From assembly GCF_002946835.1 (NCBI RefSeq), contig NZ_CP026652.1:2728001-2792000 (forward strand): a stretch of 64,000 nt of DNA, given 5' to 3'. This document shows, one piece after another, positions 1-64,000 of this stretch. Within the stretch, counting starts at the first letter, position 1. The number at the start of each line of letters is the position of its first letter. The notes under the pieces were generated by a model. That model was given only the letters and a program-made list of their open reading frames with translations. It was not told the DNA's origin and made no database searches. The position numbers and the translations under genes were made by a program. Source of the stretch: Streptomyces dengpaensis. GTDB lineage: Bacteria; Actinomycetota; Actinomycetes; Streptomycetales; Streptomycetaceae.

Positions 1-264
1 GTCCTTGCCGTCCTCCGCACCCTCGATGGCCTCGACGCACGCCTGGTACTCGTCGGCCGTGAGGCTCTTCGAGGTCGGCTGGTCCTTGGCCTGCGCGAGC
101 GTCGGTGTGAGCCCCATCCCCATGAGGACCGCTGTCGGCATCGCGGCCAGCGCGATCGCCTTGCCGGCCGGCACGTGGAACCTGGTGAACAGCGGCTTCC
201 TGGGGGCCGCGTGGCGCGGCCCGGTTCTCACACGGGACTCATCCACTTCAGTCCCGTGGGTCAC
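1..264 (-). CDS. Hypothetical exported or membrane-anchored protein, 3' part missing
   Basis: The reading frame runs off the left edge of the window, so only about 88 N-terminal residues are visible. The proposed start is a GTG four bases after the DUF6114 stop codon, which suggests translational coupling. A charged, arginine-rich stretch is followed at about residues 33-57 by a hydrophobic segment ending in an alanine-rich LAQA-like site, consistent with a signal peptide or an N-terminal anchor. The remainder is hydrophilic and acidic. I do not recognise the family. Its position as third gene of the DUF6230-DUF6114 operon suggests it works with those two membrane/secreted proteins, but this is inference. 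Confidence 0.6.
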   Translation of the reverse strand, partial: MTHGTEVDESRVRTGPRHAAPRKPLFTRFHVPAGKAIALAAMPTAVLMGMGLTPTLAQAKDQPTSKSLTADEYQACVEAIEGAEDGKD

Positions 265-268
265 CTCG

Positions 269-889
269 TCAGCCGGCACTTTGCCTCCCGTTCGCCCCGT
301 TGCTCGGGCTCGTTCCTGACAGATCGTTCGGCTCGCCCACACCGTTCGCCGCCGCGGGCCCGGCGGCCGCGCTCTCGGAGGCCTCACCCTTGCTGAGGGG
401 ATCCGACGCATCGCCGTGGGGGGCCGGCACGTCGCTGACGGGCTCCGGCGCCTCGCTGCGGGGAGCCGGCGCGGGCCGCTGCTCCTCGGCGGGCTCTCCC
501 GGAACCCAGGAGACCGCCATCGCGCCGCCGATCATGGCGAACAGGAAGCCGATGAGGAAGCCGCCCAGGTTGGACACCGGGATGGACACCAGCGCGAGGA
601 GGATCGCCGCCACACCGGCGAACGTCCGCACGTGCTTCTGGAACCAGAGGCTGACGCCCAGCACGACGAGCAGGACGCCGATGATCAGGGAGCCCGCGCC
701 CGCGGTGGTCGACATGGCCAGCGTCAGATGGCCGAGCTGGAGGTTCGCGTACGGGAAGTAGGCGATGGGGAATCCGCCGAGCAGGACGAACAGGCCGGCC
801 CAGAACGGGCGATCACCCCTCCAGGTGCGGAAGTGCCGCCGGAAGACTGTGAGGTAGTGCTCGTTCTGCCCGGGTGATGCGGCGCTCAT
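269..889 (-). CDS. DUF6114 family membrane protein
   Basis: This 206-residue protein has a short polar N-terminus, about four hydrophobic segments between residues 28 and 130, and a long disordered tail rich in Pro, Ala, Glu and Ser. This is the arrangement of the actinobacterial DUF6114 family. One hydrophobic helix pair carries the sequence GFPIAYFPYANLQLG. No enzymatic motif is visible. It lies 120 bases downstream of the DUF6230 gene and nearly touches the next gene, so the three probably form one operon. Function is unknown; a membrane partner for the exported DUF6230 protein is an inference from their adjacency. Confidence 0.8.
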   Translation of the reverse strand: MSAASPGQNEHYLTVFRRHFRTWRGDRPFWAGLFVLLGGFPIAYFPYANLQLGHLTLAMSTTAGAGSLIIGVLLVVLGVSLWFQKHVRTFAGVAAILLALVSIPVSNLGGFLIGFLFAMIGGAMAVSWVPGEPAEEQRPAPAPRSEAPEPVSDVPAPHGDASDPLSKGEASESAAAGPAAANGVGEPNDLSGTSPSNGANGRQSAG

Positions 890-1009
890 GGAAAAAGGCT
901 CCCTGGAACGGCTTTGCTGTGAGAAGTACGCGTGACGCGAGCACGCGTCACAGGGGAAAGAGCGGGGCGGGCAAGGCAGCCGGGGCCTCCTCGCCCGCCC
1001 CTGGAGTGC

Positions 1010-1642
1010 CTAGTAGCACTCCTTGACGCCCTTGGACAGCGACATCTTCAGGCCGCTGAGCTTGAACGTGCCGGCGGTGGTCGCCCACGCCGTCTGCTTG
1101 ACGTCGGTCAGCGTGGCCGAGTCGGCCTGCTGCGCGAAGCCGTACGGGTTCGCCGTGTCGCCCTTGGCGATGCCCGGGCCCTTGCTGGCGTCCTTGGCGG
1201 CAACACCGATGTCGATGTTGCGGAACGTCGCGTCGGCCTCGAGCTCCTCGACGTCGATGTACAGGTTCTCGGCCTTGACCGGGGTGCTGCCACCGCCGGC
1301 CTTCAGCATCAGGCTGACGGACCCGATGAACGGGACGTCAGGGGTGACCACGGACTGGCACATGCCCTGGATACTGGCCGACTTGAACGCGGAGACGGCC
1401 ACCGGGTGCGCCGTCTTCTCGCCCTTGAGGGTGTAACCCGAGTCAATGGCTCCGTACTGAGAGAAGCCCGTACCGTCGAGCCGGTCCGCCGTCACCTTGA
1501 ACGACTGGCCGGAAACGCTGAACGACGCGGCGAGAGCGCCCTGCGCGAGGGCGACACCTATCGCTGCCGTGGCGGCCACGCTGGGCACCATCACGACCGC
1601 GAACCGCTTCCATCTGGTCCCGCCACGCACCTGGGACTCCAT
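1010..1642 (-). CDS. DUF6230 family exported protein (often mislabelled cholesterol esterase)
   Basis: The protein is about 210 residues. I start it at the ATG at 1642 because a strong GAAGGAGG ribosome-binding site lies just upstream; an in-frame start eight codons earlier is less likely. Residues about 11-42 (RWKRFAVVMVPSVAATAAIG onwards) form a long hydrophobic signal or anchor segment. The rest is a soluble beta-rich domain with two cysteines. Streptomyces homologues are frequently annotated as cholesterol esterase, but I see no GxSxG esterase motif here, so that label looks unsupported. The gene heads the operon with DUF6114. Confidence 0.78.
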   Translation of the reverse strand: MESQVRGGTRWKRFAVVMVPSVAATAAIGVALAQGALAASFSVSGQSFKVTADRLDGTGFSQYGAIDSGYTLKGEKTAHPVAVSAFKSASIQGMCQSVVTPDVPFIGSVSLMLKAGGGSTPVKAENLYIDVEELEADATFRNIDIGVAAKDASKGPGIAKGDTANPYGFAQQADSATLTDVKQTAWATTAGTFKLSGLKMSLSKGVKECY

Positions 1643-2261
1643 ATTTCCTCCTTCTCGGACGTACATCTCCTGGCCCTGACTGCCCCATGTCGACGGCTCA
1701 GCCGGGCAGGGATGGGAGAAGTGCTACGTCCTCGGGAAGGAGAGCGCCCGTACTCGGAGGCGCGAACAGCGCCCGAGTCACCGGCGATCACCCCCGAGCG
1801 ACAACCACTGGTCGCGCCTGACACACATCACGCACAACCTGCTGGACAGGCTCTGCCGAACGGCAAAGACCCCCCTGTCCAAGAGCCGCCGCCACTGCCG
1901 CCGGCTCTACTCGGTGGGGACCCTGAAAACCCGTTGGCCCAACTGGTTGTCGGGGGACGGGAATGGACCGAGCGTCGCCGATCGTGGTGCATTCTCGCCG
2001 CCCGCACAAGGGGGTTCGTTACCGACTAGTAACGACCGGATAACCGAACAACGACCCATCGGTATCGGTCGACGACGGAGGGTGTCACCTGGTGCGGAAC
2101 AAAACCATTGATCCTTGGACGGAATCCGACAGATCAACGCCCTCGACTTACTCCCAGTAACAGCGGCCGCGTTTACCAAGATTTGGCAAAGCGCGGCCGC
2201 ATGTCGCTCCCTCGGCCAATGTTTCACCCGGGCATCACAGGCCCCGGCGTTTAGCGACAGG
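1643..2261. other. Intergenic region with no gene seen
   Basis: About 620 bases separate the DUF6230 gene from the thioredoxin-like gene, both on the minus strand. Longer frames that cross it are shadows with poor codon use. The stretch near 2010-2060 is less GC-rich and contains repeated ACTAGT/TAACGACCGG-like words, which could hold the DUF6230 promoter or an operator. I see no convincing -35/-10 pair, hairpin terminator or riboswitch. Confidence 0.5.
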
Positions 2262-3245
2262 TCAGAACAACGCCCGCGCCAACGCCCGCCGCGCCGTGGC
2301 CACGCGCGGGTCCTCGGCCCCGACCACCTCGAACAGTTCGAGCAGCCGCAGCCGTACGGCATCACGGTCGTCGCCCGCCGTTTGCCGCACCGTGTCGATG
2401 AGCCGCCCGAAGGCGTCTTCGACATGCCCGCCCACCAAGTCCAGGTCGGCGGCGGCGATCTGCGCCTGTACGTCACGGGGCTTGCCGGCGGCGTCCTTGC
2501 GCACCTGCTGCGGGTCGAGGCTCTGCACCCGCTGGAGCAACTCGGCCTGGGCGAGGCCCAGTTTGGCCTCCGTATTGCCCGGGTCGTCGCCCAGTACGTT
2601 CTTGTACGCCTGGACGGCACCGCCGAAGTCGCCCGCGTCCAGGGCCTGTACGGCGGCTTCGAGGAGCGCGTCGTACGGTCCCGCCGGCACCTCGGGCGCC
2701 GCCTGCGCGGCGCCGGGCTCGGCGTCCGGGTCGACGGTCAGGCCGGTGAGGCCGAAGCGCTGCTCGGCGACCTGCACGAGCTGATCGAGGGTTCCGCGGA
2801 TCTGGGCCTCGCCGGCCGCCCCCTGGAAGAGCGGCAGCGCCTGCCCGGCAACGACGGCGAACACAGCCGGAATCCCCTGGATCCCGAACTGCTGCATCAG
2901 CATCTGGTTGGCGTCGACGTCGATCTTGGCGAGGACGAAGCGCCCGTTGTACTCGACGGCCAGCCGCTCGAGGACCGGGCTCAGCTGCTTGCAGGGCTCG
3001 CACCACTCGGCCCAGAAGTCGATGACGACCGGCACCTCGTTGGAACGCTGCAGGACGTCGCGCTCAAAACCCGCCTCGTCGACGTCGATGACGAGACTGG
3101 CGGGGGACACGGCCCCGCTCCCACTCCCGCCGCCCCGCCTGGCCGCTTCGGCGCGCGCCTGCTCCGCCTTCGCCTTGGCCTCCTGGGCCGCCTTCACCGC
3201 GGCGAGGTCGACGACTCCGCTCATGGACATGTTCCGTGGCTGCAT
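2262..3245 (-). CDS. Thioredoxin-domain protein with TPR-like C-terminus (YbbN/CnoX type)
   Basis: This 327-residue protein has an alanine/lysine-rich N-terminal helix (about 12-40), a thioredoxin fold (about 50-155) and a helical TPR-like region (about 190-325). That is the layout of YbbN/CnoX co-chaperones, which protect proteins during oxidative stress. The redox motif is WCEPC (81-85), with Glu where classical thioredoxins have Gly, and the cis-proline loop reads GIPAVF. An N-terminal extension of about 50 residues precedes the fold. The start has a GGGGGAG site nine bases upstream. It is cytoplasmic, as no signal peptide is present. Whether it is a true reductase or mainly a chaperone cannot be told from sequence. 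Confidence 0.88.
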   Translation of the reverse strand: MQPRNMSMSGVVDLAAVKAAQEAKAKAEQARAEAARRGGGSGSGAVSPASLVIDVDEAGFERDVLQRSNEVPVVIDFWAEWCEPCKQLSPVLERLAVEYNGRFVLAKIDVDANQMLMQQFGIQGIPAVFAVVAGQALPLFQGAAGEAQIRGTLDQLVQVAEQRFGLTGLTVDPDAEPGAAQAAPEVPAGPYDALLEAAVQALDAGDFGGAVQAYKNVLGDDPGNTEAKLGLAQAELLQRVQSLDPQQVRKDAAGKPRDVQAQIAAADLDLVGGHVEDAFGRLIDTVRQTAGDDRDAVRLRLLELFEVVGAEDPRVATARRALARALF

Positions 3246-3528
3246 GAGTACATACTCCCCCTTTCGCGCGCACGCGTGGCGGCATCACCCCGGGGGCGCC
3301 CCCCGGACCCCCGGCCGTCAAGGCCGTGAAGCAGGACAAAAGCCATGCCAGGCGCCGGGTCCCCACCTGGCGCCAGTGGTTGTCGCTCACGCACACAGAG
3401 GGTGCGCCAGCTTTCGCTACGACCCGTAGCGTAACTGCCGGGGGGCACCGATGGACGCCACCTCCCGGTGATCTCCCTCACAGAGCCACCCCACCGCCGC
3501 GCACCACCCCGCCGGATAGGGTCCTGAC

Positions 3529-4155
3529 ATGCAGAGTCGCACTACCGCCCCCCGTACCGGGCGCCCGCGCAGCGCCGCCGCGGACGCCGCGATCCTGGAG
3601 GCGACGCGCGCGGCACTGGTCGAACTGGGCTGGTCCAAGCTGACGTTGGGCGACGTGGCGACCCGCGCCGGGGTCGCCAAAACGACCCTCTACCGCCGCT
3701 GGGCGGGCAAGAACGAACTCGTGGTCGACGCGGTGGCCGTCCTCTTCGACGAGCTGGAGCTCCCCGACCGGGGCAGCCTGGCCGCCGACATCGAGGGCGT
3801 GGTGCTGCAGTTCGCGGCGATCCTGAGCCGGCCCGAGGCGAAAACGGCCCTGATGGCGGTGGTGGCCGAGTCGACCCGCGACGAGCCGCTGCGCGAACGC
3901 ATCCGCACGTCGGTCGTCGACCGTCAGAAGCGCCTCGTCCTGGAGGGCCGCGCCCGCGCCACAGCCCGCGGCGAACTCCCCCCGGAGCCCGACCCGGCGG
4001 CCGCCGCCCGCACCGTCGACCTGATCTTCGACGTGGTCGCCGGCACGGTGGTCCACCGCACCCTCGTCAGCGCCGAACCCGCGGACGAGGAGTGGGTCCG
4101 CAGCTTCACCAGGGTGCTGCTGGTGGGCCTGACGGGGGCGGGCGCTGATTCTTAG
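3529..4155 (+). CDS. TetR/AcrR family transcriptional regulator
   Basis: The 208-residue protein has a TetR helix-turn-helix at about residues 20-66, with the signature pattern TLGDVATRAGVAKTTLYRRW, followed by an all-helical ligand/dimerisation domain. It is divergent from the thioredoxin-like gene and convergent with the mutase gene. The intergenic space of about 280 bases upstream could hold its own operator. The target genes cannot be deduced. The adjacent mutase gene ends toward it rather than starting next to it, so simple autoregulation of a divergent pair does not apply on that side. Confidence 0.85.
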   Translation: MQSRTTAPRTGRPRSAAADAAILEATRAALVELGWSKLTLGDVATRAGVAKTTLYRRWAGKNELVVDAVAVLFDELELPDRGSLAADIEGVVLQFAAILSRPEAKTALMAVVAESTRDEPLRERIRTSVVDRQKRLVLEGRARATARGELPPEPDPAAAARTVDLIFDVVAGTVVHRTLVSAEPADEEWVRSFTRVLLVGLTGAGADS

Positions 4156-4325
4156 CCCGTCCGGCGTTTGAGGACGAGGCCGTTCAGGCCGATGCGGGGT
4201 CTGGGGGCGGCAGCCCCCAGGAACGATGGGGGTCCCCCCGCTCTGGGGGTACCTCCCAGGCCCTTAAGGCACTGGGGGAGAAGCCGAGAGTGGGGGAGGG
4301 CAGGGGCGGAGGGGGCGAAGAAAGC
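4156..4325 (+). repeat. Nested pair of dispersed G-rich palindromic repeats
   Basis: The stretch begins with GTCCGGCGTTTGAGGACGAG, a word also present (reverse strand) at about 7205-7236, and ends with CAGGGGCGGAGGGGGCGAA, which also ends the 7 kb copy. Between them, positions 4225-4300 hold a second repeat (GGTCCCCCCGCTCTGGGGG, then CTCCCAGGCCCTTAAGGC) that recurs at 51801-51876 and 55320-55394. The 7 kb copy lacks this inner block, so one repeat family appears nested in the other. The element sits between the convergent TetR and mutase genes and may also form terminator hairpins. Confidence 0.75.
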
Positions 4326-4327
4326 CC

Positions 4328-6034
4328 TCAGAAGCCCGCCGGCTCCGTGTACACCCCCCACTCCTCCCGGAGGGCATCACAGATCTCGCCGAGCGTGGCC
4401 TCGGCCCGCACGGCGTCCAGCATGGGCCCGATCATGTTGGACCCGTCGCGCGCAGCCACGAGCATCGCATCGAGGGCGGCGCGAACGACCGCCTCCTCCC
4501 GCCCGGCCTTGCGGCCGGAGAGCACCCGCACCTGCTCCCGCTCCACCTCGTGACTGACCCGGAGAATCTCCAGATCCCCGGTCACCGAGCCATGGTGGAC
4601 ATTGACCCCCACCACCCGCTTGTCCCCCTTCTCAAGGGACCGCTGGTACTGGAACGCCGACTCCGCGATCTCCCCGGTGAACCACCCGTCCTCGATCCCC
4701 CGCAGGATCCCGGAGGTGATCGGCCCGATCGGGTGCCGCCCGTCGGGATGCGCCCGCAGCCCCCGCTCCTTGATCTGCTCGAAGATCCTCTCCGCGTCGG
4801 CCTCGATCCGGTCGGTGAGCTGCTCGACGTACCAGGATCCGCCCAGCGGATCGGCGACGTTGGCGACGCCGGTCTCCTCCATCAGCACCTGCTGCGTACG
4901 GAGGGCGATCTCGGCGGCCTGCTCGGACGGCAGGGCGAGGGTCTCGTCCAGCGCGTTGGTGTGCAGCGAGTTCGTACCTCCGAGGACCGCCGCGAGCGCC
5001 TCCACGGCCGTACGGACGACGTTGTTGTACGGCTGCTGGGCGGTCAGCGAGACACCCGCCGTCTGCGTGTGGAACCGCAGCCACTGCGCCTTCTCGGACC
5101 GTGCCCCGTACACATCCCGCATCCAGCGGGCCCAGATCCGCCGCGCCGCCCGGAACTTGGCGATCTCCTCGAAGAAGTCGACGTGCGCGTCGAAGAAGAA
5201 GGACAGCCCCGGGGCGAAGACGTCCACGTCCAGGCCGCGCGACAGACCCAGCTCCACGTACCCGAAACCGTCCGCCAGCGTGTACGCCAGCTCCTGCGCG
5301 GCCGTGGCCCCGGCCTCCCGGATGTGGTAGCCGGAGACGGACAGCGGCTTGTACGCGGGGATCTCGGACGCGCAGTGCTCCATCAGGTCCCCGATGAGCC
5401 TGAGGTGCGGCTCGGGCTGGAAGAGCCACTCCTTCTGCGCGATGTACTCCTTGAAGATGTCGGTCTGGAGCGTGCCGTTGAGCACGGACGGATCGACACC
5501 CTGCCGCTCGGCCGCGACCAGGTACATGCAGAAGACCGGAACGGCCGGCCCGCTAATGGTCATCGACGTCGTGACGTCACCCAGCGGGATGTCCTTGAAC
5601 AGGACCTCCATGTCGGCCGCCGAGTCGATCGCGACGCCGCAGTGGCCGACCTCGCCGAGCGAGCGGGGATCGTCGGAGTCGCGCCCCATGAGCGTGGGCA
5701 TGTCGAAGGCGACGGACAGTCCGCCGCCGCCGTTGGCGAGGATCATCTTGTAGCGCTCGTTGGTCTGCTCGGCGTTGCCGAACCCGGCGAACTGCCGGAT
5801 GGTCCACGTACGCCCTCGGTAGCCGGTCGGGTAGAGCCCGCGGGTGAAGGGGTATTCCCCGGGCCAGCCGATCCGTTCGAAGCCCTCATAGGTGTCCCCG
5901 GGCCGGGGACCGTACACCGGCTCCACGGGGTCGCCGGAGAGCGTGGTGAAGTCGGCCTCGCGCTTGCGCGAGGCGTCGTAGCGGGCCTGCCAGCGTCGGC
6001 GGCCCTCTTCGATGGCGTCAGCGTCCATACCCAT
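4328..6034 (-). CDS. icmA: Coenzyme B12-dependent acyl-CoA mutase large subunit, isobutyryl-CoA mutase type
   Basis: This 568-residue protein is the catalytic TIM-barrel subunit of a methylmalonyl-CoA mutase-family enzyme. It lacks the C-terminal B12-binding domain (DxHxxG), as IcmA does; that domain comes from a separate small subunit. The acyl-pocket residues match isobutyryl-CoA mutase: Phe in IRQFAGF and Gln in YIAQKEW, where methylmalonyl-CoA mutases have Tyr and Arg. They fall at F80 and Q198 when counted from the second ATG (6028). It should interconvert isobutyryl-CoA and n-butyryl-CoA. No icmB lies nearby. There is no clear Shine-Dalgarno, and a 24-bp palindrome ends two bases before the ATG at 6034. 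Confidence 0.92.
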   Translation of the reverse strand: MGMDADAIEEGRRRWQARYDASRKREADFTTLSGDPVEPVYGPRPGDTYEGFERIGWPGEYPFTRGLYPTGYRGRTWTIRQFAGFGNAEQTNERYKMILANGGGGLSVAFDMPTLMGRDSDDPRSLGEVGHCGVAIDSAADMEVLFKDIPLGDVTTSMTISGPAVPVFCMYLVAAERQGVDPSVLNGTLQTDIFKEYIAQKEWLFQPEPHLRLIGDLMEHCASEIPAYKPLSVSGYHIREAGATAAQELAYTLADGFGYVELGLSRGLDVDVFAPGLSFFFDAHVDFFEEIAKFRAARRIWARWMRDVYGARSEKAQWLRFHTQTAGVSLTAQQPYNNVVRTAVEALAAVLGGTNSLHTNALDETLALPSEQAAEIALRTQQVLMEETGVANVADPLGGSWYVEQLTDRIEADAERIFEQIKERGLRAHPDGRHPIGPITSGILRGIEDGWFTGEIAESAFQYQRSLEKGDKRVVGVNVHHGSVTGDLEILRVSHEVEREQVRVLSGRKAGREEAVVRAALDAMLVAARDGSNMIGPMLDAVRAEATLGEICDALREEWGVYTEPAGF

Positions 6035-6036
6035 GA

Positions 6037-6060
6037 ATTTACTAGGACGTCCTAGTAAAT
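6037..6060. promoter_or_regulatory. Perfect 24-bp palindrome, probable repressor operator of the mutase gene
   Basis: The half-site ATTTACTAGGAC is followed immediately by its exact reverse complement. It lies two bases upstream of the mutase ATG, where a ribosome-binding site would be expected. An AT-rich perfect dyad of this length in such GC-rich DNA is very unlikely by chance. It could bind a dimeric regulator such as the MarR protein encoded at 6540-7049 or the TetR at 3529-4155; which one is unknown. Confidence 0.7.
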
Positions 6061-6145
6061 GTCGATGGCAAACCGCCGTACGTTGCCGTACGGCGGCGGT
6101 GGTACGAGGGCGGTACCCCGGTGGTACCCGGCGCTACGGCGGTGA

Positions 6146-6484
6146 TTACGCCTTGGCGACCGCGGGAGAGGTGTCCGCGACCTTGGACTCCAGCTCCCGG
6201 GAGATCTTGCGCTCCACGAAGAAGGCGGCCGTGGGAATGGTCCCGGCCAGGAGCACCCACAGCTGCTTGCCGACCGGCCACTTCGCCTTGGAGCCCAGAT
6301 CGAAGGCGAAGACCAGGTAGACGACGTACAGCCAGCCGTGCGCGATGGCCACGACACGGGTGACGTCGGCGGCGCCGTTCACATCCAGCCCGTACTTGGC
6401 GATCATGCCGAGGCACAGCAGGACCAGCAGAACGCCGGTGACGTAGGCCAGGACGCGGTAGCGGGTCAGCACGCTTCGTTTCAT
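6146..6484 (-). CDS. DUF3817 family small membrane protein
   Basis: The 112-residue protein has about three hydrophobic segments and the family pattern of a histidine-glycine (AHGWLYVVYLVFAFDLG) followed by KWP and a charged C-terminal helix beginning FVERK. This matches DUF3817 inner-membrane proteins, whose function is unknown. A paralogue lies at 7532-7876, with a MarR gene between them. No enzymatic residues are apparent. The upstream 110-base gap to the mutase gene contains the palindromic operator. Confidence 0.85.
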   Translation of the reverse strand: MKRSVLTRYRVLAYVTGVLLVLLCLGMIAKYGLDVNGAADVTRVVAIAHGWLYVVYLVFAFDLGSKAKWPVGKQLWVLLAGTIPTAAFFVERKISRELESKVADTSPAVAKA

Positions 6485-6539
6485 GGAAACGAGCGTATCG
6501 ACCCCTTATGCGCGATCTTCGCGCGCCCCCGCCTCTCGG

Positions 6540-7049
6540 CTACTCGTCCTCGAAGTCCTGCGCGGCGATCCGCAACGGCCGCAGCATCGCGAAGATCTCC
6601 GCGCACTCCTCCGCGTCGTACACCCCGAGTCCGAAGTCCATGGCCATCAGGTCGCGGGTGGCCGCGTCGCAGACCTCGCGGCCCTTCTCGGTGATGGAGG
6701 CGAGCGTGCCGCGCCCGTCGTTGGGGTTGGGCCGCCTGGCGACGAGCCCGGACTTCGCCAGCCGGTCCACGGTGTTGGTGACCGACGTCGGGTGCACCAT
6801 GAGCCGCTCGCCGATCTTGGACATCGGCAGCTCGCCCGCCTTGGAGAAGGTGAGCAGGACCAGCGCCTCGTATCGCGCGAAGGTCAGTCCGTACGGTTTG
6901 ACGACCGCGTCGACCTCGGCGAGCAGGATCTGGTGCGCGCGCATGATCGAGGTGATCGCGGCCATGGACGGCACGGATCCCCAGCGCTGCTTCCAGTGTT
7001 CGTCGGCGCGGGCGATCGGATCGAAGGCAAGACTGAGCGGCTTCGGCAC
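6540..7049 (-). CDS. MarR family transcriptional regulator
   Basis: This 169-residue protein has a central winged helix (about residues 60-135) with the MarR pattern PMSKIGERLMVHPTSVTNTV followed by the wing RRPNPNDGRGTLASIT. An N-terminal extension of about 35 residues precedes it. The start is a GTG. The gene is flanked by the two DUF3817 genes and lies about 500 bases from the perfect palindrome that overlaps the mutase start, so it is a reasonable candidate to bind there. That link is inference. Confidence 0.88.
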   Translation of the reverse strand: MPKPLSLAFDPIARADEHWKQRWGSVPSMAAITSIMRAHQILLAEVDAVVKPYGLTFARYEALVLLTFSKAGELPMSKIGERLMVHPTSVTNTVDRLAKSGLVARRPNPNDGRGTLASITEKGREVCDAATRDLMAMDFGLGVYDAEECAEIFAMLRPLRIAAQDFEDE

Positions 7050-7094
7050 GGCAACGACCTTACCGGCCGGTCATATCGCGGTCAGCCCTGTCTC

Positions 7095-7238
7095 GCCTTT
7101 CGGTCCCGACCGCCGGGCCGGGGGCGGCTGCGGACGTTTTTCGCCCCCTCCGCCCCTGCCCGTCCCGTACCCGGGGGCCCCGCCCCCCAGACCCCCGTAC
7201 CGCGCTTCGCGCTCGTCCTCAAACGCCGGACGGGCTGG
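7095..7238 (-). repeat. Dispersed G-rich repeat, uninterrupted copy
   Basis: Read on the minus strand, this begins GTCCGGCGTTTGAGGACGAG, continues through GCGGTACGGGGGTCTGG and ends GGGCAGGGGCGGAGGGGGC. The two ends match those of the block at 4156-4325, but without the inner insertion. It lies between the MarR gene and the thiamine-binding-like gene and contains several GC hairpins that could end transcription. Confidence 0.7.
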
Positions 7239-7241
7239 AAA

Positions 7242-7535
7242 TCAGGCCGACAGGTGCCGCTCCACCGTCTCGACCTTGGAGGTCAGACCGTCCGTCACCC
7301 CGGGGCGGATGTCCGCCTTCAGGACGACCGAGACGCGCGGCGCGCGCCTCTCGACGGCGGCGACGGCACGCTTGACCACGTCCATCACCTCGTCCCACTC
7401 GCCCTCGATCGAGGTGAACATCGCGTCCGTGCGGTTGGGCAGGCCCGACTCGCGGACGACTCGGACGGCGTCGGCGACGTACTCGCCCACGTCCTCGCCG
7501 ACGCCCAGCGGCGTCACGGAGAAGGCGACGATCAC
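7242..7535 (-). CDS. MTH1187/YkoF-type thiamine-binding family protein
   Basis: The 97-residue protein begins [11 protein letters not shown] and contains [13 protein letters not shown] and a valine-rich terminal strand, the pattern of the MTH1187 (DUF77, thiamine-binding) ferredoxin-like fold. A much longer frame exists upstream, but the GTG at 7535 is chosen because it overlaps the stop of the preceding DUF3817 gene as GTGA, giving a compact translationally coupled start, and because the family starts here. The family binds thiamine or a related small ligand in some members; the ligand here is unproven. Confidence 0.82.
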
Positions 7536-7876
7536 GCGTTCACGATCCCTTCCTTGCGGGCGCGGGACGCGATGACCGCGTTCTCGGCCTCGCGCTTGAG
7601 CTTGCGGTCGGCGAAGAAGCCGCCGGTCGGCAGGACGGAGAGGACGAGGTAGAGGATGCCGGTGCCCGCGCTCCACTTGGCGCGGTTCCAGGCGTCCGCC
7701 CAGAAGATCACGTACAGGATGAAGAGGACGCCGTGGATCGCGCCCATGACGGGCACCGCGTTGAAGTCCGTGGTCCGCTTCAGGACCGAGCAGACGAGCA
7801 GCAGCAGGAAGGAGACGGCCTCGGGGGCCGAGACCAGGCGGAGGCGGCGGAGCGCGGCGGCGGTCTTTATGTCCAC
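7532..7876 (-). CDS. DUF3817 family small membrane protein (second copy)
   Basis: This 114-residue paralogue of the protein at 6146-6484 shares the HG...[15 protein letters not shown] core, a glycine-rich turn and a lysine/arginine-rich C-terminal helix starting FADRKLKRE. It starts with GTG preceded by GAAGG. Its stop overlaps the GTG start of the thiamine-binding-like gene by four bases, so the two are coupled. Function unknown; membrane-embedded. Confidence 0.85.
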
Positions 7877-7982
7877 GGGTCACCTTCGGTGAGAGTTTCG
7901 CTGTCGGGGGATGCCGCTTTGTGAACACAAGCACAAGCGTCGGGCCATTGTGGCACTTGAGGTCCTGCCACCCGGGCAGGGG

Positions 7983-8074
7983 GTCTCAGGGTGTCGCAAG
8001 GCCCCCTGCAGGGCGTCTCAGGTTGTCCGCATGTCCTCCCGGGGTTCCCGCAGCGCGTCTCAGGGTGTCCTAAG
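7983..8074. repeat. Three direct repeats in a divergent promoter region
   Basis: The word GTCTCAGGGTGTC occurs at 7983, 8057 and, with one change, at 8015. All are in the same orientation, spaced 32 and 42 bases apart, between the DUF3817 operon and the AIM24 operon. Directly repeated words in a divergent intergenic region can be regulator sites; degenerate tandem duplication is the alternative. Confidence 0.5.
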
Positions 8075-8133
8075 GGTCCGGATCATCCCGAAGGCTCTGT
8101 TGGTGACCCCGGTCGGCGGCTACCTTCGCAAGC

Positions 8134-8772
8134 GTGGCGATGTTCCGACTTCAAGGCAGCAAGGTGCTGGCCGTCGAGATGACCGGGGACGCCGTGAAGG
8201 CGAAGAACGGCTCGATGGTCGCGTACGACGGCCAGATGGCCTTCAAGAAGCTGAGCGGGGGCGGTGAGGGCATACGGGGGATGGTGACCCGGCGCATCAC
8301 CGGCGAGCAGATGACGGTGATGGAGGTGAAGGGGCACGGGACCTGCTGGTTCGCGGACCGGGCCTCCGAGATCAACCTCGTCAGTCTGCAAGGGGACAAG
8401 CTCTACGTGGAGTCCAGCAATCTGCTCGCGACGGACGCGGGACTGCGGACGGGCACGACCTTCACGGGTCTGCGGGGCGCCTCGCAGGGCAACGGGCTGT
8501 TCACCACCACCGTCGAGGGGCACGGCCAGGCCGCGATCACGTCCGACGGCCCGGCGGTGGTGCTGCGGGTGAGCTCCGAGTACCCCCTGACGGTCGATCC
8601 GGGCGCGTACATCGCGCACCAGGGCAATGTGCGGCAGTCCTTCCAGTCCGGTGTGACGTTCCGCACGCTGCTCGGGGAGGGCGGCGGCGAAGCGTTCCAG
8701 ATCCGCTTCGAGGGCGACGGCCTGGTCTACGTGCAGCCCAGTGAGCGCAACACGATCGCGGGGGATGTCTGA
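8134..8772 (+). CDS. AIM24 family protein (first of three)
   Basis: The 212-residue protein belongs to the AIM24/DUF124 beta-barrel family. It shows the family's repeated glycine-rich beta strands, for example GQMAFKKLSGGG, the GLFTTTVEGHG turn and a VDPGAYIAHQG segment near residue 155. The start is GTG, or possibly the ATG two codons later, and no strong ribosome-binding site is visible. Three related genes follow one another here. The family is named after a yeast mitochondrial protein, and its bacterial function is not established. No signal peptide or membrane segment is seen. Confidence 0.85.
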   Translation: MAMFRLQGSKVLAVEMTGDAVKAKNGSMVAYDGQMAFKKLSGGGEGIRGMVTRRITGEQMTVMEVKGHGTCWFADRASEINLVSLQGDKLYVESSNLLATDAGLRTGTTFTGLRGASQGNGLFTTTVEGHGQAAITSDGPAVVLRVSSEYPLTVDPGAYIAHQGNVRQSFQSGVTFRTLLGEGGGEAFQIRFEGDGLVYVQPSERNTIAGDV

Positions 8773-8773
8773 C

Positions 8774-9424
8774 ATGCCGTTCCGTGAGGTGAACTCGAAG
8801 ATGGTCGAGGCCACGGTGCTGCCGGGCCAGCGGATGTTCAGCCAGCGCGGCGCGATGCTCGCCTACAAGGGCGAGGTCTCCTTCACACCCGACATCCACG
8901 GCGGCCAGGGCGGCGTGATGTCCATGATCGGCCGCCGCCTTGCCAACGAGGCCACCCCGCTGATGACTGTCGAGGGCTCCGGCACGGTGCTCTTCGGGCA
9001 CGGCGGCCATCACGTCCAGGTGATCAACCTCACGGGCGACACCTTGTACGTCGAGGCGGACCGGCTGCTCGCCTTCGACGGCACACTCCAGCAGGGCACG
9101 ATGTTCCTGGGCGCGCAGGGCGGCGTGATGGGCATGGTGCGCGGCCAGGTGACCGGTCAGGGGCTCTTCACGACCACCTTGAAGGGTCATGGCGCGGTCG
9201 CCGTCATGGCGCACGGGGGTGTGATCGAGGTCCCGATCGCCCCGCAGCGCCCGGTCCATGTCGACCCGCAGGCGTACGTCGCCCACCACGGCGACGTACG
9301 CAACAAGCTGTCCACGGCGCTGGGCTGGCGCGACATGGTGGGCCGCGGCTCGGGCGAGGCGTTCCAGCTGGAGCTGAGCGGCAGTGGCGCGGTGTACGTC
9401 CAGGCCTCGGAGGAGAAGCTGTGA
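8774..9424 (+). CDS. AIM24 family protein (second of three)
   Basis: This protein of about 216 residues is clearly homologous to its upstream neighbour (GLFTTTLKGHG, VDPQAYVAHHGDVR, SGEAFQLELSG). I place the start at the ATG at 8774, eight bases after a GGGGGA ribosome site that lies within the end of the first gene; an ATG at 8765 is in frame but too close to that site. The gene begins right after the upstream stop, and its own stop overlaps the third gene, so expression is coupled. Confidence 0.85.
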   Translation: MPFREVNSKMVEATVLPGQRMFSQRGAMLAYKGEVSFTPDIHGGQGGVMSMIGRRLANEATPLMTVEGSGTVLFGHGGHHVQVINLTGDTLYVEADRLLAFDGTLQQGTMFLGAQGGVMGMVRGQVTGQGLFTTTLKGHGAVAVMAHGGVIEVPIAPQRPVHVDPQAYVAHHGDVRNKLSTALGWRDMVGRGSGEAFQLELSGSGAVYVQASEEKL

Positions 9425-10221
9425 GCGCGTACGGAACTCCCGGCGGCCCGGTGATCTACGACCCGATGACGCTGCCGGTCGACGACAACGTCAACAACTA
9501 CACCTTCTGCGTGGAGCTCAGGGGCAGCCAGTGGTTCCTGCAGAAGGGCAAGATGATCGCCTACTACGGGTCGATGGATTTCAACGGCATCGGACACGGC
9601 CGGCTCGACCGCCTCGTCCGTACGTCGTTCCATTCGCCTCTGCACGCGAGCGACTGGGTCGTGGCGGAGGGCACGGGCAAGATGCTCCTCGCCGACCGGG
9701 CCTTCGACGTGAATTCGTACGACCTGGACAACGGCAACCTGACCATTCGCTCGGGCAACCTGCTCGCTTTTCAGCCAAGTCTTTCGCTCAAGCAGTCGAT
9801 CGTGCCGGGCTTTCTGACCCTGATCGGAACCGGCAAGTTCGTGGCCACGTCCAACGGTCCGGTGGTGTTCATGGAACCCCCGATCCGGGTGGACCCACAG
9901 GCCCTGGTCGGCTGGGCCGACTGCCCCTCTCCGTGCCATCACTACGACCACGGCTACATGACAGGTGTCATGGGCGGTCTACGTGCGATGACGGGCCTCG
10001 GCGGGGCCTCCGGAGAGGAGCACCAGTTCGAGTTCGTGGGGGCCGGCACGGTGCTGCTCCAGTCCACCGAAACCCTGATGGCCGAGCAGGCCACGGGAGC
10101 GGTCCCGCAGCAGGCGGGAGTACCCGGCCCGGGCGGGGTACCCAGTCAGTACGGACAGCAGTCCGGCACACCGCGCCTTCCCGGACAGCTGGGGGACCTC
10201 CAGCGTCGCTTCGGGCTGTGA
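9421..10221 (+). CDS. AIM24 family protein (third of three, extended)
   Basis: The 266-residue protein shares the AIM24 fold but is longer and more divergent. It has a segment with Cys and His (about residues 163-177, WADCPSPCHHYDHG) and a Pro/Gly/Gln-rich C-terminal tail after about residue 220. The two Cys and three nearby His could form a metal site, which the first two proteins lack. The GTG start overlaps the second gene's stop as GTGA and has a GGAG site. The three proteins may form a hetero-oligomer; this is inferred from the fixed coupling. Confidence 0.83.
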   Translation: MSAYGTPGGPVIYDPMTLPVDDNVNNYTFCVELRGSQWFLQKGKMIAYYGSMDFNGIGHGRLDRLVRTSFHSPLHASDWVVAEGTGKMLLADRAFDVNSYDLDNGNLTIRSGNLLAFQPSLSLKQSIVPGFLTLIGTGKFVATSNGPVVFMEPPIRVDPQALVGWADCPSPCHHYDHGYMTGVMGGLRAMTGLGGASGEEHQFEFVGAGTVLLQSTETLMAEQATGAVPQQAGVPGPGGVPSQYGQQSGTPRLPGQLGDLQRRFGL

Positions 10222-10236
10222 GCGGTAGTCTGCGGA

Positions 10237-10268
10237 GTGTGACATCGAACGCGTGCGCACAGTCACAC
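10237..10268. promoter_or_regulatory. Inverted repeat between the AIM24 and MarR genes
   Basis: GTGTGAC at 10237-10243 is matched by its reverse complement GTCACAC at 10262-10268, with an 18-base spacer. It lies just after the AIM24 operon and about 45 bases before the MarR gene. It may be a weak terminator or an operator for the MarR gene. Confidence 0.4.
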
Positions 10269-10311
10269 CACTCACTAGTTCGCCTTTCAACATTTTAGGT
10301 AGACTTCATTC

Positions 10312-10788
10312 ATGGAGACCGAGACGGCCACGCGCTGGCTGACCGATGCGGAGCAGTGCGCTTGGCGCACCCACCTGGAGGTCAACAGGCTGTTGACGTA
10401 CCAGCTCGAGAGGGACCTGCAGCCGTTCGGACTGACGATGAACGACTACGAGATCCTGGTGAACCTCTCCGAATCGGAGGGCGTACGGATGCGCATGAGC
10501 GACCTCGCGTCCGCCACCCTCCAGTCCAAGAGTCGCCTCTCGCACCAGATCACGCGCATGGAGAACGCGAATCTGGTGCGCCGCGAGAACTGCGAGTCCG
10601 ACCGGCGGGGACTGTACGCCGTCCTCACCGATCACGGCCTGGAGACGATGAAGAAGGTCGCGCCGCACCATGTGGAGTCGGTGCGGAGACACTTCATCGA
10701 TCTGCTGTCGCCGGAGGCCTTGGAGGACCTGCACAAGTCGTTGACGCCGATCGCCGATCATTTGCGGGGGCAGCGAGGCAAGGCGTAG
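10312..10788 (+). CDS. MarR family transcriptional regulator
   Basis: This 158-residue protein has the MarR winged helix (about residues 55-125): MSDLASATLQSKSRLSHQI is the recognition region and NCESDRRGLYAVLT the wing. A short N-terminal helix ending ERDLQPFGLTMNDYEIL is typical of the dimer interface. No Shine-Dalgarno is visible. A TAGACT box ends seven bases before the ATG, so a leaderless transcript is possible. It is convergent with an MFS permease gene, separated by a shared hairpin. Confidence 0.9.
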   Translation: METETATRWLTDAEQCAWRTHLEVNRLLTYQLERDLQPFGLTMNDYEILVNLSESEGVRMRMSDLASATLQSKSRLSHQITRMENANLVRRENCESDRRGLYAVLTDHGLETMKKVAPHHVESVRRHFIDLLSPEALEDLHKSLTPIADHLRGQRGKA

Positions 10789-10798
10789 CGGTTCGCGG

Positions 10799-10866
10799 TT
10801 TTTTTCGCCGTTCGCGGTTCGCCGTTCGCTCGCGGTTCGCCGTTCGCTCGCGGTTCGCGGTTCGGG
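10799..10866. repeat. Degenerate short tandem repeat (CGGTTCG/CCGTTCG)
   Basis: The heptamer-like words GCGGTTCG and GCCGTTCG alternate about eight times directly after the MarR stop codon and before the terminator hairpin. It looks like slippage-generated filler, similar to other post-stop tandem repeats in this window. Confidence 0.6.
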
Positions 10867-10877
10867 AGCGAGTGTCA

Positions 10878-10909
10878 CTGCCCCGCGCCCCTGCCGGGGC
10901 GCGGGGCAG
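10878..10909. terminator. Bidirectional terminator hairpin
   Basis: A perfect 14-bp stem (CTGCCCCGCGCCCC) closes a TGCC loop. It lies between the convergent MarR and MFS genes, so it can serve both. No long U tract follows, as is common in Streptomyces. Confidence 0.75.
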
Positions 10910-10913
10910 CTGA

Positions 10914-12164
10914 TCAGACGCGGCTCGGTTCCGCGGTCTTCTCGGGGGCTTCGCGCTCCGCGTGCGCGGTGCGTCCGACGCGTACGGAGAGCAGGCCCGC
11001 CGTCATCGCCACCGCCCCCGCGATCGCGAAGCACAGCCCCAGGGACAGGTGGCCCACGAGGATCCCCACCGCCGCGGCGCCACCCGAATTCCCCGCGTTC
11101 ACGGCGGTGTTGACCCAGGCACCCGCCTGGGTGCGGAAGCCGGGCGGGGCCGCCTCGTCGGCGATCAGGTAGGACGTCGTCAGGGCCGGGGCGACGAAGA
11201 AGCCCGCGCAGGCCACGGCGACGATCAGCGTGCCGAGGCCGGGCGCGAGGCCCGCGGCGAACAGGGCGAGGCCCAGGCCGCCGGCCAGCAGGGGGAGCCG
11301 TACCCGCGCGGAGGTGCGCCAGTCGACCGCGCCGTTCAGCAGGCCGCCCAGCGCGCTGCCCACCGACAGTGCGGCGAGCACCCAGGCCACCACGTCGTCC
11401 CCGTGACGGCGCTGCTCGGCGAAGGCCATCACCAGGAGGTCGATGGCCCCCAGGGACAGGCCGACGCCCGCCGCGACGACGACGGGCTGCACGAGCGCGC
11501 GCCCTCCCCGCAGCCGGCGTCCGGCGCGGGTGCGACGCTGAGCGCCGGTCGGGCATACGCCCGCCACGACCGGCGACAGGACGAACGCGACGGTTCCGGT
11601 CCACACCAGCAGGGCGCTGAGCGCGACTGCGGCGGCCGGGGGCGCCCACTGCACGACCGCGCCCACCAGCAGCGGCCCCGAGACGAAGAGGATCTCCTCC
11701 GCGACGCCGTCCAGGCTGTACGCGCGCTGCAACAGCAGCTTGTCCTCGACGACTTCGCCCCACACGGCACGCATCGTGGGGCCGAGGGGCGGTGTGCAGG
11801 TGCCCGCGGTGACCGCCAGCGCGCCGAGCGCCGCCGCCGGCGCTCCCGGCCGCCAGGCCGCCGCCGCGAAGGCCGCGAGCAGGCCCGCGTAGAGCGAGGC
11901 CATCGGGAGGAGGGCACGGCGGGGGCCGTACCGGTCGATCAGGGCCGCCCGCGCGGGCGACAGGAACACGCTCATGGCGCCGAACAGCGCCATGACCGTG
12001 CCGGCCACCGCGTACGACCCGGTGGCCCGGGTCACCGTCAGCATCATGGCCAGGGAGACGATGCCGTACGACAGCCGGCCGGTCAGGGCGGCGATGAAGG
12101 TGCGGCGGGTATGGGGGATGCGGAAGAGCGCGGCGTACGAGGGCCGCGAAGGTGACGCAGACAT
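10914..12164 (-). CDS. MFS transporter
   Basis: The 416-residue protein has about 12 hydrophobic segments and a polar loop in the middle (about residues 205-225, rich in Arg). Segment 2-3 carries the DRYGPRRAL motif characteristic of major facilitator permeases. A GAGGAG ribosome site lies upstream of the ATG. Substrate cannot be inferred; members with this organisation are usually drug/proton antiporters. The neighbouring convergent MarR regulator is a plausible regulator, as MarR-MFS pairs are common, but the genes do not share a promoter. Confidence 0.85.
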   Translation of the reverse strand: MSASPSRPSYAALFRIPHTRRTFIAALTGRLSYGIVSLAMMLTVTRATGSYAVAGTVMALFGAMSVFLSPARAALIDRYGPRRALLPMASLYAGLLAAFAAAAWRPGAPAAALGALAVTAGTCTPPLGPTMRAVWGEVVEDKLLLQRAYSLDGVAEEILFVSGPLLVGAVVQWAPPAAAVALSALLVWTGTVAFVLSPVVAGVCPTGAQRRTRAGRRLRGGRALVQPVVVAAGVGLSLGAIDLLVMAFAEQRRHGDDVVAWVLAALSVGSALGGLLNGAVDWRTSARVRLPLLAGGLGLALFAAGLAPGLGTLIVAVACAGFFVAPALTTSYLIADEAAPPGFRTQAGAWVNTAVNAGNSGGAAAVGILVGHLSLGLCFAIAGAVAMTAGLLSVRVGRTAHAEREAPEKTAEPSRV

Positions 12165-12321
12165 GGAAAGGGCTCCTCAACAGCGAGGCGGGTCAGGGGA
12201 CGCCTGAGTGCCGCGACGGTGCAGCCGAGTGCTGCCTGGCCGTCGCGGGCCTGGGCGGGCCCTATGCCAAGAGGAGGAACATGCGGCTCAACCTACCAGC
12301 GGGGGATCGACCACGTGGCGC

Positions 12322-12450
12322 CTATTGGGCGAGCGGCAGGCGGAGTTCGAACTCGGCTCCGCCTGCCGGCGCGTCCCGGACCGTGAGCGTGCCGCCGTGG
12401 CGTACGGCGACATCGCGGGCGATGGAGAGGCCGCTGCCGAGGCCATCGCC
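12322..12450 (-). pseudogene. C-terminal remnant of a sensor histidine kinase
   Basis: On the minus strand the last about 42 codons of this frame read as the end of a kinase ATPase domain. The G2-like box [11 protein letters not shown] is followed by [14 protein letters not shown] and FELRLPL, then a stop. Upstream on the same strand the frame turns into the reverse complement of the PepSY gene, so the rest of the kinase is missing. I interpret this as a deletion relic. Confidence 0.65.
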
Positions 12451-12900
12451 GCCGTGCTGAAGCACATGCCGAGCACCGCCGTCTCCGACGACCGGGAGGA
12501 CGAAGACGCTGAAGTGTGGGAGGTGGACGTCGTGAAGGGCGACGGCGCCGAGTACGCCGTCAAGGTCGCCCCGGACACCGGAAAGGTGCTCGGCGCCCAC
12601 CGTGACGACGACGATGACGACGACCGCGACGAGCGCTCCGCGCTGAGGGATGCCCGTGTCGACGCCCGCGAGGCCGCGCTGGCCGGCGCGGCCAAGGGCA
12701 CGGTCACCGAGGTCGGCCTCGACGACGATGACGACAGCCGCGCCCTGGCCTGGAACGTGGAGACCACGAAGGGCGAGTGGAAGGTCGACGTCCGCACGGG
12801 CAAGGTCACCCAGGACCACGACGACGCGGACGACCAGCGCGGCGGTGACGACGCCGACCACGACGACCGCGACGACCGCGACGACCGCGACGACGACTGA
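12436..12900 (+). pseudogene. PepSY domain protein lacking its N-terminus
   Basis: About 155 codons encode two PepSY-like repeats, [19 protein letters not shown]...[15 protein letters not shown] and a second ending [19 protein letters not shown], and a tail of Asp-Asp-Arg repeats. PepSY proteins of this kind are normally exported, yet no signal peptide precedes the domain. The 5' side runs directly into the kinase remnant on the opposite strand. A longer frame from 12208 exists only because both pieces happen to stay open. In-frame GTG codons could still permit expression of a cytosolic fragment. Such PepSY genes often lie beside two-component systems, which fits the kinase remnant. Confidence 0.65.
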
Positions 12901-12942
12901 CGAAGCCGTCGCACGTCAGGCACGGCCTCCTGAGCCGTGGAG

Positions 12943-12970
12943 CCGTGGGGAGGGGCGACCCTCCCCACGG
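12943..12970. terminator. Hairpin terminator with GCGA tetraloop
   Basis: A perfect 12-bp stem CCGTGGGGAGGG closes a GCGA loop. It lies about 45 bases after the PepSY frame and about 70 bases after the meaB stop on the other strand, so it may end both transcripts. Confidence 0.75.
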
Positions 12971-13041
12971 CCAGGGCCGCCGTCAGCAGCACGGCCGCTC
13001 CGGACCAACGCGGTCCGGGAGTTGGCCAAGGAGACTGCGCG

Positions 13042-13998
13042 TCAGCCCTCTGTCAGGCTCGCCACCAGTTCGTCCGCCGCTCGGTACGGGTCCAGGTCGC
13101 CGGACACGATGCGCTCGGCCAGGGCGTCCAGATGGCGGTCGCCGTGCAGGTCGCCGATCCGTTCGCGCAGGGCCGTGACCGCGATGGTCTCCACCTCTCG
13201 GGAGGCACGGGCCAGGCGGCGTTCGGCGAGGACGCCGTGTTCTTCCATCCACGCCCGGTGCTTCTCCAGGGCCTCGACAACCTCGTCGATCCCCTCGCCC
13301 CGGGATGCGACGGTCTTCACGATCGGCGGCCGCCAGTCCCCCGGCGCCCGGGATTCGCCCAGGCCCAGCATGTGGTTGAGCTCGCGGGCGGTGGCGTCGG
13401 CACCGTCCCGGTCTGCCTTGTTGACCACGTACACGTCGCCGATCTCCAGGATCCCGGCCTTGGCCGCCTGGATGCCGTCGCCCATGCCTGGGGCCAGCAG
13501 CACCACCGACGTGTCCGCCTGGGACGCGATCTCGACCTCGGACTGGCCGACACCGACCGTCTCGACGAGGATCACGTCGCAGCCCGCCGCGTCCAGGACG
13601 CGGATCGCCTGGGGCGCCGCCCAGGCGAGTCCGCCGAGGTGTCCTCGGGTCGCCATCGAGCGGATGTAGACGCCGGGGTCCGAGGCGTGCTCGGACATGC
13701 GGACGCGGTCGCCGAGCAGCGCGCCCCCGGAGAAGGGGGACGACGGGTCCACGGCCAGCACGCCGACGCGCTTGCCCTGGCGCCGGTACGCCGTCACCAG
13801 CGCCGAGGTCGACGTCGACTTGCCCACGCCCGGGGAGCCGGTGAGCCCGACCACGTACGCGTTGCCGGTCAGGGGCGCCAGCGCCGCCATGACCTCACGG
13901 AGCTGTGGTGCCGCCCCCTCCACCAGGGAGATCAGCCGGGCCACCGCCCGCGGCCGTCCTTCCCTGGCCTGGGCCACCAGCGAGGAGACGTCCTGCAT
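13042..13998 (-). CDS. meaB: MeaB-type G-protein chaperone of a B12-dependent mutase
   Basis: This 318-residue GTPase protects and loads adenosylcobalamin onto methylmalonyl-CoA mutase-type enzymes. The P-loop GSPGVGKST lies at about 54-62. VDPSSPFSGGALLGDR is the family-specific switch region, LVETVGVGQSE the Walker B region, and VVNKAD the guanine-specificity motif. I chose the ATG at 13998, which has GGAG five bases upstream; a GTG three bases earlier is too close to that site. Its mutase partner may be the IcmA-like subunit at 4328-6034 or a methylmalonyl-CoA mutase elsewhere. Two genes away is methylmalonyl-CoA epimerase, which supports the pathway. Confidence 0.93.
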   Translation of the reverse strand: MQDVSSLVAQAREGRPRAVARLISLVEGAAPQLREVMAALAPLTGNAYVVGLTGSPGVGKSTSTSALVTAYRRQGKRVGVLAVDPSSPFSGGALLGDRVRMSEHASDPGVYIRSMATRGHLGGLAWAAPQAIRVLDAAGCDVILVETVGVGQSEVEIASQADTSVVLLAPGMGDGIQAAKAGILEIGDVYVVNKADRDGADATARELNHMLGLGESRAPGDWRPPIVKTVASRGEGIDEVVEALEKHRAWMEEHGVLAERRLARASREVETIAVTALRERIGDLHGDRHLDALAERIVSGDLDPYRAADELVASLTEG

Positions 13999-14046
13999 CA
14001 CAGCTCCGTTCAGAGTCGTACAGAATCAGTGTCGAACGGGATCAAA

Positions 14047-14104
14047 GCCGTACGGAATCCGAGCCGTACGGAATCCGAGCCGTACGGAATCCGAGCCGTA
14101 CGGA
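14047..14104 (+). repeat. 16-bp tandem repeat, 3.6 copies
   Basis: The unit GCCGTACGGAATCCGA occurs three times exactly, at 14047, 14063 and 14079, with a partial fourth copy from 14095. Each unit contains the short palindrome CCGTACGG. It lies between the thiolase stop and the meaB start on the same operon strand. Confidence 0.9.
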
Positions 14105-14118
14105 AATGATCAGGTGCT

Positions 14119-15321
14119 TCAGGCCTTGGATACCCGCACGATCAGCGCGTCACCCTGCCCGCCGCCACCGCACAGCGCCGCAGCGCCGACCCCGCCGCCC
14201 CGCCGCTTCAGCTCAAGGGCCAGGTGCAGGACGAGCCGGGCGCCCGACATACCGATCGGGTGACCCAGGGCAATGGCGCCGCCGTTGACGTTCACCTTTT
14301 CCGTGGACACCCCGAGGTCCTTCGTTGACTGGACCGCGACCGCCGCGAACGCCTCGTTGATCTCGATGAGATCCAGATCGGAGACCTCCAGACCCTCCTT
14401 CTTCAGGGCGTGCAGGATCGCGTTCGACGGCTGCGACTGCAAAGAGTTGTCCGGTCCGGCCACGTTCCCGTGGGCGCCGATCTCCGCGATCCACTCCAGG
14501 CCCAGTTCCTGCGCCTTGGCCTTGCTCATGACCACCACGGCCGCCGCGCCGTCCGAGATCTGCGACGACGTACCCGCCGTGATCGTGCCGTCCTTCGTGA
14601 ACGCGGGGCGCAGCCTGCCCAGCGACTCCGCCGTCGTCTCCGCGCGGATGCCCTCGTCCTTGCTGAAGACGACGGGCTCGCCCTTGCGCTGCGGGATCTC
14701 GACCGGGGTGATCTCGGCCTCGAAGATGCCGTTCTTCTGGGCGGCGGCGGCGCGCTGGTGGGACAGGGCGGCGATCTCGTCCTGCTCGGGGCGCGCGATG
14801 CCGAGCCGCGTGTTGTGCTTCTCCGTCGACTCGCCCATGGCGATGCCCTCGAAGGAGTCGGTCAGGCCGTCGTACGCCATGGCGTCGAGCATCTCGATCG
14901 CGCCGTACTTGAAGCCCTCGCGGGACTTCGGCAGCAGGTGGGGGGCGTTGGTCATGGACTCCTGGCCGCCCGCCACGATCACGTCGAACTCGCCCGCGCG
15001 GATCAGCTGGTCGGCCAGCGCGATCGCGTCCAGGCCCGACAGGCACACCTTGTTGATCGTGAGCGCCGGGACGCTCATCGGGATGCCCGCCTTGACCGCG
15101 GCCTGGCGTGCCGGGATCTGCCCCGCGCCGGCCTGGAGCACCTGGCCCATGATCACGTACTGGACCTGGTCGCCGCCGATCCCCGCACGGTCGAGGGCCG
15201 CCTTGATCGCGAAGCCTCCGAGGTCGGCTCCGGAGAAGGACTTCAGCGAGCCCAGCAACCGGCCCATGGGCGTACGCGCGCCCGCGACGATCACCGAAGT
15301 ACTGCTGTTCGTTCCAGACAT
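14119..15321 (-). CDS. Acetyl-CoA C-acetyltransferase (thiolase)
   Basis: The 400-residue thiolase condenses two acetyl-CoA or cleaves acetoacetyl-CoA. The nucleophilic Cys is in [12 protein letters not shown], the substrate-binding signature is [19 protein letters not shown], and the second catalytic Cys lies in [12 protein letters not shown] at the C-terminus. I start at ATG 15321, where the family normally begins and AAGGGGA lies upstream; an upstream in-frame start adds nine unlikely residues. It is followed by meaB after 120 bases and is divergent from the epimerase gene. It may supply acetoacetyl-CoA for the ethylmalonyl-CoA pathway or polyketide precursors. Confidence 0.92.
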
Positions 15322-15348
15322 GAGGTGCGATCCCCTTACCGGCTGCAC

Positions 15349-15469
15349 AGCCGAGGAGTGAACGAGGGTTTACTTCGAATGTACTGACCGGTAGTCCACC
15401 GCGTCATCCGGCTGTCAGTGTGACGGCGCGCACGTTGCGTAACCACGCCGGGAGCGCTGCACTGACTCC
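15349..15469. promoter_or_regulatory. Divergent promoter region with ACCGGT-centred dyad
   Basis: This 120-base gap drives the thiolase to the left and the epimerase to the right. At 15382-15395 lies TACTGACCGGTAGT, an imperfect dyad around ACCGGT. A similar sequence, TGACCGGTTAGTAA, is upstream of the hydroxybutyryl-CoA dehydrogenase gene at 33674. Both may be sites for one fatty-acid-type regulator. Confidence 0.45.
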
Positions 15470-15910
15470 ATGCTGACGCGAATCGACCACATCGGGATCG
15501 CCTGTTTCGACCTCGACAAGACCGTCGAGTTCTACCGGGCGACGTACGGCTTCGAGGTCTTCCACTCCGAGGTCAACGAGGAGCAGGGCGTACGGGAGGC
15601 CATGCTCAAGATCAACGAGACGTCCGACGGCGGCGCCTCCTACCTCCAGCTGCTCGAACCCACCCGTGAGGACTCCGCCGTCGGGAAGTGGCTGGCCAAG
15701 AACGGCGAGGGAGTGCACCACATCGCCTTCGGCACGGCGGACGTCGACGGTGACGCCGCCGCCATCAGGGACAAGGGCGTACGGGTGCTCTACGAAGAGC
15801 CCCGGATCGGGTCCATGGGGTCCCGGATCACCTTCCTGCATCCGAAGGACTGCCATGGTGTTCTGACAGAACTGGTCACTTCGGCGGCGGTTGAGTCACC
15901 TGAGCACTGA
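15470..15910 (+). CDS. mce: Methylmalonyl-CoA epimerase
   Basis: This 146-residue vicinal-oxygen-chelate enzyme interconverts (2R)- and (2S)-methylmalonyl-CoA, linking propionyl-CoA carboxylation and methylmalonyl-CoA mutase. Metal ligands are visible as His in RIDHIGIA, Gln in YLQLLEP, His in GVHHIAFG and Glu in LTELV. The two-repeat betaalphabetabetabeta layout and the length are typical. It is divergent from the thiolase and upstream of scy, with about 210 bases between. In Streptomyces the enzyme also feeds methylmalonyl-CoA to polyketide synthesis. Confidence 0.95.
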   Translation: MLTRIDHIGIACFDLDKTVEFYRATYGFEVFHSEVNEEQGVREAMLKINETSDGGASYLQLLEPTREDSAVGKWLAKNGEGVHHIAFGTADVDGDAAAIRDKGVRVLYEEPRIGSMGSRITFLHPKDCHGVLTELVTSAAVESPEH

Positions 15911-16121
15911 CCTCCGTATATCTGGGCCGGTAGGGTTGGGGTCGGCCGTCGCCTTCACACGGGGACGGTCGAGGTCCTGCCGCTTTTCAGCGCGCCAGGA
16001 CCGAGGGCCGGGGTCCAGGTTTCGGGGGACAAGCGTCGGGGCAGCCCATGCTCCGCCGTGGATCTGACACCATTCCCCGGGGGCACCGTTCGGCGGATGG
16101 ACGGAGCCCGTTTGGAGAGAG

Positions 16122-19100
16122 TTGCGACCAGGGGACGGATGGGACCGCGCAGTGCGGGGCTACGAACGCCAGGAGCGAGAGCCGGCGGCTGACGTCGACC
16201 ACCTCTCTCGGTTCGAGGCCGAGATGGAGCGGCTGAAGACCGAGCGGGAGAAGGCCGTCCAGCACGCCGAGGACCTCGGCTATCAGGTCGAGGTGCTGCG
16301 CGCCAAGCTGCACGAGGCTCGGCGCAGTCTGGCGACCCGTCCTGCCTACGACGGCGGCGACATCGGCTATCAGGCCGAGCAGCTCCTTCGTAATGCCCAG
16401 ATCCAGGCCGACCAGCTGCGCGCCGACGCCGAGCGCGAGATGAGCCAGGCCCGCGCGCAGACGCAGCGCATCCTCCAGGAGCACGCGGAGCAGGCCGCCC
16501 GGCTCCAGGCGGAACTGCACCAGGAGGCGGTCACCCGCCGCCAGCAGCTCGACCAGGAGCTGGCCGAGCGCCGGCAGACGGTCGAGGCGCACGTCAACGA
16601 GAACGTGGCGTGGGCGGAGCAGCTGCGCGCCCGCTCCGAGTCGCAGGCCCGCCGTCTGCTGGATGAGTCGCGCGCCGAGGCCGACCAGGCGCTGGCCGTC
16701 GCCCGCGCCGAGGCCGAGCGGATCGCCGCCGAGGCCCGCCAGCGGCTCACCAACGACGCCGAGGCGGCCCGCGCGGAGGCCGAGGCGCTGCTGCGCCGGG
16801 CCCGCACGGACGCCGAACGGCTGCTGAACGCCGCGTCCACACAGGCGCAGGAGGCCACCGACCACGCCGAGCAGCTGCGCAGCTCCACGGCGAGCGAGTC
16901 GGAGGCCGCCCGCCGCCAGGCGACCGAGGTGAGCCGGGCAGCCGAGCAGCGCATGGCGCAGGCCGAGACGGCGCTGCGCGAGGCGCGGGCCGAGGCCGAC
17001 AAGGTGGTCGCCGAGGCGAAGGAGTCCGCGGCCAAGACGCTCTCCGGCGCGGAGTCGGCGAACGAGCAGCGCACGCGTACGGCGAAGGAGCAGGTCGCCC
17101 GGCTGGTCACCGAGGCCAACCAGGAGGCCGAAGCCACCAAGTCCGAGGCCGAGCAGGTCATCGCGGACGCCCGCGCCAAGGCCGAGACGATCATCGCGGA
17201 GGCCGAGGAGAACGCCCGCAGCCTCACCGCCGAGGAGACCGCGTCCCAGCTCGCCAAGGCGGCCCGTACGGCCGAGAACGTGCTCAACAAGGCGTCCGAG
17301 GAAGCCAAGACGACCACCAGGGCCGCCGCCGAGGAGGCCGAGCGGATCCGCACCGAGGCGGAGGCCGAGGCGGACCGGCTGCGCGCCGAGGCGCACGACA
17401 TCGCCGAGCAGCTCAAGGGCACGGCGAAGGACGACACCAAGGAGTACCGCGCCAAGACGGTCGAACTGCAGGAGGAGGCTCGCCGTTTGCGCGGCGAGGC
17501 CGAGCAGTTGCGCGCCGACGCGGTCGACGAGGGCGAGAAGATCCGCGCCGAGGCCCGGCGCGAGGCGGTCCAGCAGATCGAGGAGGCGGCCAGGACCGCC
17601 GAGGAGCTGCTCGCCAAGGCGAGGGCGGACGCGGACGAGCTGCGCACGACGGCGACGACGGACAGCGAGAAGGTCCGCACCGAGGCCATCGAGCGCGCCA
17701 CGACGCTGCGCCGTCAGGCCGAGGAGACCCTGGAGCGCACCCGCGCCGAGGCCGAGCGGCATCGCGAAGAGGCTCTCGAGCAGTCCGAGACGATCAAGGC
17801 GGAGGCCGAGCGGGCCGCCGAGCAGCTGCGCGAGGAGACCGAGCGCGCCATAGCGGCCCGCAAGGACGAGGCCGCCGAGGAACTGACCCGGCTGCACACG
17901 GAGGCCGAGGACCGCCTCACCACCGCCGAGCAGGCGCTGACCGACGCCCGCGCGGAGGCCGAGCGCATCCGCCGTGAGGCTGCCGAGGAGTCCGAGCGGC
18001 TGCGTTCCGAGTCCGCCGAGCGGATCCGTACGCTGCAGGCGCAGGCGGAGGCCGAGGCCGAGCGGCTGCGCAACGAGGCCGCGGCGGACGCCTCCGCGTC
18101 CCGGGCCGAGGGCGAGGCCATCGCCGTACGGCTGCGTTCGGAGGCCTCGGCGGAGGCCGAGCGGCTGAAGTCGGAGGCCCAGGACAGCGCCGACCGGGTC
18201 CGCGCGGAGGCGCAGGCCGCGGCCGAGCGTCTGGCGACCGAAGGCGCCGAGACGCTGGCGGCCGCGCAGGAGGAGGCCGCCCGGCGCCGCCGCGAGGCCG
18301 AGGAACTCCTCGGCTCCGCGCGCCAGGAGGCCGACCAGGAGCGGGAGCGGGCCCGCGAGCAGAGCGAGGAGCTCCTCGCCTCGGCGCGCAACCGTGTCGA
18401 GGAGGCCCAGACCGAGGCCGTACGCCTGGTCGAGGAGGCCGACCGGCGCGCGACCGAGATGGTGTCGAGCGCCGAGCAGACCGCGCAGCAGGTGCGCGAC
18501 TCCGTGGCGGGGCTGCACGAGCAGGCTCAGGAGGAGGTCGCCGGGCTGCGCTCGGCCGCCGAGCACGCCGCGGAGCGTACGCGGACCGAGGCGCAGGAGG
18601 AGGCGGACCGCGTCCGCGCCGACGCATACGCGGAGCGGGAGCGGGCCGCCGAGGACGCGAGCCGGATCCGGCGGGAGGCGGCCCAGGAGTCGGAGGCCGC
18701 CAAGTCCCTCGCGGAGCGCACGGTTTCGGAGGCGATCGCCGAGTCGGAGCGGCTGCGCTCGGACGCGGCCGAGCACGCCCAGCGCGTCCGCACCGAGGCG
18801 TCCGACGTCATCGCGACCGCCGAACAGGACGCCGGGCGCAGCCGTGCGGAAGCCAGGGACGACGCGAACCGGATCCGTTCGGACGCGGCCACGCAGGCGG
18901 ACACCCTCATCACCGAGGCGGCCGCGGAGGCCGAGCGGCTCGCCGAGGAGACCGCCGCCGAGGCCGAGCGCGTACGGTCCGAATCCGTGGCCAAGGCCGA
19001 GCGGCTCATCGCGGACGCGACCGGGGACGCGGAGCGGCTGCGTGCCGAGGCCGCCGAGACGATCGGCTCCGCGCAGCAGCACGCCGAGCGGATCCGCACC

Positions 19101-20000
19101 GAGGCGGAGCGGGTCAAGGACGAGGCGGCGGCGGAGGCCGAGCGGCTCACGTCGTCGGCGCGCGAAGAGGCCGAGCGGATGCTGGACGAGGCCCGCAAGG
19201 ACGCCAACAAGCGGCGTTCCGAGGCGGCCGAGCAGGTCGACACGCTCATCACGGAGACGGCCGCCGAGGCGGACAAGCTGCTCTCCGAATCGCAGCAGTC
19301 CGCGCAGAAGACGACGGCGGACGCCGAGGCGCAGGCCGACACGATGGTCGGCGCGGCGCGCAACGAGGCCGAGCGGCTCGTCTCCGAGGCGACCGTGGAG
19401 GGCAACTCCCTGGTGGAGCGGGCCCGTACGGACGCGGACGAGCTGCTGGTCGGCGCGCGCCGGGACGCGACGGCGATCCGGGACCGCGCGGAGGAGCTGC
19501 GCGACCGCATCACCACGGAGATCGAGGAGCTGCACGAGCGGGCCCGCCGTGAGTCGGCCGAGGCGATGAAGACGGCCGGCGAGCGCTGTGACGCGCTCGT
19601 CAAGGCGGCCGAGGAGCAGCTCGCCGACGCCGAGGCGAAGGCGAAGGAGCTGGTGTCGGAGGCCAACTCCGAGGCGAGCAAGGTGCGCATCGCCGCGGTC
19701 AAGAAGGCGGAGGGGCTCCTCAAGGAGGCCGAGCAGAAGAAGAACTCGCTCGTCGGCGAGGCGGAGAAGATCCGCGCGGAGGCGATCCGCGAGGCGAAGG
19801 CGGCGGTCGAGGAGGGCAAGCGCGACCTGGAGGTCCTGGTGCGCCGCCGGGAGGACATCAATGCGGAGATCTCCCGTGTCCAGGACGTCCTGGAGGCGTT
19901 GGAGTCCTTTGAGGCCCCGTCCGGAAGCAAGGACGGCGGGGTCAAGGCGGGCGCGGCCGCGGGCGCGACTCGTTCGAGTGGCAAGTCGTCAGAGGGCTAG
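16122..20000 (+). CDS. scy: Scy, polar-growth coiled-coil scaffold protein
   Basis: This giant 1292-residue protein is almost entirely coiled coil, rich in Glu, Ala and Arg, with endless AEAERLR-type heptad and hendecad patterns. A short globular N-terminus (residues about 1-60) precedes an LxxAxxQADQL region, and the C-terminus ends with a charged, glycine-rich tail. This matches Streptomyces Scy, a cytoskeletal scaffold at the hyphal tip that organises DivIVA and FilP and controls branching; its family is described as having a 51-residue coiled-coil repeat. The start shown is a TTG after GGAGAGAG; a GTG ten codons later (VRGYERQ) is the alternative. filP follows directly. Confidence 0.93.
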   Translation: MRPGDGWDRAVRGYERQEREPAADVDHLSRFEAEMERLKTEREKAVQHAEDLGYQVEVLRAKLHEARRSLATRPAYDGGDIGYQAEQLLRNAQIQADQLRADAEREMSQARAQTQRILQEHAEQAARLQAELHQEAVTRRQQLDQELAERRQTVEAHVNENVAWAEQLRARSESQARRLLDESRAEADQALAVARAEAERIAAEARQRLTNDAEAARAEAEALLRRARTDAERLLNAASTQAQEATDHAEQLRSSTASESEAARRQATEVSRAAEQRMAQAETALREARAEADKVVAEAKESAAKTLSGAESANEQRTRTAKEQVARLVTEANQEAEATKSEAEQVIADARAKAETIIAEAEENARSLTAEETASQLAKAARTAENVLNKASEEAKTTTRAAAEEAERIRTEAEAEADRLRAEAHDIAEQLKGTAKDDTKEYRAKTVELQEEARRLRGEAEQLRADAVDEGEKIRAEARREAVQQIEEAARTAEELLAKARADADELRTTATTDSEKVRTEAIERATTLRRQAEETLERTRAEAERHREEALEQSETIKAEAERAAEQLREETERAIAARKDEAAEELTRLHTEAEDRLTTAEQALTDARAEAERIRREAAEESERLRSESAERIRTLQAQAEAEAERLRNEAAADASASRAEGEAIAVRLRSEASAEAERLKSEAQDSADRVRAEAQAAAERLATEGAETLAAAQEEAARRRREAEELLGSARQEADQERERAREQSEELLASARNRVEEAQTEAVRLVEEADRRATEMVSSAEQTAQQVRDSVAGLHEQAQEEVAGLRSAAEHAAERTRTEAQEEADRVRADAYAERERAAEDASRIRREAAQESEAAKSLAERTVSEAIAESERLRSDAAEHAQRVRTEASDVIATAEQDAGRSRAEARDDANRIRSDAATQADTLITEAAAEAERLAEETAAEAERVRSESVAKAERLIADATGDAERLRAEAAETIGSAQQHAERIRTEAERVKDEAAAEAERLTSSAREEAERMLDEARKDANKRRSEAAEQVDTLITETAAEADKLLSESQQSAQKTTADAEAQADTMVGAARNEAERLVSEATVEGNSLVERARTDADELLVGARRDATAIRDRAEELRDRITTEIEELHERARRESAEAMKTAGERCDALVKAAEEQLADAEAKAKELVSEANSEASKVRIAAVKKAEGLLKEAEQKKNSLVGEAEKIRAEAIREAKAAVEEGKRDLEVLVRRREDINAEISRVQDVLEALESFEAPSGSKDGGVKAGAAAGATRSSGKSSEG

Positions 20001-20183
20001 CCAGAAGCACGGATTCCATGCTTTGCCGGGACCTTTGGTACAGCCTCTGGCAAGCCCTCCGACCGTTAGCCACCCGAAAGGAGTGTCATTCTCCAGATCA
20101 AACACGTATCCGCTCGATGACACACCGCTTTGACCCCTAGGATTCCCCCTATCACCTCACCGGTCTCATTCGACAGGAACCCC
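20001..20183. promoter_or_regulatory. Upstream region of filP
   Basis: About 180 bases lie between scy and filP, less GC-rich than the genes, and include CTTTGACCCCTAGGATTCCC near 20123. This probably carries a filP promoter. No hairpin strong enough to be a terminator is seen after scy, so read-through from scy is possible. Confidence 0.4.
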
Positions 20184-21119
20184 ATGAGCGACACTTCCCC
20201 CTACGGCTTCGAGCTTGTGCGGCGTGGATACGACCGCGCTCAGGTGGACGAACGCATTTCGAAGCTCGTCTCCGACCGTGACAGCGCTCTGGCCCGCATC
20301 ACTGCTCTGGAAAAGCGCATCGAGGAACTCCACCTCGAGACGCAGAACGCCCAGGCCCAGGTCAACGACGCAGAGCCGTCGTACGCGGGTCTCGGCGCGC
20401 GCGTCGAGAAGATCCTCCGCCTCGCCGAGGAGGAGGCGAAGGACCTGCGCGAGGAGGCCCGTCGCGCCGCCGAGCAGCACCGTGAGCTCGCCGAGTCGGC
20501 CGCCCAGCAGGTGCGCAACGACGCGGAGTCGTTCGCCGCTGAGCGCAAGGCCAAGGCGGAGGACGAGGGCGTCCGGATCGTCGAGAAGGCCAAGAGCGAC
20601 GCCTCCCAGCTGCGTTCCGACGCGCAGAAGGACGCGCAGTCCAAGCGCGAGGAGGCGGACGCCCTCTTCGAGGAGACCCGCGCCAAGGCCGCCCAGGCCG
20701 CCGCCGACTTCGAGACGAACCTCGCCAAGCGCCGCGAGCAGTCCGAGCGCGACCTGGCCTCGCGTCAGGCCAAGGCCGAGAAGCGCCTCGCGGAGATCGA
20801 GCACCGCGCCGAGCAGCTGCGCCTGGAGGCCGAGAAGCTGCGCACGGACGCCGAGCGCCGCGCCCGCCAGACGGTGGAGACGGCTCAGCGCCAGGCCGAG
20901 GACATCGTGGCCGACGCGAACGCCAAGGCCGACCGGATCCGTTCGGAATCCGAGCGCGAGCTCGCGGCCCTCACCAACCGCCGCGACTCGATCAACGCCC
21001 AGCTCACGAACGTCCGCGAGATGCTCGCGACGCTCACGGGCGCCGCGGTGGCCGCCACCGGCACGCCGGCCGAGGACGAGCCGATCTCGCGCGGGGTTCC
21101 GGCCCAGCAGTCCCGGTAA
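20184..21119 (+). CDS. filP: FilP, filament-forming coiled-coil cytoskeletal protein
   Basis: This 311-residue protein begins with a short DivIVA-like segment (YGFELVRRGYDRAQVDERI), then is alpha-helical coiled coil from about residue 20 to 285, and ends in a disordered tail. Its length and sequence match FilP, the intermediate-filament-like protein that forms a network behind the growing hyphal tip and interacts with DivIVA. I start at ATG 20184 (AGGA upstream) rather than 18 codons earlier, because the family begins MSDTSPYGF. The scy-filP order is the one I remember from other Streptomyces. A strong terminator follows. Confidence 0.94.
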   Translation: MSDTSPYGFELVRRGYDRAQVDERISKLVSDRDSALARITALEKRIEELHLETQNAQAQVNDAEPSYAGLGARVEKILRLAEEEAKDLREEARRAAEQHRELAESAAQQVRNDAESFAAERKAKAEDEGVRIVEKAKSDASQLRSDAQKDAQSKREEADALFEETRAKAAQAAADFETNLAKRREQSERDLASRQAKAEKRLAEIEHRAEQLRLEAEKLRTDAERRARQTVETAQRQAEDIVADANAKADRIRSESERELAALTNRRDSINAQLTNVREMLATLTGAAVAATGTPAEDEPISRGVPAQQSR

Positions 21120-21187
21120 CACACGACGTACGCGAGAACGCGGGACGTACGCGGTAACGCGGGACGTACGCCGGCCGAACAACGGCG

Positions 21188-21219
21188 AAGCCCCCTGTCA
21201 CTCCGGTGGCGGGGGGCTT
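21188..21219 (+). terminator. filP terminator
   Basis: The stem AAGCCCCC pairs with GGGGGCTT, extended by a GTCAC/GTGGC inner stem, and is followed by TTTGTCCCGTTTT, a T-rich tail rare in this genome. A short GACGTACGC tandem repeat precedes it at about 21126-21175. Confidence 0.85.
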
Positions 21220-21241
21220 TGTCCCGTTTTAGCGTTGCGGC

Positions 21242-22198
21242 ATGATCGAGCTCGAGGGGCTGACCAAGCGGTATGGCGAGAAGGTGGCGGTCAACAACCT
21301 CACCTTCGCCGTCAGACCGGGGATCGTCACGGGGTTCCTCGGCCCCAACGGCGCCGGCAAGTCCACGACCATGCGGATGATCCTCGGGCTCGACCACCCC
21401 ACCACCGGTGACGTACGCATCGACGGGCGGCACTACGACCACCTCAAGGACCCGCTGAAGTACATCGGCGCCCTGCTGGACGCGAAGGCCATGCATGGCG
21501 GGCGCAGCGCCTTCAACCACCTGCTGTGCCTCGCGCAGAGCAACGGCATCCCGAAGGCCCGGGTGCACGAGGTCCTCGACACGGTGGGGCTCACCCCGGT
21601 CGCGAGGAAGAAGGCCAAGGGGTTCTCGTTCGGCATGGGCCAGCGGCTGGGCATCGCAGGCGCGCTGCTCGGCGACCCGCGGATCCTGATGTTCGACGAG
21701 CCGGTCAACGGTCTCGACCCCGAGGGCATCCACTGGATCCGCAACCTGATGAAATCCCTCGCCGCGCAGGGCCGTACGGTCTTCGTCTCCTCCCACCTGA
21801 TGAGCGAGATGGCGCTGACCGCCGGCCACATCGTCGTCATCGGCCAGGGACGGCTCCTCGCCGACACCTCGATGGCCGACTTCATCCAGCGCAACTCGCG
21901 GTCGTACGTCCGTATCCGCTGCCCCCAGCGCGAGCGGCTCCTCGACGTGCTGCACGGTGCGGGCATCACCGTCGTCGAGACGGGCAGCGGCACGCTCGAA
22001 GTGGACGGCGGGAAGCCCGAGCTCATCGGGGAGCTGGCCGCGCGGCACCAGATCGTGCTGCACGAGCTCAGCCCCCAGCAGGCCTCCCTGGAGGATGCGT
22101 TCATGCGGCTGACCGCGGAGTCGGTCGAGTACCACGCGCACGCGGACACCCCGCATCCGCAGGCCGCGCCCTGGGGCGGCGACTGGAAGAGGGGCTGA
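21242..22198 (+). CDS. ABC transporter ATP-binding protein
   Basis: The 318-residue nucleotide-binding subunit has Walker A GPNGAGKST (about 34-42), Walker B ILMFDEPVNGLDPEG and the H-loop SSHLMSE. The signature motif is FSFGMGQR rather than LSGGQ. A C-terminal domain of about 90 residues (220-318) is typical of ABC-2 multidrug or bacteriocin exporters such as BcrA. It is followed two bases later by its permease. A paralogous pair lies at 23610-25741, and both may export the same class of substrate. Substrate unknown. Confidence 0.9.
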   Translation: MIELEGLTKRYGEKVAVNNLTFAVRPGIVTGFLGPNGAGKSTTMRMILGLDHPTTGDVRIDGRHYDHLKDPLKYIGALLDAKAMHGGRSAFNHLLCLAQSNGIPKARVHEVLDTVGLTPVARKKAKGFSFGMGQRLGIAGALLGDPRILMFDEPVNGLDPEGIHWIRNLMKSLAAQGRTVFVSSHLMSEMALTAGHIVVIGQGRLLADTSMADFIQRNSRSYVRIRCPQRERLLDVLHGAGITVVETGSGTLEVDGGKPELIGELAARHQIVLHELSPQQASLEDAFMRLTAESVEYHAHADTPHPQAAPWGGDWKRG

Positions 22199-22200
22199 CC

Positions 22201-22971
22201 ATGGCGGCCACCCAGGTCCTCAGGTCCGAGTGGACCAAGATCCGGTCCGTCTCGTCCACGGTCTGGACACTCGGTCTCGCCGCGGTCGTCACCATCGCCC
22301 TCGGCATCGTGATCTCGCTGCTGTCCAGGAACGAGTTCGACACGATGGACGTGCGGGACCGGCTCGCCTTCGACCCGACGTACATCAGCTTCGCGGGCAT
22401 GAGCCTCGGTCAGCTCGCGATGATCGTGTTCGGGGTGCTGGTCGTCGGCAACGAGTACAGCACCGGCATGATCCGCAGCTCGCTCGCCGCGGTGCCGCAG
22501 CGCGCCGAGTTCCTCTTCAGCAAGATCGCGGTCGCGACGGGCCTCGCCTTCGCGGTCGGCATCGTCACCAGCTTCGTCACCTTCTTCCTGGGCCAGGCCA
22601 TGCTCGGCCCGCACGGTGCGTCGATCGGCGATCCCGGGGCGCTGCGCGCGGTGATCGGCGGCGGGCTCTACATGACGCTCATCGCCGTCTTCTCGATGGG
22701 CGTCGCGGCGATGCTGCGCAGCCCCATGCTGTCGCTGGGCATCCTGATGCCGTTCTTCTTTCTGATCTCCAACGTCCTGGGCGCGGTCTCCGCGACCCAG
22801 AAGGTCGGCCGCTATCTGCCCGACCAGGCCAGCAGCAAGATCCTGCAGGTCGTGACCCCGATCGACGACGACACCCCGTACGGTCCCTGGGGCGGCCTCG
22901 CGATCATGGTGCTGTGGGTGGTCGCGGCGCTCATCGGGGGGTACGCGGTGCTCAAGAAACGGGACGCGTAG
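22201..22971 (+). CDS. ABC-2 type permease
   Basis: This 256-residue protein has six hydrophobic segments and starts with LRSEWTKIRSVSSTVWTL, the N-terminal amphipathic motif common to BcrB/NosY-like ABC-2 permeases. The pattern GNEYSTGMIRSSLAAVPQR between the second and third segments is diagnostic of the family. It starts two bases after the ATPase stop, so the two are co-translated. It forms the channel of the exporter. Confidence 0.88.
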   Translation: MAATQVLRSEWTKIRSVSSTVWTLGLAAVVTIALGIVISLLSRNEFDTMDVRDRLAFDPTYISFAGMSLGQLAMIVFGVLVVGNEYSTGMIRSSLAAVPQRAEFLFSKIAVATGLAFAVGIVTSFVTFFLGQAMLGPHGASIGDPGALRAVIGGGLYMTLIAVFSMGVAAMLRSPMLSLGILMPFFFLISNVLGAVSATQKVGRYLPDQASSKILQVVTPIDDDTPYGPWGGLAIMVLWVVAALIGGYAVLKKRDA

Positions 22972-23609
22972 CGTCTCTGATCAGCTTGGTGATCCTGTGC
23001 CAGACATGGTGTCTGGCGGTGGGATTCTCCACCGGGTGGGGGTGGCGTTCAGCCACCCAGCCGACCCGCTGCGCCAGCACAGCGGCCGACAAAACCTCGC
23101 CCGTCTTCTCCACCACACCCGCCCGCAGCAGACCACGGGCACACGCAGCACGGGCCGTCTCGCTCTCACCGAGCGGCACTCTCCGGCTCACCGGCCCCCC
23201 TTCCCACCCGCGGTGCTGTCATCCGATCAACGACACACCCGCGAAAAGGTCACGCATTCGATCCCCGCACCCACAGACGAAACCGAAGCCGGCACCGAAC
23301 ACACGGCACGGCACATCCCCATGACACATCATCACGGATACCTAAGGAAACTCGGGAGCCTCGGCGTCCTCGTCCGGGGGCGCCCGCGAGGGCCGGTCGT
23401 GGGCGCGAGGGTTCCGTACGCCATTCGATGTTCCGGCGAAAAAATTTCGTTCCGCGTCTGACCAGACAGGAGGCGTACCTGACAATTCGGGTCGTGTGAC
23501 CTGCGCGCTTTTACTTTCTCTTGAGTGGAACCGTCAGCGCCCGGATATCCTCCTAACCCTTACGGGGGCGTGCGCCCCGACGTCCTGAACCTTTCGATGG
23601 GTGCGGAGC
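22972..23609. other. Long intergenic region, possible gene debris
   Basis: About 640 bases between the two ABC operons hold no convincing gene. A minus-strand frame at 22952-23191 (79 residues, with AGVVEKTGEVLSAAVLAQR) has plausible amino-acid composition but overlaps the permease end and has no ribosome site; it may be decayed coding DNA. From about 23220 to 23540 the sequence is notably less GC-rich and includes an A-rich run at 23435-23445. It probably contains the promoter of the second ABC operon. Confidence 0.4.
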
Positions 23610-24896
23610 ATGATCGAGGCAGTCGGCCTGACGAAGCGCTACGGCGCCAAGACGGCCGTGTACAACCTTTCCTTCCAGGTGCGGCCCGGCGCCGTCACCG
23701 GCTTCCTGGGGCCCAACGGCTCGGGCAAGTCGACGACGATGCGCATGATCCTCGGACTGGACAACCCCACATCGGGGCAGGTGACCATCGGCGGCTTCCC
23801 GTACCGCAAGCTGCCGAACGCGCCCCGCCAGGTCGGCGCGCTCCTCGACGCCAAGGCCGTGCACGGTGGCCGGCACGCCCGCCACCACCTGCTGTGCCTG
23901 GCGCAGCTGTCGGGCATCCCGGCCCGCCGCGTGGACGAGGTGCTCGGCGTCGTCGGACTCCAGGACGTGGCCAGGAAGCGCTCCAAGGGCTTCTCGCTCG
24001 GCATGGGCCAGCGGCTCGGCATCGCCGCCGCGCTCCTCGGCGACCCGCAGGTGCTGCTGTTCGACGAGCCGGTCAACGGCCTCGACCCCGAGGGCATCCT
24101 CTGGGTCCGCAACCTGATGAAGTCCCTCGCGGCCGAGGGCCGTACGGTCTTCGTCTCCTCGCACCTGATGAGCGAGATGGCGCTGACCGCCGACCACCTG
24201 ATCGTGATCGGCCGCGGCCAGCTGCTGGCCGACATGAACATCAAGGACTTCATCTCCCACAACTCGGCCGACTTCGCACGGGTCCGCACCCCGGACACCG
24301 AGCCGCAGCAGCGCGAGAAGCTCACGGCCGCGCTGACCGAGGCGGGCGGCCAGGTGCTGCCCGAGCAGGACGGCGCGCTGCGCGTCACCGGTCTGCCGCT
24401 GCCTCGCATCAGTGACCTGGCGCACTCCCACGACGTACGTCTGTGGGAGCTGTCGCCGCACCAGGCCTCGCTGGAGGAGGCGTACATGCGGATGACGCAG
24501 GGCGCCGTCGACTACCGCTCGACCATCGACCAGAGGGCCGGGCTCCAGCAGGAGCTGCCGCCGGGCGCCATGCCGCCGCCCCAGATGCCGGTCCCGGGCC
24601 AGGGCCAGCCGGGCTGGTACGCACCGCCGCCGCCCCAGCAGGGCGGGCAGCCGTTCGCGATGCCGCAGGGAGCGCCGCAGGCGGGGCCGTACGGCGCTCC
24701 GGGCGCCCCCGGCGCCTACGGTGCCGCGGCTCCGGGCGCGGGCCAGCCGGGCCCGTACGGCGCCCCGGCCGCTCCGGGTGCCGCGGCCGCCAACCCGTAC
24801 GCCCAGGGCGCACCCCAGGCCCCCGCGCAGCCGCCCGCCGCACCTGCCGCACCCGCCGCCGCCCCCGACCTGACCAAGCCCGAGGACGCCCGATGA
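23610..24896 (+). CDS. ABC transporter ATP-binding protein with Pro/Ala-rich tail
   Basis: The first about 300 residues are a close paralogue of the ATPase at 21242, with Walker A GPNGSGKST, the same atypical GMGQR signature, Walker B VLLFDEPVNGLDPEG and the H-loop SSHLMSE. Unlike that protein it carries about 120 extra residues, a low-complexity tail rich in Pro, Gly, Ala and Gln from about residue 305. The ATG at 23610 is where the family begins. Its stop overlaps the permease start as ATGA. The tail is probably disordered; its role is unknown. Confidence 0.9.
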   Translation: MIEAVGLTKRYGAKTAVYNLSFQVRPGAVTGFLGPNGSGKSTTMRMILGLDNPTSGQVTIGGFPYRKLPNAPRQVGALLDAKAVHGGRHARHHLLCLAQLSGIPARRVDEVLGVVGLQDVARKRSKGFSLGMGQRLGIAAALLGDPQVLLFDEPVNGLDPEGILWVRNLMKSLAAEGRTVFVSSHLMSEMALTADHLIVIGRGQLLADMNIKDFISHNSADFARVRTPDTEPQQREKLTAALTEAGGQVLPEQDGALRVTGLPLPRISDLAHSHDVRLWELSPHQASLEEAYMRMTQGAVDYRSTIDQRAGLQQELPPGAMPPPQMPVPGQGQPGWYAPPPPQQGGQPFAMPQGAPQAGPYGAPGAPGAYGAAAPGAGQPGPYGAPAAPGAAAANPYAQGAPQAPAQPPAAPAAPAAAPDLTKPEDAR

Positions 24897-25741
24897 GCAC
24901 GCCCCAGCCCCCGATGCCGCAGCAGGCCGCCCCTGCCCCCAACTGGCAGGCGGCGCCCGGCACTTCGTACACCTCGCCGATCCCGGTCGTGCGCACCCAC
25001 CTCGGTCACGCGCTCTCCTCCGAGTGGACCAAGATCAAGTCGGTGCGCTCCACGATGTGGACGCTCGGCATCTTCCTGCTCCTGGTGATCGGCATCGGCT
25101 TCCTGGTCGCGGCGCAGACCACGAACGCCGACTACACCGAAACCCCGTACACGATCCCGGCCTTCTTCGGGCTGATGCTCGGCCAGATCTGCCTGATCAC
25201 GCTGGGCGTCCTGGTGGTCTCCTCCGAGTACGGCACCGGCATGATCCGTACGACGTTCACGGCCTCACCGCAACGTCACCGGGTGCTCGCCGCGAAGCTG
25301 ATCATCTTCTTCGTGGTGGCGTTCGCCGTGTCGGCCTTCGCGATCGGACTGGTCGGCATGGTCACCGAGGGGATGCACGGCGACGGCTCCTCGGCCGTCC
25401 CGTGGGGCGGCACGGTGCTGAGGGGGTCGCTGTACGTCTCGCTGCTCGGCGTGCTCGCGCTCGCGGTGGGCTCGATGCTGCGTCATTCGGCAGGCGCGAT
25501 CACCACGATGCTCGGCGTCGTACTGGTGCCCGCGATCATGCCCGCCTTCCTGATGTTGTCCGAGAGCATGCGCACCGCCGGCGAGAAGATGCAGGAGTAC
25601 AACGCTCCCAGCGCCCTCGCCAAGATCTTCCAGCTGGACAGCGAGGCCGGGAACGGCGGCGCGCAGCTCGGTCTGCTCGCCGGCATCACAGCGGCGGCGA
25701 TCGTCGGCGCGTTCGTGCTGCTGGAGCGCCGGGACGTCTGA
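24893..25741 (+). CDS. ABC-2 type permease with N-terminal Pro-rich extension
   Basis: The 282-residue permease has a disordered N-terminal extension of about 40 residues (Pro/Gln/Ala-rich, like the tail of its ATPase partner), then ALSSEWTKIKSVRSTMWTL and six hydrophobic segments with the family signature SSEYGTGMIRTTF. It is paralogous to the permease at 22201. The matching low-complexity extensions on the ATPase and this permease occur only in this second pair. The last codons and stop (GACGTCTGA) form the first unit of a tandem repeat. Confidence 0.88.
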   Translation: MSTPQPPMPQQAAPAPNWQAAPGTSYTSPIPVVRTHLGHALSSEWTKIKSVRSTMWTLGIFLLLVIGIGFLVAAQTTNADYTETPYTIPAFFGLMLGQICLITLGVLVVSSEYGTGMIRTTFTASPQRHRVLAAKLIIFFVVAFAVSAFAIGLVGMVTEGMHGDGSSAVPWGGTVLRGSLYVSLLGVLALAVGSMLRHSAGAITTMLGVVLVPAIMPAFLMLSESMRTAGEKMQEYNAPSALAKIFQLDSEAGNGGAQLGLLAGITAAAIVGAFVLLERRDV

Positions 25742-25900
25742 TCCGTCCGACGGGCCGACGTCTGATCCGTCCGACGGGCCGACGTCTGATCCGTCCGACG
25801 GGCCGACGTCTGATCCGTCCGACGGGCCGACGTCTGATCCGTCCGACGGGCCGACGTCTGATCCGTCCGGCAGGCCGGCGTCTGATCCGCCCAACAGGCC
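25733..25900 (+). repeat. 24-bp tandem repeat, seven copies, starting across a stop codon
   Basis: The unit is GACGTCTGATCCGTCCGACG plus GGCC. Copies begin at 25733, 25757, 25781, 25805, 25829, 25853 and 25877; the first five are identical and the last two slightly diverged. Unit length is divisible by three, so every copy presents Asp-Val-stop in the permease frame. The array ends exactly at the stop codon of the convergent gene at 25901. Confidence 0.95.
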
Positions 25901-26233
25901 TTAGGACCTGGGAGCATTACGGGACCGCCGCACCCTTGAGGTGCGGCGGTCCTTCGCGTTCCAGCAGGCCTTGTGCCAGTGGCGCCGGTCGTCGACGCCC
26001 GCGTGCTCCGGCCAGGCCACCACGTGCGGGACGCCGGAGGGAATCATCTGGTCGCAGCCGGGGCAGCGGTAGGTCTTGCCCTCGGCGCTCGCGCCCGCCA
26101 CATGACGCACACTCCACTCCTCGCCCTGCCAGTTCTCCGTGGACTGCCAGCCGCCGTAACGGTCGGACCGGTCGTCATCCGCGCTCCTGCCGGACGAGCC
26201 GGCGCCCTTCGAACGGTTGCGACGCGGGGACAC
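25901..26233 (-). CDS. Small zinc-finger-like protein of unknown function
   Basis: The 110-residue basic protein has a polar N-terminus and a C-terminal domain with CPGCDQ...H and HWHKACW, a Cys2/His/Cys arrangement suggesting one bound zinc. Streptomyces homologues are often labelled ATP/GTP-binding protein, but no P-loop is present. I start at the GTG at 26233, which has GAGG six bases upstream; a start four codons earlier lacks one. The last dozen codons (DRRTSRVRRS) lie inside a perfect hairpin, and the stop abuts the tandem repeat. Role unknown; nucleic-acid binding is possible given its charge. Confidence 0.75.
   Translation of the reverse strand: MSPRRNRSKGAGSSGRSADDDRSDRYGGWQSTENWQGEEWSVRHVAGASAEGKTYRCPGCDQMIPSGVPHVVAWPEHAGVDDRRHWHKACWNAKDRRTSRVRRSRNAPRS
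25922..25952. terminator. Hairpin inside the 3' end of the convergent gene
   Basis: A perfect 13-bp stem GGACCGCCGCACC closes the loop CTTGA. It lies within the last codons of the minus-strand gene, about 20 bases beyond the tandem repeat that follows the ABC permease. It probably terminates transcripts of the ABC operon and may end the minus transcript too. Confidence 0.65.
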
Positions 26234-26274
26234 GGGACACCTCACGGAGCTATACAGGGAGCAGGGGCCTAGGC

Positions 26275-26499
26275 CCTGTCGTCAAACCTCCGTCTGCCCC
26301 GCGGCTCCATGCACGCTCCCCCACTGCCTTGAGGGCGTGGGAGGTGCCCCCACTCGCCGCGCCGGGCCCAGGCCCGAGTACATCCAGTACGAGGGCCAGG
26401 GCCCGGCACGCCGAGAGCACGCACCTACAGCGACATCAGCCGCTCCGCGGCGGGCGCGAGGCCCGCCCTCCGGGCGAACGACGGGAGTTTGACGACAGG
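26275..26499. mobile_element. MITE-like element with terminal inverted repeats
   Basis: The left end CCTGTCGTCAAACCTCCGTC and the right end GACGGGAGTTTGACGACAGG are inverted repeats of 20 bases with two or three mismatches. The 225-base interior has no gene. It contains a variant of the CTCCCCCACTGCC...GGGAGGTGCCCCC repeat found elsewhere in the window. The size, inverted ends and lack of coding fit a non-autonomous element or a decayed insertion sequence. A clear target duplication is not seen. Confidence 0.7.
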
Positions 26500-26687
26500 A
26501 CCTGGTCCAGCCTACGCGGCGCGCACCGGGGTACGCGTACTCCACCAACCCGCACAGATCCCCCACCGGGCGGCTCAATTCGCAGACAATCCGCAAATCT
26601 CTCCGCCAGGCCGTGACTTCGTCACGTGTCATGCGGTTATGCCGGGTGGGGGAGCTCCGTGTCGGAGCCGAGGAAGCAGGAAGTGCG

Positions 26688-27716
26688 ATGCACGTAGGAA
26701 GTTTTGTACTGGCGGCCCAGTTCCCGGGACAGGGCCAGGGGGAGGCCCTGCACCGCGCAGTGCGGTCGGCCGAGGTCGCCGAGGAGGCCGGGCTCGACGC
26801 GGTATGGCTGGCCGAGCACCACTTCGTGCCGTACGGGACCTGCCCGTCGGCCGTCACGCTCGCCGCGTACCTCCTCGGCCGCACACGCCGGATCCGGGTC
26901 GGCACGGCGGTCAGTGTGCTGCCCACCGTCCACCCCGTGGCGCTCGGCGAGCAGGCCGCGCTGCTGCATCTCACGTCCGGCGGGCGGTTCACGCTGGGCG
27001 TCGGACGCGGCGGCCCCTGGGTCGACTTGGAGGTCTTCGGCACGGGACTGAGGGCGTACGAGGAGGGGTTCCCGGAATCACTCGATCTGCTGGTGCGCTG
27101 GCTGCGCGAACCGTCCGTCGCCGGCACCTCGGAGCGGTTCGCCTTCCGCGAAGTCCCCGTCGTCCCCAGGCCGTCGGAGTCGCTGAGCGGCGTCCCCGGG
27201 CCCGATGTCCTCGTCGCCTGCACCTCACCGGCGAGCGTACGGCGCGCGGCCGAGCGCGGGCTGCCGATGCTCCTCGGCATGCATGTCGGGGACGAGGAGA
27301 AGGCCGAAATGGTCGCGCTGTGGCGGCAGTTCGCGCGCTCGGCCGGGCTCCCGGGGGACGAGATCTCCGCGGCGGCCCATGTGTCCGCCGGGGTCTGCCA
27401 GATCGCGGACCGCCGAACCGACGCCGTCGAGACGCTCGTCAAGGCGATGCCGGGCTGGCTGAAGCAGGGGCTGGACGCCCATGTGACGGTCGACGGCCGC
27501 GCCCGCACGATGCGCGACCCTCTGGCGTACACCGAACTGCTCTGCGGGCTGCACCCGGTGGGCACTCCCCGGCTGTGCGCCGACCGGCTCGCGGCCACCT
27601 CGGAGCGGACCGGCATCTCACACTTCGCCCTGCTCGTCGAGGGCTCGGGAGACCTGGCGGCGACGGAGGAGAACGTACGACGTCTGGGGGCCGAGGTGCT
27701 GCCCCACCTCAAGTGA
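26688..27716 (+). CDS. LLM-class flavin-dependent oxidoreductase
   Basis: The 342-residue protein has a luciferase-like TIM barrel. N-terminal landmarks are LDAVWLAEHHF and RIRVGTAVSVLPTVHPV, followed by GGRFTLGVGRGGP. It should use FMN or F420; the residues seen do not decide which. Substrate is unknown. The ATG at 26688 follows AGGAAG and matches the family start. The gene stands alone, about 190 bases downstream of the MITE-like element. Confidence 0.85.
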   Translation: MHVGSFVLAAQFPGQGQGEALHRAVRSAEVAEEAGLDAVWLAEHHFVPYGTCPSAVTLAAYLLGRTRRIRVGTAVSVLPTVHPVALGEQAALLHLTSGGRFTLGVGRGGPWVDLEVFGTGLRAYEEGFPESLDLLVRWLREPSVAGTSERFAFREVPVVPRPSESLSGVPGPDVLVACTSPASVRRAAERGLPMLLGMHVGDEEKAEMVALWRQFARSAGLPGDEISAAAHVSAGVCQIADRRTDAVETLVKAMPGWLKQGLDAHVTVDGRARTMRDPLAYTELLCGLHPVGTPRLCADRLAATSERTGISHFALLVEGSGDLAATEENVRRLGAEVLPHLK

Positions 27717-27839
27717 CCGGCCGCGGCCTCAAGCGGGCCGTCCGGCCCCTTTCAACGGACGGGATACGCGGGGAGCTTGCCGCCCCAGTACAGATGCACC
27801 TCCCGCGTACGGAGCGGCAAGCAGTGCGGCGTCTCCGGC

Positions 27840-28232
27840 TCAGCAGTCCCGGAACTCCGGGGACTGGTTCAGCACCTGACTGCGGACCGAGGTGAAGCGT
27901 GCCAGCGAGTCGTCCACCGAGGCGTCCAGTGGGAACACCGCCACCCGGTGGCAGTTCTGAAAGGCCAGCCGCACTCCGAAGTGCCGCTGCAGCGCGCCGC
28001 GTATCGCGTCACTCGCGAGCGCACGCAGCAGCTGGCCACGTGCCTGCTCGTCCGGCGGGGGCGTCTGGTTGTCGGCGAAGTTGCCGCCGTCCACCTTCAG
28101 CTGGGCCACCAGGGAGCTGATCATCTCCCACGCGTAGGGCAGGGAGGTCCGGACGCAGTCGACGAATTCAGCTTCGCCGACCTCGCCTCGCTCGGCCTGT
28201 TCGAGTAGGGCCGGTGAGACGTCGAGCGACAT
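27840..28232 (-). CDS. Conserved-looking hypothetical protein
   Basis: This 130-residue acidic protein has a GAGAGGAG ribosome site before its ATG and consistently GC-rich third positions, so it looks real. It starts MSLDVSPALLEQAERGEVGE and contains a helix region RTSLPYAWEMISSLVAQLK and several Cys/Asp residues. I do not recognise a domain; no signal peptide or membrane segment is seen. I have a vague memory of this gene beside nucS in Streptomyces, divergently transcribed. Function unknown. Confidence 0.75.
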   Translation of the reverse strand: MSLDVSPALLEQAERGEVGEAEFVDCVRTSLPYAWEMISSLVAQLKVDGGNFADNQTPPPDEQARGQLLRALASDAIRGALQRHFGVRLAFQNCHRVAVFPLDASVDDSLARFTSVRSQVLNQSPEFRDC

Positions 28233-28522
28233 GGGTTCTCCTCTCGCACCCCCAGTGGAGCGGGGGCTGACGGACAGGGAAGGGAGTTCGCGATATCGAA
28301 CACGCTCAGTACACGCGCCGCGACCTCCCGTTTATACGGTAAGCAACGGACCGTGACCACACCAGGAGAATGCACACACAGGAGAGCCTCCGTGGGCACA
28401 CAATCAGCCAACCTGACCAGGGGTTGCCGCTGGCATGTTCCAGGGGAGAGCGGGTGGGTGCGGAGGGGCCCTGAGGTGGGCGAATCGCGTGGACGGGCGG
28501 GCGTCGAGTAGCGTTGCCGACC
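28233..28522. promoter_or_regulatory. Divergent promoter region upstream of nucS
   Basis: About 290 bases separate the divergent hypothetical gene and nucS. The stretch 28320-28400 is less GC-rich and includes TTTATACGGTAAGC. No gene or hairpin is evident; promoters in both directions are expected here. Confidence 0.4.
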
Positions 28523-29194
28523 ATGCGTCTCGTCATTGCCCGATGCTCCGTGGACTACGCGGGCCGGCTCACCGCCCATCTTCCGTCGGCCCCCCGCCTC
28601 ATCCTGGTGAAGGCGGACGGCAGCGTCTCGATCCACGCCGACGACCGGGCGTACAAGCCCCTCAACTGGATGTCTCCGCCCTGCACCCTCAAGGAGGGGT
28701 CCGGGGACGAGGACGGCGTCTGGACCGTCATCAACAAGGCGGGCGAGAAGCTCATCATCACGATGGAGGAGATCCTCCACGACTCCTCGCACGAGCTCGG
28801 CGTGGATCCCGGTCTGATCAAGGACGGCGTGGAAGCGCACCTTCAGGAGTTGCTCGCGGACCGCATCGAGACGCTCGGCGAGGGCTACTCGCTCATCCGC
28901 CGCGAGTACATGACGGCCATCGGCCCGGTGGACATCCTGTGCCGGGACGCCGAGGGGCAGACCGTCGCGGTGGAGATCAAGCGGCGCGGTGAGATCGACG
29001 GCGTGGAGCAACTCACGCGCTATCTGGAGCTGTTGAACCGCGACCCGCACCTCGCGCCGGTCCGCGGCATCTTCGCCGCCCAGGAGATCAAGCCGCAGGC
29101 CCGCGTCCTCGCCACCGACCGCGGCATCGGCTGCACGGTCCTGGACTACGACGCGCTGCGCGGCATCGAGGACGACAAGCTGCGGTTGTTCTGA
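28523..29194 (+). CDS. nucS: Endonuclease NucS (EndoMS), mismatch-specific
   Basis: The 223-residue protein is the actinobacterial mismatch endonuclease that replaces MutS/MutL repair. It cleaves both strands at G-T, G-G and T-T mispairs. The RecB-like catalytic residues are visible as Asp in GPVDILCRD (about 137) and Glu and Lys in VAVEIKRRG (151 and 153). The C-terminal DDKLRLF is the expected beta-clamp binding peptide. I start at ATG 28523 ([10 protein letters not shown]), the conserved beginning, not three codons upstream. Length matches the mycobacterial enzyme. A strong terminator follows. Confidence 0.95.
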
Positions 29195-29214
29195 CCGTCA
29201 CCACGACAGCAGAA

Positions 29215-29246
29215 GGGGCCGGGTCCGCCGCAGCGGACCCGGCCCC
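29215..29246. terminator. Terminator between nucS and a convergent gene
   Basis: A perfect 14-bp stem GGGGCCGGGTCCGC closes the loop CGCA. It lies between the nucS stop and the stop of the convergent P-loop protein gene and can serve both. Confidence 0.85.
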
Positions 29247-29257
29247 CTCGCCTGTTC

Positions 29258-31804
29258 TCAGATCACCGCGCCCGAGGCGGTGCCGCTCACCGGAGCGCTG
29301 GTAACACTGCCCTCCGGAGCACTGGCCGTCGTGCTGGCCGGAGCGCTCGACGCCGGGCCGCTCGCGGAGTCCGACGTGGTCGGCTCCGTCGACGTGGTGG
29401 GCGTCGGGTCGGGCGTCGTCGGGTCGGGCTCCGTCGGATCCGGCGACGTGCTCGTGGGCGGCTTCGAAGTGGACGGGGGCTTCGACGAGGACGGGGGCTT
29501 CGACGAGGACGGCGGCTTCGAGGAGGACGGCGGCTTCGACGACGTACCCGAGCTGTTCGACCCGCCCGGGTCGTCGGACGGCTCGGAGGAGTCCGTGTCC
29601 GACGGCGTCGGATCGTCCGTCGTCCCGAGCGTGCCGTCAGGGCCCGGATCCGTGGGCGTCGCCGCGGCACCCTTGTCGGAGTCGTCGCCCTTCTTGGCCC
29701 TGTCCGCGCCCAGGCCGTCGTCGTCGGCGCCCGGGCTGGCCGAGGGGTTGACGCCGACCTTCTCGGACGGGGTTTCGTTGTTGTGGTCCGAGGTGGCGCC
29801 GAGCGTCACCACGGTGCCGAGCACGGCGGCGAGGAGCGCGCCGGAGCCCGCGGCCACCAGATTGCGCCGGGTGCCGGTGACCAGACGGCCCGCGAAGCCC
29901 CCGCGCTTCGGCGTGGAACCGCCCGGCTCGGCCCGGCGGGTGACCAAGGTCGTGGGGTCGCCGGGCGGTTGGGGCAGTGCGAACGCGGCCGGTACGCCAC
30001 CGGGGGGCGACGCCGACTCCTCGTGCCGCGCGTCGGGCACCTCCTCCCCCGCCGCCGTGCGCCCACTGGGCAGCGCGGCTCCGGAACGGTCGGCGACCAG
30101 CGCGAGGGCGCGGCGGCCGGCGACGGTGCCGCGCTTGTCGGCGAGGGCGCCGCGCAGCCCGATGGAGGCCTCCAGCTCGGCGCGGGCCCGGTCCAGCTGG
30201 CCGCCGCAGAGCGCGAGGATGCCCAACTCGTGGTGGAAGTAGGCCTGTTCGGACACCTCACCGGAAAGCCGCGAGGCCTCGATGCCGAAGCGCAGGGCGC
30301 GCTCCCAGGCGCTCCAGTGCAGACCCGCGGCGAACGCGGGCGAGGCCGCGCGGGCCAGCCGTACGGCGACGCTGTCGTCCTGCTCGTCGACCGGGGCCGT
30401 GGTGACCGGCACCACGAAGGTGAGCGCGGCGAGCAGCGCGTCGGCCTCGGCGCAGACCCGTTCCGGAGTGACCGAGGGGTGCCCGGCCCACCAGCTGTAG
30501 TGCCGGGTGGCGGCGAGCGCCCGGTCCTCCAGGCCGTCCGCGTATCCGGCGGCCTCCAGCTGGGCCTGCACACCGGCGGCGAGCCGGTAGCGGGAGCCGA
30601 CCGGGGAGACCAGCGCGCAGCTCGCCAGTTCGGCGAGGGCGGCGTCGGCGTGGGTGTCGCCCACGAGCGCGGGCAGGTGTGCCTGGTGCGGCACCTCGCC
30701 GCCGAGCGCGACCGCGAACCGCAGGGTGGCGCGGGCCGACTCGCTGAGCCGGGAGGCGAGCAGAGCGGCGGGGGCGGCGCCCTCGCCGAGCGAGGGCAGC
30801 GGCACCTCGGGCCCGCCCGCGCCGTCCAGGGGAGCGTCGAAGGGCGCGTCCACGGGTACGTCCTGGAAAAGGCCGTACTCGTCGACGGCGTTCATCCCGG
30901 CGCGCAGCTGGTCGCGCTGTCGCAGCAGTGCCCCGGCCTGCATGAAGCGCAGGGGCAGGCCCTCGGACTCGAACCAGAGGTCGCCCGCCCAGTTCGACTC
31001 CGCCTCGGTCAGGACCCGCCCGACGGCCCGCTCCAGGAGTTCGAGGCCGCCGCTGCGGTCGAGCCCGCCGAGGAACACCTCTTCGAGGAGTGAGCCGGCG
31101 GACGGCGCGGCGACATCGGGCGTCGCGCTGATGAGGAAGGCGCACTCGGGGGTGGCGTCGAGCAGCTCGTCGAGCGCGCTGCCGCCGAACTCCACGTCGT
31201 CGAGGACGACGACCGCGCCGATCTCGCGGACGAGCCCGAGCAGTTCCTCCCGTCCCGGGCGGTACAGGGGCGCGTCGTAGACGGCGGTGAAGAGGTCGTG
31301 CAGCAGGTCGCTCGCCGTGCGCCGGTAGCCGGAGAGGCGTACGACGCCGTCGGGCGCGAGGTCCGCGCAGTCGTCGGCGACGGCGTCGAGCAGGCTGGTG
31401 CGGCCCGAGCCGGAGGAACCGGTGAGCCGTACGGAGCGCCCGCGCGCGAGGAGGCGTACGAGCCGCTCGCGCTCCTCCTGGCGCTCCAGGAGCGGCACCC
31501 GGGGCTGTGCGGGGCCCGGCGGGACGGGCGGCTGGGCCGCGCGGGCCAGCTCGGCGCGCTCGGCGGCGCTGAACTTCGCCGGGCGCTGCGGGCGCTCGGT
31601 GGGCGGGCAGTTCTCTATCTCGCTGCCGTCGACGGGGTTGACCGTGAGCAGGAAATCGCCCGAGACGAGCTGGACTGTACGGGCGAGTGCGGGCGGGTGC
31701 TGGCCCAGGTCAGCGGTGATCGGGTCACGCGGCGGGCGCGAGCGGGGCGCCTGGCCGTCGTCGTCATGGCCGTACTCTTCGGGTCCGCGGTTGATCGGGT
31801 CCAT
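29258..31804 (-). CDS. Large P-loop ATPase with one membrane segment and a Ser/Pro/Thr-rich tail
   Basis: The 848-residue protein starts at ATG 31804 (MDPINRGPEEYGH); an upstream frame of 27 codons lacks support. Walker A GSSGSGRTS lies at about 129-137 and a Walker B-like VVVLDDVEF near 195, as in STAND/AAA-type regulators, followed by helical repeats with TPR-like character (about 440-590). One hydrophobic segment at about 648-670 precedes about 178 residues of Asp, Ser, Pro and Thr containing five SSKPP-type repeats. The topology suggests a cytoplasmic ATPase with a wall-spanning tail. I do not know its function. Confidence 0.8.
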   Translation of the reverse strand: MDPINRGPEEYGHDDDGQAPRSRPPRDPITADLGQHPPALARTVQLVSGDFLLTVNPVDGSEIENCPPTERPQRPAKFSAAERAELARAAQPPVPPGPAQPRVPLLERQEERERLVRLLARGRSVRLTGSSGSGRTSLLDAVADDCADLAPDGVVRLSGYRRTASDLLHDLFTAVYDAPLYRPGREELLGLVREIGAVVVLDDVEFGGSALDELLDATPECAFLISATPDVAAPSAGSLLEEVFLGGLDRSGGLELLERAVGRVLTEAESNWAGDLWFESEGLPLRFMQAGALLRQRDQLRAGMNAVDEYGLFQDVPVDAPFDAPLDGAGGPEVPLPSLGEGAAPAALLASRLSESARATLRFAVALGGEVPHQAHLPALVGDTHADAALAELASCALVSPVGSRYRLAAGVQAQLEAAGYADGLEDRALAATRHYSWWAGHPSVTPERVCAEADALLAALTFVVPVTTAPVDEQDDSVAVRLARAASPAFAAGLHWSAWERALRFGIEASRLSGEVSEQAYFHHELGILALCGGQLDRARAELEASIGLRGALADKRGTVAGRRALALVADRSGAALPSGRTAAGEEVPDARHEESASPPGGVPAAFALPQPPGDPTTLVTRRAEPGGSTPKRGGFAGRLVTGTRRNLVAAGSGALLAAVLGTVVTLGATSDHNNETPSEKVGVNPSASPGADDDGLGADRAKKGDDSDKGAAATPTDPGPDGTLGTTDDPTPSDTDSSEPSDDPGGSNSSGTSSKPPSSSKPPSSSKPPSSSKPPSTSKPPTSTSPDPTEPDPTTPDPTPTTSTEPTTSDSASGPASSAPASTTASAPEGSVTSAPVSGTASGAVI
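29460..29545. repeat. 18-bp in-frame repeat coding for SSSKPP
   Basis: On the plus strand the unit GGCTTCGACGAGGACGGG recurs four to five times with small changes. It lies within the tail of the P-loop protein and codes for six-residue Ser-Lys-Pro repeats, so it can expand or contract without a frameshift. Confidence 0.8.
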
Positions 31805-32243
31805 GTTCCTAGCCCCCCAAAAGCGTCGTGTGCGGGTCCTGTTGCCGGACTCCCGTCGTCCGCCGAAAGGCGGGCCGCGCGGCATCTGGCGCGTCCGATC
31901 GCAAGGCGTCGGCTGGGCCTTGTAGCCGGAGCCACTATGCCCTTCCGGGAACGCCGCGAGCGTGCGTGCCAGACGTCACGCGGCAGGCGGGACGCCGGCG
32001 ACAGGGACCCAAGCCCCTCCCGGCCTTGCTGCACACCGCGCTGTCGCTTCTGGTCCGGTGCCCGCTCTCAGGGTTGCGGGCGGCGGGCAGCCGAACCCTA
32101 AACCTTCGCACAGTATCTACGAACAGCCGGGGTACCGCGCCGTCCGAGACGTCACAGCTTCGTGAGGATTGTGCGTGCGGTGCGTTGCCGTACGCCGGTC
32201 AGGGCGCGTAAGCGGTCTCAGTGGCCACAGCGATCGGCTCGCC
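31805..32243. other. Intergenic region with no gene seen
   Basis: About 440 bases lie between the P-loop protein gene and the STAS gene, both on the minus strand. Frames crossing it have poor codon statistics. It presumably holds the promoter of the P-loop protein gene and the end of the STAS transcript; I see no strong terminator hairpin or repeat. Confidence 0.4.
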
Positions 32244-32567
32244 TCACACCCGGGGCAGGGATTCGACCCCGATGCCGCCCTCGATGGCCAGGATCCGGTG
32301 CAGCCGGGTGGCGACCAGCAGGCGCTGCATCTGCGGTGGTACGTCGCGCAGCACGAGCCGTCGGCCGCACCGCCCGGCACGTCGGTGGGCCCCCATGATG
32401 ACACCGAGCCCGGTGGCGTCCCAGGAGTCCAGTTCGGACAGGTCCAGTACCAGGTCGCCGACTCCGTCGTCGACGGCCGAGTGCAGGACCGTACGGGCGT
32501 CCGCCGCGCTGCGGACGTCGAGGCGGCCCCCGACGACCAGCTCGGCGTGGTCGCCCCTGATGTACAT
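32244..32567 (-). CDS. STAS domain anti-sigma factor antagonist
   Basis: The 107-residue protein is a single STAS domain like SpoIIAA/BldG. Such proteins release sigma factors by binding anti-sigma kinases and are switched by phosphorylation of a Ser/Thr. The phosphorylation loop reads WDATGLGVI, with Thr in the position of the usual Ser. The beta strand VGDLVLDLSELD precedes it as expected. GGGGAG lies upstream of the ATG. No partner kinase or sigma gene is adjacent, so its target is unknown. Confidence 0.88.
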   Translation of the reverse strand: MYIRGDHAELVVGGRLDVRSAADARTVLHSAVDDGVGDLVLDLSELDSWDATGLGVIMGAHRRAGRCGRRLVLRDVPPQMQRLLVATRLHRILAIEGGIGVESLPRV

Positions 32568-32757
32568 ATGCGCTCCCCGAGAGTGCGTCTCGTCCTCTGC
32601 GTTTTTCTTCGTGCACCGTTTGACTGGTTGAAGGGCTCAGAGGTTGCCGTCTGTGAGCGAACCGATACCGAATTCACCTCATGGAGTGACACCCCAGAGG
32701 CACATGCGGTTTCCGTGCCGATAGCGGCGCCCGGCACGTCGGGCGCCGCATGATCAT

Positions 32758-33606
32758 TCAGTGCTTGTAGAAGCCTTGCCCGCTCTTGCGCCCGATGTCA
32801 CCGGCGTCAACCATCCGGCGCATCAGCTCCGGCGGAGCGAACTTCTCGTCCTGGGTCTCGGTGTAGATGTTGCTGGTGGCGTGCAGCAGGATGTCGACGC
32901 CCGTCAGGTCGGCCGTGGCCAGCGGGCCCATGGCGTGGCCGAAGCCCAGCTTGCAGGCGAGGTCGATGTCCTCGGCGGTGGCCACGCCCGACTCGTACAG
33001 CTTCGTCGCCTCGACGACGAGCGCCGAGATGAGACGGGTTGTCACGAATCCCGCCACATCACGGTTGACGACGATGCAGGTCTTGCCGACGGACTCGGCG
33101 AACTCCCGCGCGGTGGCGAGCGTTTCGTCGCTCGTCTTGTAGCCGCGGACCAGCTCGACGAGCTGCATCATCGGCACCGGCGAGAAGAAGTGCACGCCGA
33201 CGACCCGCTCCGGGTGCTCGGTGGCCGCCGCGATCTTGGTGATCGGGATGGCGGAGGTGTTCGAGGCGAGCACGGTGTCGTCACGGACGATCTTGTCGAG
33301 CGTCCGGAAGATCTCGTGCTTGACCTCGAGCTTCTCGAAGACGGCCTCGACGACGATGTCCGCGTCGGCGGCCGCGTCCAGGTCGGTGGTGGCGGTGATG
33401 CGCGCGAGCGCCTCGTCCGCGTCCGCGGCTTCCAGCTTGCCCTTGCTCACGAACTTGTCGTACGAGGCCCTGATGCCGTCGACGCCGCGGGTCAGCGCCT
33501 CGTCGGTGACATCGCGCAGGACCACGTCCCAGCCCGCCTGCGCGGAGACCTGGGCGATACCGGACCCCATGAGTCCGGCTCCGATGACGGCGAGCTTCCG
33601 TGCCAC
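32758..33606 (-). CDS. 3-hydroxybutyryl-CoA dehydrogenase
   Basis: The 282-residue NAD(P)-dependent enzyme has the Rossmann motif VIGAGLMGSGIAQ at residues 7-19. The catalytic His lies in GVHFFSPVPMMQLVE and the substrate-binding region is SNTSAIPI. It converts acetoacetyl-CoA and 3-hydroxybutyryl-CoA, a step of the ethylmalonyl-CoA pathway, polyhydroxybutyrate metabolism and butyryl-CoA formation. The start is GTG with GGGGAG upstream. It is divergent from the B12 adenosyltransferase gene. Together with the thiolase at 14119 and the mutase at 4328 it suggests a butyryl/isobutyryl-CoA route. Confidence 0.93.
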   Translation of the reverse strand: MARKLAVIGAGLMGSGIAQVSAQAGWDVVLRDVTDEALTRGVDGIRASYDKFVSKGKLEAADADEALARITATTDLDAAADADIVVEAVFEKLEVKHEIFRTLDKIVRDDTVLASNTSAIPITKIAAATEHPERVVGVHFFSPVPMMQLVELVRGYKTSDETLATAREFAESVGKTCIVVNRDVAGFVTTRLISALVVEATKLYESGVATAEDIDLACKLGFGHAMGPLATADLTGVDILLHATSNIYTETQDEKFAPPELMRRMVDAGDIGRKSGQGFYKH

Positions 33607-33670
33607 TCCGACTCCCCTTACACGCTGTTCAAGTTGCCTCTTCGGCGGACCCTAGCGCTCGGGAGAAGTT

Positions 33671-33699
33671 ACGTGACCGGTTAGTAACGCGTGTCACGT
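33671..33699. promoter_or_regulatory. Inverted repeats upstream of the dehydrogenase gene
   Basis: ACGTGAC at 33671-33677 pairs with GTCACGT at 33693-33699. Overlapping it, TGACCGGTTAGTAA (33674-33687) resembles the dyad upstream of the thiolase gene at 15382. The region sits between the divergent dehydrogenase and adenosyltransferase genes and may bind a regulator of acyl-CoA genes. Confidence 0.45.
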
Positions 33700-33815
33700 C
33701 CCAAAGCGTGAGACGGTCGTCACGTCCAGGGTCAAGGCGCTAATTCCTTGCGGTTCCACGCTGGTTGGCGCTTCACGGACCGGCCTGCGCCGAAAGGCGC
33801 GGGTAAATTGGCCTC

Positions 33816-34388
33816 ATGGTCAATCTGACGCGTATCTACACCAGGACCGGCGACCAGGGCACCACCGCCCTCGGCGACATGAGCCGGGTCGCCAAGACCG
33901 ACCTGCGGATCGCGGCGTACGCGGACGCCAATGAGGCGAACGCGGTGATCGGGACGGCGATCGCGCTGGGCGGTCTGGACGAGGAGGTCGTGAAGGTCCT
34001 CACCCGGGTGCAGAACGACCTGTTCGACGTGGGCGCGGACCTGTCGACGCCGGTGGTCGAGAAGCCGGAGTTCCCGCCGCTGCGGGTCGAGCAGTTCTAC
34101 ATCGACAAGCTGGAGGCGGACTGCGACCGCTTCAACGAGCGCCTTGAGAAGCTGCGCTCCTTCATCCTCCCGGGCGGCACAGCTGGCGCGGCCCTGCTGC
34201 ACCAGGCGTGCACGGTCGTACGGCGCGCGGAGCGCTCCACGTGGGCGGCGCTTGAGGTCCACGGCGAGGTCATGAATCCGCTCACCGCGACCTACCTGAA
34301 CCGGCTGTCGGACCTGCTCTTCATCCTGGCCCGGACGGCCAACAGGGACGTGGGCGACGTCCTGTGGGTGCCGGGCGGGGAGCGCTGA
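33816..34388 (+). CDS. Cob(I)alamin adenosyltransferase, PduO type
   Basis: This 190-residue enzyme makes adenosylcobalamin from cob(I)alamin and ATP. The PduO signature is visible: YTRTGDQGTTALGD at the N-terminus binds ATP, LPGGTAGAALLHQACTVVRR is the cobalamin/ATP region, and LNRLSDLLFILAR follows. Length and architecture are standard. It supplies the cofactor needed by the mutase at 4328, with MeaB at 13042 as chaperone. Its stop codon is part of the tandem repeat that follows. Confidence 0.95.
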   Translation: MVNLTRIYTRTGDQGTTALGDMSRVAKTDLRIAAYADANEANAVIGTAIALGGLDEEVVKVLTRVQNDLFDVGADLSTPVVEKPEFPPLRVEQFYIDKLEADCDRFNERLEKLRSFILPGGTAGAALLHQACTVVRRAERSTWAALEVHGEVMNPLTATYLNRLSDLLFILARTANRDVGDVLWVPGGER

Positions 34389-34540
34389 CCGGGTGCCGGC
34401 GCGGGAGCGGTGACCGGGTGCCGGCGCGGGAGCGGTGACCGGGTGCCGGCGCGGGAGCGGTGACCGGGTGCCGGCGCGGGAGCGGTGACCGGGTGCCGGC
34501 GCGGGAGCGGTGACCGGGTGCCGGCGCGGGAGCGGTGACC
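34381..34540 (+). repeat. 25-bp tandem repeat, six copies, starting across a stop codon
   Basis: The unit is AGCGGTGACCGGGTGCCGGC plus GCGGG. Copies begin at 34381, 34406, 34431, 34456, 34481 and 34506, with a partial copy after. The first unit includes the last two codons and TGA of the adenosyltransferase gene and has one base different. The unit length is not a multiple of three. Confidence 0.95.
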
Positions 34541-34572
34541 TGTTCAGCGCCCCCGCGCCGGTATCACTCCGC

Positions 34573-34797
34573 TCAGCGGTCCTCGCCCTGGGCGGCGTCC
34601 TCGCCCTGGGCAGCGTCCTTGTCCGCCTGCCCGATGGCCGACTCGGCGCCGGCGACCTTCTCCTGCATCTCCGCGTAGCCGGAGGGGGACATCGAGGAGG
34701 GCGTGGCCGCCGGTCCGTCGTCCTTGGCGCAGCCCGCGGTCAGGGCCACGGCCGCCAGGACGAGGACCGCTGCGGCCGCTGTCCTACGCGCGCGCAT
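34573..34797 (-). CDS. Small lipoprotein
   Basis: The 74-residue protein has a hydrophobic signal (about 7-20) followed by the lipobox LTAGC, with the lipid-modified Cys at 23. The mature part is only about 50 residues, acidic, ending in DAAQGEDAAQGED, a short internal duplication. The ATG overlaps the stop of the upstream secreted-protein gene by one base (TGATG), so the two are co-translated. No known domain; it would be tethered to the outer face of the membrane. Confidence 0.75.
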   Translation of the reverse strand: MRARRTAAAAVLVLAAVALTAGCAKDDGPAATPSSMSPSGYAEMQEKVAGAESAIGQADKDAAQGEDAAQGEDR

Positions 34798-35198
34798 CAA
34801 CTCTCCTCCGCACCGTTGCCGTTGTCCTCGCACCACGTCTTGACGTCCGCCAGGTCCTCCTTGCGCTCCTGCAGCGTGGGAACGAGCGACTTGCGGAAGT
34901 CCAGGCGGCCCTGGAGGTACGTGGCGATCTCGTCGTGGCCCACCTTCTTCGCGTTGTCCACGCGCCGCTCCAGCCGGGCGACCGAGCCGCGGGTGCCGAC
35001 GCCGGCGTCGAGCCGCTTCAGGGCCCGGTCGATCCGCCGGTCGATCTTCGGCACCTTCTTGCACAGCACCTCGGCCGCGTCTCCGGCCGGTGTCGGGGCC
35101 GGGGCGGCGTCGGCCCCGGCCACTCCCGCCGTGCCCGCCAGCAGCGCGGCCGCGGCCAGCCCGACGAGCAGGGTGTGCGGCCGTCGTCGTACGAACAT
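34797..35198 (-). CDS. Secreted basic helical protein
   Basis: The 133-residue protein has a signal peptide (RRRPHTLLVGLAAAALLAG; cleavage probably after AGADA near residue 31). A charged helical domain with two Cys (about 46 and 123) could form a disulfide. The mature part is rich in Lys, Arg and Asp in heptad-like order. I do not recognise a family. It begins after GGAGACGCAG, about 75 bases past the sensor kinase stop on the same strand. This suggests the two small envelope proteins are controlled with, or act in, the neighbouring two-component system. Confidence 0.75.
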   Translation of the reverse strand: MFVRRRPHTLLVGLAAAALLAGTAGVAGADAAPAPTPAGDAAEVLCKKVPKIDRRIDRALKRLDAGVGTRGSVARLERRVDNAKKVGHDEIATYLQGRLDFRKSLVPTLQERKEDLADVKTWCEDNGNGAEES

Positions 35199-35275
35199 CT
35201 GCGTCTCCGTTTCCCGGACGGCCCCGTGGTCCGTTCGTGGGGTCCGTCCATGTGGTCCGTCCGTCACGACGCAGG

Positions 35276-36763
35276 CTAGGGACGGTCCTTGGGGAAACTC
35301 TGTGACCGGTTTGCCCCGGCTGTGCCGATCAGCCAGTCCCGGCGCAGGGGCAGTGTGCCGCCGCCCGACGGCAGCCGCACCTCGAAGCTGGCGCCGGTGC
35401 CGTCCGGCCTCTCGGTCACGGTGACGCTCCCCCGGTGCAGCGCGGCCTGCTGGGCCACCAGCGTCAGGCCGAGCCCGGAGCCCGTGCTGTCCGGGCCCCG
35501 CTGGAACCGCTCGAAGATCCTCAGCCGGGCCTCGGGCGGCACGCCCGGTCCTCGGTCGTCCACCGTGATCACGACCTGATCGCCCGAGCATGAGCCAGCG
35601 TCCACACCCGCGCCCCGCACCTCGACCGTCACGTCCGCCCGGCCCTGCGCGTCCCGGCCGTGGGCGAGCGCGTTGCCGATCAGGTTGTCGCACAGCAGCC
35701 GCAGGCCGGGTTCCCAGCCGTGGACGGCGAGAGCGGGCGGCGCGGCCAGGGTGATCCGGGCGTCCGGGACGCGGCGGCGGGCCTCGGCCACCGCCGCGTC
35801 GGCGATCTCCGTGAGGTTCACGGTCCCGAGCGCCTCCGCCTCCACCAGGTCCCCGCGCCCCAGCTCCCTCAGCATCACCAGCAGGCCGAGCAGCCGGGCA
35901 TGCTCGTGGCGCAGGTCGGCCAGGACCTCCGTGCGGTCCGGGCCGGGCAGGTCGGGGTGGTCGGCGAGGATGTCGAGGTTGGTGCCCATGCTCATCAGCG
36001 GGGTGCGCAGTTCGTGCGAGGCCGCCGCCGAGAAGGAACGGGCCGTGTCCAGTGCCTCGGCGGTGCGGGCGGCCTGTTCGTCGTACCGGGCGAGCACGGT
36101 GCGCACGGTGGCCGCGAGCTCGTCGACCTCGGTCACGCCGGTCGGCTCGTGGTGCGGACGCGCGGTGCTGATGCGCGGGTCGAGTCCGGCGGTACGGCGG
36201 GTGAGGCGGCGCAGCGGACGGGCGGCGCCGGTGGCGACGCCCCAGGCGAGCAGTCCGGACAGGGGTGCGGCGAGCAGCGCGGTCAGGACGACGCGGCGCC
36301 GGACGAGCCGGATCTGGGTGCGGTCGGCGGTGTCGGGCGCGAAGACCCACAGGGTGCCCGAGACACGCGTGCCCTTGACGGGCCGGGACAGGGCCCGCCA
36401 GCTGCGGCCGCCGTCGCGGACGGTGACAGGTCCGGCGGCGTCCGCGGGCAGCGCCACCGAGTCGCCGGGCTGGGGACCACCGCTGAAGGTGGCGTCCGGT
36501 CCTACGACACGTACGCCGACGTCGAGGGCCGCGCTGTAGAGCTGCCGCTCCCTGGTGTCGGCCGCCTTGGGCCGTCCTGCGGCCGAGGCCCGCAGCAGGG
36601 CGCGGGCTTCCGGTACGGCGGCCGCGGCCCGCTCGCGCAGGTGGGCGTCCTCGGCGCGGTACAGGTCGCGGGCGACCAGGGTGAGCAGTAGCCAGCCGGA
36701 GGCCAGCACGAGGAGCGGTACGGTGCAGCCCACCGCGAGGCCGATGCGGGTGGACAGTCTCAC
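35276..36763 (-). CDS. Sensor histidine kinase
   Basis: The 495-residue membrane kinase has transmembrane segments at about 7-30 and 158-178 flanking an extracellular sensor domain of about 125 residues. A HAMP-like linker follows, then the H-box AAASHELRTPL (His at about 250), the N-box LLCDNLIGNALAHG, G1 VDDRGPGVPPE and G2 GSGLGLTLV. The start is a GTG overlapping the response regulator stop by four bases (GTGA), so the kinase is co-translated. No ligand can be proposed, though the secreted proteins encoded just downstream are candidates for signal components. Confidence 0.9.
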   Translation of the reverse strand: MRLSTRIGLAVGCTVPLLVLASGWLLLTLVARDLYRAEDAHLRERAAAAVPEARALLRASAAGRPKAADTRERQLYSAALDVGVRVVGPDATFSGGPQPGDSVALPADAAGPVTVRDGGRSWRALSRPVKGTRVSGTLWVFAPDTADRTQIRLVRRRVVLTALLAAPLSGLLAWGVATGAARPLRRLTRRTAGLDPRISTARPHHEPTGVTEVDELAATVRTVLARYDEQAARTAEALDTARSFSAAASHELRTPLMSMGTNLDILADHPDLPGPDRTEVLADLRHEHARLLGLLVMLRELGRGDLVEAEALGTVNLTEIADAAVAEARRRVPDARITLAAPPALAVHGWEPGLRLLCDNLIGNALAHGRDAQGRADVTVEVRGAGVDAGSCSGDQVVITVDDRGPGVPPEARLRIFERFQRGPDSTGSGLGLTLVAQQAALHRGSVTVTERPDGTGASFEVRLPSGGGTLPLRRDWLIGTAGANRSQSFPKDRP

Positions 36764-37527
36764 GGCCGCTCCCGCAGCTCTCGCAGCTCCCGCTGTTCTC
36801 GCGGCTCTCGCAGCTCCCTCTGCTCCCGCGGCTCTCGCTGTTCCCTGAGGACGAAGCCCACGCCGCGCACGGTGTGCACGAGCCGCCGTTCGCCGTTCGC
36901 CTCCAGCTTGCGCCGCAGATAGCTGACGAAGGTGTCGACGGCATCGGTGCGCACGTCGACGTCGTAGCCCCACACCCGCTCCAGGAGCTGGTCGCGGGTG
37001 AGCACGAGCCCGGTGTTGCGGGCGAGTACCTCCAGGAGCTCGAACTCACGCCGGGTCAACTCCAGTAGCCGGCCGTCCCGTTCGGCGGTACGGGCGGCCG
37101 GGTCTATGACCAGGCCCGCCACCCTCAGCACCTCGTGGCCGGCCGGCGGGCGGCGGCGCAGCAGGGCGCGCAGCCGCAGCACCAGCTCCTGCAACGCGAA
37201 CGGTTTGACCAGGTAGTCGTCGCCGCCCGCTTGGAGTCCGGCTATTCGGTCGGCGGTCTCGTCGAGCGCGGAGAGCATGAGCACCGGCAGGTCCCGGCCC
37301 TCGTCACGGAGCCGGGCGCACACCTCGATGCCGGTCATCCCGGGCATCGACACATCCAGGACGAGCACGTCCGGCGCCGCGTCCCGGATCGCCGTCAGCG
37401 CCTCGGGCCCACTGCCCGCGGTGCGCACCGCGAACCCGCTCAGCCTGAGCCCGCGCTCCAGGGAGCGGCGGATGGCCGCGTCGTCGTCCACGACCAGCAC
37501 CGCCCCGCGGGGACCCGCCTCACTCAT
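36760..37527 (-). CDS. OmpR-family response regulator with repetitive C-terminal tail
   Basis: The 255-residue regulator has a receiver domain (acidic pocket VVDDD, phospho-acceptor Asp at about 58 in LVLDVSMPGMTG, conserved Lys in YLVKPF) and a winged-helix DNA-binding domain (about 130-225, ending VHTVRGVGFVLRE). After this normal end comes a low-complexity tail of about 28 residues made of REQ, REP and REL triplets, absent from typical family members. A GGAGGG site precedes the ATG. The kinase gene follows directly. Confidence 0.9.
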   Translation of the reverse strand: MSEAGPRGAVLVVDDDAAIRRSLERGLRLSGFAVRTAGSGPEALTAIRDAAPDVLVLDVSMPGMTGIEVCARLRDEGRDLPVLMLSALDETADRIAGLQAGGDDYLVKPFALQELVLRLRALLRRRPPAGHEVLRVAGLVIDPAARTAERDGRLLELTRREFELLEVLARNTGLVLTRDQLLERVWGYDVDVRTDAVDTFVSYLRRKLEANGERRLVHTVRGVGFVLREQREPREQRELREPREQRELRELRERP

Positions 37528-37607
37528 GCATCCCTCCTCATCGCCTGGCGAGCGTACGGCCCGCCGCAGGGGGAGCAACCACGATGGAACGCTCAGCCAT
37601 GCCCCCA

Positions 37608-38111
37608 TCAGGGGCGGAGCGTACCGCGCGCCTCCGCCGGGGCCTTCTTCGGCCAGAGCGTGTAGGTGAGGGCCACCACGCCGTGGATCCCGGCCGCGCG
37701 CAGTGCCGTCCACTGGAAGCCCCGCAGGGACTCCGTGTGGCCGTCGCCGACGTACCAGATCGGGGCCTGCAGGAGGGCGCGGGCGACGGCGGCGGCCAGC
37801 AGGGTGCGCAGCCACAGTTCCGCCTCGTGCCCGGCCCGGGCCATCCCGTAGCGGGGCGGCTTCGGCGGGGCCGGGGCGCCCGCGAGGCGGTGGGCGGCGT
37901 GGCCGTCGAGCCGGCGGATCGTGTAAGGGCCGTACGCCACCGTGAGGCCGATGCAGAGCGCGGCGAGGCCGTGCTCCCAGCCCGGGTCCGCGCCGTTCTT
38001 GAGGTCGATCGCCGTGGCCACGAAGAGGATCACTTCCAGGAGTGGCTCGCACAGCAGCAGGACCACGCTCGCCGTCTCCTCGGGAAGCTGGAGCTGCGCA
38101 GCCGCGTCCAA
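37608..38111 (-). CDS. Hypothetical membrane protein
   Basis: This 167-residue protein has about four hydrophobic segments separated by short charged loops, with an Arg/Pro-rich loop near residues 75-95. Composition and codon usage look genuine. I do not recognise a family. Its start lies 86 bases from the chitinase promoter repeats, on the opposite strand. It could be an accessory gene of the two-component locus. Start choice is uncertain because no clear ribosome site is seen. Confidence 0.6.
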   Translation of the reverse strand: MDAAAQLQLPEETASVVLLLCEPLLEVILFVATAIDLKNGADPGWEHGLAALCIGLTVAYGPYTIRRLDGHAAHRLAGAPAPPKPPRYGMARAGHEAELWLRTLLAAAVARALLQAPIWYVGDGHTESLRGFQWTALRAAGIHGVVALTYTLWPKKAPAEARGTLRP

Positions 38112-38197
38112 GCGGCAGTAATGGCACAGGAGTTGGGGATTTAGCCCAACGGCCGGCGTGGTCGTGGGCGCGCGCCCGCGGTCCGCCGCGAGTGCAC

Positions 38198-38239
38198 TGG
38201 TCCAGACCCATTGACCTATGGTCCAGACCTTTCTATTCT
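38198..38239 (+). promoter_or_regulatory. Chitinase promoter with tandem direct repeats
   Basis: TGGTCCAGACC occurs at 38198 and again at 38219, 21 bases apart, about two helical turns. A -35 box TTGACC (38211-38216) and a -10 box TATTCT (38234-38239) are separated by 17 bases, so the repeats overlap the promoter. Such 12-bp repeats are known from Streptomyces chitinase promoters for chitin induction and glucose repression, and they resemble the DasR-site core TGGTCTAGACCA. Confidence 0.9.
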
Positions 38240-38289
38240 CGCCGCACTGCGCTTAGCCATGCCCACGACACCCCCCGAGGAGAGGCAGC

Positions 38290-40125
<1,836 letters not shown>

Positions 40126-40146
40126 TCACAACCCAGCTCACAACCC

Positions 40147-40191
40147 AGCGAGTGAATGTGGTCCCTCCCTTTCAGGCCACATTCACTCGCT
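40147..40191. terminator. Convergent terminator overlapping the end of the DUF2550 gene
   Basis: AGCGAGTGAATGTGG (40147-40161) pairs over 15 bases with 40177-40191 around a 15-base loop. The minus-strand gene's stop lies in the loop, and its last codons (VNVA) are in one arm. The hairpin lies just after the chitinase stop and should terminate both transcripts. Confidence 0.85.
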
Positions 40192-40618
40192 GTCCGGGCG
40201 GGGCCGCCTCCAGCCACGCGAGGAATCCGGTCAGTGCGTCCTCGCTCATCGCCAGCTCCAGACGCGTGCCCCTGTACAGACAGGCGAGGACGATCGCGTC
40301 GGAGAGCAGGGCCAGCTCCTCCTCGCCCTCGGGGGCGCGGCGGCCCGCCACCTCGATCGCCGAGCGCTCCAGGACGCGGCGCGGGCGGGGGGCGTAGGAG
40401 AAGACGCGGTACCACTCGACGCGGTCCCCGTTGTAGCGGGCGACTCCGTAGCTCCAGCCCTTGCCACTGGGGTCACCCTTCTCGGGGACGTCCCAGCGCA
40501 GGCTGCAGTCGAAGGTGCCACCCGAGCGCTGGATCAGCCGGCGGCGGAGGCCGAAGACGAACAGCCCCAGCACCACGAGGGCCACTACCAATCCGCACAC
40601 AGTCAGAGCGAGGACCAT
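40172..40618 (-). CDS. DUF2550 family membrane-anchored protein
   Basis: This 148-residue protein has one N-terminal hydrophobic segment (about 2-24) and a soluble domain with FDCSLRW and RVEWYRVFSYAPRP. It matches DUF2550, an actinobacterial family commonly encoded just after atpC. I use the ATG at 40618, eight bases after GGAGGT; a GTG two codons upstream is too close to that site. It is separated from the atp operon by a terminator, so it is likely a separate unit. Function unknown. Confidence 0.88.
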   Translation of the reverse strand: MVLALTVCGLVVALVVLGLFVFGLRRRLIQRSGGTFDCSLRWDVPEKGDPSGKGWSYGVARYNGDRVEWYRVFSYAPRPRRVLERSAIEVAGRRAPEGEEELALLSDAIVLACLYRGTRLELAMSEDALTGFLAWLEAAPPGQRVNVA

Positions 40619-40672
40619 CGACACCGACCTCCTCGTCTCCTAGGTAACGGAAAAGAAAAAACTTCCGGATTC

Positions 40673-40724
40673 GCCTCAGCCGCGGCCAGGGCCGGAGTCA
40701 TCCGGTCCCAACCGCGGCTGAGGC
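40673..40724 (-). terminator. Rho-independent terminator of the atp operon
   Basis: GCCTCAGCCGCGG pairs perfectly over 13 bases with 40712-40724. On the minus strand it is followed by AAGTTTTTTCTTTTCC, a true U-rich tract and one of the clearest in this window. It lies about 55 bases after atpC. Confidence 0.9.
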
Positions 40725-40737
40725 CAAGCATCACACG

Positions 40738-40782
40738 GTGCTCCCCCAGTGCCCCGAAAGGCCTGGGAGATACCCCCAGTCA
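40738..40782 (-). repeat. Dispersed palindromic repeat abutting the atpC stop
   Basis: On the plus strand this reads CTCCCCCAGTGCCCCGAAAG then GCCTGGGAGATACCCCCAG, a shortened copy of the repeat at 4225, 51801 and 55320. It can fold as a hairpin. Its end coincides with the atpC stop codon, so the last atpC bases may derive from the repeat. Confidence 0.75.
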
Positions 40783-41154
40783 GCGCGCCGACACCGCTCG
40801 CAGGCGGACGTCCGCGCGGCGCTCGGCGGTCTCGTCGCCCTCCGCCTTCGCGCGCTCGAGCTCCCGCTCCGCGCGCTGGACGTCGATCTCGTCCGACAGC
40901 TCGGCGATCTCGGCCAGCAGCGACAGCTTGTTGTCCGCGAACGAGATGAAACCGCCGTGCACCGCAGCGACGACCGTTTCACCATCACTCGTACGGATGG
41001 TCACCGGGCCCGACTCCAGCACACCGAGCAGCGGCTGGTGACCGGGCATGACGCCGATGTCGCCGGACGTGGTACGCGCGACGACCAGGGTGGCCTCGCC
41101 GGACCAGACACTGCGGTCCGCGGCGACGAGCTCGACGTGCAGCTCAGCAGCCAA
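40780..41154 (-). CDS. atpC: ATP synthase F1 epsilon subunit
   Basis: The 124-residue subunit is the last gene of the atp operon. The beta-sandwich domain (VELVAADRSVWSGEATLVV, GDIGVMPGHQPLLGVLESG) and the two-helix C-terminus (LSDEIDVQRAERELERAK) are evident. It forms the rotor stalk base and regulates ATPase activity. It is separated from atpD by about 190 bases with strong hairpins, unusually far for this operon. Confidence 0.95.
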   Translation of the reverse strand: MAAELHVELVAADRSVWSGEATLVVARTTSGDIGVMPGHQPLLGVLESGPVTIRTSDGETVVAAVHGGFISFADNKLSLLAEIAELSDEIDVQRAERELERAKAEGDETAERRADVRLRAVSAR

Positions 41155-41235
41155 GGTGGGCTCCTCGGGTCACCACCCGGCATGGCCGCCGGGTGTTGGG
41201 TCTAAGTCTAGTAGGGCGCAGAGCACTCAAGTGCC

Positions 41236-41335
41236 GGACCCCGCCCCAGCGCTCGGCTGGGGGTCCGGGGGTTATCCCCCGGGAAATGCTGCGTAGGCGT
41301 ATGAAGGGGGGCGGGACGCACCCGCCCCCCTTCAT
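41236..41335 (-). other. Intercistronic hairpins between atpD and atpC
   Basis: Three stem-loops follow one another: 41236-41266 (imperfect), about 41267-41281 (GGGGG/CCCCC) and 41301-41335, a perfect 15-bp stem ATGAAGGGGGGCGGG around ACGCA. They lie inside the operon, with no U tract. They could attenuate atpC or protect upstream mRNA. Confidence 0.7.
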
Positions 41336-41346
41336 GAACGCGAGGT

Positions 41347-43697
<2,351 letters not shown>

Positions 43698-43718
43698 GAG
43701 TCAGGTCCCTTCCTTACG

Positions 43719-45308
43719 TCACTTGGCAGCGGACGGAGTGTCCTCGCCGAGAAGCTTCCCGTCCGAGGTCTCGAACTGCTTCTTGAAGTCCGCGATGGCG
43801 TCGGCGACAGCGGTCAGCGTGTCGTCGGACATCTTCCCGCCCTCCTTGATGGAGGTCATGAGGCCCTGCTCCTTGCGGTGCAGGTACTCCAGGAGCTCCT
43901 TCTCGAAGCGGCGGATGTCCGCGACCGGCACGTCGTCCATCTTGCCGGTGGTACCGGCCCACACGGAGACGACCTGGTCCTCGGTCGGCATCGGCTGGTA
44001 CTGCGGCTGCTTGAGCAGCTCGACCATGCGCTGACCGCGCTCCAGCTGGGCCTTCGACGCGGCGTCCAGGTCGGAACCGAAGGCGGCGAACGCCTCCAGC
44101 TCACGGAACTGGGCGAGGTCCACGCGGAGACGGCCGGAGACCTGCTTCATCGCCTTGTGCTGGGCGGAGCCACCGACACGGGAGACCGAGATACCGACGT
44201 TCAGGGCCGGACGCTGGCCGGCGTTGAACAGGTCGGACTCCAGGAAGCACTGGCCGTCGGTGATGGAGATGACGTTGGTCGGGATGAACGCCGACACGTC
44301 GTTCGCCTTGGTCTCGACGATCGGCAGACCCGTCATCGAACCGGCGCCCATGTCGTCGGAGAGCTTCGCGCAGCGCTCCAGCAGACGGGAGTGCAGGTAG
44401 AAGACGTCACCCGGGTAAGCCTCGCGGCCCGGCGGGCGGCGCAGCAGCAGGGACACGGCGCGGTAGGCGTCGGCCTGCTTCGAGAGGTCGTCGAAGATGA
44501 TGAGGACGCTCTTGCCCTCGTACATCCACTGCTGGCCGATGGCCGAACCAGTGTAGGGCGCCAGGTACTTGAAGCCGGCCGGGTCGGACGCCGGGGCGGC
44601 GACGATGGTCGTGTACTCCAGCGCGCCGTTCTCCTCCAGCGCGCGGCGGACCGACGCGATGGTGGAGCCCTTCTGGCCGATGGCGACGTAGATGCAGCGG
44701 ACCTGCTTCTTCGGGTCGCCGGTGCGCCAGTTGTCACGCTGGTTGATGATCGTGTCAACGGCCAGGGCGGTCTTGCCGGTCTGGCGGTCACCGATGATCA
44801 GCTGACGCTGGCCGCGGCCGACCGGGGTCATCGCGTCGACGGCCTTGTAGCCCGTCTCCATCGGCTCGTGCACGGACTTGCGCTGCATGACCGTGGGGGC
44901 CTGCAGCTCGAGGGCGCGACGACCGGTGGTCTCGATCTCGCCAAGGCCGTCGATCGGGTTGCCGAGCGGGTCGACAACGCGGCCGAGGTAGCCCTCGCCG
45001 ACGGCGACGGACAGAACCTCACCGGTGCGCTGCACCGGCTGGCCCTCCTCGATACCGCTGAACTCACCGAGGACGATGGCGCCGATCTCGCGCTCTTCCA
45101 GGTTGAGCGCGAGGCCGAGGGTGCCGTCCTCGAACTTCAGCAGTTCGTTGGCCATGGCCGAGGGCAGGCCCTCGACCTTCGCGATGCCGTCGCCGGCAAG
45201 GGTGACCGTACCGACCTCCTCGCGCGAGGCCGCGTCCGGCTTGTACGACTGGACAAAGTTCTCCAGCGCGTCCCGGATCTCCTCCGGCCGGATCGTGAGC
45301 TCCGCCAT
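43719..45308 (-). CDS. atpA: ATP synthase F1 alpha subunit
   Basis: The 529-residue non-catalytic nucleotide-binding subunit contains the P-loop GDRQTGKT and the arginine finger region [15 protein letters not shown]. The start at ATG 45308 ([11 protein letters not shown]) is the conserved one; the longer frame upstream runs through an intergenic hairpin. The C-terminal extension ending AKA-like is typical of actinobacteria. About 130 bases separate it from atpH. Confidence 0.97.
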
Positions 45309-45350
45309 CTGGGTTCCCTGCTCTCCTTGTTGGGCCCGAAGTTTCACTTT

Positions 45351-45371
45351 GGGGGGATGGGGACTCCCCCC
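45351..45371 (-). other. Hairpin between atpH and atpA
   Basis: GGGGGG and CCCCCC six-base arms flank a nine-base loop, about 45 bases upstream of the atpA start. With the atpA start so close it is more likely a translation or mRNA-processing element than a terminator. Confidence 0.5.
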
Positions 45372-45438
45372 TAAGAGAGGTGAATCCTCTGCACGGCCCA
45401 ACGAGGGCCGTAAGTACTACTACGTATGAAGTTGACTG

Positions 45439-46254
45439 CTAGCCGGCCATGCGGCGGCCGGCGTCGTCAAGACGGTCCGCGATCGAACCGTTGATGACCT
45501 CGTCACCGACCTGCACCCGGATCCCGCCGATGACCTCGGGGTCGACGTCGAGGTTGAGGTGCATCTGACGGCCGTAGAGCTTCGCCAGAGCGGCGCCGAG
45601 GCGCTGCTTCTGTCCGTCGCTCAGCGGGACCGCCGAGGTGACCACGGCGACCACACGGTCGCGACGCTCGGCGGCGAGCTTGGACAGGGACTCGAGTCCC
45701 GCTTCCAGGCTACGTCCGCGCGGCGCGGTCACAAGGCGCGTCACCAAACGCTCGGTCGTCGCCTTGGCCCTGCCGCCGAGCAGGCTGCGCAGCAGCTCGC
45801 TCTTGGCCGCCTTGCCGGCGGTGCGGTCGGTCAGCGCGGCACGCAGCTCGGTGTTCGACGAGACGATCCGGCCGAACCGGAACAGCTCGTCCTCGACGTC
45901 GTCCAGCGTGTTCGCCTGCTGGGCGGCCGTGAGGTCGGCGATGTCCGCCAGCTCCTCCAGCGCGTCCACCAGGTCGCGCGACTGCGACCAGCGGGAACGC
46001 ACCAGGCCGGACACCAGGTCCGCGGTGGTACCGCTGACCTGGCCGCCGAGCAGGCGCTGGGCCAGTTCGGCCTTGGCCTCGCCGGGCTGCGCCGGGTCGG
46101 TGAGGACCCGACGCAGCGACACCTCGCGGTCGAGCAGCGCGGTGACGGCGGCCAGCTCGTCGGCGAGCTGCGTCGCGTCGACGGACGTCGAGTCCGTCAG
46201 CGCGTCGAGACGCTCACGTGCGGCTGCCAGGGCCTCGCGGCTCGCTCCGTTCAT
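45439..46254 (-). CDS. atpH: ATP synthase F1 delta subunit
   Basis: This 271-residue delta (OSCP-like) subunit links the peripheral stalk to F1. It is about 90 residues longer than the E. coli subunit, as usual in Streptomyces. The C-terminal part contains VTSAVPLSDGQKQRLGAALA and VDPEVIGGIRVQVGDEVING, the family signature. The ATG overlaps atpF as ATGA. Mycobacteria fuse b and delta; here they are separate genes. Confidence 0.95.
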   Translation of the reverse strand: MNGASREALAAARERLDALTDSTSVDATQLADELAAVTALLDREVSLRRVLTDPAQPGEAKAELAQRLLGGQVSGTTADLVSGLVRSRWSQSRDLVDALEELADIADLTAAQQANTLDDVEDELFRFGRIVSSNTELRAALTDRTAGKAAKSELLRSLLGGRAKATTERLVTRLVTAPRGRSLEAGLESLSKLAAERRDRVVAVVTSAVPLSDGQKQRLGAALAKLYGRQMHLNLDVDPEVIGGIRVQVGDEVINGSIADRLDDAGRRMAG

Positions 46255-46796
46255 CGCGTGGCCTCGGCCTTCTCGTCGAGCTCATCGAGGAAACGGTCGA
46301 TCACGCGGCTCTGCCGGGCGTGGTCCTCGAGGGACTCGCCGACGAGCCGGCCGGCCAGGTCGGTGGCCAGGTGGCCGACGTCCTGGCGCAGCATCTGAGC
46401 CGCGGCCCTGCGGTCGGCCTCGATCTGCGCGTGACCGGCGGCGATGATCTCCTCACGCTGCCGCTGGCCTTCCGCGCGCATCTCGGTGATGAGCGTGGCG
46501 CCCTGCTCCTGCGCCTCCTGGCGCAGTCGCGCGGCCTCGTGACGGGCCTCGGCGAGCTGAGCCTTGTACTGCTCAAGAACGCTGTGGGCCTCGGTCTGAG
46601 CGGCCTCGGCCTTCTCGATACCGCCCTCGATGGCCTCGCGGCGCTGCTCCAGAACCTTGTTGATGTTCGGGAGGAGCTTCTTGGCGAGGAAGCCGAAGAC
46701 GATGACGAAGGCGAGCAGGCCGATGACGAGCTCGGGAATCGGCGGGATGAGAGGGTTTTCCATCTCCTCTGCCGCGATATTGAGCAGCTGGCTCAT
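46251..46796 (-). CDS. atpF: ATP synthase Fo b subunit
   Basis: This 181-residue peripheral-stalk subunit has one membrane helix (about 20-42, PELVIGLLAFVIVFGFLAKK) followed by a long charged coiled coil rich in Glu, Ala and Arg. The start at 46796 (MSQLLNIAAEEME) is used; a start at MENPLIPP, 11 codons later, is possible. It overlaps atpH by four bases and follows atpE after about 40 bases. Confidence 0.95.
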   Translation of the reverse strand: MSQLLNIAAEEMENPLIPPIPELVIGLLAFVIVFGFLAKKLLPNINKVLEQRREAIEGGIEKAEAAQTEAHSVLEQYKAQLAEARHEAARLRQEAQEQGATLITEMRAEGQRQREEIIAAGHAQIEADRRAAAQMLRQDVGHLATDLAGRLVGESLEDHARQSRVIDRFLDELDEKAEATR

Positions 46797-46837
46797 ATCA
46801 GTGCCTTTCGTCTAGTGGGCTGTTGCTGATCGGTCGA

Positions 46838-47964
<1,127 letters not shown>

Positions 47965-48189
47965 CGCGGGCTCCTTCAGCGTGGCGCATAGGTACGGCAA
48001 CCTCGTTGTGTCGGCGCGGCGCACGGCCGCGGTTCGGCACTGGACTGGTGTTACGGATGTGGGGGCGGCTGTGGGGCATCAAGCCTCGCGATTGAGCAGG
48101 CGTCAGCTCAGATGCCCGCGCCCGCGATGCCGCAGTTGGCACCGGACGATAGCAGGGTCTCCTGTGCGCCCTTATCCCGGCCCTACCTC

Positions 48190-48627
48190 TCACGACGAGC
48201 GCCCCGTCTTTTCGGGCTGTTCGCCCGTCGACGAGTCCGGTTCGACGTAGAGGATCTTGGCCTTCATGTGGGCACGCGCCTGAGCGCCGATCCACGCGAG
48301 GGTGGCGGCGACGAGCGTGATGGCGAAGGCCTTGGGGTTGAACAGCGACGTGTTCTTGAACGCGGCGACAAAGATGAACAACAGAAGAATCTGCGCCGTG
48401 TAGAGCATGAGGCCCATCGCCTGGAACAGGTGCGGAAGCGATTTGGCGGTGCGCTGCAGAACGTAGAGCCCGAGACCCATGAAGAGGATCACGACCAGCG
48501 TCGCGACGACCGCCCCGATCGCTCCCTTGCCGCCGGCGACCACGCCGCTGACGGCGGCGGCAATCGCGCCGACGGCAGCTGTGGGCACAGCGGCCTGAAG
48601 GAGAATCCGGGCGTCATTGGACGGCAT
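48190..48627 (-). CDS. atpI: ATP synthase protein I (AtpI-like)
   Basis: The 145-residue membrane protein opens the operon. It has four hydrophobic segments, with ATLVVILFMGLGLYVLQRT as the second. AtpI assists c-ring assembly in other bacteria. The C-terminus is short and charged. About 225 bases separate it from atpB, more than between most atp genes. Confidence 0.85.
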   Translation of the reverse strand: MPSNDARILLQAAVPTAAVGAIAAAVSGVVAGGKGAIGAVVATLVVILFMGLGLYVLQRTAKSLPHLFQAMGLMLYTAQILLLFIFVAAFKNTSLFNPKAFAITLVAATLAWIGAQARAHMKAKILYVEPDSSTGEQPEKTGRSS

Positions 48628-48922
48628 GGCGGCAACTCCGCTTGCTAAGGGGGGCAGGGTGTCGTCATGGACGAGCGTAGTCCCGGGCTGAGAGAGAACC
48701 TCACGCCAAAGGACCTTCGCACTAGGGTCCTTCGGCTCCGTCCCGGGTTCTCGTGAACGGTATCACAAACTATTTGATGAGGTCTTTACCTGGTTGGTGT
48801 GCTCGCCGTCACACATGAGGGTGAAGCTGCGCCTCCGTGCAGGACAGTGGCCGAGTTGTCTGGTAATGGGGGACTTTGCTTCCCCGACGACGTGTCCACT
48901 TTGGTCGGGTTCTTACCTTGCG
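48628..48922 (-). promoter_or_regulatory. Leader and probable promoter of the atp operon
   Basis: The 295 bases upstream of atpI include an AT-rich stretch at 48755-48795, exceptional here, and a small hairpin at 48709-48731 (AAGGACC/GGTCCTT). This is the expected place of the operon promoter. I cannot assign -35/-10 boxes with confidence. Confidence 0.5.
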
Positions 48923-50287
48923 TCAGCGCGACGATCCGGCTTTGCGTCGATCCAGGAAGCGCGAGCGGGGGCCGATCGCGCTCGCTCCGTTGACTCCTGA
49001 GGCTCCTGCGGCGACCGGGGTACGGGGCTCGTGGGCCTCCAGCGGCTCCTCGGGAGCCCCCTCCGTCGCCTCCGCGCCAAAGGCGGCGGACGCCCCGGCC
49101 GGGACGGCCGCGGGGGCCTTGCTACGGCGGTAGCGCGGCGGCACCAGGTGTTCGGCCCAGCGCGGGGCGCGCGGCGTGAAGCGCGGCAGCAGGAGCAGCA
49201 CGAGACCGACCGCGCTGAGTGCCGCGATGCCGAGCACGATCCACATGGACGCCGAGTTGACCGAGAAGGCGAGGGCGCCGAAGGCGATCAGCGCCGACCA
49301 GAAGTACATGATCAGGACGGCGCGGCTGTGCGAGTGCCCGACCTCCAAGAGGCGGTGGTGCAGATGCCCGCGGTCGGCGGCGAACGGGGACTGGCCGCGC
49401 CAGGTGCGCCGCACGATGGCCAGCACCAGGTCGGCGGCCGGGACCGCGATGATCGTCAGCGGCAGCAGCAGCGGGATGTAGACGGGCACCGTCTGGTGCA
49501 CGGTGTTGCGCTCGGAACCGGAGAACAGGTTCATCGCGTCGGGGTCGATCTGCCCCGTGATGGAGATCGCACCGGCGGCCAGCACCAGACCGATCAGCAT
49601 CGAGCCGGAGTCGCCCATGAAGATCCGCGCCGGATGCATGTTGTGCGGCAGGAAGCCCAGGCACATGCCCATCAGGATCGCCGCGAAGAGCGTCGCCGGG
49701 GCGGCGGCCTCGATGCCGTACGAGTACCAGATGCGGTACGCGTACAGGAAGAACGCGGTGGACGCGATGCACACCATGCCGGCGGCGAGACCGTCGAGGC
49801 CGTCGACGAAGTTCACCGCGTTGATGGTGATCACGACGAGGGCGACGGTGAGGAGAGTCCCCTGCCACTGGGTCAGCGCGACCAGGCCGACGCCGGGGAT
49901 CGGCAGCCACAGGATCGTCAGACCCTGCACGACCATGACACCGGCGGCGATCATCTGGCCGCCCAGCTTGATCAGGGCGTCGATCTCGAACTTGTCGTCC
50001 AGGACGCCGATCAGCCAGATGAGCGCCGCTCCCGAGAGCAGCGCGCGCGGCTCGTTCGACTGCGTGAAGACCTCGCTCAGGTTGGTCAGGTGGTCCGCGA
50101 CCAGCAGGCCCGCGCACAGCCCGAAGAACATCGCGATACCGCCCAGCCGCGGAGTGGGTTCCCGGTGCACATCGCGCGCACGGATCTCCGGCATGGCTCC
50201 GGCCACGATCGCGAATTTCCGTACCGGCCCTGTCAGCAGATACGTCACCGCGGCCGTGATGCAGAGCGTCAGGAGGTATTCACGCAC
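48923..50287 (-). CDS. Undecaprenyl-phosphate sugar-1-phosphate transferase (WecA/TagO/MraY family)
   Basis: This 454-residue polytopic membrane enzyme should transfer GlcNAc-1-phosphate to undecaprenyl phosphate, starting wall teichoic acid or other wall polymers. Family motifs are present: DDKFEID, NAVNFVDGLDGLA, ARIFMGDSGS and the His-rich HLHHRLLEVGHSH. A disordered cytoplasmic tail of about 90 residues follows the last helix. I start at the GTG at 50287 (VREYLLTLC), with GGGGAAG upstream; the longer frame adds 13 residues. It lies directly upstream of the atp operon on the same strand. Confidence 0.9.
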   Translation of the reverse strand: MREYLLTLCITAAVTYLLTGPVRKFAIVAGAMPEIRARDVHREPTPRLGGIAMFFGLCAGLLVADHLTNLSEVFTQSNEPRALLSGAALIWLIGVLDDKFEIDALIKLGGQMIAAGVMVVQGLTILWLPIPGVGLVALTQWQGTLLTVALVVITINAVNFVDGLDGLAAGMVCIASTAFFLYAYRIWYSYGIEAAAPATLFAAILMGMCLGFLPHNMHPARIFMGDSGSMLIGLVLAAGAISITGQIDPDAMNLFSGSERNTVHQTVPVYIPLLLPLTIIAVPAADLVLAIVRRTWRGQSPFAADRGHLHHRLLEVGHSHSRAVLIMYFWSALIAFGALAFSVNSASMWIVLGIAALSAVGLVLLLLPRFTPRAPRWAEHLVPPRYRRSKAPAAVPAGASAAFGAEATEGAPEEPLEAHEPRTPVAAGASGVNGASAIGPRSRFLDRRKAGSSR

Positions 50288-50416
50288 GGGCTTCCCCACA
50301 GGTCTCGCTGGCCATCTCAGCCCCACACCCTAGCGATGCGCGCATATGGTTGGGGACTTCCGGGTAGCGACGATGGTTGCACGAGTGGCTGTGCATGCGT
50401 GGACGCCTACCCCCGG

Positions 50417-51655
<1,239 letters not shown>

Positions 51656-51741
51656 GGTGGACTCCGGACCTCGGCGGGGGGGGACGCTACGTCCAATGTA
51701 GAACCGGGACCGGTGGGACGCCCGGTGTTACGCCTCGCCGG

Positions 51742-51882
51742 GCGCGGCCGCTACCGCTGTGGGCAGTCGTTTACCGCTGTGGGCAGTCGTTCCGCAGGGC
51801 GATGGGGGTCCCCCCGCTCTGGGGGTACCTCCCAGGCCCTTAAGGCACTGGGGAAGAAGCCGAGAGTGGGGGAGGGTGGGCA
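51742..51882 (+). repeat. Dispersed G-rich repeat with flanking short duplication
   Basis: CGCTGTGGGCAGTCGTT is duplicated at about 51753 and 51771. The full repeat follows at 51801-51876, nearly identical to 4225-4300 and 55320-55394, ending GAGAGTGGGGGAGGG. GGTGGGCACA closes it, echoing TGTGGGCA at the left end as an inverted word. The block fills the gap between the glyA-like gene and the phosphatase-like gene. Confidence 0.8.
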
Positions 51883-51927
51883 CAGCCGACAGCGCCGGGC
51901 ACCGTGCAAGGAAACGCCGGCGGCAGC

Positions 51928-52593
51928 CTACGTACGGGCGGGCACCCCGGTAAGCGCAGTCACCACCGGATCCAGCGCCTCATTGATCTCATCCCCGATA
52001 GACCGGAAGAACGGCAGCGGCGCCCCGTACGGGTCGAACACCTCGTCCGCCTCCGCCGTCGGAGCCAGCAGCCACCCGCGCAGCGCGGCGGCGGCCCGCA
52101 CCAGGGCGCGGGCGCGCTCGACCACGCCGTCCTCCAGGGGAGGCAGGGTTGCCGTGTCTATGGCGCGGACGAGGCGGGTGAACTCCTTCAGGGTGAAGGT
52201 GCGCAGGCCCGCAGAGTGCCCCATGGAGATGACGTGGGCCCGGTGGTCGCGGGTGGCCGTGAGGACCAGGTCGGCACGGATGACGTGATCGTCAAGGAGC
52301 TCGCGGCCGACGAAGCCGGAGGCATCCGCGCCGAAGTCGGCGAGGACCATCTCGGCGTTGGCCTCCATGGGCGCGCCCTCGTGGCCCCAGGTGCCCGCGC
52401 TCTCCACGATGAGGCCGCCCCACAGGGGATCGCCGAGCCGGTCCGCCAGGGCGTGCCGGGTCAGCCGCTCGGTGATCGGCGAGCGGCACACGTTGCCAGT
52501 GCTGACGTGGAGGATGCGGAAGGACCCCCTGGAGGACCCACCGGTCCCCGTGATCCCCGTGCCTATGCCACGCCCCGCGTCAGGGGCTGTCAA
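51928..52593 (-). CDS. Low-molecular-weight phosphatase-like protein with Ser at the nucleophile position
   Basis: The 221-residue protein has an N-terminal Gly/Thr-rich extension and an LMW-PTP fold. The P-loop reads HVSTGNVCRSPIT (about 29-41): the second Cys and the Arg are kept, but the first Cys, the usual nucleophile of CLGNICRSP, is Ser 31. The general-acid Asp in EVFDPYG is present. Catalysis as a classical phosphatase is therefore doubtful. It starts at a TTG that overlaps the TsaC-type stop (TTGA), with GAGG upstream. Close coupling to tsaC, prmC and prfA suggests a link to translation or cell-wall regulation. Confidence 0.82.
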   Translation of the reverse strand: MTAPDAGRGIGTGITGTGGSSRGSFRILHVSTGNVCRSPITERLTRHALADRLGDPLWGGLIVESAGTWGHEGAPMEANAEMVLADFGADASGFVGRELLDDHVIRADLVLTATRDHRAHVISMGHSAGLRTFTLKEFTRLVRAIDTATLPPLEDGVVERARALVRAAAALRGWLLAPTAEADEVFDPYGAPLPFFRSIGDEINEALDPVVTALTGVPART

Positions 52594-53237
52594 TTCGCCA
52601 CCTCGAGGTCGGGTACGACCTTCCGGAGCTCCTCCGCCGACAGGGCACCCTCGCGCAGCAGCACAGGCACCTTGCCGGTCACGTCGACGATCGAGGAGGG
52701 GACGATGCCCGGGGTCGGGCCGCCGTCCAGGTAGACGGAGATGGAATCGCCGAGCATCTCCTGCGCGGCGTCACAGTCCTCGGGAGCCGGGTGTCCCGTG
52801 AGGTTGGCGGAGGAGACCGCCATCGGGCCCACCTCTGTGAGCAGTTCGATGGCGACCGGGTGCAGCGGCATACGGATGGCCACCGTGCCCCGGGTGTCCC
52901 CCAAGTCCCACTGCAGGGACGGCTGGTGCTTGGCGACGAGCGTGAGCGCGCCCGGCCAGAACGCGTCGACCAGTTCCCAGGCCATCTCGGAGAAGTCCGT
53001 GACGAGGCCGTGCAGCGTGTTCGGGGAGCCGATGAGGACAGGGGTGGGCATATTGCGCCCCCGGCCCTTGGCTTCGAGGAGATCGGCGACGGCCTCCGAG
53101 GAGAACGCGTCGGCGCCGACGCCGTACACCGTGTCCGTCGGCAGGACCACCAGCTCGCCACGGCGGACGGCGGACGCTGCCTCACGCAGACCGGTGATGC
53201 GGTCGGTCGCGTCGTTGGTGTCGTATCGCCGTGCCAT
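52590..53237 (-). CDS. L-threonylcarbamoyladenylate synthase (TsaC/Sua5 family)
   Basis: The 215-residue enzyme makes threonylcarbamoyl-AMP from threonine, bicarbonate and ATP for the t6A modification of tRNA. The YrdC signature is seen as LPTDTVYGVGADAFS, AFWPGALTLV and PMAVSSANLTGHPAP. It consists of the YrdC domain alone, without a Sua5 linker domain. AGGAGG lies upstream. It overlaps the phosphatase-like gene by four bases and follows prmC after about 55 bases. Confidence 0.93.
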   Translation of the reverse strand: MARRYDTNDATDRITGLREAASAVRRGELVVLPTDTVYGVGADAFSSEAVADLLEAKGRGRNMPTPVLIGSPNTLHGLVTDFSEMAWELVDAFWPGALTLVAKHQPSLQWDLGDTRGTVAIRMPLHPVAIELLTEVGPMAVSSANLTGHPAPEDCDAAQEMLGDSISVYLDGGPTPGIVPSSIVDVTGKVPVLLREGALSAEELRKVVPDLEVAN

Positions 53238-53293
53238 TTAGCGGGCCTCCTCGTACACGTACTGCTGAGTCGAAGTTCCTGGACTGCGCGTGC

Positions 53294-54139
53294 TCACGGC
53301 ATCGCCTTGCGGGCGGTCGCGAACCGCGGCCGGTTGTTGAGGTCCGCGTGGTCGGCCGCGTCGGCCCAGCCCCGCTCCTCGGTGAAGATCCACGGCACCT
53401 GCCCGCCCTGGGTGTCGGCGTGCTCGATGACGACGACGCCGCCGGGGCGCAGCAGCCGGTGCGCGGTGCGCTCGATGCCGCGGATGAGGTCGAGTCCGTC
53501 CTCCCCTGAGAACAGGGCGAGTTCGGGATCGTAGTCCCGGGCCTCCGGAGCGACGTACTCCCATTCCGTCAGCGGGATGTACGGCGGGTTGGAGATCACC
53601 AGGTCCACCTGGCCGTCGAGGTCCGGGAAGGCCGCCAGGGCGTCTCCCTGGCGCAGGTCGACCCTGGACCCCTCGACGTTCTTGCGGGTCCACTGGAGGG
53701 CGTCCTCGGACAGCTCCACGGCGTGCACGCGCGAGCGCGGGACCTCCTGCGCGAGAGCGAGCGCGATGGCGCCCGAGCCGGTGCAGAGGTCGACGATCAG
53801 CGGCTCGACGACATCCATGGCGCGTACGGCGTCTATGGCCCAGCCGACCACGGACTCGGTCTCCGGCCGGGGCACGAACACCCCTGGCCCGACCTGGAGT
53901 TCCAGGTAACGGAAGTAGGCCCGCCCGGTGATGTGCTGGAGCGGCTCGCGGGCCTCGCGGCGCGCGGTCACCTCCCAGTAGCGGGCGTCGAAGTCCGCGT
54001 CCTTGACCGTGTGCAGCTCGCCCCGCTTGACGCCGTGCACGAACGCGGCGAGCTCCTCCGCGTCATTGCGCGGCGAGGGCACGCCGGCGTCGGCCAGCCG
54101 CTGGGTGGCCTGGGCCACTTCCGCAAGCAGCAGGTTCAC
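53294..54139 (-). CDS. prmC: Release factor glutamine methyltransferase
   Basis: The 281-residue SAM-dependent enzyme methylates the Gln of the GGQ motif of RF1 and RF2. The hallmark NPPY is in VISNPPYIPL, the SAM-binding loop is DLCTGSGAIALAL, and the N-terminal helical domain is present (QHITGRAYFR, PRPETE). The start is GTG with GGAGG upstream. Its substrate gene, prfA, is 46 bases upstream in the same operon. Confidence 0.95.
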   Translation of the reverse strand: MNLLLAEVAQATQRLADAGVPSPRNDAEELAAFVHGVKRGELHTVKDADFDARYWEVTARREAREPLQHITGRAYFRYLELQVGPGVFVPRPETESVVGWAIDAVRAMDVVEPLIVDLCTGSGAIALALAQEVPRSRVHAVELSEDALQWTRKNVEGSRVDLRQGDALAAFPDLDGQVDLVISNPPYIPLTEWEYVAPEARDYDPELALFSGEDGLDLIRGIERTAHRLLRPGGVVVIEHADTQGGQVPWIFTEERGWADAADHADLNNRPRFATARKAMP

Positions 54140-54185
54140 GCTGGTCCTCCGGGGCTGAGCTGTTGTCGTCTTCTGTGTACCGCTG

Positions 54186-55262
54186 TTACGCGGCGGCGAG
54201 CTTCGCGGCCGAGTCCGCGTCGACGCACGCCTGGATCACCGAGTCGAGGTCGCCGTCCAGGACCTGGTCCAAGTTGTACGCCTTGAAGCCGACGCGGTGG
54301 TCCGAGATGCGATTCTCCGGGAAGTTGTACGTACGGATCTTCTCGGAGCGGTCGACGGTACGGACCTGGCTGCGGCGCGCGTCCGCGGCTTCCCGCTCGG
54401 CTTCCTCCTGCGCCGCCGCGAGGAGCCTGGAGCGCAGGATACGCATCGCCTGCTCCTTGTTCTGCAGCTGACTCTTCTCGTTCTGGCAGGAAGCGACGAC
54501 TCCGGTGGGAATGTGCGTGATGCGCACCGCGGAGTCGGTCGTGTTGACGGACTGGCCGCCGGGCCCGGAGGAGCGGTAGACGTCGATGCGTAGATCGTTC
54601 GCGTGGATCTCGACGTCGACCTCCTCGGCCTCGGGCGTGACCAGGACACCGGCCGCGGAGGTGTGGATACGGCCCTGCGACTCGGTCGACGGCACGCGCT
54701 GCACGCGGTGCACTCCGCCCTCGTACTTCAGGCGGGCCCAGACACCCTGGCCGGGCTCGGTGGCGCCCTGGCCGCCCTTGGTCTTCACGGCGACCTGGAC
54801 GTCCTTGTAGCCGCCGAGCTCCGACTCGGTGGAGTCGATGATCTCGGTCTTCCAGCCGACGCGCTCGGCGTAGCGCAGGTACATGCGCAGCAGGTCGCCG
54901 GCGAACAGGGCCGACTCGTCGCCGCCCGCGCCCGCCTTGATCTCGAGGATGACGTCCTTGTCGTCGCTGGGGTCGCGCGGGACGAGGAGCAGCCGGAGCT
55001 TCTCGGTGAGCTCCTCGCGCTGCTTGTCCAGGTCCTTGACCTCGGCGGCGAAGTCGGGGTCGTCGGCCGCGAGTTCCTTCGCCGTCTCGATGTCGTCCCC
55101 GGTCTGCTTCCAGGAGCGGTACGTCGCGACGATCGGGCTCAGCTCGGCGTAGCGCTTGTTCAGCTTGCGCGCGTTGGCCTGGTCGGCGTGGACCGACGGG
55201 TCAGCGAGCTTCTTCTCCAGATCGGCGTGCTCGCCGATGAGTTCCTCGACCGCCTCGAACAT
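54186..55262 (-). CDS. prfA: Peptide chain release factor 1
   Basis: The 358-residue factor recognises UAA and [21 protein letters not shown] contains the GGQ methylated by PrmC, and the codon-recognition tripeptide is PST in [10 protein letters not shown], a variant of PAT. I start at ATG 55262 ([10 protein letters not shown]), the conserved beginning; a longer frame passes through a repeat element. A dispersed repeat separates it from rpmE. Confidence 0.96.
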
Positions 55263-55319
55263 CTCCGGCTCCAATGGGCTGTCCCCAGCTCCACATGGGC
55301 TCGGGGACGTAGGTACGGC

Positions 55320-55394
55320 ATGGGGGTCCCCCCGCTCTGGGGGTACCTCCCAGGCCCTTAAGGCACTGGGGGACAAGCCGAGAGTGGGGGAGGG
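55320..55394 (+). repeat. Dispersed G-rich palindromic repeat
   Basis: GGGGGTCCCCCCGCTCTGGG, then CCTCCCAGGCCCTTAAGGCA and a final GAGAGTGGGGGAGG, match the copies at 4225-4300 and 51801-51876 almost base for base. It lies between rpmE and prfA and can form several stems, probably affecting read-through between them. Confidence 0.85.
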
Positions 55395-55464
55395 GGCTGC
55401 ACCGCAAAGCGCCGGTCCCGGCGCCCCCGTGCAGGGGGCACCGAAGACCGGCGCTGTGGGCTCG

Positions 55465-55686
55465 CTACTTCTTGGCAGCGGCAGCCTTGCCGAAGCGGGC
55501 CTCGAAGCGGGCCACACGGCCACCGGTGTCGAGGATCTTCTGCTTGCCCGTGTAGAACGGGTGGCACTCGGAGCAGACCTCGGCACGGATGGTGCCGCTG
55601 CCGATCGTGCTACGGGTGGTGAACGACGCGCCACAGGTGCAGCTGACCTGCGTCTCGACGTACTCGGGGTGGATGTCGCGCTTCAA
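55465..55686 (-). CDS. rpmE: 50S ribosomal protein L31, zinc-binding form
   Basis: The 73-residue protein begins [16 protein letters not shown] and keeps the four zinc cysteines (CTCG and CSEC), marking the Zn-containing form. The C-terminus is a lysine-rich tail. The start codon is TTG, with AGGAG five bases upstream, and the conserved N-terminus fixes it. It lies upstream of prfA on the same strand. Confidence 0.96.
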
Positions 55687-55843
55687 GGTGTCTCCTAGTT
55701 TCGGGAGGGCGCCGGGTCGCCGCCGCGGATTGCGGGAGCGTGAACCGGAGCCGACGTACCAGTCTGCCAGGACTGGCGCCATCCCCCAAAACCGGGGGGA
55801 TGGGTGATCTATTCCCGGCGTGCCGGCCGGGGCCCCGTGCGTG

Positions 55844-56983
55844 TCAGCCGGCGCTCACGACGTCCTTCGCGGTGCCCGTGGCCGTGCCCTCGGTGGCCGC
55901 CTTCGGGATCGCCCGGTCGTTCTTCAGGGCCTTCCAGACCAGCTGGGACTTGTCCTTGTCGATGAGGACGCGGTTGGCGTCCTCGGCGTCGTACTGGACC
56001 GGCATCGTCACCATGGTCATGTTCGACGAGCTGATGCCCTTGAGGCCGTTGGCGAAGGACGCGAGGTTGCTGACCGAGCCGAGCTCGGAGTCGGTCGTGA
56101 CCGTCTTGGTCGCGGTCATGGCGAGGTCGTACGCCTTCTTCGGGCTGGACAGGACGCCGACCTGCTTGGCCTGGTTGACCAGGGCCTTGATGAAAGCCTG
56201 CTGGAGCTGGATGCGGCCCAGGTCGGAGCCGTCGCCGACGCCGTGCCGGGTGCGGACCAGGCCGAGCGCCTGCTTGCCGGTGAGCTTGTGCGTACCGGCG
56301 GTCAGGTTCAGATGGCTGTCGGGGTCGTCGATGTCCTCGGTCGTGGTGACCTTGACCCCGCCGAGTTCGTCGATGAGCTTCTGGAAGCCGCTGAAGTCGA
56401 CCTCGACGTAGTGATCCATGCGGATGCCGGTCAGGGACTCGACGGTCTTCACCGCGCAGGTCGCCCCGCCGGTGGCGTACGCGGAGTTGAACATCACGTC
56501 GGAGGCCGCGTCGTGCGTGACCCCGTCGGCGTCGGTGCAGGAGGGCCGCTCGATCAGGGTGTCGCGGGGGATCGAGACCACGCTGGCCTTCTTGTGGCCC
56601 TCGTAGACGTGCACGATCATCGCCGTGTCGGAGCGGGCGGTGCCGTCGTCGGTGCCGCCGCCCAGCTTCTCGTTGCCGCCGGAGCGGGTGTCGGAGCCCA
56701 GGACCAGGATGTTCTCGGAGCCGTTGTCGACCTTCGTCGGCCGGTCGGTGCCGAGCACCTGGTTGATGTCGACGCTCTTGATGTTGCCATTGAGCTTGAA
56801 GTACACGAACCCGGCGCCCGCGCCCCCCAGCACGACGATGCCCGCCGCGGTCCAGGCCGTGACGAGGAGTGCCTTGCTGCGCGTGCTGCGGGGCTTGCGG
56901 CGGCGGCCCTTGGCGCGGCGACGCCGGGCGCTCGTGCCGGACTCCCCTGGTATGCCGGGTTCCGGCGTGCTCTCGGCAGGCAT
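55844..56983 (-). CDS. LytR-CpsA-Psr (LCP) family protein
   Basis: The 379-residue protein has a short basic cytoplasmic region, one membrane helix (about 37-57) and an extracellular LCP domain. Family marks are [27 protein letters not shown] and [16 protein letters not shown], the polyprenyl-phosphate-binding residues. Such enzymes attach teichoic acids or other polymers to peptidoglycan. It may use lipid-linked polymers begun by the transferase at 48923. The start could be a GTG two codons earlier. Confidence 0.93.
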
Positions 56984-57191
56984 GTGCACCTCAGTCCTCG
57001 TTGCTTCGGTTACCCCTTGCTTTCAGGGCCGGGACCCGCCCTGTCGTGACCGCGTACCGCTCCATGCTCGCTCTGTACGGTCAGACGGGGAAACTCGGGA
57101 AAGGGTTGCACAAAGCAGGGCACCCACCGCGTAAAACGGTGGGCACCCTGTGTCATCGGTCAATCCGGGAAAACCCCGCTCACCTGCGATG

Positions 57192-59015
57192 TCAGCCGAA
57201 AATGTCGTATTGCTGGTGACCGGTGCCGACGGAGATCCTTGTGGCGAAGATCTCGCTGGTCGCCTTGCCGGTGCCCGGGTACAGGTAGAGCGTGCCGCCA
57301 GGCGTACGGGCCATGAAGTCGGCCTTGCCGTCGCCGGTCACGTCACCGGGGGCGTCGAAGGCGTTGTAGTCGCCCCACGTGCGCACCTTGATGCGGCTGG
57401 AGAAGGCTTCGCTGCCGGCCTTGCCGGTGCCCTTGTACAGGTAGACGTACGAGCCGGTCCGGCTGCGCGCGATCAGGTCGGCCTTGCCGTCGCCGGTGAA
57501 GTCACCGTGTCCGCGCAGGGAGTTGTACTGGTTCCAGCCGGAGCGGACCTGGACGCGCGCCGAGAAGGTGCCGTTGCCCTTGCCCGGGTAGATCCACAGG
57601 ACCCCGCCGGAGTCGACCGAGAGCAGGTCGGGCAGGGCGTCGCCGGTCACGTCGCCGGGGGCGACGATACGGGTGCGGGTCTTCCAGTTGTCGAAGATCT
57701 GGTCGTTGGCCCAGCTCTCGGTCGAGCGGACCCAGTGCAGCCAGTAGACGTCGCCCGTGGTGGTCTGGCGGACCACGTAGTCCTGGTAGCCGTCCCGGTT
57801 GAGGTCGGACTGCAGCACGACGTTGAGACCCTTGAAGCTGCCGAGGTTCCGGACCGGGGAGAACGAGGTGCCCTTGGAGTCCGCCGCGTAGCCGGTGCCG
57901 TCGGAGGCACGGCGCAGGAACAGGTCGGCCCTGTGGTCACCGCTCAGGTTGGTGTCGTCAACGCGCGGGTACGCGGCCCCGACGTACGTGCTGACCTTCG
58001 CGAAGACGCTGTACGCGCCCTTCGCGACGCAGTCCTGGACACCCCAGGAGACGACGCCGACGATACGGCCGCCGACGATCAGCGGGCCGCCGGAGTCGCC
58101 GTTGCACGCCGAGGTGGTGCCGCTGTCGCTGCCGGTCGCCGGGGCACCCGCGCAGACCATGTGGCCCTTGACGAAGTCGCTGCCGTAGGCGCCCGCGCAG
58201 GTGGTGTCGGACTTGATGGGCAGCGTGGCCGTCTTCAGGATCTGGGAGATGTCCTGGCTGGTGGAGCTGGTGCGGCCCCAGCCGTAGACCGTGGCCTGGG
58301 TGCCGGACGCGTACGAGGCGGTGTCACCGGACGTCGTTATGCGGATCGGCTTGGCGGTGACGGGGGTCGCCAGCGTGAGGACCGCGATGTCGTTGTCGAT
58401 GGTCGTCGAGCTGTACGACGGGTGGTTCCACTGCCGGGCGACACCGGCGACGGTGCCGCCGTGCAGGTCGGTGCCGCCCGAGGAGTCGGAGGTCGGCAGC
58501 TGCGTGCTGCCGGTCACGACGGCGCCGTTGGCCTTCCAGTCGTAACCCTTGAGGCAGTGCGCGGCGGTGAGGATCTTCGTCGGCGACACGACGGAGCCGC
58601 CACAGAAGAAGCCGAGGTCGTCGCTCTCGCTGGTGGTGCCCCGGTCGTCGTAGTACCAGAGCTGGGCCATCCACGGCGCGGACGTGATGGTCGTCGTGGT
58701 GCCGCCGATGATCTTCGCGTCGACAGTGGAGCCGCTCGTGCTCGTGCTCGTGCTCGCGCTCAGGGACGACTTCGTGGTCGTCTCCCCCGCGGTGTCGTCA
58801 CCGGCGAGGGCGCCCGTGACCCGCTCCTTCAGCTCGGCCAGGGTGGGCGCCGAGGTGGCGGGCTGGGCGGGCGGCGTCGGCAGGGGCGATGCGGCGTTCG
58901 CGGACGACATCAGCAGCGTCCCCGCGACGGCGGCGGCCAGACCGGCGGCCACGACCGGGACGGCGATCCGTATACGGCGTCTGTGGCGACCGCCCCCGGA
59001 CATGGGTGTATCCAC
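57192..59015 (-). CDS. Secreted trypsin-like serine protease with FG-GAP/VCBS repeats
   Basis: The 607-residue protein has a signal peptide (about 12-42), a propeptide, mature-type KIIGG at 101-105, and the trypsin triad His 153 (LTAAHC), Asp 209 (DNDIAVL) and Ser 308 (NGDSGGP). The last about 250 residues hold four to five FG-GAP-like repeats (GDFTGDGKADLIAR, GDVTGDGKADFMAR) that form a calcium-binding beta propeller. It is presumably secreted; the propeller may bind substrate or the cell surface. The start is GTG after GAGGGGGGA. Confidence 0.92.
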   Translation of the reverse strand: MDTPMSGGGRHRRRIRIAVPVVAAGLAAAVAGTLLMSSANAASPLPTPPAQPATSAPTLAELKERVTGALAGDDTAGETTTKSSLSASTSTSTSGSTVDAKIIGGTTTTITSAPWMAQLWYYDDRGTTSESDDLGFFCGGSVVSPTKILTAAHCLKGYDWKANGAVVTGSTQLPTSDSSGGTDLHGGTVAGVARQWNHPSYSSTTIDNDIAVLTLATPVTAKPIRITTSGDTASYASGTQATVYGWGRTSSTSQDISQILKTATLPIKSDTTCAGAYGSDFVKGHMVCAGAPATGSDSGTTSACNGDSGGPLIVGGRIVGVVSWGVQDCVAKGAYSVFAKVSTYVGAAYPRVDDTNLSGDHRADLFLRRASDGTGYAADSKGTSFSPVRNLGSFKGLNVVLQSDLNRDGYQDYVVRQTTTGDVYWLHWVRSTESWANDQIFDNWKTRTRIVAPGDVTGDALPDLLSVDSGGVLWIYPGKGNGTFSARVQVRSGWNQYNSLRGHGDFTGDGKADLIARSRTGSYVYLYKGTGKAGSEAFSSRIKVRTWGDYNAFDAPGDVTGDGKADFMARTPGGTLYLYPGTGKATSEIFATRISVGTGHQQYDIFG

Positions 59016-59102
59016 TCAAGTCCCCCCTCAGAGTCAAGAGTTCATATCTGCTTCAGCAGAAGTTCAAGAAGCGTGATCGTACACCTGTTCTAGGTCGCAC
59101 AA

Positions 59103-59140
59103 AGGGCCGCCCCCGTCACCTGGGTGACGGGGGCGGCCCT
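59103..59140. terminator. rho terminator
   Basis: AGGGCCGCCCCCGTCACC pairs over 18 bases with its reverse complement across a two-base spacer. On the minus strand TTTG follows. It lies 30 bases after the rho stop and separates rho from the protease gene. Confidence 0.9.
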
Positions 59141-59170
59141 CAGCGGTTCTTGCAGGCTGACCTGCTGACC

Positions 59171-61282
59171 TCAGTCGTTGCCGTTGCCCGGCGACGGCGT
59201 GGTCTTCTGGATCTGAAGCAGGAACTCGGCGTTCGACTTCGTCTGTTTCATCTTGTCCAGCAGCAGCTCGATCGCCTGCTGCTGGTCGAGCGCGTGCAGC
59301 ACCCGGCGCAGCTTCCAGACGATGGCGAGCTCGTCGTTGCCGAGCAGGATCTCTTCCTTACGGGTACCGGACGCGTCGACGTCCACCGCCGGGAAGATGC
59401 GCTTGTCGGCGAGCTTCCGGTCGAGCTTGAGCTCCGCGTTGCCGGTGCCCTTGAACTCCTCGAAGATCACCTCGTCCATGCGGGACCCGGTGTCGACGAG
59501 CGCGGTCGCGAGGATGGTCAGCGAGCCGCCGTCCTCGATGTTGCGCGCCGCACCGAAGAAGCGCTTCGGCGGGTAGAGGGCCGTCGAGTCGACACCACCG
59601 GACAGGATGCGGCCGGAGGCCGGGGCGGCGAGGTTGTACGCACGGCCCAGACGCGTGATCGAGTCGAGCAGCACGACGACGTCGTGACCCAGCTCCACAA
59701 GACGCTTGGCACGCTCAATCGCCAGTTCGGCGACCGTGGTGTGGTCCTCGGCCGGGCGGTCGAAGGTCGAGGAGATGACCTCGCCCTTGACCGACCGCTG
59801 CATGTCGGTGACCTCTTCCGGACGCTCGTCGACCAGGACGACCATCAGGTGGCACTCGGGGTTGTTGTGCGTGATCGCGTTGGCGATCGCCTGCATGATC
59901 ATGGTCTTGCCGGTCTTCGGCGGGGCCACGATCAGACCGCGCTGGCCCTTACCGATCGGCGCAACGAGGTCGATGATGCGGGTGGTGAGGATGCCCGGGT
60001 CCGTCTCCAGGCGGAGGCGGTCCTGCGGGTACAGCGGCGTCAGCTTGTTGAACTCCGGGCGGCCACGGCCGTGTTCGGGCGCCATGCCGTTGACGGAGTC
60101 CAGGCGGACCAGCGCGTTGAACTTCTCGCGGCGCTCACCCTCCTTGGGCTGACGGACCGCGCCGGTGACGTGGTCACCCTTGCGCAGGCCGTTCTTGCGG
60201 ACCTGGGCGAGGGAGACGTAAACGTCGTTGGGGCCCGGCAGGTAGCCCGACGTACGGATGAAGGCGTAGTTGTCGAGGATGTCCAGGATGCCCGCGACGG
60301 GGATCAGGACGTCGTCCTCGGCGAGCTGCGGCTCGGCGATCTCGTCGCGGCCACGACGGCCCCGGCGGTCCCGGTAGCGCCCGCGACGGCCGCGGCGGCC
60401 ACCCTCGAAGTCGTCCCCGTCCTCATCGGCCCGCGGCCCGGTGTCGCGCTGCTGGCGGTCCTGACGGCCGCCGCCCTGCTGCTGACGGTCCTGGCGGTCC
60501 TGGCGCTGCTGGCCGCCGCCCTGCTGCTCGTCGCCCTTGCCACGACGGTCGCGGTCACGGCCGCCACGGTCGCGGTCACGGCGGTCACGGCGGCCCTGAC
60601 GGCCGTCGGCGCCCTCGGCGTCGGCCTTGTCCTCGCCCTGCGCCTGGACCGGGGTCTCGGCCTTCGGCTCGCTCTTCGCCTCGCCGGCGACCGTCTCGGG
60701 GCTGCCCGCCTCGGCGGTGGCACGGCGACGGCGGCGCTCCGCGGGAGCGTCGTCTCCGCCGCGCTCGGCTTCTCCCCCACGCTCGGCTTCGCTCGCGCGG
60801 GAGGTACCCCCATCGCGGGAGGGGCCCCCAGCCGGCTGGCCGGGGATCTCGATCTGCTGCTGGGCCACGGCCTTCTCGGCGGCGGGCTCCGCCGCCTGCT
60901 TCTCGGCCGCGGCGGCCTCATCGCCCGTACGAGCCTTCGAGGTGGCCCGGCGCTTCGGCTTGGCCTCGGTGGCCTCGCCGGCGGGAGAGGACGCGGCCTT
61001 GGCCGGGGCTCCCCCTCCCCCAGAGCCCGAAAGGGCCTGGGAGGTGCCCCCAGCCTGCGCCTCCTTGATGACCTCGATCAGCTGGCTCTTGCGCATACGC
61101 GCGGTGCCCCTGATGCCGAGGCCGGATGCGACCTGCTGCAGCTCGGCCAGCACCATGCCCTCAAGGCCGGTACCGCGGCGCCGCCGGGAGCCGGCACCGG
61201 TGGCAGGCGCAGAGGCGTCCGTGGCGGGCGCGGCAACGGTCTCCTCGACACGTGCGCCCATCAGATCGGTGGTGTCGCTCAC
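59171..61282 (-). CDS. rho: Transcription termination factor Rho with long N-terminal insertion
   Basis: The 703-residue hexameric RNA helicase ends transcription. A Rho-N helical domain (about 38-76) is followed by a disordered insertion (about 77-315), rich in Arg, Gly, Gln and Asp, typical of high-GC Gram-positives. The RNA-binding domain (about 320-400) and the ATPase core follow, with Walker A PPKTGKT (455-461), Walker [11 protein letters not shown] and the Q/R loops. The GTG at 61282 has AAGGA upstream. Residues 77-91 and 151-172 are encoded by two copies of the dispersed repeat seen elsewhere here. Confidence 0.96.
60767..60832 (-). repeat. Dispersed repeat copy read in frame inside rho
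   Basis: This codes for [19 protein letters not shown]. Its DNA on the minus strand, GGGGGCCCCTCCCGCGATGG then GGGGGTACCTCCCGCGCGAG and CCGAGCGTGGGGGAG, is a diverged copy of the intergenic repeat at 4225 and 55320. Confidence 0.8.
61010..61054 (-). repeat. Second dispersed repeat copy read in frame inside rho
   Basis: This codes for [15 protein letters not shown]. On the minus strand CTGGGGGCACCTCCCAGGCC, then CTTTCGGGCTCTGGGGGAG, match the central palindrome of the intergenic repeats. Confidence 0.85.
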
Positions 61283-61670
61283 GAAGGGTCCTTCCCTGGA
61301 GCGGACGTCGGCCTGTCTGGCTCGGCGACCGGTTGTGCTGTCCGGCTTTGGTCCTTGCTGTGTGGACCGTGCCGGGGCGGTGGTCCGCCAAAGCGGCGGA
61401 AGACATATCTGGTGATGACGATTCCGGAGCCGTGGCACTGAATTGCGGTGTCATCGGCATGGTCTCGCCGGTTCCGGAGCGTGCTCAGCACTGCTCAGCG
61501 CATAGCACCCAATGCATGGCACAAAGCAGTTTGGGAGGCTCCCGGAAGAATGGATGTCCCGGACGGGGACACGAAGCACCTCGCCATGGTGGGCTCGGGT
61601 GCTGACTTGAGGTTAACACTACCGGATCCAACAAACATTCCCCCTCTCCAAATCCGGCAACCGTCCGCCG
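61283..61670. other. Upstream region of rho, no gene seen
   Basis: About 390 bases between rho and thrB, both on the minus strand. The part from 61600 to 61675 is AT-richer. A rho leader that allows autoregulation is expected from other bacteria, but I see no diagnostic structure. Confidence 0.4.
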
Positions 61671-62600
61671 CTAATTGACACCGACAGGTGCGAGCGGCAG
61701 CACGCTCGCCCCCTGGGCATCGAGGTCCAGCCGGTTGGCGGCCCAGCCCTGACCTGCGAGATCGGCCACCTTGTCGGCCGACGCCTCGTCCGCGAGAGCG
61801 AGCACCGTGGGACCGGCGCCGGAGATCACCGCAGGGATGCCGTCGGCGCGCAGGCGCTCCACGAGGGCGGCGCTCTCCGGCATGGCCGGGGCGCGGTACT
61901 CCTGGTGCAGCCGGTCCTCGGTGGCGGGCAGCAGCAGCTCGGGGCGCCGGGTCAGGGCCTCGACGAGCAGTGCGGCGCGGCCCGCGTTGCCGGCGGCGTC
62001 GACATGCGGCACGGTACGCGGCAGCAGACTGCGCGCGGTCTCGGTGAGTACCGGCTTTCCCGGTACGAAAACCACCGGAACGATGGAATCGGCGGGCTCC
62101 ATCCTGATCGCCCGCGCTGCGCCGGCCTCCATCCAGGAGAGCGTGAAACCGCCGAGCAGACAGGCCGCGACATTGTCGGGGTGTCCCTCGATCTCGGTGG
62201 CGAGCTCCAGGAGCGCGGTGTCGTCCAGCTTGGTGTCGCCGCCTATGGTCACGGCGCGGGCGGCGACGATGCCGGCGCAGATGGCGGCGGAGGAGGAGCC
62301 GAGGCCCCGCCCGTGCGGGATGCGGTTGGCGCAGACGATCTCGAGCCCGCGCGGCTGTCCGCCCAGCAGATCGAAGGCGGTGCGCAGGGAACGTACGAGG
62401 AGGTGACTCTCGTCACGAGGGAGCGTCTCGCTGCCCTCACCTGCGATGTCGATGTGCAGCCCGGAGTCGGCCACCCGGACGACCACGTCGTCGTACAGCC
62501 CCAGTGACAGGCCGAGGGCGTCGAAGCCCGGGCCGAGGTTGGCACTGGTGGCGGGGACGCGCACCCGGACGGCGGCGGCGCGGAACGCTGGACCGGCCAT
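61671..62600 (-). CDS. thrB: Homoserine kinase
   Basis: The 309-residue GHMP kinase phosphorylates homoserine in threonine synthesis. VRVRVPATSANLGPGFDAL is the N-terminal signature, IPHGRGLGSSSAAICAG the ATP-binding loop, and AVISGAGPTVLAL the C-terminal motif. I start at ATG 62600 (MAGPAFRAAAV), with AAGGAGAG upstream; the frame extends 35 codons further without support. thrC lies upstream on the same strand, 400 bases away. Confidence 0.95.
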   Translation of the reverse strand: MAGPAFRAAAVRVRVPATSANLGPGFDALGLSLGLYDDVVVRVADSGLHIDIAGEGSETLPRDESHLLVRSLRTAFDLLGGQPRGLEIVCANRIPHGRGLGSSSAAICAGIVAARAVTIGGDTKLDDTALLELATEIEGHPDNVAACLLGGFTLSWMEAGAARAIRMEPADSIVPVVFVPGKPVLTETARSLLPRTVPHVDAAGNAGRAALLVEALTRRPELLLPATEDRLHQEYRAPAMPESAALVERLRADGIPAVISGAGPTVLALADEASADKVADLAGQGWAANRLDLDAQGASVLPLAPVGVN

Positions 62601-63002
62601 CGCTCGATGACTCTCCTTGAGCTGCGAGATTGTCGAATGAGATTCGAGTCGAAGGACATTCGATACGTACGGGGAGACCCTCAGGCCGCAAGGACGGCGC
62701 GGCACCGCGGCATATGCGGCAGACGGGTTCGCTACAGCCTATCGAAGGAAGGTTCTGTGGCGACATAGGGCGCACAGGAGGCGCACGATGCGTGTCGTAA
62801 GCCCCCCGTGCACCCCCCTGTCGGCTTGCCGTAGGGATGGCCCGGGCGCTGGGCGGTTTCCGTCGGCTTGTGACGGTGTCCGCCCGCGCCGGGCGCCCTG
62901 GGTTGCCGTCCGGCGGCTTTACGGCGGCGGGTTGCCGCCCGGCGGCCGGCTGCCTGATCGACGCCCGGCGACTTACGGCTGGCGGGTTTGCGCCTGGCGG
63001 CT
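62601..63002. other. thrC-thrB gap with degenerate repeats
   Basis: The 400 bases between thrC and thrB hold no gene. From about 62905 to 63010 the word GGCGGCTTTACG and variants (GGCGGGTTTGCG, GGCGACTTACGG) recur about five times up to the thrC stop, suggesting decayed tandem duplication. Confidence 0.55.
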
Positions 63003-64000
63003 TTACGCCAGGCCGAGCCGCTCCGCCGCCGTCACCGCGTCCACCGGGACCGTGACCGGCTGCGGGGCGCCGGCGACGGCCCAGTCGGGGTCCTTGAGGC
63101 CGTTTCCGGTGACCGTGCAGACGATCGTCTGGCCCGGGTCGACGAGGCCCCGCTCGGCGGCCTTCAGCAGACCGGCGACGGACGCGGCGGACGCGGGCTC
63201 GACGAAGACACCCTCCTGCGCGGCCAACAGGCGGTAGGCGCGCAGAATTTCACGGTCCGTCACCTCGTCGATGAGACCGCCCGATTCGTCCCGCGCGGCC
63301 AGCGCGAACTGCCACGAGGCCGGGTTGCCGATGCGGATCGCGGTGGCGATGGTCGACGGGTCCTTGACGACCTCGCCGCGCACGATCGGCGCCGAACCGG
63401 AGGCCTGGAAACCCCACATGCGCGGGGTCCGACGGGCGATGCCGTCGGCGGCGTACTCGGTGTAGCCCTTCCAGTACGCCGTGATGTTGCCCGCGTTGCC
63501 CACCGGCAGGACGTGGATGTCGGGCGCGTCACCCAGCATGTCCACGATCTCGAACGCGGCGGTCTTCTGGCCCTCGATACGCACCGGGTTGACCGAATTG
63601 ACCAGCGCCACCGGGTAGTTGTCGGAGAGAGCGCGCGCGAGCGTCAGGCAGTCGTCGAAGTTGCCGTCGACCTGGAGGATCTTCGCGCCGTGCACGAGGG
63701 CCTGGCCCATCTTGCCGAGCGCGATCTTGCCCTGCGGCACGAGGACGGCGGAGACCATCCCGGCGCGTACGGCATAGGCAGCGGCGGAGGCGGACGTATT
63801 GCCCGTGGAGGCGCAGATGACGGCCTTCGCGCCCTCCTCCTTGGCCTTCGTGATGGCCATGGTCATACCGCGGTCCTTGAAGGACCCGGTCGGGTTGGCG
63901 CCCTCCACCTTGAGGTGGACCTCGCAGCCCGTGCGCTCGGAGAGCACCTGCGCGGGCACGAGCGGCGTACCCCCCTCGCGGAGCGTCACGACCTCCGTGC
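63003..64000 (-). CDS. thrC: Threonine synthase, N-terminus outside the window
   Basis: About 330 C-terminal residues of this PLP enzyme, which converts O-phosphohomoserine to threonine, are present. LREGGTPL opens the visible part, the PLP lysine is in [11 protein letters not shown], the phosphate loop is [14 protein letters not shown], and [13 protein letters not shown] is typical. The frame continues past the right edge, and homologues have about 20 more N-terminal residues. Confidence 0.95.

Follow-up and report, generated by a model that had tools for sequence, protein, structure and literature searches.

Two segments of a Streptomyces Rho linker are very probably in-frame copies of a short, dispersed palindromic repeat

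The best-known case of palindromic repeats invading conserved genes in frame is that of Rickettsia, which is intracellular and has small genomes. The Rickettsia palindromic elements (RPEs), according to the available parts of two sources, are dispersed palindromes that have terminal inverted repeats and a stated size of 105-146 or about 150 bp; they lie between genes and in frame in many unrelated conserved genes and are apparently tolerated there (PMC2229807, PMC10969869). Excerpts of another paper describe Cod-2 of Corynebacterium diphtheriae, a 32-bp repeat in many coding sequences that the authors saw as similar to those of Rickettsia; it counts as a genic repeat, and the peptides that it encodes differ from frame to frame (PMC2267715). 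ERIC (127 bp) and the 107-bp repeat of a section on Correia elements appear in the excerpted source as MITEs with open frames, capable of in-frame fusion to genes (PMC2229807), and REP elements, again in excerpt, as short multi-copy palindromes of 20-40 bp (PMC3733652). The open-access literature searched, with exact repeat strings included and subscription papers mostly outside its scope, held in its accessible parts no description of the repeat reported here, and the accessible parts of PMC8269248 and PMC13269538 contained nothing bearing on it.

Judged against these descriptions, the RPEs appear to be the closest known system to a repeat that we followed from the rho gene of Streptomyces dengpaensis, in a window of 64,000 nucleotides (the whole stretch of DNA analysed). 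By analogy, this repeat would behave like RPE- or Cod-2-type elements, but it falls outside the RPEs in size and host. It is palindromic and hairpin-capable as they are, its copies lie in frame in 11 genes, and relatives have empty sites for rho and five other genes. It differs from RPEs, with which it was compared by description and not by alignment, in its smaller size of 31-75 nt, in its host, being positive only in its own genus within a class sample, in the direct TGGGGG ends of its minimal form and in that a minority of copies (12/63) lie in genes. With Cod-2 it shares the character of a very short actinobacterial repeat with copies in coding sequences; unlike Cod-2, and likewise by description only, it is mostly non-genic, and frame-biased where genic. 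REP elements are associated with RAYT transposases. The Streptomyces repeat resembles them as a short multi-copy palindrome, but its core ends without a GTAG or CGTC tag, its copies are not solely extragenic, and no copy was present in the flanks read of the four Y1-transposase-like (PF01797) loci of the genome, so that PF01797 was rejected as the mover. As with MITEs, it looks non-autonomous and is fused in frame with genes; however, no parent insertion sequence was found with PF01797, the one family tried, and minimal copies showed the direct TGGGGG ends and no visible terminal inverted repeat. When folded, two composite copies are paired almost from one end to the other.

The rho gene occupies 59171-61282 of the window, minus strand, starts with GTG and encodes 703 amino acids that match TIGR00767 over the full length (664 bits versus a cut-off of 509). 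Pfam places Rho_N at residues 40-77 and Rho_RNA_bind at 329-403, and the linker is rich in Gly, Ala and Arg and repetitive. Block A (61010-61054, minus strand) is read as 15 residues, about 77-91, immediately C-terminal of Rho_N; it contains an exact pattern match at 61015-61052 and belongs to the 38-nt TTTCGGG variant, the commoner type being the 37-nt TTAAGG. Block B (60767-60832, minus strand) is a composite repeat read as 19 residues inside a longer repeat-like run, at residues about 151-172 between Rho_N and the RNA-binding domain, with a longer pattern match at 60772-60830. The coordinates and translations of both blocks are as the original prediction gave them. It had also equated the blocks with three composite intergenic copies on the plus strand of the window, at 4228-4300 (about 75 bp), 51804-51876 and 55320-55394; pattern and alignment scores place all of them in one family, but their subtypes differ.

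To describe the family, we used the general search pattern TGGGGGYNCCYCCCN{8,38}TGGGGGAG, with the reversed pattern as control; it is strict and lets diverged copies escape. A copy starts with TGGGGGYACCTCCC or nearly so, continues with a variable hairpin and ends with TGGGGGAG, this core measuring about 31-60 nt, and composites of about 75 nt are frequent. The genome gave 62 matches, which correspond to 53 places after nine overlapping pairs were merged by hand, and the reversed control gave 0. A blast search of the 8.71-Mb genome with the 75-bp copy at 55320-55394 gave 40 scored matches among 104 first-look candidates. At least one match occurred in 125 of 199 genomes of the genus, our own included, and the largest number was 119 (G089). 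In a class sample of 148 genomes, the six positive ones were all among its 11 genomes of the same genus, and the other 137 had none. The results showed that the repeat is dispersed in the genome, as had been predicted, and more widely than noted there; the expectation that would have spoken against it, few genomic copies, is contradicted by the 53 places. In our samples the family appears to be restricted to Streptomyces.

Could GC-rich, low-complexity coding sequence have converged on similar strings without any repeat? The composition of the Rho linker invites this explanation, and the reversed control did match once in the class sample, in a genome outside the genus (G238). Against it, the reversed control matched in none of the 199 genus genomes, and the 41-nt core of block B (60772-60812) is identical at 41/41 bases to four unlinked copies (C1:624564, 3641257, 4556668 and 7386407). 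In local alignment, moreover, rho scored 50 with module A and 82 with module B, versus maxima of 24 and 30 in a null for which each of 99 rho genes was codon-shuffled once. We therefore regard the probability of convergence as practically negligible. The rho segments are instead very probably copies of a dispersed Streptomyces repeat, which is short, palindromic and apparently non-autonomous and of which some copies survive in frame in genes.

The hairpin was examined in 30 distinct 37-mers picked among the matches listed for our own, the genus and the class genomes, three of another arrangement being omitted. A ten-pair stem was paired in 99% of cells. Pair 16-29 covaries (CG in 16, GC in 11, UA in 2 and UG in 1 of the 30), and the covariation score was reached by 0/500 shuffles. 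Of the five pairing measures computed, two were not clearly above shuffles: this pair was the only one altered on both sides, a number reached by 500/500 shuffles, and the further pair types were reached by 64/500; the covariation case for the structure thus rests on one position. Copies are modular, many of them being embedded in either of two longer intergenic contexts and some being enlarged by internal units. At seven loci (L008, L011, L018, L019, L024, L029 and L030), the palindrome lies within a different intergenic repeat (roughly CTGTGGGCAGTCGTTCCGCAGGGCG ... TGGGCACAGCC) and looks as if it had been inserted there.

We then investigated which copies lie in genes. Coding calls came from our own codon score, trained on 24 ORFs of the window and demanding an open frame, without a gene finder. 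Of 63 copies examined in our genome (C1:6037563 and window 40741-40778 stand outside this set), 12 lay in frame in open, coding-like sequence of 11 genes, rho being counted twice with its two forward copies. Forward copies also occur, by Pfam/NCBIfam assignment, in proS (prolyl-tRNA synthetase), pspA (PspA/IM30 protein) and the genes of a zf-HC2 protein, a tricorn-like protease, a PhzF-like protein and an acyl-CoA dehydrogenase, and in a 2-oxoacid:ferredoxin oxidoreductase beta-like gene that we call korB (TIGR02177, below cut-off). Reverse copies occur in sucD (succinate-CoA ligase alpha, Pfam/NCBIfam), in a menaquinone biosynthesis gene that we call mqnD-like (PF02621) and in an unnamed gene at C1:5971932, called by coding score without family profiles. 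Without the open-frame demand, a flank test with both flanks above 0.2 on one strand placed 7/7 copies in frame; at 0.1, by our own reckoning from the output, 11/12 were in frame, the exception being C1:4139079, a copy possibly out of frame with weakly coding flanks. The copy in the acyl-CoA dehydrogenase forms a 12-residue insertion when aligned against the solved structure 3nf4, and that in the mqnD-like protein falls in a gapped stretch of the alignment against 2czl. Rho is not special as a host of in-frame copies. Those within genes add short peptides and are apparently tolerated; new function is not evident.

In genome G089 (5.7 Mb, among the smaller of the genus), the matches listed were mostly of a 31/32-nt subtype. 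Out of its 119 matches, 70 loci representing 63 distinct regions were read, and one of the 70 was genic: it lay in a PcrA-like helicase fragment, in the frame common to most forward in-gene copies of our genome (AGGTSQTESGGG). The common 31-mers of this genome carry TAG in the frame of the PcrA-like copy. At one further locus (L448), one strand of the flanks scores as weakly coding but has no open frame.

The in-gene copies are biased in frame and length. Eight of the nine forward copies in our genome read xxT GGG GGN ... and give GGTS- or GGPS-type linkers; agreement of 8/9 on one given frame has a chance of about 0.001, and on any frame about three times that. A length of 2 mod 3 was found in 8/9 forward in-gene copies versus 9/42 non-genic ones (Fisher p = 0.00028, in a test that treats copies as independent when near-identity is common among the 42). 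The PhzF-like copy is the exception in both frame and length, and the two tests are therefore not independent. The three reverse copies (sucD, mqnD-like and the unnamed gene) have a common frame of their own. Because none of the three forward frames of the 41-mer is interrupted, the frame bias is not due to stop codons alone; it may reflect either selection for hydrophilic linkers or an insertion preference for Gly-Gly codon pairs.

Next, we compared five genes with their relatives at the sites of the copies, reading for each the best 30 loci, which are the best-matching ones and not a random draw, out of matches in 81/150 genomes for proS, 147/150 for korB, 32/101 for sucD, 100/101 for mqnD-like and 100/101 for pspA. 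Empty sites were found in relatives for 5/5 genes. For proS, the site was filled in our genome and in G014, held a remnant in G124 and another short expansion in L262, was empty in 23 and could not be read in 3. For korB, 2 were filled, 2 held other expansions, 24 were empty and 2 were unread; for sucD, 8 were filled or decayed and 22 empty; for pspA, 2 were filled, 24 empty and 4 unread. For mqnD-like, our genome holds a reverse copy and G024 a forward one, 2 loci held other expansions and 26 were empty. The presence of the phenomenon in large Streptomyces genomes and in housekeeping genes for which many sequenced relatives are empty offers a tractable system for studying the agent of movement, the choice of target and frame, and any gain of function by the linkers.

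For rho, we read the 5' part of 99 genes, leaning to near relatives and comprising the top 90 of 197 matching genomes (two contig-end rows skipped) and 9 of 80 loci. Site A was filled in only 5/99 genes, even though the query behind most of them contained block A and the ranking thus favours A-filled genes; module A scored 48-60 at this site in 4/99 (null maximum 24), and L196, L127 and L191 were weakly above the null, at 26-30 versus 24. Module B exceeded every codon-shuffled null in 19/99 genes, 18 in forward and 1 (L112) in reverse orientation. By peptide, using classes that we set by our own expressions to include decayed forms and that left 4/99 genes unscored, site B was empty in 48 of 95 genes, forward-like in 34 and reverse-like in 13, and so filled in 47/95; some genes are also enlarged there by 18-nt units. 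The codons beside the sites are intact in filled and empty genes alike. The prediction of two in-frame insertions in the insertion region of Rho, with sister strains lacking the blocks and keeping their flanks, is borne out by these genes, and the opposite expectation, that all Streptomyces rho genes share the block residues, does not hold among the genes read. Insertion is the best reading of sites that are filled, empty or occupied in opposite orientations.

On a quick single-gene rho tree without bootstraps (97 distinct sequences in the region used, 37/94 inner branches drawn open), on which gain and loss are indistinguishable, the three states of site B required 32 changes and site A 4. 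Over 100 label shuffles, the site B states required a mean of 38.4 changes and a minimum of 31; they carry little phylogenetic signal, for which fast turnover, exchange of alleles and the poor quality of the tree may be responsible, singly or in combination. Sister pairs with SH-aLRT values of 97-99 differed in state: L112 reverse and L131 forward, L116 empty and L167 forward, L135 empty and L140 forward, L037 forward and L039 empty. This weak signal agrees with an explanation in which homologous recombination of core genes, rho among them, carried a few original insertions from species to species and gave the patchiness, and so does the proS insert, which is the same in our genome and G014 (81% identical there) and absent from the closer G040 (93%). 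We nevertheless consider it unlikely as the general account: opposite orientations at site B and in mqnD-like genes mean that separate events are needed, and the 53 places within one genome are left unexplained. The patchiness could partly reflect allele exchange between species.

On the preferred reading, the element has come to occupy numerous sites in both orientations, chiefly outside genes, and the few copies that survive within genes are those preserving the reading frame. The Rho linker has accepted copies repeatedly, in a few species at site A and in many at site B, where copies of both orientations have undergone decay and growth by 18-nt units. We infer that copies arrive by insertion instead of merely being lost, and they may be neutral or nearly so. 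They may land on GGNGG-like targets, that is, Gly-Gly codons. CCGGNGG-like strings that resemble the element ends, with no clean duplication, are present where proS, pspA and rho A are empty; these sites, only three in number, would fit Gly-Gly targeting, and korB and rho B fit it less well. Neither a target-site duplication nor a transposase was demonstrated for the repeat, PF01797 being the sole family tried, and the combination of direct TGGGGG ends with GGNGG-like targets would be consistent with target duplication or with a microhomology process.

The original prediction had further proposed that the blocks were exapted, and we assessed their constraint. The pN/pS of block B was 0.49 in 12 forward genes, an estimate from few codons and non-independent pairs, compared with 0.54 and 0.70 in other free linker, 0.00 and 0.04 in the flanks of block B, 0.06 at KPKRR and 0.05 in Rho_N. 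Block B is under relaxed constraint and evolves like free linker. Retention of the inserted peptides for improving Rho, for instance in RNA binding or in condensate formation by the disordered region, would suit their place in the linker, and a disordered region is reported to drive phase separation of Bacteroides Rho in the available part of a commentary (PMC10284900). We nevertheless rejected exaptation as quite improbable, given this pN/pS unlike that of the conserved neighbours, the scarcity of filled genes at site A, the flipping of site B states with little tree signal and the like peptides that the same repeat contributes to ten unrelated genes. Variable segments of the Rho linker in Streptomyces thus call for caution before being read as adapted features.

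The proposal that the repeat folds within the rho message and alters rho expression or termination fared no better. Two intergenic copies did surpass their shuffles in folding (z about -2.1), the family hairpin contains a compensatory change, and a wider 401-nt rho region was weakly above its shuffles (z -1.70, with 4/100 at least as good). The two rho copies themselves, however, showed no folding advantage over shuffles (z -0.70 and -0.04), the blocks are absent from many rho genes, and the Rfam search of the window returned no family over the repeats. An RNA or DNA role in rho was accordingly rejected, and we give it hardly any credence; the suggested roles of the blocks in phase separation and rho autoregulation are putative and unsupported here.

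A wider possibility, put forward tentatively and with less than even confidence, is that the palindrome serves, throughout Streptomyces, as a natural linker-insertion mutagen. Targeting of GGNGG, a Gly-Gly codon pair, with lengths of 2 mod 3 would produce flexible GGTS...SGG linkers and would have lengthened loops of core proteins repeatedly in frame, in Rho, ProS, KorB-like and PspA proteins, in the PcrA-like helicase of another genome and, by reverse copies, in SucD and the mqnD-like protein. If so, the repeat would have continually fed the evolution of protein loops across the genus.

Two further copies on the minus strand of the window were absent from the original prediction: a 37-nt copy at 26316-26352, exact to the pattern and scored non-coding, and a looser one at 40741-40778, within two substitutions of the pattern. 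The latter starts one base past the stop of a 124-aa ORF that, from our own reading of its sequence, we take to be AtpC-like, which is a terminator-like position. An L31-Actinobacteria ribosomal protein leader (Rfam RF03158) lies at 55708-55754 on the minus strand, about 300 bp from the copy at 55320-55394, and a che1 RNA (RF02935) lies at 1782-1881, also on the minus strand. The window further contains tandem arrays of near-identical 24-bp and 25-bp units at 25733-25876 and 34366-34540, and an inverted pair of a GTTTGAGGACGAG-type repeat at 4145-4178 and 7212-7245 (34 nt, 91% complementary); a GTTTGAGGACGAG-like string borders many palindrome copies elsewhere.
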